Virus record (IMG/VR): IMGVR_UViG_3300009418_000128
Coordinates: 1-22,770 of that record
Reading direction: 5' to 3' (one strand)
Length of the DNA: 22,770 nt
From: a virus
The notes beneath the pieces were generated by a model that did no database searches, was not told where the DNA came from, and saw only the letters and a program-made list of their open reading frames with translations. Every line of letters starts with the position of its first letter. Positions within the stretch are counted from its first letter, which is position 1. Made by a program: the position numbers and the translations under genes. Shown piece by piece: positions 1 through 22,770 of the stretch.

Positions 1-263
1 ATTAATTCATTAAGCTGGCTTCTAAAACGTATATCCATTTCAAACCTTAGACTAGGCAATAAATCATCATACGCCTTGCTGGTTTTTGCAATCATCTCAT
101 CAATTGCAGATCGACCGATTGGCGTGCTTTTATCTAATTTTTGACCAATGGGCATCAATGCTCGATTAATGGCCACGCGGTTAAAATCCTCAATGCCTCT
201 TATTTGCGCCCCCCTTATAGGCGGTATATATGATGTTGCTGAATCCTCTATGGTTTGAACAAT
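1..263 (-). pseudogene. C-terminal continuation of the gp16-position ejection protein, out of frame
   Basis: Read from 263 leftward in the frame that starts with the codon at 263-261, this stretch is open to the window edge and gives a coding-like peptide: IVQTIEDSATSYIPPIRG, then IEDFNRVAINRALMPIG, then a section ending RSQLNEL. It follows directly on the residues LTPGQRLGG of the gene at 248-907, which then hits a TAG at 250-248. As I remember the family, phage virion proteins have LTPGQ..GG, then an EDA.TS segment, then EDFNR.A.N..L.PIG in one chain, so both pieces belong to one protein. One missing base near 263 explains the break. The only in-frame ATG I noted is at 155, so independent translation would lose the start of the motif. 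The protein continues beyond the window. A sequencing error is an alternative. Confidence 0.7.
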
Positions 264-907
264 CCGCCCAATCTTTGACCGGGCGTTAAACTGATCCCCT
301 CTCGCGCTAGTTTTTGTGCCGCTCCCCCTACACTCGACTTGGGCATAGCTAGCCTTGACAAAGCGCCCACTCCCGCTGGGATTGCCGCACCTAAAGGACC
401 GCCAAAACCCGCGCCTATACCGGCACCTTTAAGCCTATCCCCTTCTTCAGCATAACCACTTCCTGCAACTGCTCCCTCTCCAGCGCCTAGACCGCCCATA
501 GTTAAGTATTTGGCTAATTTAGGCGCATTCTGGAGGGCCTTCATACCCAAGACTTTGGCAGCGCCTAGACCGCCCGTACCGGCGCCCCCGGCAAGCTCAA
601 GTCCAAACGCTGTTTTCGGGTGGGCTTTCTCGAACGCTTTTAATTTTCCGCGCCCCTCTGCCAGATGCTCCTCGTAAGTCTTGTCCCCGTATATCTCCGG
701 CAACCGTGACCTCACCAAGGCTCGCAACTCATCTATGTAGCCGAACGTGGCACCTTCAGACAGTTTTAAAGCCGCGCCCGAAATCTCATCCAACAATGTG
801 CGGTCTACTTCCCCCGCCGCGTCCTTTTTCGTTTGCGCGCCGGGTGCCGCTTCTTTTGCTATTTTTTTTCTGGCTTTTACTATGGCTTGCTTCTGTTGTT
901 CATTCAT
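248..907 (-). CDS. DNA-ejection protein (P22 gp16 position), N-terminal part ended by a frameshift
   Basis: This 219-residue protein starts three bases after the previous gene's stop codon (TAG AT ATG). It has a charged helical N-terminus rich in K, E and Q (residues 1-35), a middle segment containing YGDKTYEEHLAEGRGK, and Gly/Ala-rich hydrophobic stretches at about 100-190 that could insert into or cross a membrane. Such Gly/Ala-rich segments are typical of internal virion proteins ejected with the DNA. By gene order (fourth after the GNAT-like gene) it matches P22 gp16, which is about 609 residues, so 219 residues is far too short. The reading frame stops just after LTPGQRLGG, and the expected continuation lies in the -1 frame. 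The role is inferred from position and composition; no enzymatic motif was seen. Confidence 0.6.
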   Translation of the reverse strand: MNEQQKQAIVKARKKIAKEAAPGAQTKKDAAGEVDRTLLDEISGAALKLSEGATFGYIDELRALVRSRLPEIYGDKTYEEHLAEGRGKLKAFEKAHPKTAFGLELAGGAGTGGLGAAKVLGMKALQNAPKLAKYLTMGGLGAGEGAVAGSGYAEEGDRLKGAGIGAGFGGPLGAAIPAGVGALSRLAMPKSSVGGAAQKLAREGISLTPGQRLGGLFKP

Positions 908-909
908 AT

Positions 910-2364
910 CTACTTGCCTTTACGAAATAATCTTTTATCCTTCGGAGGCAGTCTGCGCCAAATTTCAGGCCATTCATTCTTGTCTATACCCGCAGGGGCA
1001 GATGGAATAGGAATGGGTCGGCCAAACTCATCAAAAGATAATTCATACCGTTCTGAAAGTTGCACCGCCCTCTCTTTTGATATTTTCCCATCCACCGCCA
1101 GTTTTCGGATTTGTTCTGGTGAGCCATGAACAATATCCATGTAAATATTATGGACACGCTTCAGGTTGTCCGAAATAACTTCTTTTCTTTGGCTTAGATC
1201 AAGTGACCCTAAAACCTGTTCCAATCGTTTCTGTTGCTGGATTGGCACTTGGCCTAATCCACCACCTGTTTCGCTCCCCTCCCTCATCGCCTGTAGGGTA
1301 TCAAGGCCAACATTGGATAATGCCGACTCTATATGTCCCTTTGCTTCAGCCGCTGGGAGAAATTCTTTAAATTTGGGATAACCTTCAGTAAATCCGCCGA
1401 CAACCCCTGATGCACTCAACCAGCCGGGATTTTGCACAATATCAAGCGCACGGCCTATGTCCTGTATCACCGTTCCACCGGCCCTTGATCTGCTTATTCG
1501 CCTTTTCTCGGCCTTTTCTTCTCTTTTCTCTATCTTTAACCTTTGCTCGGTTTCCCTTGTTCTTTGCTGCGCTTGAGCTATTGCGGCGTCAGACCCAGGA
1601 ATTGGTTGAATCGTCCCAACCGCACTTGAGGGAACCATCGGACGCGCACTTGGGGGAACCGCGCCTGAGGGAACCGCACTTGGGGGAACCGCGCCTGAGG
1701 GAACCGCGCCTTTAATGGGCGGGGTATACATAGCCCCTCCCCGTGCCGCGTTTACACTCATCACATAATCCATGAATGTTCCCTTGTATCCGTTGGCTAC
1801 TGCAAATTCATAATTCTTTTGCATAGCGGCGGGGGTTGAAACCCCCCTCATTCTAGTACGCTGGGCCTCAACATCTTCCGGGTAAGGTATTGTCCGCCCA
1901 TATTCAGATGGATCAGGGCGCTCCGCTTTCTTTATTTGCGCCTCTATCAACCGATGGGCCGTGGGCCGCCGCCAGATATTGTATTGGCGCAATTCATCCG
2001 CTGCCGCATCAGCCTTGTTCTGCCGGTCCATCATGTATTTTCGATAGTTCAGGTCTTGGAGATCCCGCATACGATCTCTTGATACGGCGCCCATGCCCAG
2101 GATTCCTTGCGCTAGACCCTTCTGGGCTGCGCCTGGATCCGTGCTCGGGGCGCCCCCCGCCAGAAGACCCGCCGCCAATGGCCCCAGACTTTGGAAAAAT
2201 GCTTGGCTCCTGTCAGCGGAAGACACGCCGGGAAGACTGGCTGGTACATACGGTTGTGGCCTATAAGGTTGCCGAGCCATCATGCCCGGTTGCCCTCCAA
2301 TACGCATGGTTGCAGCGTTCGGCATAAATCCAAGACCAAAATCCTCTCGAGGGACATAAGCCAT
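910..2364 (-). CDS. Internal virion/DNA-ejection protein (P22 gp20 position)
   Basis: This is a 484-residue protein if started at the ATG at 2364, one base after the TAA of the previous gene. A start further upstream (to 2451) would run through the neighbouring gene and was not used. The N-terminus is rich in Pro, Met and Gln. A five-residue A-V-P repeat tract lies at about residues 218-247, followed by a highly charged coiled-coil-like stretch rich in E, K and R (about 255-300). The C-terminal third holds LQAMREGSETGGGLGQVP, a motif I recognise from many phage internal virion proteins (REGS.TGG.LGQV). P22 gp20 is 471 residues and occupies the same place in the gene order. The likely job is as part of the ejectosome that carries DNA across the cell envelope. 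Sequence identity to gp20 cannot be claimed from reading alone. Confidence 0.6.
   Translation of the reverse strand: MAYVPREDFGLGFMPNAATMRIGGQPGMMARQPYRPQPYVPASLPGVSSADRSQAFFQSLGPLAAGLLAGGAPSTDPGAAQKGLAQGILGMGAVSRDRMRDLQDLNYRKYMMDRQNKADAAADELRQYNIWRRPTAHRLIEAQIKKAERPDPSEYGRTIPYPEDVEAQRTRMRGVSTPAAMQKNYEFAVANGYKGTFMDYVMSVNAARGGAMYTPPIKGAVPSGAVPPSAVPSGAVPPSARPMVPSSAVGTIQPIPGSDAAIAQAQQRTRETEQRLKIEKREEKAEKRRISRSRAGGTVIQDIGRALDIVQNPGWLSASGVVGGFTEGYPKFKEFLPAAEAKGHIESALSNVGLDTLQAMREGSETGGGLGQVPIQQQKRLEQVLGSLDLSQRKEVISDNLKRVHNIYMDIVHGSPEQIRKLAVDGKISKERAVQLSERYELSFDEFGRPIPIPSAPAGIDKNEWPEIWRRLPPKDKRLFRKGK
1621..1710 (-). repeat. Tandem 30-bp repeat encoding Ala-Val-Pro pentapeptides
   Basis: About three copies of a 30-bp unit, itself two diverged 15-bp halves, lie inside the gp20-position gene. 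The last copy is degenerate. On the coding strand the halves read GCGGTTCCCTCAGGC and GCGGTTCCCCCAAGT. They encode A-V-P-S-G and A-V-P-P-S units, a flexible proline-rich linker between the N-terminal region and the charged helical region. Such repeats change copy number easily by slippage. Confidence 0.8.
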
Positions 2365-2365
2365 T

Positions 2366-3214
2366 TTATGAACTCCACCATCCGCCTGGGAACATTCCAC
2401 CGGAGCCGAACAGGTTGCCCCCCATGCTCGCCAAGCCCACACCAGTTCCAAGGATATTCATGCCGGTGTTAGAATAAATGGGCTGAGTTTTAGTTTGGCT
2501 CCCACCAAACTGACCCCCGGCAACCATTGATAAATATTGAGCCAGCGCATCCTGTGGCGCAGTCTGTTCGTGATAATAACGATCCATGTCATCCTGGAGT
2601 TCAGCCCCTGCCTTTTTCTCACGAACTCCACCAACATCCAGTAAAGCCTGGATATCTGAATAATCGGCAGTCGCGAGACCGGGAGCCATCCCAGCGGCAG
2701 CCATTTGATTCTGGCGTTCCTGGGCCAGATTTGAATATGACATGCCTGATGCAATATCACCCAACTGGCTGGCCAATGCGGCCTGTGAATCATCATATGC
2801 TGATTTCTGCATCCCAGATCCGTAGCGCCCGGAGCCAGATGCGAAACTGCTAATTCCGGGCAAAACGGATTTCTGATAATTGCGGGTTGTTCCGCGTGAT
2901 GCCGCATCGATTGCACTCTGCAAATATGGATTTTCTTCACCTAGATATTTTCCGGAAAGCGTGTCCTCAATACTCGTTTGGGCGCTACGCAAAAGCGGAC
3001 TCCCGGCCAAAGCGCGGTCTTCGGTTAAACCCAGCCCCTTCTCCGTCTGCTCAGAGAACGGAATGACTGTGCTAGATGGATAATATTGGATGGGCTTCTC
3101 CAAAACATCCGATTGGGCGCGTGCAAAACCCGTCTTCAGATACGGTATTTGTTCAGACCACGGATCGTTGCTTTGCGTAACCACGCTCGTGCCAGATGGC
3201 TTGCTAGAACTCAT
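2366..3214 (-). CDS. Virion protein, probable ejection protein (P22 gp7 position)
   Basis: This 282-residue protein overlaps the upstream gene by 11 bases. It is rich in Ser, Gly, Ala, Gln and Tyr with few charged clusters. A segment SFASGSGRYGSGMQKSAYDD sits near the middle, and the C-terminus is Gly/Met/Trp-rich and hydrophobic (NILGTGVGLASMGGNLFGSG, then PGGWW). Glycine-rich, membrane-active ends are usual for short-tailed phage internal virion proteins. In P22 the gene between gp14 and gp20 is gp7 (229 residues), an ejection protein, and this gene sits in the same slot. No catalytic motif is visible. Assignment rests on position and composition. Confidence 0.55.
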   Translation of the reverse strand: MSSSKPSGTSVVTQSNDPWSEQIPYLKTGFARAQSDVLEKPIQYYPSSTVIPFSEQTEKGLGLTEDRALAGSPLLRSAQTSIEDTLSGKYLGEENPYLQSAIDAASRGTTRNYQKSVLPGISSFASGSGRYGSGMQKSAYDDSQAALASQLGDIASGMSYSNLAQERQNQMAAAGMAPGLATADYSDIQALLDVGGVREKKAGAELQDDMDRYYHEQTAPQDALAQYLSMVAGGQFGGSQTKTQPIYSNTGMNILGTGVGLASMGGNLFGSGGMFPGGWWSS

Positions 3215-3632
3215 TTTTCAATTCCTTAGAAATGATATATTTATCGCCGTCTTGTCCTGTCACTTGATACCCCATTGCCTTCAAAACCCGCGCCCAGCCT
3301 TTGCGACCAACAAGCTGGCAAACCTCGTAATTTTTGGATTCAGCCCATTTCTCAACGGCTGGGAAATAATCCAGCCAGCGGTCCATGTCATTACCCGCGC
3401 ATAAAAAAAGGGAGCAAACTTGCCTCCCTTTCAGCGTATAAGTTTCAGTTACTAGAACCAGACTCAAATCATGGTCTTCCCAACCGGTCCAGAGTTGGTA
3501 TTTGCGGTCCCGCAATCCCTGATAGATTTCAGTTAATGTTTTGTCGCAATCCTTAATGCGTTCCAACAACCGTGAAACATCAGACCAAACCTTGTCTATC
3601 TCCGCGTTGGCAACGCCCCAGATTTGCTTCAC
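3204..3632 (-). CDS. GNAT-like small virion-module protein (P22 gp14 / T7 gp13 position)
   Basis: This 142-residue protein uses a GTG start whose GTGA overlaps the stop of the upstream gene. The layout, with an N-terminal helical part, a central strand pattern (LSLVLVTETY) and then LDYFPAVEKWAESKNYEVCQ with GRKGWARVLKAMGYQVTG near the end, resembles the C-terminal half of a GNAT acetyltransferase fold. T7 gp13 and similar small phage proteins in this genomic position have that shape without proven enzyme activity. It precedes the three probable ejection proteins, as gp14 does in P22. I see no clear acetyl-CoA loop (Q/RxxGxG/A), so enzyme activity is doubtful. An intrinsic terminator lies inside the coding sequence at 3403-3431. 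Confidence 0.55.
   Translation of the reverse strand: MKQIWGVANAEIDKVWSDVSRLLERIKDCDKTLTEIYQGLRDRKYQLWTGWEDHDLSLVLVTETYTLKGRQVCSLFLCAGNDMDRWLDYFPAVEKWAESKNYEVCQLVGRKGWARVLKAMGYQVTGQDGDKYIISKELKNEF
3403..3431 (-). terminator. Canonical intrinsic terminator inside a coding sequence
   Basis: On the minus strand an 8-bp perfect stem, AAAGGGAG / CTCCCTTT, encloses a 9-base loop and is followed by a run of T (seven in total, three of them in the stem). It encodes residues LKGRQVCSLFL of the GNAT-like protein, so it is inside an active-looking gene. The plus strand has no T-run after the hairpin, so the signal points leftward. It would reduce transcription of the downstream ejection genes unless antitermination or translating ribosomes block it. 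Confidence 0.65.
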
Positions 3633-5062
3633 TGATCGTTAGCTAAAGCGTTCAGGCGATCCAGAAAATCCTCGCCGAAAATGTTGTTTATGAGTTCGAC
3701 GGCTTCGGGGCGAATGACATATTCACCCTCTAACATCTCGGCTGTGAATTCCTCTCCCTCAACTTCCGGGTCCGGGCCCTCAACAAAGCCGCCTTCGTGG
3801 TAATCACCCCAAGCGCCATCATCGGGTGACCAGCCGTCTGGGTCATCCATAGCAGCATCCGCAGCATCTTGAGCAGCTTCCCTTTCAGCCGCATAATCCA
3901 CTACATCTTGCGCCGATACCCCTGTGCCTTCTGCCGTTTCTGCCGACATATCATCAACGCCCGCGTAGGCTATGGCTTGCAACTGGTCTGTGATTCCATC
4001 TAAGTCGTTCACATCCCAAGCAGTTAACGCGCCAATGGTTCCATCCTGTTTAATCCCGTATCCGTACCCCCACGGCCCAAATTTGCCCAGGCCATCACTA
4101 GCAAACATGGCACCCGTTCTTGATATGCCGGTATTTCCAACAGTACCCATACCATACCTCCCAGGTGCGTCATTTGCCACTTCGAAACCCGGGCTCCAGT
4201 CTCGATCCCAATAAGGGGCCTGGATAGTACCCATCGGGCCTTTTGCACCAAAACGATATTCACCCAGAAAATTCTTGCCATATACCGTGCCGTGCGGATC
4301 ACCAGTCATCTGCGGGCCAGCGCGAGTTCCTGACGCCAAACCTCCTAACACCACACCGCCCGGCATGAAAGAAAATCCCTTTGAATATGTATCCCGCAGC
4401 GCCATCGCTCTTGTCATGGGATCGTCTGAAGTCATTTTTTCCCAATATGACATGTCTCTATAGCCTTCTGGTATGCGATCTCCTAATTTATCGTATTCAG
4501 GTGTCTCGGCTGTTGTTTTATACGACCTGGCCCAATCTGGTGACATCACATCCGGGCGCGGAAAAACGCCGCCCCTGGTAGCCTGGGCGCGGGCCATTGC
4601 AGTAGATGCGGGCGTTGGCCCCTCGCCAGGGAAAGTGTCAGAGTCTGGGTCTCCGGGGGGTGCATCTATTACGCCTTCATAAGGTGCGGACGCCACATAA
4701 TCAGTCAAAGCACCCGCATCAGTAGGATCATAAAGTGAATCCATCGTTTCAGAGTCTATAACGCCCTCCTTGCCACCAAATAACCCGCCGATAGTATTGG
4801 TGATGGCACCGAGTAAGGCGGAATGGTTATCCTGCACATTCTGCGCCCAACCTTGTTGCGTATTTCCAATTGGTCCAGTGTCGCCCCAGTTCGTGAGATA
4901 TCGCCTTCGTCTCGGATATTGCATCAAACTTAAACCGCGCCTGGGCGCTGCCACATTTTCCGCCGCCATTGGTTCCTGAACCGGGTATGCTGGGCGCACC
5001 GGATCAAATATATACTTATTTCCTAACCAATAGCCTTGCGGTGCATATTCACGAATTGCCAT
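3629..5062 (-). CDS. Large virion-associated protein of unknown role
   Basis: This 477-residue protein starts immediately after the stop of the 111-residue gene (TAA ATG). The N-terminal 50 residues are rich in Pro, Arg and Tyr. The middle is low in charge and rich in Gly, Asp, Met and Tyr, with many short G-x-G patterns (GKFGPWGYGYG). The C-terminus is acidic and carries EEFTAEMLEGEYVIRPEAVE, like the LS.GEYV.P..V motif I remember at the ends of many phage virion proteins. It lies between the coat/tail genes and the ejection genes, so a structural or ejected role is likely. P22 has no gene of this size here, so it may be lineage-specific. No enzyme motif was found. Confidence 0.5.
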   Translation of the reverse strand: MAIREYAPQGYWLGNKYIFDPVRPAYPVQEPMAAENVAAPRRGLSLMQYPRRRRYLTNWGDTGPIGNTQQGWAQNVQDNHSALLGAITNTIGGLFGGKEGVIDSETMDSLYDPTDAGALTDYVASAPYEGVIDAPPGDPDSDTFPGEGPTPASTAMARAQATRGGVFPRPDVMSPDWARSYKTTAETPEYDKLGDRIPEGYRDMSYWEKMTSDDPMTRAMALRDTYSKGFSFMPGGVVLGGLASGTRAGPQMTGDPHGTVYGKNFLGEYRFGAKGPMGTIQAPYWDRDWSPGFEVANDAPGRYGMGTVGNTGISRTGAMFASDGLGKFGPWGYGYGIKQDGTIGALTAWDVNDLDGITDQLQAIAYAGVDDMSAETAEGTGVSAQDVVDYAAEREAAQDAADAAMDDPDGWSPDDGAWGDYHEGGFVEGPDPEVEGEEFTAEMLEGEYVIRPEAVELINNIFGEDFLDRLNALANDQ

Positions 5063-5398
5063 TTATCCCACCACCAAAAACCTGAAATTTCTGTCCGTCT
5101 GTGAATTGTTTGCGTGCGCGAACGTAACCGATCCGTTTACACGCCCGCTTTCCGTAACGTACATAGATCCGCCATAAAGTTCAGTTGCCGCGTTAGCCGT
5201 AAGCGGCTCCGGTATTATCATGCTATCCCAACCAATTCGTTCATCAGTGAAAGTGCTTGCCGCCGCGCTCGCCGTCAGCGTCCCAGTCATTATGTTGTTG
5301 GTCTTGCCGCGCATGATCCGGGCGGCTTGTTCACCTAACTCACGGCGGTGCTTCTTCTCATCGTCGCTGTAAACCGGCGCAACGGGGAAAGTGGTCAT
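5063..5398 (-). CDS. Small conserved virion-type protein, beta-rich C-terminus
   Basis: This 111-residue protein overlaps the upstream gene by ATGA. Residues 1-30 are helical and charged (DDEKKHRRELGEQAARIMRG). From KTNNIMTGTLTASAAA onward the pattern is beta-strand-like and ends in SVTFAHANNSQTDRNFRFLV. I recognise this type (a charged helix, RGKTNN, then T-L-T-A-S..., with a final HANN..TDR.FR) as a frequent small protein in tail or late regions of tailed phages. Its function is unknown to me, though it may be a minor structural or tail-fibre-associated protein. Confidence 0.6.
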   Translation of the reverse strand: MTTFPVAPVYSDDEKKHRRELGEQAARIMRGKTNNIMTGTLTASAAASTFTDERIGWDSMIIPEPLTANAATELYGGSMYVTESGRVNGSVTFAHANNSQTDRNFRFLVVG

Positions 5399-6996
5399 TC
5401 GTTACTACCGCCCAACCCTAAACCAAGAGCGCCAAGGCCAGCTAACCCAAACATTTGATTGGGGAACGCGCGGATAGCTTTGGCTCTGTCGGCCTTGTCC
5501 GCGTACTTTGCTACGTTTTTAATTCCATGCTTCGAGAGTATCCCAAGCGTTTCCTTATTGATATTTGATGGAACCAGCGCCCCGGAAAACTCCGACAAAT
5601 CAACGGACCTTTGCGGCTTTCCTTCAAAATATTCCGTGGGGGAATTCCCCAACTTTTCAAGAAAGCCATCAACCTTTTTAATCATGCTTTCGCTAACATC
5701 GCCATAATACTCATTCAACGTGCGGCGCGTTCCGTACTTCGGAACTTCGGCCAAGCGGGCCATAATAACATCATAACCATAACCATACGGGTCAATGGCC
5801 TCAAGTTCTTTTGCCAAGCTAAAAAATTCTTCGTTCAATTTCGTTTTGGCAACTTCCATTTCATCATGGGAAATGATTTTATCGCGCTTGGCTTTGATGC
5901 CAGCCTTGTTTTTAAATTTAGGGGTAACGGCGGCGCGCAAACTTCCCAAGCCATAATTAAAGTTCTCACCTCCGCGTATACCACCCTTCATTTCTTTAAC
6001 TACGTTTTCCATTGTGTGAGGCGCATAGCGGCGGTTGCCCATATTTGTGTAACCCTTAAAAATCTTTTCCTCCGGCGCAACGCCGACGCGTTCGTTCAGT
6101 CCCGCAAGCCAATCGCCATATTCTTTTTCTTGGCCGTCCATGCGCGCCCTGACTTCCGCCTTGAATTCAAACGCTCCGTTTTCTTTTGTGTTGTATTTTC
6201 GGTAATCTGGTAAGTTTCCCTTATCGTACAAAAACCGCACCCGCGCCATATCATTCTGCCACAAGCCCGCGAGCCCCTTATCTTGCAATTCGTTAAAGAA
6301 ATCGCCGCCATAAGCGTAATCCCTTCCCGCAACGTCGCGCTTGCTTTCCCATGTTCCTTTGGTGCCAAACGGTTCGGAAAAATAATCGTCTATTTTTTTA
6401 TTATCCGCCTTAGAATAAAACGTATTCACTTGCGGGTAACGCGGAGTATAAGCGTCGGACGCGAATATAGGGTTTTTCGCCGCAGGCTTTACTAAATCAT
6501 CGCCCGCTATTAGTGAAATGTCGCCAAAGTTTTCCATCGGCGCGCCAGTTTTTGTTACGGCGATACTAGGAACGGGCAAGCCGCCCAACTTATCCGCGTG
6601 GGCTAACGCTTCGGGGCGAAGATTGTGTATCCCAATCAATTCGTCGCCATGTTTAACGCCCTTGACCACTTCCTTAACGCCGCCAACCGTTCCCGGCAGG
6701 AACATAAACGGCACCGCCGCCGCCGCTAATCCTAAATCCCTCGCCGCCGTGCCGTATTGACCGCGCTCCAAGGCTGGCATCACTCCACCCGCATCCCGCA
6801 CCATACCGGCAACGTCCGCTTGCGGCCCCATGATATTCGCCAACCCCATTGTCGGTTTATACGCCGGTCCTAACACCCCCCGCGCCATCTGCTCCGGGTT
6901 GTCGCTTAGATGCCGCAACACGCCCGCCGGGAGGCGCTTTAAAGCATCCCAGGAGCCACCCAGATAACTGTTTGCGCCAAATATGCTGTCGCTCAT
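5395..6996 (-). CDS. Polyvalent-protein-like virion cargo, possible ejected effector
   Basis: This 533-residue protein starts nine bases after a 39-residue basic gene and ends in ATGA overlap with the next. Residues 1-80 look like a virion targeting region, with a Gly/Ala/Pro-rich hydrophobic segment at about 84-105. From residue 118 comes DELIGIHNLRPEALAHADKL, then GGLPVPSIAVTK, then NFGDISLIAGDDLV and SDAYTPRYPQV. I recognise this string (I-H-N-L ... GG-P-PSIAV-K ... FGDISL ... D-A-(Y/W)-(T/S)-P-(R/T)-(F/Y)-P) from large multidomain polyvalent proteins of phages and conjugative elements. I cannot name its domain family with certainty. The next 300 residues are charged and globular, and the last 15 are a Gly/Leu hydrophobic tail. 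No P22 counterpart exists. The activity is unknown; a host-directed role is inference. Confidence 0.6.
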   Translation of the reverse strand: MSDSIFGANSYLGGSWDALKRLPAGVLRHLSDNPEQMARGVLGPAYKPTMGLANIMGPQADVAGMVRDAGGVMPALERGQYGTAARDLGLAAAAVPFMFLPGTVGGVKEVVKGVKHGDELIGIHNLRPEALAHADKLGGLPVPSIAVTKTGAPMENFGDISLIAGDDLVKPAAKNPIFASDAYTPRYPQVNTFYSKADNKKIDDYFSEPFGTKGTWESKRDVAGRDYAYGGDFFNELQDKGLAGLWQNDMARVRFLYDKGNLPDYRKYNTKENGAFEFKAEVRARMDGQEKEYGDWLAGLNERVGVAPEEKIFKGYTNMGNRRYAPHTMENVVKEMKGGIRGGENFNYGLGSLRAAVTPKFKNKAGIKAKRDKIISHDEMEVAKTKLNEEFFSLAKELEAIDPYGYGYDVIMARLAEVPKYGTRRTLNEYYGDVSESMIKKVDGFLEKLGNSPTEYFEGKPQRSVDLSEFSGALVPSNINKETLGILSKHGIKNVAKYADKADRAKAIRAFPNQMFGLAGLGALGLGLGGSNE

Positions 6997-7005
6997 AACC
7001 CGCGT

Positions 7006-7125
7006 CTATTTCTTCTTCTTTTTCTTGGTATAAACAACCTTCTTACCAGACTTCTTGGCGGCAGCTTTAGCCTTCGCCATTCCAGAGCGTGTATATGCGT
7101 AACTTCTTGATCCAACTTTAGGCAT
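7006..7125 (-). CDS. 39-residue lysine-rich basic protein
   Basis: The ATG at 7125 opens a 39-residue frame beginning MPKVGSRSYAYTRSGMAKAK, followed by AAAKKSGKKVVYT and a final run of six lysines, then TAG. It starts one base after the stop of the 27-residue gene. Similar tiny proteins (MPKVG..., a Y-T-x-x-G motif, K-K-rich tail) are common in marine and podovirus genomes as I remember them. They may bind DNA or be structural, but their role is not established. An overlapping frame at 6993-7190 is less protein-like and ignores this motif. Confidence 0.75.
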   Translation of the reverse strand: MPKVGSRSYAYTRSGMAKAKAAAKKSGKKVVYTKKKKKK

Positions 7126-7126
7126 T

Positions 7127-7210
7127 TCAAATCACCATCACAATAATCAGCAGTACAACCGCACCGCCTACAATTATCAAATAATCCCATCGATTATTCG
7201 GAAACTTCAT
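7127..7210 (-). CDS. 27-residue single-pass membrane microprotein
   Basis: The ATG at 7210 follows the gp10-like gene's stop by four bases and gives MKFPNNRWDYLIIVGGAVVL plus LIIVMVI. Residues 10-27 are an uninterrupted hydrophobic segment that reaches the C-terminus, long enough for one membrane span. A longer reading starting at 7339 runs inside the upstream gene and was rejected. A possible role is a late membrane protein (lysis accessory or envelope interaction), but nothing in the sequence proves it. Confidence 0.65.
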   Translation of the reverse strand: MKFPNNRWDYLIIVGGAVVLLIIVMVI

Positions 7211-7214
7211 AACC

Positions 7215-8720
7215 CTAAACCCCCCCATCTTCTGAAATATCAGCATCCACGCCCTGCGCGTGGTTCCATGACGCTGACGCCGCAACCGTGACTTCAGCGC
7301 GCACATACCGCGCGCTCTGTGTGAAATGTGCGGAGCCATCTGAATCTACATTAGAGGCGCTGCCGGTGGTTACAGTTGTCCCAGGAGTGTCGCGGTATTT
7401 CAGTTTGATAGTGATGTCATCTGTATCATCCGCATCGATATAGGGCTGAACGCCGCTAACAAATACCCGACTTTTGCCGCCGATTTCCTGGCTTTCAATC
7501 ACCGCCGCCAAGGTGGCACCAGTCTGGGCAGCCAGTTTATGCGTATTGTCGAAGAATCCTTGAAGCGGGCGCCCGCCGGTATAAACGCGGCTATCCCAAG
7601 AGAATCCATAGACTGAGGCGCTGTCAATATTGGTTCCATAGGTGGTGTCAAGAGTTTCCAGAGTCTCGCCTTGGGCGTGGTCACGGAATATAAATTCACT
7701 ATCAAATTCCGCATGAGACCAACGATCAATGGCCCAATTATATACAAGCGCCTTGTTTGGCACTGAATTCCCAGTAGATGGGTAAATCCACCAGAATCGC
7801 TTGTTCAAAACATCCGCTGCGCCAATGACCAAGTGGAACAGGCTTTGGTTCAAATCGGCCAGGAATGTTTTATCAACCCGCTGATCTCCGATAGGAGTAG
7901 AATCCTGGCCATTAAAGATGTAGAACCCCTCTTCCCCGAGATACGCCGCAAAATCGCCGATATTAATGACGCTGTTGGGCGCAGTGGTGCCTCGTTCCCG
8001 TTCGACCTCATGAAAATTAAAGATCGCTGGGGTGCCGCTATATACCATCCGATAAATTGCGCTATCCATGAAGGCGGCGCCGTCAATACCGCCAACCGCG
8101 CCAATCAACGCCTGGCCCCAACCACCACTAGGTAAATCCTGATAATCAGATTGCTTTTGCGCCGCGTCCGCTGACCCTACTGTGGGCCAGTCTGTCGGAT
8201 CATCGATGGCGCACCACCATAACCTCGACGGCCTCTCGCCATCAGTGGAGTCGTAAGTATTTAAGACCATGATGAAATCTTTAATCTGCGCGATATGCCG
8301 CGCCCTGGGCGCCGCTGATGCAAGGTTGGCGAATGGTGCGCCACTGCCCATGGAATAAGTCTGGATAGGGTCATTTATACCATTAACTGAAATCACACGC
8401 TCGCCAAATTTTGCGAATTCCACCGTCTCATGATCATCAGTGGTGTACCCGCCTGCAATTGAAACATCCCCCCAAGTTGCCGTGGTCAATGAATAAAGTT
8501 TGGACGCATCCCCGGCGAACGTGTAGGCGTTCCCAGCCTTGTCACGGAAACTAGCCGCGCCTTGACATCGCGCTGACAATGCATCTGATGACGTTGCCAG
8601 TGCTTTGACCGGACCATAACTAGTTTTTGTCAATGGGACCGTATTTTTAGCAACCGTGGAAAACATGCCACCGCTATCCAGAGCCGGTTGGTCTGGCGCG
8701 TATTCCCCGAAATTGATCAT
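7215..8720 (-). CDS. Tail hub / DNA-stabilisation protein (P22 gp10-like)
   Basis: This 501-residue protein begins three bases after the adaptor gene stop, with ATG at 8720. It is rich in beta-strand patterns, consistent with a propeller-like fold. Recurrent motifs include GERVISVNGINDPIQTY, HIAQIKDFIMVLNTYDS, RLWWCAIDDPTDWP, and a later GFYIFNG...IGDQRVDKTFLADLN (read-out of blades). P22 gp10 is 472 residues, lies directly after gp4, and plugs the portal by joining the adaptor to the tail needle. The match is by position, size and strand pattern. The C-terminal 100 residues look like a separate beta domain. I am fairly sure that it is a tail component and less sure of strict gp10 homology. 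Confidence 0.65.
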   Translation of the reverse strand: MINFGEYAPDQPALDSGGMFSTVAKNTVPLTKTSYGPVKALATSSDALSARCQGAASFRDKAGNAYTFAGDASKLYSLTTATWGDVSIAGGYTTDDHETVEFAKFGERVISVNGINDPIQTYSMGSGAPFANLASAAPRARHIAQIKDFIMVLNTYDSTDGERPSRLWWCAIDDPTDWPTVGSADAAQKQSDYQDLPSGGWGQALIGAVGGIDGAAFMDSAIYRMVYSGTPAIFNFHEVERERGTTAPNSVINIGDFAAYLGEEGFYIFNGQDSTPIGDQRVDKTFLADLNQSLFHLVIGAADVLNKRFWWIYPSTGNSVPNKALVYNWAIDRWSHAEFDSEFIFRDHAQGETLETLDTTYGTNIDSASVYGFSWDSRVYTGGRPLQGFFDNTHKLAAQTGATLAAVIESQEIGGKSRVFVSGVQPYIDADDTDDITIKLKYRDTPGTTVTTGSASNVDSDGSAHFTQSARYVRAEVTVAASASWNHAQGVDADISEDGGV

Positions 8721-8722
8721 TG

Positions 8723-9358
8723 CTAACTACCCTGAATATCGAAGTGACTAACAGCCGCCAAAGACGGGTCAAGCGTAGCCTTCACATTGCGCCGGGTGCG
8801 GGCGTCAAGGCTGTTAAGCCATTTAATACCTTCATCCCTTTTCGGCACCCATATGCCAATCATGCCTTGGTTGCGCGTGTAAACACCGGCCTCAACCATT
8901 GACGCAAACGTGTAAACATCCGGCGCGTTGGTCAAAAGGGTATTGGTAGCGTCAGAAGTAATATTCCACTTTTTAAAATACCGCGCCTTCAGCGTGTACG
9001 CCTGATCCGCCGGGCGATTGAATTCAAAGGTGGATGTGATGATGTATTCAACTGGCTTGCCTGATGACGTTGATTTGTGGTCCGCCAGTTTGGCAGCGGA
9101 TATTTGATTCAACTTGGCGGAATTATCATTAAAACGGAGTGAGATATTTTCAAGCCAGCCAGTGGGAAGGGCTGCAGTTTCCGCGCCTGATGAAAGCGTA
9201 ACGCTTGCCTCGGTCTCCATTTGCAACAACCGCAAATGACGATTCAAATAGGCTTCGCCCATCGTTATGAAATTCGGAATTACACCCGTTAAATCAGTCC
9301 GCGCCAACCATGTGGCAACGTCCGCTTTTAACTCGGTGTAATTTGTTGGAACGGCCAT
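8723..9358 (-). CDS. Head-tail adaptor protein (P22 gp4-like position)
   Basis: This 211-residue protein lies directly downstream of the coat gene. Its N-terminus is a familiar adaptor signature: Y-T-E-L-K-A-D-V-A-T-W-L-A-R-T-D-L, then IPNFITMGEAYLNRHLRLL and METEASVTL. The pattern of a short helix, W-L-x-R-x-D-L, I-x-x-F-I-x-x-(A/G)-E and R-x-L-R-x-x-x-M-E is widespread in podoviral adaptors that bind beneath the portal ring and close the head after packaging. The remaining part is mixed alpha/beta. It is longer than P22 gp4 (166 residues). The function is inferred from the motif and gene order. Confidence 0.7.
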   Translation of the reverse strand: MAVPTNYTELKADVATWLARTDLTGVIPNFITMGEAYLNRHLRLLQMETEASVTLSSGAETAALPTGWLENISLRFNDNSAKLNQISAAKLADHKSTSSGKPVEYIITSTFEFNRPADQAYTLKARYFKKWNITSDATNTLLTNAPDVYTFASMVEAGVYTRNQGMIGIWVPKRDEGIKWLNSLDARTRRNVKATLDPSLAAVSHFDIQGS

Positions 9359-9387
9359 AAATGCCTCTCCGGGATATGGATGGAGTC

Positions 9388-9413
9388 AGAGGCGGGCGTA
9401 ACAGCCCGCCCCT
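9388..9413 (-). terminator. GC-rich hairpin between coat and adaptor genes
   Basis: A 7-bp perfect stem, GGCGGGC / GCCCGCC, has a 6-base loop and two extra pairs beyond one mismatch. It lies in the 72-base gap after the coat gene. There is no T-run on either strand, so it is more likely an attenuator, pause or mRNA 3'-end stabiliser for the abundant coat message than a full terminator. Confidence 0.4.
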
Positions 9414-9430
9414 GATTATCCGTGAACCGA

Positions 9431-10651
9431 TTAGTTCATTTGGATACGGCAAGCCAATTCGGGCCTGACCGTTTTATATCCATAAAGCACATCGATCCGG
9501 GTGGGGAACGTGTCGGCACTTATTGAATAGTCCCGAACAATTCTCATGGATATCCCATCCATGACTTCCCGCGCCGCAAAATCAACGCCCTTCGGCATCA
9601 CCAAGTCAGCCGTTGCAAAGCAGAAAGCGTCCTTGTGATACGCCATCGAAACGCCGAAGTCGGCGCTGGCGGCGATATCAGTAGACTGGTCGCTTTCGTT
9701 TTTGTGCAAAGCCGCATTATTCGCGGGCATCGCCGATACGTTCTGTTTCGCACCTGAACTGTAAAGCGCAGGAGAGAAACTGATCGTCGTTGCACTGGTG
9801 CCAGAGTTCGCCGTAACAGTGAACTCTTTCAGCTTGGTTAGGGTCGCCTTCGTCTCAGGATGAACAGCATAGACCGAAGCGAAATAGAAGATATCGCCGA
9901 TCAGATAAGTACCGGCCCCGGTATCGGTCGTGATCGAAGTCGATCCCTCGGCTATCGTGCCAGAATCATTGACAAGATAATCGCCCGTTCCGTCGTCGGT
10001 TCCCGTCGTATGTTGCGGCCAAAGGCTATTTTCCATAATGCTCTGATAGCCGAATGTATGGGAAGCAACACGGCCTTCCTTGTAGTTTTTGCCCACATTC
10101 GTTTGGTCATTATAAAGACCTTTCAGAGCATCAACCAGATCGAGATTATCTTGGGTGTTCAGATTCAGACACCGGCTCTCATACGGAGCCAGATTATCCG
10201 TCAGAACCTTGGATGCTTTCATCACATCGCTGGCTTCAATCGTTGCGCCAACATCAGTGACGTGGTTGTAAACATCCTTGTACATGGCCATGGCGTCAGA
10301 TTCTATATTCGCCGCGAGCACGCTCATGGCGGGTTCTAGAATCCGTGAACCAAAGTCATCGATATCCAACGAAAGATCGTCAGAAGTCCAGGTCGTATCG
10401 ACGCCCTTCTGGGTGGCGACCTGAAGGGTTACGCTACTTTCAACAACATCTTGTGAAGAAAGAGCGGCACCGCTTCGAATGGTGTATTGATTAGGAAGCC
10501 TGATTTTCAGACTGTCTCCAATCTTTGCACCGGATTTACCAAAAGACGAATCGTATTCACGGTTGACCGTGCCGACGAAATTCAGCTTCTGATGGAGTAT
10601 TCGCAGCGCCTCGCGGGTAACTGCGGTCGGGGTAAGTGTGGTATTAGCCAT
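9431..10651 (-). CDS. Major capsid (coat) protein, P22 gp5-like
   Basis: This 406-residue protein has a good ribosome binding site (AAGGA nine bases before ATG). The N-terminus MANTTLTPTAVTREALRILH followed by LNFVGTVNREYDSSFGKSG is characteristic of P22-type coat proteins. The section SLKIRLPNQYTIRSGA, the helix SRILEPAMSVLAANIESD and the C-terminal FPTRIDVLYGYKTVRPELA agree. Residues about 215-300 are Gly/Thr/Ser-rich and may form an inserted beta domain, as the I-domain does in P22. P22 coat is 430 residues. It assembles an HK97-fold shell around the scaffold encoded just upstream. High confidence. Confidence 0.92.
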   Translation of the reverse strand: MANTTLTPTAVTREALRILHQKLNFVGTVNREYDSSFGKSGAKIGDSLKIRLPNQYTIRSGAALSSQDVVESSVTLQVATQKGVDTTWTSDDLSLDIDDFGSRILEPAMSVLAANIESDAMAMYKDVYNHVTDVGATIEASDVMKASKVLTDNLAPYESRCLNLNTQDNLDLVDALKGLYNDQTNVGKNYKEGRVASHTFGYQSIMENSLWPQHTTGTDDGTGDYLVNDSGTIAEGSTSITTDTGAGTYLIGDIFYFASVYAVHPETKATLTKLKEFTVTANSGTSATTISFSPALYSSGAKQNVSAMPANNAALHKNESDQSTDIAASADFGVSMAYHKDAFCFATADLVMPKGVDFAAREVMDGISMRIVRDYSISADTFPTRIDVLYGYKTVRPELACRIQMN

Positions 10652-10680
10652 CGTTTTAGTTCCTTAAAGGTTGCGCGGAA

Positions 10681-11589
10681 CTAACGTTCCGCTAATTGAC
10701 GTTCGCGCCGCCGCACCCACTCGTCCACCGAAAGATTATCGTGCAACCCCGTTTTAGCCGCTGACCGTTTGGCCTTCACGGCTTTGGTTGGCGCAATATC
10801 CCCCGGTTTCGGTTTGGGTTTGGCTTTGCTCTGTTTCGCCTGTAACTGATCGTATTTGAACGCCTTCGCCAGCGTTTCAATATCCTGGGAGCGTGTAATT
10901 GACCTCAAGGCTTGTTCGGAATACCCGAGTCCCAAGGCGTAATTTGTTACATCGCGGTCCATCTCATCCGACCAGCCAGGAATATTCTTTTTCACGTCCT
11001 CCCGGCATTTTTCCTGCGCCTTGGCAAGCTCCGCTTGCTGCGCCTGGAACGCCGAGTCCCGTGACCGTTTGTAGTTTTCTTCCGCATCCGCCTTGGCCTT
11101 GGTTGCCATCTGTTGTTGATGACTAAGCCGGGACGCTTCAGCGGGGTCTTGCTCGTATAACGTATTCCAATCAACTTGCTCGAATTGATCGAGTATCGAT
11201 TGGGCATTCTGGATGGCCGCTATCTCACCGATATGGGCCATTTGTGCTTGCGCCGATTCTTGAAGTTGCGTTTCCCTTGCTTCAACAATCCGGCGTTGTT
11301 CAGCTAATTGCTGCGTCTTGCGGGTGTAATCCGCTTGCTGGATGTAGCCTTCTTTCAAATCCGGGTGGACTTTGTAGGTCTGCCCGTTAACCTCGACTTC
11401 GGCCCAATCACGGGCCTCATCATCTTCCGATTCCGTTTCTTCATCTGCACTTTCCGATTCAGCTTCACCCGCCTGGGTTTCCGTTTCGGTTGCGTCAGAT
11501 TCATCATCATCGGTGTCGGTGGATTCAACATCAGACTCCACCGCCGACTCATCATCGGCAGCGAGTCCCATAAGGGCTTGCTCGCTCAT
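10681..11589 (-). CDS. Scaffolding protein (P22 gp8-like)
   Basis: This 302-residue protein lies between portal and coat, and P22 gp8 is 303 residues. It starts at ATG 11589 with an AAGGA site upstream. Residues 1-65 are extremely acidic (D, E, S, T). Then comes VNGQTYKVHPDLKEGYIQQ, a long helical, Gln/Ala/Glu-rich region (85-240), and a basic C-terminus (KAKPKPKPGD, KAKRSAAK, then RRRERQLAER). In P22 the basic C-terminal helix-turn-helix of scaffold binds coat N-arms. The acid-to-base charge gradient and position support the call. It directs procapsid assembly and should be absent from the mature virion. Confidence 0.85.
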   Translation of the reverse strand: MSEQALMGLAADDESAVESDVESTDTDDDESDATETETQAGEAESESADEETESEDDEARDWAEVEVNGQTYKVHPDLKEGYIQQADYTRKTQQLAEQRRIVEARETQLQESAQAQMAHIGEIAAIQNAQSILDQFEQVDWNTLYEQDPAEASRLSHQQQMATKAKADAEENYKRSRDSAFQAQQAELAKAQEKCREDVKKNIPGWSDEMDRDVTNYALGLGYSEQALRSITRSQDIETLAKAFKYDQLQAKQSKAKPKPKPGDIAPTKAVKAKRSAAKTGLHDNLSVDEWVRRRERQLAER

Positions 11590-11613
11590 AGAATTATCCT
11601 TTTATAGTTTATT

Positions 11614-11654
11614 GCGTATTTTAGAGTGGAATTTTAAGCGTTTTTAAAATACGC
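11614..11654. repeat. 10-bp inverted repeat upstream of the scaffold gene
   Basis: GCGTATTTTA at 11614-11623 is matched by its exact reverse complement at 11645-11654. The second arm also pairs with GCGTTTTT next to it, giving an alternative shorter hairpin. It lies in the 5' leader of the scaffold gene, downstream of the 36-bp palindrome in the direction of transcription. A third small inverted repeat (GCCCCT/AGGGGC, 11674-11699) lies between the two. The role may be leader structure or protein binding. Confidence 0.7.
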
Positions 11655-11707
11655 ACTGAAAGGTTGATGCCTTGCCCCTCAATAACTGGAAATAGGGGCC
11701 ACAATTA

Positions 11708-11743
11708 AATCAATACACCCGTATCGATACGGGTGTATTGATT
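11708..11743. repeat. 36-bp perfect palindrome between portal and scaffold genes
   Basis: The two 18-base halves (left half AATCAATACACCCGTATC) are exact reverse complements with no spacer, centred between 11725 and 11726 on ATCGAT. It lies in a 173-base gap, one of the longer gaps of the window. It could be a bidirectional terminator or RNA processing hairpin, or a DNA site bound by a dimer. There is no T-run beyond the ATTGATT of the stem. Confidence 0.85.
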
Positions 11744-11762
11744 AACTACCCCGACGCCGGGG

Positions 11763-13760
11763 TTAAAACCGCCCCGGCACCATTGGGATTGGGGCGGATT
11801 GGGCAGCTTCCATGCCCACTTCTAGCCGATCCGTTTCCGCCTCAAAGCGGTTCGTGTCGGCTTCGAATTGCTTGGTGCCAGCCTCTTGCCTCTTGATACC
11901 GGCCTCTTGCAATTTGATCTGCAACTCTTGAACCTTGATATCATGGCCCCGCGCCATTGCTTCAAGCTGGCCTACTAATTGCTGAACTTGAGCCACAAGG
12001 GCTTGTTTCTCAGGATCGCCACCCTGATCGCCCTGCAACTGTGGCGGCAGCATGGCTTCCAGGCGCTTGGCTATTTCATCAGCGCCCGGCCAATCAAGAT
12101 TGCGGGCCAGGATATCACCCACAAATGGCGCCGCCGCCGGGAACGCGCGCAACAGTTCCATCATCTGGGTGGCAGATTCTTCGCGCTGGGTGGTGAATGA
12201 CGGCCCGGCTTTCACAGTGACATCATAACGCCCGGCGGTCAGGTCATAGATTTTGTCAGTAATCCCCTCCTGGGTTTGAACTTGGAACGGTGAGTTAATT
12301 TGTACACTCTGCGCCGTTTCATCTTCACCCAGAACACGAACCATCCGCGCCTCGGAATAAACCTTTGGGATTAGATCAACCAGAATGCGCCCAGTGTGGC
12401 GGATGGCGCGGATGACATTGTCAGGGAAATGGAAAGTGGAAATATCACCTTCACGCTGCCGCGCAGTTATGGCAACCCCTGACGTTTCATTTGAACGGGC
12501 GCCAAGGGATGCATCATAAATCCCAAGGATGGATTTCATTTCATCAGCGGCGTTCAGCGCCTCTTGCAGCGCCCCAGCCGGAACACCGGCAAACGGTTGC
12601 CGTTGCGGCGGCGGTGCACCACTCACCGGGTCATATTCCAGCGTGGCGTGGTTTTCAGTGTTCGCCGTGTTCCAGCGTGAACTATCAGTTTCAAATGTTC
12701 CAACCGGGCCAACCCAGGGTGCTTTTGGACTTAGCCCAACCAACTCGGTGGCAGTCGTGCGCCAGTAATTATACATCCGCTGCGCGTCATGTGAGTGATG
12801 CGTTAGATTGTAAAATCGCCGCTCACCGTTTTCTGAATAGTCAATAATCTCTTCGCCGTAAACCGGCACCAATGGAATGTAGCGCCCGGCCCATTCAGTT
12901 GTTTCCAGAACATCCTTGGCGGTGAGAATGCGCTGCTTCACCTTGTGCGTGGTCGTTGGCCGCGTTTCAATAATATGCGCGTCGGCCAAGTCCGCTTGCA
13001 TTTCTTCATCGCCATCGAACTGGTCTTTCAGAACGGTGGTGGTTTGGCCATCGATAAGCTGGAATTTGAGCAAGTCCGTCTTGACCGGCGATCGCGTCCA
13101 GTACTCAGCAACGCGCACGCTGTCTTTCGTTACCCAATTGCCGTGGTCCTGGAAATCAGATTCCCAATTAACTTGCTCCGCATCCGAGTACTGCAACTTG
13201 AATTCGTCATGCGTCAGATGATCAACAACAAACGCAACATTCCAATCTGATGAATCCGTTTCCGTTGAACGCGGATCACCATATATCGACAACGGGTTCA
13301 GAACCCGGCGGATGAAGACATCCTTGTCGAATGAGTCATCTGTGGTCCAATCGATATCGACGCGCCAGAATCCCCATCCGCCTGACGCGGCCATGTCAGC
13401 GGCCCAATCATAAGCAGCGTCGGCGTTGGATGTATATTCAACATTCCGCACAAGGCCGTTTAATATTTCGGCGACATCCGGGTCAGCCTTATCATCAACC
13501 GGGTGGACTTTTATAGCTGGGCGATTTAGGCGGATGTCATTGGTAACTTGACGGATGAAGGCGGGCATCCGGTTGAACGTCAACGCCGGGCGGTTTTTGC
13601 CGCGCAGTTTCAAGGCCGCATCCGGCCACTGTTCGCCAATGCGTGTAAAATGGTAATCAGCCTCAAAGATGTCGCGGTTTTCGCTTTCCGCTTCTTCAGC
13701 CGAAACGAACGCTTCCTTCGCTTCTTCAATTACGGTTTTATCGTTCTTCACATCAGCCAT
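11763..13760 (-). CDS. Portal protein, P22 gp1-like
   Basis: This 665-residue protein follows the large terminase with a 10-base gap. The N-terminus has FEADYHFTRIGEQWPDAA, then RPALTFNRMPAFIRQVTND and RLNRPAIKVHPVDD, the classic P22-family portal opening. Further on GGWGFWRVDIDW, NPLSIYGDPRS and RNLDWPGADEIAKRLEAMLP agree with the family. P22 portal is 725 residues. Twelve copies form the channel through which the terminase packages DNA. The C-terminus (about 590-650) is a coiled coil with regular heptads of the type QEAGIKR-QEAGTKQ-FEADTNR-FEAETDR. P22 portal has a long helical barrel at this end, so this may be its counterpart. High confidence. Confidence 0.92.
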   Translation of the reverse strand: MADVKNDKTVIEEAKEAFVSAEEAESENRDIFEADYHFTRIGEQWPDAALKLRGKNRPALTFNRMPAFIRQVTNDIRLNRPAIKVHPVDDKADPDVAEILNGLVRNVEYTSNADAAYDWAADMAASGGWGFWRVDIDWTTDDSFDKDVFIRRVLNPLSIYGDPRSTETDSSDWNVAFVVDHLTHDEFKLQYSDAEQVNWESDFQDHGNWVTKDSVRVAEYWTRSPVKTDLLKFQLIDGQTTTVLKDQFDGDEEMQADLADAHIIETRPTTTHKVKQRILTAKDVLETTEWAGRYIPLVPVYGEEIIDYSENGERRFYNLTHHSHDAQRMYNYWRTTATELVGLSPKAPWVGPVGTFETDSSRWNTANTENHATLEYDPVSGAPPPQRQPFAGVPAGALQEALNAADEMKSILGIYDASLGARSNETSGVAITARQREGDISTFHFPDNVIRAIRHTGRILVDLIPKVYSEARMVRVLGEDETAQSVQINSPFQVQTQEGITDKIYDLTAGRYDVTVKAGPSFTTQREESATQMMELLRAFPAAAPFVGDILARNLDWPGADEIAKRLEAMLPPQLQGDQGGDPEKQALVAQVQQLVGQLEAMARGHDIKVQELQIKLQEAGIKRQEAGTKQFEADTNRFEAETDRLEVGMEAAQSAPIPMVPGRF

Positions 13761-13770
13761 TTTAATTCCA

Positions 13771-15033
13771 TTAACCCATCCACGAAACTTGCGGCATTTC
13801 TTTGTACGGCTTGCGTTTATTGGGCCGCGTCATAATTGAAAACAATTCTGTGAACGCCCACACCAGCGCATCAACCCGGTCTGGTGAGCCATCACCTTCA
13901 AAGCCCGCTGCCGTCATCTGGCATTGCTGGCTTTCCAGTTCCGGGAACGTGCCGACATGTGAAACGCGGCCCAGTGAATAAAGCGCGCTAATCGGCTCGG
14001 CCCTAACGTGCTTACCTCGAGTAGCCCGGACCTCGGTAATCGGAAGACCGGGCCGAATAGATTGCAACGTATGGCGCACCATGTCGCCGCCCTGATTAAC
14101 CTCGATTACGACTGAATCGGCCTCGTGCTTGTCATACGCTGCAATTGCTTTTGACGCCCATTGGTGCGGCGTGCCATGACAGGAGAAATCCTCCAGCACA
14201 TAACCCCGCCGGTCTTCACCAACGCCAGCAACGATGATGCCGGTTTCATTTGGGTCTTTCCCGGTTTCCGCCGTTGTCACCGCCGGATCAACGGCAACCA
14301 CTATGCGCTTTAATTCCGGTGCCTCACTGCGCCGGTTTTCGTGCAGCGTCTGACGGTCAAAAATTGCACCAGTTAAAGATGGCTCGTATTCGCCTAGCCA
14401 AATATGGCTGTATCGATCCGGCGCATTCTTGTGATCAAACACCCGCTCCTGCTCCAGAACGTCAGGGAAAAACGGGTTCTTGTCATAATTGACTTTCTGA
14501 ATTATCGCGTTCTCTGGCGTTACCTCACCGCGAAACATCTGGTCTACCGGATCAGATGAATGGCGCGGGTTCCAGCTAAACCAGATTTCTGAATCAGGCT
14601 CACGGATTGTTGGGCGCAATATCTCTAATGAGCGCGCGCTGATGGTCTGCGCCTCTTCAATCCAGCAACGATTAACGCCAGCCATCGATTTCAACTGATC
14701 CGCCGTTATCTTTCCCAGGCCGGAGAAAATGAACAGCGTGCCGTTCTTCCCGCGTATTTCATTTTGGATTGATTCATAAAAGCTGCCCAAGTTCATGGCG
14801 GCAATCTTGTCATCAAGCAATTGCTTGACGGAATCCTTGATCGAGTTCTGGACCTCGCGCGCGCACAAAATACGCAATGGTTCCTTACCACCGGCAATCA
14901 ACAGGGATGTTGCAAAGCTGTGGCTTTTGGCGCTCCCGCGCCCGCCGTAAAACGCCTTGTATCTGGATGGCTTGAAAAGCCCGGCAAACGCCTCGGGCAA
15001 ATCAACCTTAGTCCGGTTTGATGAGGTTGACAT
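13771..15033 (-). CDS. terL: Terminase large subunit
   Basis: This 420-residue packaging motor starts at ATG 15033, overlapping the small-subunit gene by 26 bases. A GTG start at 15066 would add 11 unlikely residues. The ATPase domain shows Walker A GGRGSAKS at 30-37, Walker B CWIEE at 123-127 and coupling motif FSWNP at 152-156. The nuclease domain follows with VAVDPAV (Asp249), VVIEVNQGG (Glu311) and SPDRVDALVWA (Asp385 and Asp388), the acidic residues expected for the RNase-H-like metal site. This is the Terminase_3/PBSX-like arrangement, used with headful (pac) packaging in several phages. It works with the small subunit and portal. All key motifs appear intact. Confidence 0.95.
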   Translation of the reverse strand: MSTSSNRTKVDLPEAFAGLFKPSRYKAFYGGRGSAKSHSFATSLLIAGGKEPLRILCAREVQNSIKDSVKQLLDDKIAAMNLGSFYESIQNEIRGKNGTLFIFSGLGKITADQLKSMAGVNRCWIEEAQTISARSLEILRPTIREPDSEIWFSWNPRHSSDPVDQMFRGEVTPENAIIQKVNYDKNPFFPDVLEQERVFDHKNAPDRYSHIWLGEYEPSLTGAIFDRQTLHENRRSEAPELKRIVVAVDPAVTTAETGKDPNETGIIVAGVGEDRRGYVLEDFSCHGTPHQWASKAIAAYDKHEADSVVIEVNQGGDMVRHTLQSIRPGLPITEVRATRGKHVRAEPISALYSLGRVSHVGTFPELESQQCQMTAAGFEGDGSPDRVDALVWAFTELFSIMTRPNKRKPYKEMPQVSWMG

Positions 15034-15334
15034 CAAACATGAATGCAAGCGGGCTGTCTGGGTCACCCATGATCATCTGCACAGCTTTACCATCTGTACG
15101 ATCGAAGACTTCCTTAATGGCCTGGATATCACCATCTGATGCTTTGATCGCAAGTTGATTTGCAATAACATTCAGCCGCTTGGTTGGCTTACCGTCACCG
15201 TCTTTGATTGAATCAACTTCCCGGTTCAGCGCCATCATCAGCGCATCGGTCATTGTGGTCCTGCGCCCGTTACGCTTCCCGGCATGGACAGGGTCTCCAC
15301 GTTTTGGATCATAACCCTTTGAAAATTCACCCAT
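15008..15334 (-). CDS. terS: Probable terminase small subunit (DUF5681-like)
   Basis: This is 108 residues from ATG 15334. A TTG start at 15370 would place the first codons inside the terminator, so it was not used. The N-terminus is Gly/Lys/Arg-rich (KGYDPKRGDPVHAGKRNGRR). The core, with IANQLAIKASDGDIQAIKEV and FDRTDGKAVQ, resembles the DUF5681 pattern (ala..A..GD..AIKEI.DR.DGK) found directly upstream of phage large terminases. Its place before terL also fits. It would recognise the packaging site on phage DNA. The overlap with terL suggests coupled translation. Confidence 0.72.
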   Translation of the reverse strand: MGEFSKGYDPKRGDPVHAGKRNGRRTTMTDALMMALNREVDSIKDGDGKPTKRLNVIANQLAIKASDGDIQAIKEVFDRTDGKAVQMIMGDPDSPLAFMFDVNLIKPD

Positions 15335-15368
15335 TTCCCCGAAGTCCTCTCGGCTTGCTTCGGCCAAC

Positions 15369-15402
15369 AAAAAACCCGCCGGGATTGCTCCAAGCGGGCG
15401 GC
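15369..15402 (-). terminator. Intrinsic terminator at the end of the early operon
   Basis: The minus-strand sequence has stem CCCGC / GCGGG (15394-15398 and 15375-15379) with a GG/CC inner pair, followed by six T (15374-15369). It lies about 75 bases after the last early gene and directly before the small-terminase gene. It could end early transcription or be the target of antitermination for late expression. Confidence 0.65.
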
Positions 15403-15412
15403 TTACATAAAA

Positions 15413-15437
15413 ATTGTCACTTTATAATAATGACAAT
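15413..15437. promoter_or_regulatory. Perfect inverted repeat at the early/late boundary
   Basis: ATTGTCA at 15413-15419 and TGACAAT at 15431-15437 are exact reverse complements with an 11-base AT-rich centre (CTTTATAATAA). Each arm holds a TTGTCA hexamer like a -35 box in opposite directions, though no strong -10 follows on the minus strand. The site is 11 bases upstream of the terminator on the late-transcribed strand. A role as operator, late promoter or antitermination signal is inferred. Confidence 0.4.
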
Positions 15438-15475
15438 ATTTATTTTTCCGTGGATGTCAACAACTAATTTACATC

Positions 15476-15973
15476 TCACGCAACTTTTTTTTCAGCCCTA
15501 ACATACCACTGTGCCAGGGCTTCCAGGCCACGGAAGAACGCCGTCTTGCGCGGCCGCTTACCGCCAACACCAGCAACCCGTATTCCCCGCTGATAACAAG
15601 CCACGTTATCAACCGCGTTTTTACACTCCCGTGATATCCCCAGCAAAATTGCAGTTGCCGCATCCATAAATTCACGAGCGCGGATTAACTGGCGTTCACT
15701 GATTTCCCGCCCGGCCTCACGCCGTATAGAATAGCCCGCGCCATACCGGATTCTGTGGCAGCGCGCATATTCTTCCGCTACGTTGTACTCATCCTGGCTA
15801 ATCAGCCGCCGCGCCCAGAGCCGGTCTAGGGGGTTGGTGGACAGAGTAACATCACCGCCTTTAACCGCCTCCAGGCGTTTTCTTTCATGCTCTGGCGTTG
15901 GGCCGTCCCGGTCCCGCGTCCTCTGGATGCGTCCGTTTGGCTCCCGCTGCCCGATTTTACGTTTACGCGCCAT
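15476..15973 (-). CDS. Basic conserved protein at the late-regulator position
   Basis: This 165-residue protein starts at ATG 15973, overlapping the upstream stop as TGATG. A TTG three bases earlier is an alternative. The first 40 residues are very basic (MARKRKIGQREPNGRIQRTR). A middle region, LDRLWARRLISQDEYNVAEE and YARCHRIRYGAGYS, looks helical, and the C-terminal region holds ECKNAVDNVACYQRGIRVAG. It is the last gene before a terminator and the late operon, where lambdoid phages keep their antiterminator Q. I recognise the general type from prophages, where it is annotated only as hypothetical. A role in late gene control is inferred from position and charge, with no motif proof. Confidence 0.6.
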   Translation of the reverse strand: MARKRKIGQREPNGRIQRTRDRDGPTPEHERKRLEAVKGGDVTLSTNPLDRLWARRLISQDEYNVAEEYARCHRIRYGAGYSIRREAGREISERQLIRAREFMDAATAILLGISRECKNAVDNVACYQRGIRVAGVGGKRPRKTAFFRGLEALAQWYVRAEKKVA

Positions 15974-16146
15974 CAATCTAAAACCCCCGCAATTTCCTTG
16001 ATCAGCTTCAACAGCATCCCTTGCGTGAGAGACACGTTTAATAGTTGTTTGCCGCCCATGAACACCGTCAGGTGGGGCCGCTGGTTTGCATCAGCTTTAG
16101 TTACTGACACATAATAAAGATGCCTAACGGCGGTTCGACGGGTCAT
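15973..16146 (-). CDS. 57-residue hypothetical protein
   Basis: This frame starts at ATG 16146, overlapping the upstream stop as ATGA, which suggests translational coupling. A start at 16173 would lie inside the upstream gene. The sequence contains RHLYYVSVTKADANQRPHL, then TVFMGGKQLLNVSLTQ and a final helical IKEIAGVLD. The strand-strand-helix pattern is consistent with a small single-domain protein. No family recognised. Confidence 0.6.
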   Translation of the reverse strand: MTRRTAVRHLYYVSVTKADANQRPHLTVFMGGKQLLNVSLTQGMLLKLIKEIAGVLD

Positions 16147-16454
16147 ATCAACGCCGTGTTCTGGCCGGTCCAAGAATCAAGTGATTTGCATTTTCTACAA
16201 ACGCGGTTTTTGTTCCCCACGGATTGAAAGTCACATCCACACATCAGGCATTGGCGTTCCTGCCAACTATCTGGCTCATCAGGCGGTGGCTTCTTATAAT
16301 ATATGTGCCGGTGCCGCCCTCTAATCTTTGACCACTTCACCTGCACCGCCGCCGCAGACCTATCCATGCGCTGGGCAACCTCTTCATGGCTCAATTTCAA
16401 ATGGCCCTTAAATTCCTCAAGTTGGTTGATTTCTTCAGCCGTCCATGTTTTCAT
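16143..16454 (-). CDS. SANT/Myb-like DNA-binding protein with zinc-knuckle tail
   Basis: This 103-residue protein has an excellent ribosome binding site (AAGGAGG six bases before ATG) inside the 3' end of the upstream gene, with a 20-base overlap. Residues 1-45 (WTAEEINQLEEFKGHLKLSH, then EVAQRMDRSAAAVQVKWSKI) match the W-T-x-E-E-x-x-x-L start and three-helix rhythm of SANT/Myb-like or GcrA-type domains. The C-terminus carries two CxxC pairs, CLMC at about 69-72 and CRKC at about 86-89, which should bind one zinc ion. I infer that it binds DNA, possibly to control early or middle transcription. No catalytic motif was seen. Confidence 0.65.
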   Translation of the reverse strand: MKTWTAEEINQLEEFKGHLKLSHEEVAQRMDRSAAAVQVKWSKIRGRHRHIYYKKPPPDEPDSWQERQCLMCGCDFQSVGNKNRVCRKCKSLDSWTGQNTALI

Positions 16455-17007
16455 TTTTAACCTCCTTTTGAATTGTTATAATTTCCGCGCCGCCAAACGC
16501 CCCGCGTATTCCGGCCACAGGCGTCTTACTCTCAAAGTATCCAACTATGCGGGCTACTTCCTTGAGCGTAATCACGCGCACACCATCACCGTCTTCAGAT
16601 TTGGAATAAGCAATTGCTTCAGGGGTACCTTGAAACAGCGCGTATGGATTGCCGTCATCATCACGCCAAGACGCCAATGGCTTGGGATCGACTACCGCTG
16701 CCCCCATTTCCTCGGCCTCGGCATCCATTGCCCGCCATCCCTTGATTAAAATATTGGCGCGCTTTTCCACGTCCTTGTGGTTGTCACTGTCGATGGCAGT
16801 GTTCAGCCGGTTCAAAGCTGATCCAAATCTGGTTGCCGTTTTCACTGATACCAACCTGGGCAATCTATCAACGCCCCATTTGGAATCCATCTGGGTTGCC
16901 ACTTCATCAAGCGGTTGCAACGAATAATATTGTGCCATTTTTCGCATAACTCCAAAGTCATCTGGATTGGTTAAACAATCTGGTTTGCGTGGATATCTTT
17001 TATTCAC
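16435..17007 (-). CDS. Conserved phage hypothetical protein
   Basis: This 190-residue protein probably starts at GTG 17007. ATG codons at 16947 (MRKMAQYYSL) and 16938 are alternatives. The core DSKWGVDRLPRLVSVKTATR, then FGSALNRLNTAIDSDNHKDVEK and IKGWRAMDAEAEEMG, is a helical pattern I remember in many prophage proteins next to replication genes, usually annotated as hypothetical. The second half contains DPKPLASWRDDDGNPYALFQ and VITLKEVARIVGY, which looks like a small mixed domain. Nothing points to a specific reaction. Confidence 0.65.
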   Translation of the reverse strand: MNKRYPRKPDCLTNPDDFGVMRKMAQYYSLQPLDEVATQMDSKWGVDRLPRLVSVKTATRFGSALNRLNTAIDSDNHKDVEKRANILIKGWRAMDAEAEEMGAAVVDPKPLASWRDDDGNPYALFQGTPEAIAYSKSEDGDGVRVITLKEVARIVGYFESKTPVAGIRGAFGGAEIITIQKEVKNENMDG

Positions 17008-17203
17008 CGATTTCTACTTTCAGGTTGTATTGCCAATACGAGCCGCTATCGCCATCGCCGCATAAAATTCACTCTTTGCGCCGTTTGCGCGCCGGTCCCA
17101 AACCGGTGCGCCAACAAGCGAATTTTATTAAGGCGATTGTTGGCATGGCGCAGCGTTTTTGCGCCATTGCTGCGCCATAAAAATAAGCTATTGGCGCAAA
17201 CAT
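17008..17203. other. Structured, repeat-rich intergenic segment, candidate replication origin
   Basis: This 196-base gap follows the primase-helicase gene. It holds a 10-bp perfect inverted repeat (ATGGCGCAGC at 17145-17154 with GCTGCGCCAT at 17169-17178) and a 9-bp one (ATAAAATTC at 17062-17070 with GAATTTTAT at 17120-17128). The latter encloses a nested hairpin (GCGC-CCGGT / ACCGG-GCGC, about 17087-17111). The hexamer TGCGCC or its complement GGCGCA occurs six times between 17077 and 17198. Such iterated sites and hairpins next to a replication gene are typical of origins. A structured RNA is the main alternative. No convincing long gene was found here. Confidence 0.45.
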
Positions 17204-19378
17204 TTAATTCGCAACCGTAGGTAGCTTTTCTAGGTCAACAGTCACGCACTTGCGCTGCTTTCTGTTCTCATTTTCATAGATTTCTTCGACCAAAACACCG
17301 CTCGCCAACCATGTTTTTATGATGTTCTTGGCATCAATTTCAGTTTTATTCAGAAAGGATTCTTTGATCAAATCACCCACATAATTTTTTGCTCTGGCCT
17401 GTGCGGACCATCTGGACCCGTCCTCGAATTGTTTGTGGATGGTTAATAGGACTTCACGAGCGGTTTCATTCGTAACCCCGTCGAAGGCGTCCGGTGGCTC
17501 CCACGGCTCCATCACGCCGACGTTATCCGATTCCGAGAATTGCTTGGCGTTGCCGATATCCTGGCTTTGCCGTTCCATCCATTGTGCGCCATCCGATGGC
17601 GGCGACATAGTAGCTTTGGCGTCGTCAATACGGACATACCAATACTTCCGGTCTAATTTTATGCCGAAAATTTCCGCTTCTTTTTCGGTCATCCCGGTAA
17701 GCGTCCTGGCGGACCTTACAGCGCCACTAAGGGCCGATGCCCCGCGTGCTTGGTTAATATCCCCGGCAGCGGCTACGGAACCGTTAGGCGGCTTCCTCAC
17801 ATGATGCACGAGGTCTATGGCGCAGCCAGTATCATGGGCGATCTGCCCGAAGATGTTCAGAACATCATCCATTTGCTTATTGTCGTTTTCTTCAGCGAAA
17901 TGGGATTTTATGAACGGATCAACGGATAGGACTTTGATGTCGTTTTGAATGATTTGTTCGCATAATTGGTCAACGTGGGGTGTGGCGATAATGCCGCCGC
18001 GCCCATCCCGTTCAGCGACGATCATTTTCGTATCACGCCCGCTGTCTAGGAACACGTTTCCGGCGATGGATTCTTTGGGCAGTTTAAAATATTGCTGGAT
18101 AGCCAGCATCCGCCGGATAAGTTCATCTTTCGGGTCTTCCAGATTATAGTGCCAGACTTTGCCTTGCCGGTGAACATCATCATGGGTCAGCTTGCGCCCC
18201 ACGGCGATGGCGGCGGCGTCGATCATCACGAGCGTTGTTTTGCCGGTGCCGCCTGGCGATATGGTGGCCGCAACGTAGGATTCAATCAGGTGGCGCCCAT
18301 AAATGAACTCGCGCGGGTCTATGTTCTTTGGGTCCAGATCATCCAGGGACATCGGCGTGGCGGTGATGACATTCTTATTATATTCAGCGGCGACGCGCTC
18401 GACCACTTGGTCCGGTGCTTCCACGCCCCACTTGGCGCGTGCGCCCTGTGTGGCCTTCAATACTTCCCGTTCCGTATCAGAATCAGTATATCCCGGTTGG
18501 GTGAAGTTGCGCGCCATCAGAATGATCTCAGAATCCGTTAAGCCGCGCGATACCCAATGCGCTACTACCCGGATCATTTTATTGTGCCACTCGCCCTCGC
18601 CGTCCATGATGGATGCGGTGAGTTCATCAACAGGCACGTTTTTATAAGTTGCGAGGTTGAGGCCGTTCCCAACAGCGCCCCCAACCCCGCTTTCCCCGCT
18701 CATTAGAACCGGGAATGCGTTGTACAATTCCACCGCGCCACAAGGCGCGCGTTCATCGTCATATTCAGTGCGGATCGTTACCAATTCGGCGACATACCCG
18801 CGTTCAATCTTTTTCGGCGATGGATAGGAAACGGTTCCGGCCAGCCGCATGATACGGCGGGGATCGATCACCCGGTCAGAGCCAAAGAAGTCAGCCATGC
18901 CGGTTTGAATGTCCGACCATGCCTTGAGGTTTATGGCGGGGTCTTCACGCTCCCAATAGCAATGCGCGCGGGTGTTCGGAGTCTTGCCGGTGGTGACGGA
19001 AAACGTATGCGGCAGCGGTGATGATTTTAGATTGTCAATGGATTGCTGGGTGTCATGGTCGGTGAAATTAACATAGGCGCAAAGTATGTCAGCATCTGTT
19101 GCAGCGGCGCCTGGAAAGATATCCGGGCTGCGCGGGTTGACTCCCACATATATATTGCTATCGGCGTTCTTTTGAACCGCGAAGTCGGCGGCTGCTTCCC
19201 TGTTGGTGATCTTGAAATATTCCCAAGACCAGGGGCGCTTGCCTTCGGGGTCTCCGATATCAATTTGGATATATGCGTCGGGATGGTCTATAGCGGCCCT
19301 CTCAAAGAGCCGCTCCAAATGTTTTAATATATCCGCCTTGTTTGCGTGAAGCCGTTCTTTGTTTATCATTACGTCCAT
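17204..19378 (-). CDS. Primase-helicase fusion (RepB-like primase domain with RepA/AAA_25-like helicase)
   Basis: This 724-residue replication protein starts at ATG 19378. Residues about 70-210 have a plasmid/phage primase-polymerase look (AYVNFTDHDTQQSIDNLKSS, FSVTTGKTPNTRAHCYWERE, DPRRIMRLAGTVSYPSP). About 248-320 resembles a PriCT-type linker domain (WHNKMIRVVAHWVSRGLTDS). The ATPase domain has Walker A GGTGKTT at 376-382, Walker B LSVDPF with Asp487, a HH pair in LVHH at 523-526, and GASALSGAVRSARTLT at 546-561, as in RepA-like hexameric helicases. The C-terminus (640-720) looks like a small winged-helix domain. It should unwind DNA and make primers at the phage fork. The SSB-like and nuclease genes lie just upstream. 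No truncation seen. Confidence 0.85.
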   Translation of the reverse strand: MDVMINKERLHANKADILKHLERLFERAAIDHPDAYIQIDIGDPEGKRPWSWEYFKITNREAAADFAVQKNADSNIYVGVNPRSPDIFPGAAATDADILCAYVNFTDHDTQQSIDNLKSSPLPHTFSVTTGKTPNTRAHCYWEREDPAINLKAWSDIQTGMADFFGSDRVIDPRRIMRLAGTVSYPSPKKIERGYVAELVTIRTEYDDERAPCGAVELYNAFPVLMSGESGVGGAVGNGLNLATYKNVPVDELTASIMDGEGEWHNKMIRVVAHWVSRGLTDSEIILMARNFTQPGYTDSDTEREVLKATQGARAKWGVEAPDQVVERVAAEYNKNVITATPMSLDDLDPKNIDPREFIYGRHLIESYVAATISPGGTGKTTLVMIDAAAIAVGRKLTHDDVHRQGKVWHYNLEDPKDELIRRMLAIQQYFKLPKESIAGNVFLDSGRDTKMIVAERDGRGGIIATPHVDQLCEQIIQNDIKVLSVDPFIKSHFAEENDNKQMDDVLNIFGQIAHDTGCAIDLVHHVRKPPNGSVAAAGDINQARGASALSGAVRSARTLTGMTEKEAEIFGIKLDRKYWYVRIDDAKATMSPPSDGAQWMERQSQDIGNAKQFSESDNVGVMEPWEPPDAFDGVTNETAREVLLTIHKQFEDGSRWSAQARAKNYVGDLIKESFLNKTEIDAKNIIKTWLASGVLVEEIYENENRKQRKCVTVDLEKLPTVAN

Positions 19379-19418
19379 CGTTCCGCGTCTCTGTTAGCTT
19401 GGGGGTATGGGGCGGTAC

Positions 19419-19449
19419 GAGGGGAGCCGGATGCACCCGGCTTCCCCTC
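19419..19449 (-). terminator. Strong hairpin between SSB-like and primase genes
   Basis: On the minus strand GAGGGG-A-AGCCGG pairs with CCGGCT-CCCCTC around a 6-base loop, 12 bp with one bulged base. There is no T-run on either strand. It lies in the 85-base gap before the primase-helicase gene, so it may set relative levels of the abundant SSB-like protein and the primase by mRNA processing or partial termination. Confidence 0.4.
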
Positions 19450-19463
19450 ACCCCGAAACGCTG

Positions 19464-20066
19464 CTAGACGAACTCGTCTTCAAGCTCGCCAATAGCGTCG
19501 GACGCGGTATTTGTAACCGGCGCGGGTGCCGGGGTTGAATTGCCGCCGCTCAATATCGGCAAATCGTCCTCGGATGGGCGCTTCACCCATTTGGTTATTT
19601 CCAACTTGGGTGCGTAGTTGGTGCCGTTTTTGCCGGTGATGGATGTGACGCCCGTGCATTTGACTACCGGCAGTTGGCCGTCCCCGGCTTTCCCGGATTC
19701 TTCATATTCGGCATAGATGGCTTTGATGGCGTTGGTGAAGGCGTTGGCGTTAGCCATAAGGCTTCGCACCCCATCCAACTGCTTTTTCGCATATACATGG
19801 ACTTTAAAACCCCGCTTGCAATCTTCGTGGGGCCTTTCGGCGGTGGTGGAAATATCATCGTCCGGCGTCCAGTACGGGGCGTTGTCTTTGAACATCAGCC
19901 AGCCGGTTTGGATGTTATCAAAGTCGACAATGGCCTGGAAATTTTCAACCTCTTTGTCACCGTCGTCGGTTTTCTTGTACCAGCGCCCGACCTGCGCGTT
20001 GAATTTCACATAAGGTAGCCAATCACCGCTATCTGTAGAATCTTCGTCATATCCGATATTGAGCAT
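19464..20066 (-). CDS. Probable single-stranded DNA-binding protein
   Basis: This 200-residue protein has a GGAGA site before ATG 20066. The N-terminal two thirds contain LPYVKFNAQVGRWYKK, QAIVDFDNIQTGWLMF and EDCKRGFKVHVYAKK, a beta-rich pattern I associate with phage proteins beside PD-(D/E)XK nucleases. The C-terminus is a Pro/Ala/Thr linker followed by the acidic tip AIGELEDEFV, like the acidic tails with which SSB and T7 gp2.5 recruit partners. Its position between a nuclease and a primase-helicase fits a DNA-coating role in replication and recombination. I cannot show an OB fold from sequence alone, so a recombination-annealing protein is a possible alternative. Confidence 0.6.
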   Translation of the reverse strand: MLNIGYDEDSTDSGDWLPYVKFNAQVGRWYKKTDDGDKEVENFQAIVDFDNIQTGWLMFKDNAPYWTPDDDISTTAERPHEDCKRGFKVHVYAKKQLDGVRSLMANANAFTNAIKAIYAEYEESGKAGDGQLPVVKCTGVTSITGKNGTNYAPKLEITKWVKRPSEDDLPILSGGNSTPAPAPVTNTASDAIGELEDEFV

Positions 20067-20132
20067 TTTCGTTTCTCCGTTACAAGTTCAGCCCTTTAAT
20101 TTTACATCCGGGGCCGTTATGGGATGTTTTGG

Positions 20133-20876
20133 CTAGTACCCAAAAACCTTCCGGCCTTGCTCGCGCGTGGCCGGGCTATTCCAATAAAATGAATCGTAGT
20201 TCGGGATCACAAAAGATCGCAGAACTTCAGGATCATCTGAAAGCGATAAAAACCGCTCGACGCGGATGGCCGTCTGGCGCACCTCTTCAAGGTCTTGTGT
20301 GCAATCTTCCAATTCATAGAAGCCCACCTTTTTGGGCGTCACATAGAGGAACTTCATGGCGTGGTTGCCCTTCGCCTTCTTGTATATAGCGCCCTGGCGC
20401 CGATCCGGCGCGGTGATGCAAGACGGCAAGCGCATGGTGGATTTTAGGTCGATTACCTCGCCCTTAGAATCCCAAGTGAAATCCGTATAACCCATGATTG
20501 GAAGCTGAACGCCGTCCAGTTTTATTTCGATGCGTTCTTGGGTTTGGGACGGCGGGCCGTAGTCCTTGAGGGCCTCCAACCCTTGTTCCACCATGGCCGG
20601 GATGTTGGCGCGCTCTTTATCGCGGGCCTCACCGTCAACGCCGAGCGCCGTAAGTTCATTAAACTTCTTTACCGCTTCCTCGGAGGGGTCCACAAATTCG
20701 TTACCCTGGAGGCCGACCTCAACCCCGAATTCAGTGGCGGTGCCGCGCGCCATTGCGGCGTTGGTCCCCTCACGGAATCGCGGCGGCAGATATACCATGC
20801 ACCAAAGTGCCATATCATTGATGGCTTTTTTAAGCGAACTATTGCTGTGGTGGTCTATATCGTGAAACCTTTTCAT
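20133..20876 (-). CDS. PD-(D/E)XK nuclease, Cas4/RecB-type exonuclease
   Basis: This 247-residue protein overlaps the resolvase gene by ATGA. Family motifs are in order: RGTATEFGVEVG near 44-55 (usual RGT..H, here Glu50 in place of His), GYTDF with Asp132, VIDLKST with Asp143 and Lys145, and QGAIYKK (Gln161, Tyr165), matching the QxxxY signature of Cas4/RecB/AddB-type nucleases. No iron-sulphur cysteine cluster is visible (Cys26, Cys153 and Cys192 are isolated). It probably resects DNA ends for phage recombination together with the SSB-like protein encoded next. Confidence 0.78.
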   Translation of the reverse strand: MKRFHDIDHHSNSSLKKAINDMALWCMVYLPPRFREGTNAAMARGTATEFGVEVGLQGNEFVDPSEEAVKKFNELTALGVDGEARDKERANIPAMVEQGLEALKDYGPPSQTQERIEIKLDGVQLPIMGYTDFTWDSKGEVIDLKSTMRLPSCITAPDRRQGAIYKKAKGNHAMKFLYVTPKKVGFYELEDCTQDLEEVRQTAIRVERFLSLSDDPEVLRSFVIPNYDSFYWNSPATREQGRKVFGY

Positions 20877-21307
20877 TGCTCACTACCCCACAACGCAATC
20901 AGCGCCGCTTCGGCGCGGCCATCATCTTTCACCCGCTTGAAAAAATGGCCGAACTTTGGAAACAGCCGCGTGGCCGTGGCGCGTGATGCGGCCTTATCCC
21001 GGCCCAGACTGAAATGCTTCTTCCAGCGGGCCGGGCTGACCGGCGTCCAGGGGATTTCCAACGCCGCCATTACGCCTTTTATGACGCCAACGCCTTGGCC
21101 AAAATTGAAGGCCGATTGACGGCCCATTCCGTGGGAGTTGACGGACTCTATATATGCGTGATCCGGGGTGAATTCATCGAACAGGTCCGCAATGGCCTTG
21201 GCATTCAATTCCCGGTCGATCACCGGCATATCGTGGATATCCAAAAATCCACATGGATATAGCAGCGCGATGGCGCCCGTCTTGCCGGGATCGATGGCGG
21301 CGATCAT
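20873..21307 (-). CDS. RuvC-like Holliday junction resolvase
   Basis: This is 144 residues from ATG 21307. A longer frame up to 21376 exists but the family opens with M-I-A-A-I-D-P-G, and this ATG is coupled to the stop of the 28-residue gene (TAATG). Catalytic acidic residues appear as Asp6 in AIDPGKTGA, Glu54 in AYIESV, and Asp128/Asp129 with Glu133 in KDDGRAEAALIALWG, the usual RNase-H-fold order. The middle MGRQSAFNFGQGVGVIKGV agrees with phage RuvC relatives. It should resolve branched DNA produced by recombination or replication before packaging. The length is near the 150-170 residues usual for the family. Confidence 0.85.
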   Translation of the reverse strand: MIAAIDPGKTGAIALLYPCGFLDIHDMPVIDRELNAKAIADLFDEFTPDHAYIESVNSHGMGRQSAFNFGQGVGVIKGVMAALEIPWTPVSPARWKKHFSLGRDKAASRATATRLFPKFGHFFKRVKDDGRAEAALIALWGSEQ

Positions 21308-21393
21308 TAAAATACTTTCGCGGAAACATAAACGAGCGCGGTCGCCGCTGTGCATACCGCAAAAATCACGGCCCAATCTTGGGCGCGGATCAC
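21307..21393 (-). CDS. 28-residue membrane microprotein
   Basis: A GTG at 21393 opens MIRAQDWAVIFAVCTAATAL plus VYVSAKVF and ends in TAA. A GGGGAG site (21402-21407) lies eight bases before the GTG. The start overlaps the stop of the upstream gene (GTGA) and the stop overlaps the resolvase start (TAATG), so the frame bridges two genes exactly. Residues about 7-24 are hydrophobic, enough for one membrane span. Function unknown. The resolvase start has no obvious binding site of its own, so translation of this frame may be needed for it. Confidence 0.55.
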   Translation of the reverse strand: MIRAQDWAVIFAVCTAATALVYVSAKVF

Positions 21394-21608
21394 AGCATCA
21401 TCTCCCCAGCGTCTATCCGGGCGAGCGGGTCTTTGAGCGGGTCTTTGTATGTTTCCGCGTCTAGCTTGGCGATTGCGGCATCAACCTTGGAAGCCGTGAC
21501 ATCACATTTACATTTCGCCGGTCGGCGCAACCTTTGCGGCAAGATGCCTGTAGCTAGCTGTCGAACAAGGCTTCGAGATATGAGTTGGTCAAGCTGTTCA
21601 TCGGTCAT
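21390..21608 (-). CDS. 72-residue hypothetical protein of the early operon
   Basis: ATG 21608 overlaps the stop of the cro-like gene (ATGA), with GAGGA eight bases upstream. The N-terminus MTDEQLDQLISRSLVRQLAT is helical. The middle has RLRRPAKCKCD, with two cysteines only, and the rest is Asp/Lys-rich. No family recognised. Its place directly behind cro suggests an early regulatory or host-takeover role, but this is inference. Confidence 0.6.
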   Translation of the reverse strand: MTDEQLDQLISRSLVRQLATGILPQRLRRPAKCKCDVTASKVDAAIAKLDAETYKDPLKDPLARIDAGEMML

Positions 21609-21802
21609 AATGAAGATTCCTCAAAAAAATCATTCGGGGTCACCGCGCCTTTTGACCATTGGGCTATTTTATTCATTTGAGCAGGGCGGGGGATGCGGTT
21701 CCTGTTAACCCAGTGGCGCATAGTTTGATCGCCACAGCCGAAATCCCTTGCGGCTTCGGCCACGGTCATTTGTTGTTTGGAAATGTATTTTGAAATAAGC
21801 AT
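21605..21802 (-). CDS. Cro-like helix-turn-helix regulator
   Basis: This is 65 residues from ATG 21802; a second ATG nine bases upstream (21811) would make 68. The upstream ATG overlaps the predicted -10 box, and the transcription start predicted from that box falls on the A of 21802, so a leaderless start is preferred. The helix-turn-helix is ISKQQMTVAEAARDFGCGDQ followed by TMRHWVNRNRIPRP, the form of YdaS/Cro-type proteins that turn W-x-x-x-x-x-I-P. It lies first in the early operon and downstream of the repressor gene. It probably binds the same operators as CI and blocks repressor synthesis or sets the early programme. Confidence 0.75.
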   Translation of the reverse strand: MLISKYISKQQMTVAEAARDFGCGDQTMRHWVNRNRIPRPAQMNKIAQWSKGAVTPNDFFEESSL

Positions 21803-21808
21803 GGCTGA

Positions 21809-21837
21809 CATCTAAACCGTTTTGGTTTAAGTGTCAA
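21809..21837 (-). promoter_or_regulatory. Predicted early promoter in front of cro
   Basis: On the minus strand a consensus -35 TTGACA (21837-21832), a 17-base spacer and TAGATG (21814-21809) form a promoter. The -10 is weak by the E. coli standard (three of six). The two operators described separately cover the -35 upstream edge and the spacer, so bound repressor should block it. This would drive the leftward early operon. Confidence 0.6.
21813..21829. promoter_or_regulatory. Operator site, TAAACC-N5-GGTTTA
   Basis: A 6-bp dyad with a 5-base centre (GTTTT) sits between the -35 and -10 of the early promoter. Its centre is 21 bp from that of the next site. It shares the AACC-N5-GGTT core with sites at 21836-21848 and 22579-22591 and is the longest-armed of the set. 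Confidence 0.7.
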
Positions 21838-21848
21838 CCATTTTGGTT
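21836..21848. promoter_or_regulatory. Operator site, AACC-N5-GGTT, at the -35 of the early promoter
   Basis: AACCATTTTGGTT overlaps the TTGACA hexamer by two bases. It is the exact reverse complement of the site at 22579-22591. Repressor or Cro binding here would occlude polymerase. Confidence 0.72.
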
Positions 21849-21855
21849 AAATTAC

Positions 21856-22530
21856 TTATTCTTTTTTATAGGAACCAACCACAATGGCTGTGATTTCAAT
21901 ATCATTGTTGCCGTCATCTCCGGGCTTAAACGGAATTGGCTTATGATCTGGATTGGTGCTAGCGGGAACCAAACTGCCTTGGCCGTAATCGTCAACAATA
22001 AATTCTTTTACCGTGGCTTCGATCATTCCTTGTTTGTCCTGGCGTTGGACAACCACCCTCTTGCCAATCGGCGGTAGTTCCGCTGTTGGATCGAATGGGC
22101 GGCAAATCAATATAACATTTGCAGGATATATTTTATTCATAGAGTCCCCGCGCACTTCCAAGCCAATTAAATGCGGATATCTATCATCATATATATTTAC
22201 TGAATATTGGTCAGAAAGCGGCCATTCCAAGGCTTCACGCCATTCCCCGGCCTGGACTGCGCCGATTACAATTATATGCCGCCGTTCGCTGTCTATTGGT
22301 TTGGCGGCATCACTGGTCACGTCAGATATATCTTTTTCGTCAAAAAGTAATTCAATCGCGGCTCGTCCCAGATGCGGGGCGAGCCTTGCGGCCCATTCCG
22401 CTGTTAATTTTCTATCCGCACGTTCCAGCCTTCCTATTTGTTGGCCGGATGTATTTGCCAACCCTGCAAGTGTTGTTTGGGATAGCCCCGCATCTTCACG
22501 AAATTGTTTCAGTCGGTTCATAACCTTCAT
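21856..22530 (-). CDS. CI-like repressor (HTH plus S24/LexA peptidase domain)
   Basis: This is 224 residues from ATG 22530; the ATG at 22521 (MNRLKQF) is equally plausible. Residues 4-65 are an HTH_3 domain (GLSQTTLAGLANTSGQQIGR is the recognition region). The C-terminal domain is S24 peptidase-like: cleavage site Ala94-Gly95 in AVQAGEW, catalytic Ser130 in VRGDSM and catalytic Lys175 in ATVKEF. RecA-stimulated self-cleavage would therefore be expected to trigger induction. It lies upstream of and in the same direction as cro, unlike lambda. Operators of the same family lie on both sides of the gene, so it probably controls leftward and rightward early transcription and its own. Confidence 0.92.
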   Translation of the reverse strand: MKVMNRLKQFREDAGLSQTTLAGLANTSGQQIGRLERADRKLTAEWAARLAPHLGRAAIELLFDEKDISDVTSDAAKPIDSERRHIIVIGAVQAGEWREALEWPLSDQYSVNIYDDRYPHLIGLEVRGDSMNKIYPANVILICRPFDPTAELPPIGKRVVVQRQDKQGMIEATVKEFIVDDYGQGSLVPASTNPDHKPIPFKPGDDGNNDIEITAIVVGSYKKE

Positions 22531-22557
22531 TTAATAACAAATATTTTAAAAGACAAC

Positions 22558-22570
22558 AAACAATTTGGTT
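22558..22570. promoter_or_regulatory. Degenerate operator half-match at the rightward -35
   Basis: AAACAATTTGGTT keeps the right GGTT arm and has mismatches in the left arm and the centre. Its centre is 21 bp from the perfect site at 22579-22591, the same spacing as in the cro promoter. This may be a weaker repressor site. Confidence 0.45.
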
Positions 22571-22597
22571 GACGATATAACCAAAATGGTTTAGTTC
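22569..22597 (+). promoter_or_regulatory. Predicted rightward promoter
   Basis: TTGACG at 22569-22574, 17 bases, then TAGTTC at 22592-22597 copies the plan of the cro promoter (TTGACA, 17, TAGATG) with an operator in the same place of the spacer. The -10 is weak. It would drive the gene that starts at 22626. Confidence 0.5.
22579..22591. promoter_or_regulatory. Operator site, AACC-N5-GGTT, in the rightward promoter
   Basis: AACCAAAATGGTT is the exact reverse complement of the operator at 21836-21848. It fills the spacer of the rightward promoter. A shorter look-alike, AACCAAATGG, occurs at 22608-22617 in front of the ribosome binding site. Confidence 0.7.
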
Positions 22598-22625
22598 TTT
22601 CCACCTCAACCAAATGGAGGGCACC

Positions 22626-22770
22626 ATGCCATTTTATTCCGAAGCCGACCACTCCGCCGCTTGTGAGGCGCTGGCATCAATCAAGGCCATCCAAGGCCAT
22701 CTGAATTGCATTCGCGAGCTACAGGTTGCCGCTGACACTTGCAGCGAAATCTTCAGAACCATCGCAGAGC
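22626..22770 (+). CDS. Rightward early gene, N-terminal part, function unknown
   Basis: This is the only convincing plus-strand gene. ATG 22626 has a GGAGG site five bases upstream (22616-22620). The 48 residues in the window begin MPFYSEADHSAACEALASIK and continue as one predicted amphipathic helix with two cysteines. The frame is open to the right edge. Transcription probably starts at the operator-controlled promoter at 22569-22597, so it belongs to the rightward (PL-like) early operon and should be silent in a lysogen. I do not recognise the family. Confidence 0.65.
   Translation, partial: MPFYSEADHSAACEALASIKAIQGHLNCIRELQVAADTCSEIFRTIAE

Follow-up and report, generated by a model that had tools for sequence, protein, structure and literature searches.

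Textbook lysogeny switches have a divergent cI-cro pair, and the locus described here raises the question of how such a switch is organised, and whether it still belongs to a known kind, when cI and cro are read in the same direction. The window analysed is one whole IMG/VR record of 22,770 bases (IMGVR_UViG_3300009418_000128), whose minus strand carries the genes of a terminase, a P22-like portal, a major head protein and replication proteins, the switch being located at its right end. Several samples hold this phage or a close relative, judging from the terminase (13771-15066), which is 100% identical in three short contigs from other metagenomes (L030, L031, L032). These contigs are too short to extend to the switch, the contig of the nearest phage by terminase (96%) and primase (IMGVR_UViG_3300024518_001503) stops short of it, and the close relatives identified through the resolvase (L002-L005) are without a switch near the resolvase gene. 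Direct scans of IMG/VR and of GTDB genomes gave no close relative of the window cI, and the comparison presented below is therefore built on identities of 23-37%.

The repressor gene occupies positions 21856-22530 of the minus strand and starts at ATG 22530 or, according to the alignment with relatives, at ATG 22521. Its product matches PHROG 4 (transcriptional repressor, 4e-25) and the Pfam families HTH_31 (1e-8) and Peptidase_S24 (5e-13), and inspection of the translation and of the alignment revealed an Ala-Gly cleavage motif (VQAGEW), a serine within GDSM and a lysine within VKEF, the corresponding G, S, M and K columns being invariant across the cI alignment. As in lambda-type immunity regions, it combines an XRE-type helix-turn-helix (HTH) with an S24 peptidase and is predicted to cleave itself. 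The recognition helix reads TSGQQIGRLE, and most members of the repressor family come from alphaproteobacterial phages and prophages. The best-scoring candidate for the cI promoter (22529-22556, minus strand; TTGTCT, 16, TTAAAT) is weak and is equalled by several others.

Downstream of cI and on the same strand, the gene at 21605-21802 encodes a 65-residue Cro-like regulator. Pfam detects in it a weak generic HTH only, and PHROG 35 matches at 1e-6; it nonetheless belongs clearly to the Cro family found in related phages, as seen from the alignment, from the family signature GAVTPNDFF at its C-terminus and from a family profile (E 4e-27) whose source alignment includes the protein itself. This gene is the first of the leftward replication operon, in which it is followed by a RuvC-like Holliday junction resolvase gene (20873-21322, minus strand; PHROG 1770, 4e-32) and a primase gene, so that a small Cro regulator heads the lytic replication operon, again as in lambda-type regions. 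Past the resolvase, positions 19464-20876 hold two poorly characterised genes, one matching PHROG 10230 (unknown function) and the other with a weak PHROG match only.

The start of cro is ATG 21802 and not the upstream ATG 21811, since the latter falls within the -10 hexamer of the predicted cro promoter (21809-21837, minus strand), which consists of TTGACA at 21837-21832, a 17-nt spacer and TAGATG at 21814-21809 and was assigned from the sequence and from relatives. The distance from the beginning of TTGA to the cro ATG amounts to 35 nt in the window and to 34-35 nt in the divergent relatives L012, L025, L113, L195 and L212, as well as in L194 provided that its ATG precedes the profile start by 3 nt; in a separate subgroup TTGA is found at 52 nt. 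As the cro start falls about where transcription should begin, the cro transcript of the window subgroup is probably leaderless or near-leaderless. That this distance recurs in distant relatives implies that such a cro mRNA may be a conserved feature.

On the opposite side of cI, a rightward promoter is predicted on the plus strand at 22569-22597, with TTGACG at 22569-22574, a 17-nt spacer and TAGTTC at 22592-22597, ahead of a gene that starts at 22626 (22626-22770, plus strand) behind the ribosome-binding site GGAGGG (22616-22621) and that is cut by the contig end. The original prediction held that these two promoter-like sequences share one plan, and this is indeed what we find. Each has one AACC-N5-GGTT palindrome in its spacer and one at its -35 hexamer: on the cro side, the predicted operators AACCGTTTTGGTT (21815-21827, in the spacer) and AACCATTTTGGTT (21836-21848, overlapping the -35 and lying 7 bp past the cI stop codon), and on the rightward side AACCAAAATGGTT (22579-22591, in the spacer) and AAACAATTTGGTT (22558-22570, overlapping the -35 and beside the likely cI promoter). 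The centres, at 21821/21842 and 22564/22585, are 21 bp apart in both pairs as had been claimed, and three of the four sites match exactly, AAACAATTTGGTT having one mismatch. Two pairs at exactly 21 bp compare with a mean of 0.005 in 200 dinucleotide shuffles; allowing at most one mismatch, the window holds 23 sites against 8.6 expected, a number reached in 0 of 100 shuffles. The modules flank cI and both point outward, one toward cro and the other toward 22626, forming a 37-nt inverted repeat with arms at 21812-21848 and 22558-22594 that are identical at 29 of 37 positions (78% complementary). Predicted operators thus flank cI at both outward promoters, as in the lambda type, at least at the sequence level. 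Both modules have weak -10 hexamers, and neither promoter was called by a simple sigma-70 scan, for which reason their reading as promoters rests on the comparison with relatives.

This comparison provides strong support for AACC-N5-GGTT as an operator sequence. Within the 150 bp before cI of 48 loci, 42 ACC-N5-GGT palindromes were seen, distributed over 23 loci, against 1.3 expected from shuffles, and they are found mainly with TS-x-QQ(I/V)-x-RLE recognition helices, as in the window, while different palindromes accompany other helices, for example TAGCG-N5-CGCTA in L026. Because of this enrichment and of its association with a window-like helix, AACC-N5-GGTT is very probably the CI operator of the window phage. 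The letters around the core vary (AACC, ACACC, ATACC, GTCACC), and across the 48 cI-cro loci these outer letters track the repressor subgroup, a possible basis for the prediction of immunity groups. The spacing of sites varies as well, from 20 to 35 bp across the family, which rules out 21-bp phasing as a family rule; the earlier argument that 21 bp would place two dimers on the same DNA face is accordingly weak in general and may apply only locally. In a large subgroup (L016, L121, L124, L127, L134, L182, L198) the gap between cI and cro has operators at a distance of 60 bp, unlike the 21-bp pairs of the window.

That the duplicated modules are the new element of this switch is a view that does not survive the comparison, as matched modules flank cI also in relatives with a divergent cro. 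L194 (IMGVR_UViG_3300036823_000389), which turned up in a search of IMG/VR with the module pattern, repeats on either side of cI the operator-TTGAC-operator plan of the window with the same AACC-N5-GGTT half-sites, at spacings of 21 and 20 bp, and differs from the window in that its cro is divergent from cI. Site pairs 31 and 31 bp apart lie on either side of cI in L013, and L025, L026 and L028 likewise have sites on both sides. L028 is Rhizobium phage RHph_Y25, and it and L025, both with a gene annotated 'repressor protein C', are 35-36% identical to the window in their repressors and carry operators of the ACC-N5-GGT type on both sides of cI, some of those in L028 reading GCC-N5-GGT; here too cro is divergent, and in the window it is in tandem. 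The arrangement is in fact the OL/OR plan of lambda. The lambda immunity region runs OL-PL, rexB-rexA-cI, OR-PR-cro, with the repressor between two outward promoters that have multiple sites. Lambda and the window share a repressor of the S24, self-cleaving type that is transcribed toward one of the two outward promoters; they differ in the number of operators per module, three in lambda and two in the window, and in the position of cro, which in lambda is divergent from cI on its upstream side and in the window lies downstream and in line with cI, the divergent gene being the one at 22626. Among alphaproteobacterial phages, Rhizobium phage 16-3 offers a similar control region, with two promoters, PL and PR, both under the C repressor (PMC3694467), a likeness that concerns the layout.

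The unusual feature of the window switch is instead its gene order. A scan with the Cro protein yielded 16 viral loci and a scan with the Cro alignment 80, on partly shared contigs, 26 loci came from genomes, and gene order was classed with profiles for both cI and Cro. Both genes are present in 81 loci, 78 of them divergent and 3 tandem; after dereplication at 85% cro identity, 46 of 48 loci are divergent and only two, the window and L186, are tandem. A search of 385 genomes, from the class of one Methylobacterium match, added, by our count, 10 further distinct loci, in all of which the two genes are divergent. Even L022, which has a cI 35% identical over 223 residues together with cro and primase, and L050, which shares cI, cro, terminase and portal with the window, have a cI pointing opposite to that of the window. 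The prediction of a same-direction pair, with cro downstream of cI on the minus strand, is thus confirmed, and the order is rare; the divergent cI-cro pair around a common operator that is characteristic of the lambda type is not found here. Since the geometry of the cro promoter is the conserved one, and cro, this promoter and the replication genes are arranged in the customary way, it appears to be cI, rather than cro, that is flipped between its two operators. For the same reason the gene at 22626, previously regarded as the divergent partner of cI, is indeed on the plus strand there but is better read as the beginning of a far-side, OL-like operon; as a candidate Cro it was rejected for having no HTH, and it has no relatives that we could find. 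Many loci (L131, L147, L150, L153, L157, L165, L184 and similar ones) have a Cro homologue in divergent orientation to genes for replication or an exonuclease, and no cI could be detected close by, which looks as though Cro had been retained as an orphan regulator in virulent relatives.

The other tandem case is represented by L186 and L191, near-identical contigs from separate samples in which cI is followed by small ORFs and then by cro on the same strand. As in the window, sites are found before cI and after its stop, the pattern TTACG-N3-CGTAA occurring, in part imperfectly, at 1933 and 2016 (cI start region) and at 2675 (9 nt past the stop), although this pattern was picked after inspection and is suggestive only. 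The repressor HTH and the operator differ from those of the window, and small ORFs separate cI from cro, so that L186/L191 looks like an independent case, unrelated to the window, which indicates that the tandem order arose more than once. Searches of the open literature turned up no account of a switch with cI and cro in tandem, which is weak evidence, as subscription papers fell mostly outside the search.

We consider it likely, from these sequence comparisons, that the window contains the immunity region of a temperate tailed phage in which CI is encoded between two outward two-operator promoters, with cI flipped relative to cro. The same genes could be read with nothing flipped if the true Cro were encoded in the unseen part of the rightward operon and the 21605 gene were a second regulator, in the position of cII or N. 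Regulators in a far-side operon are normal in temperate phages, and the rightward operon is lost at the contig edge after 48 codons, the contig stopping 240 nt past the cI start; yet the divergent cro genes of 46 relatives encode direct homologues of the 21605 protein, down to GAVTPNDFF and the distance from -35 to ATG, and the first rightward gene has neither an HTH nor a PHROG or Pfam match, all of which makes this reading unlikely.

Considerably less probable is an assembly error that misorients cI in a phage with an ordinary divergent pair. The switch does lie less than 1 kb from the contig end and between inverted repeats, and no second contig of the same species across the switch was found for an independent comparison, but exact inverted repeats in the window reach 14 bp at most, which is below the usual assembly words, and the tandem order recurs in the unrelated L186/L191, on near-identical contigs from separate samples. 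We would also give very little credence to the view that CI binds elsewhere, the modules being no more than ordinary promoters to which only Cro, or else some other regulator of the phage, would bind: the CI sites are predicted ones, and CI and Cro of one phage often share sites, but the operator sequence in this family follows the recognition helix of the repressor, as judged from the association of ACC-N5-GGT with TS-x-QQ(I/V)-x-RLE and from the different palindrome of L026.

Returning to a cI turned around between two outward promoters, which is the reading that we favour, in the lysogen CI dimers at both modules would silence two operons, the leftward one with cro and the replication genes and the rightward one from 22626. 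Upon DNA damage, CI would cleave itself via its S24 peptidase domain and both operons would be switched on, and Cro, whose mRNA is probably near-leaderless, would take over once CI is cleaved. No terminator-like site was found between cI and cro, and given that the cI stop is 7 bp from the first operator, cI transcripts would be expected to run into the CI-bound cro operators, where CI would act at the same time as repressor and as roadblock to cI transcripts. If this roadblock were leaky, transcripts begun at cI would contribute to the expression of cro, and the switch would have a negative feedback that divergent switches lack. The most likely origin of the flip is a recombination event, or an exchange of modules, at the two operator modules. 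These flank cI as inverted repeats, and the tandem order would result if they recombined with each other or if the piece between them were exchanged, with both outward promoters left intact. It is most improbable that the cI segment is an invertible element, flipped by recombination between the inverted modules in a fraction of the phages; if it were, read-through into cro would be turned on and off with the outward promoters intact, which would amount to a heritable bias between lysis and lysogeny.

The flipped cI thus makes this switch a rare variant within a known kind, and not a new kind of system. A repressor that is turned around while both operator sets and the geometry of the cro promoter are kept suggests that divergence is not required, and the flipped switch gives a way to test the purpose of the cI-cro divergence. 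It also carries a prediction of its own, namely that the repressor itself must block repressor transcription at the cro operators. Across the family, the pairing of repressor helix with operator may be useful to predict immunity groups in uncultured phages.
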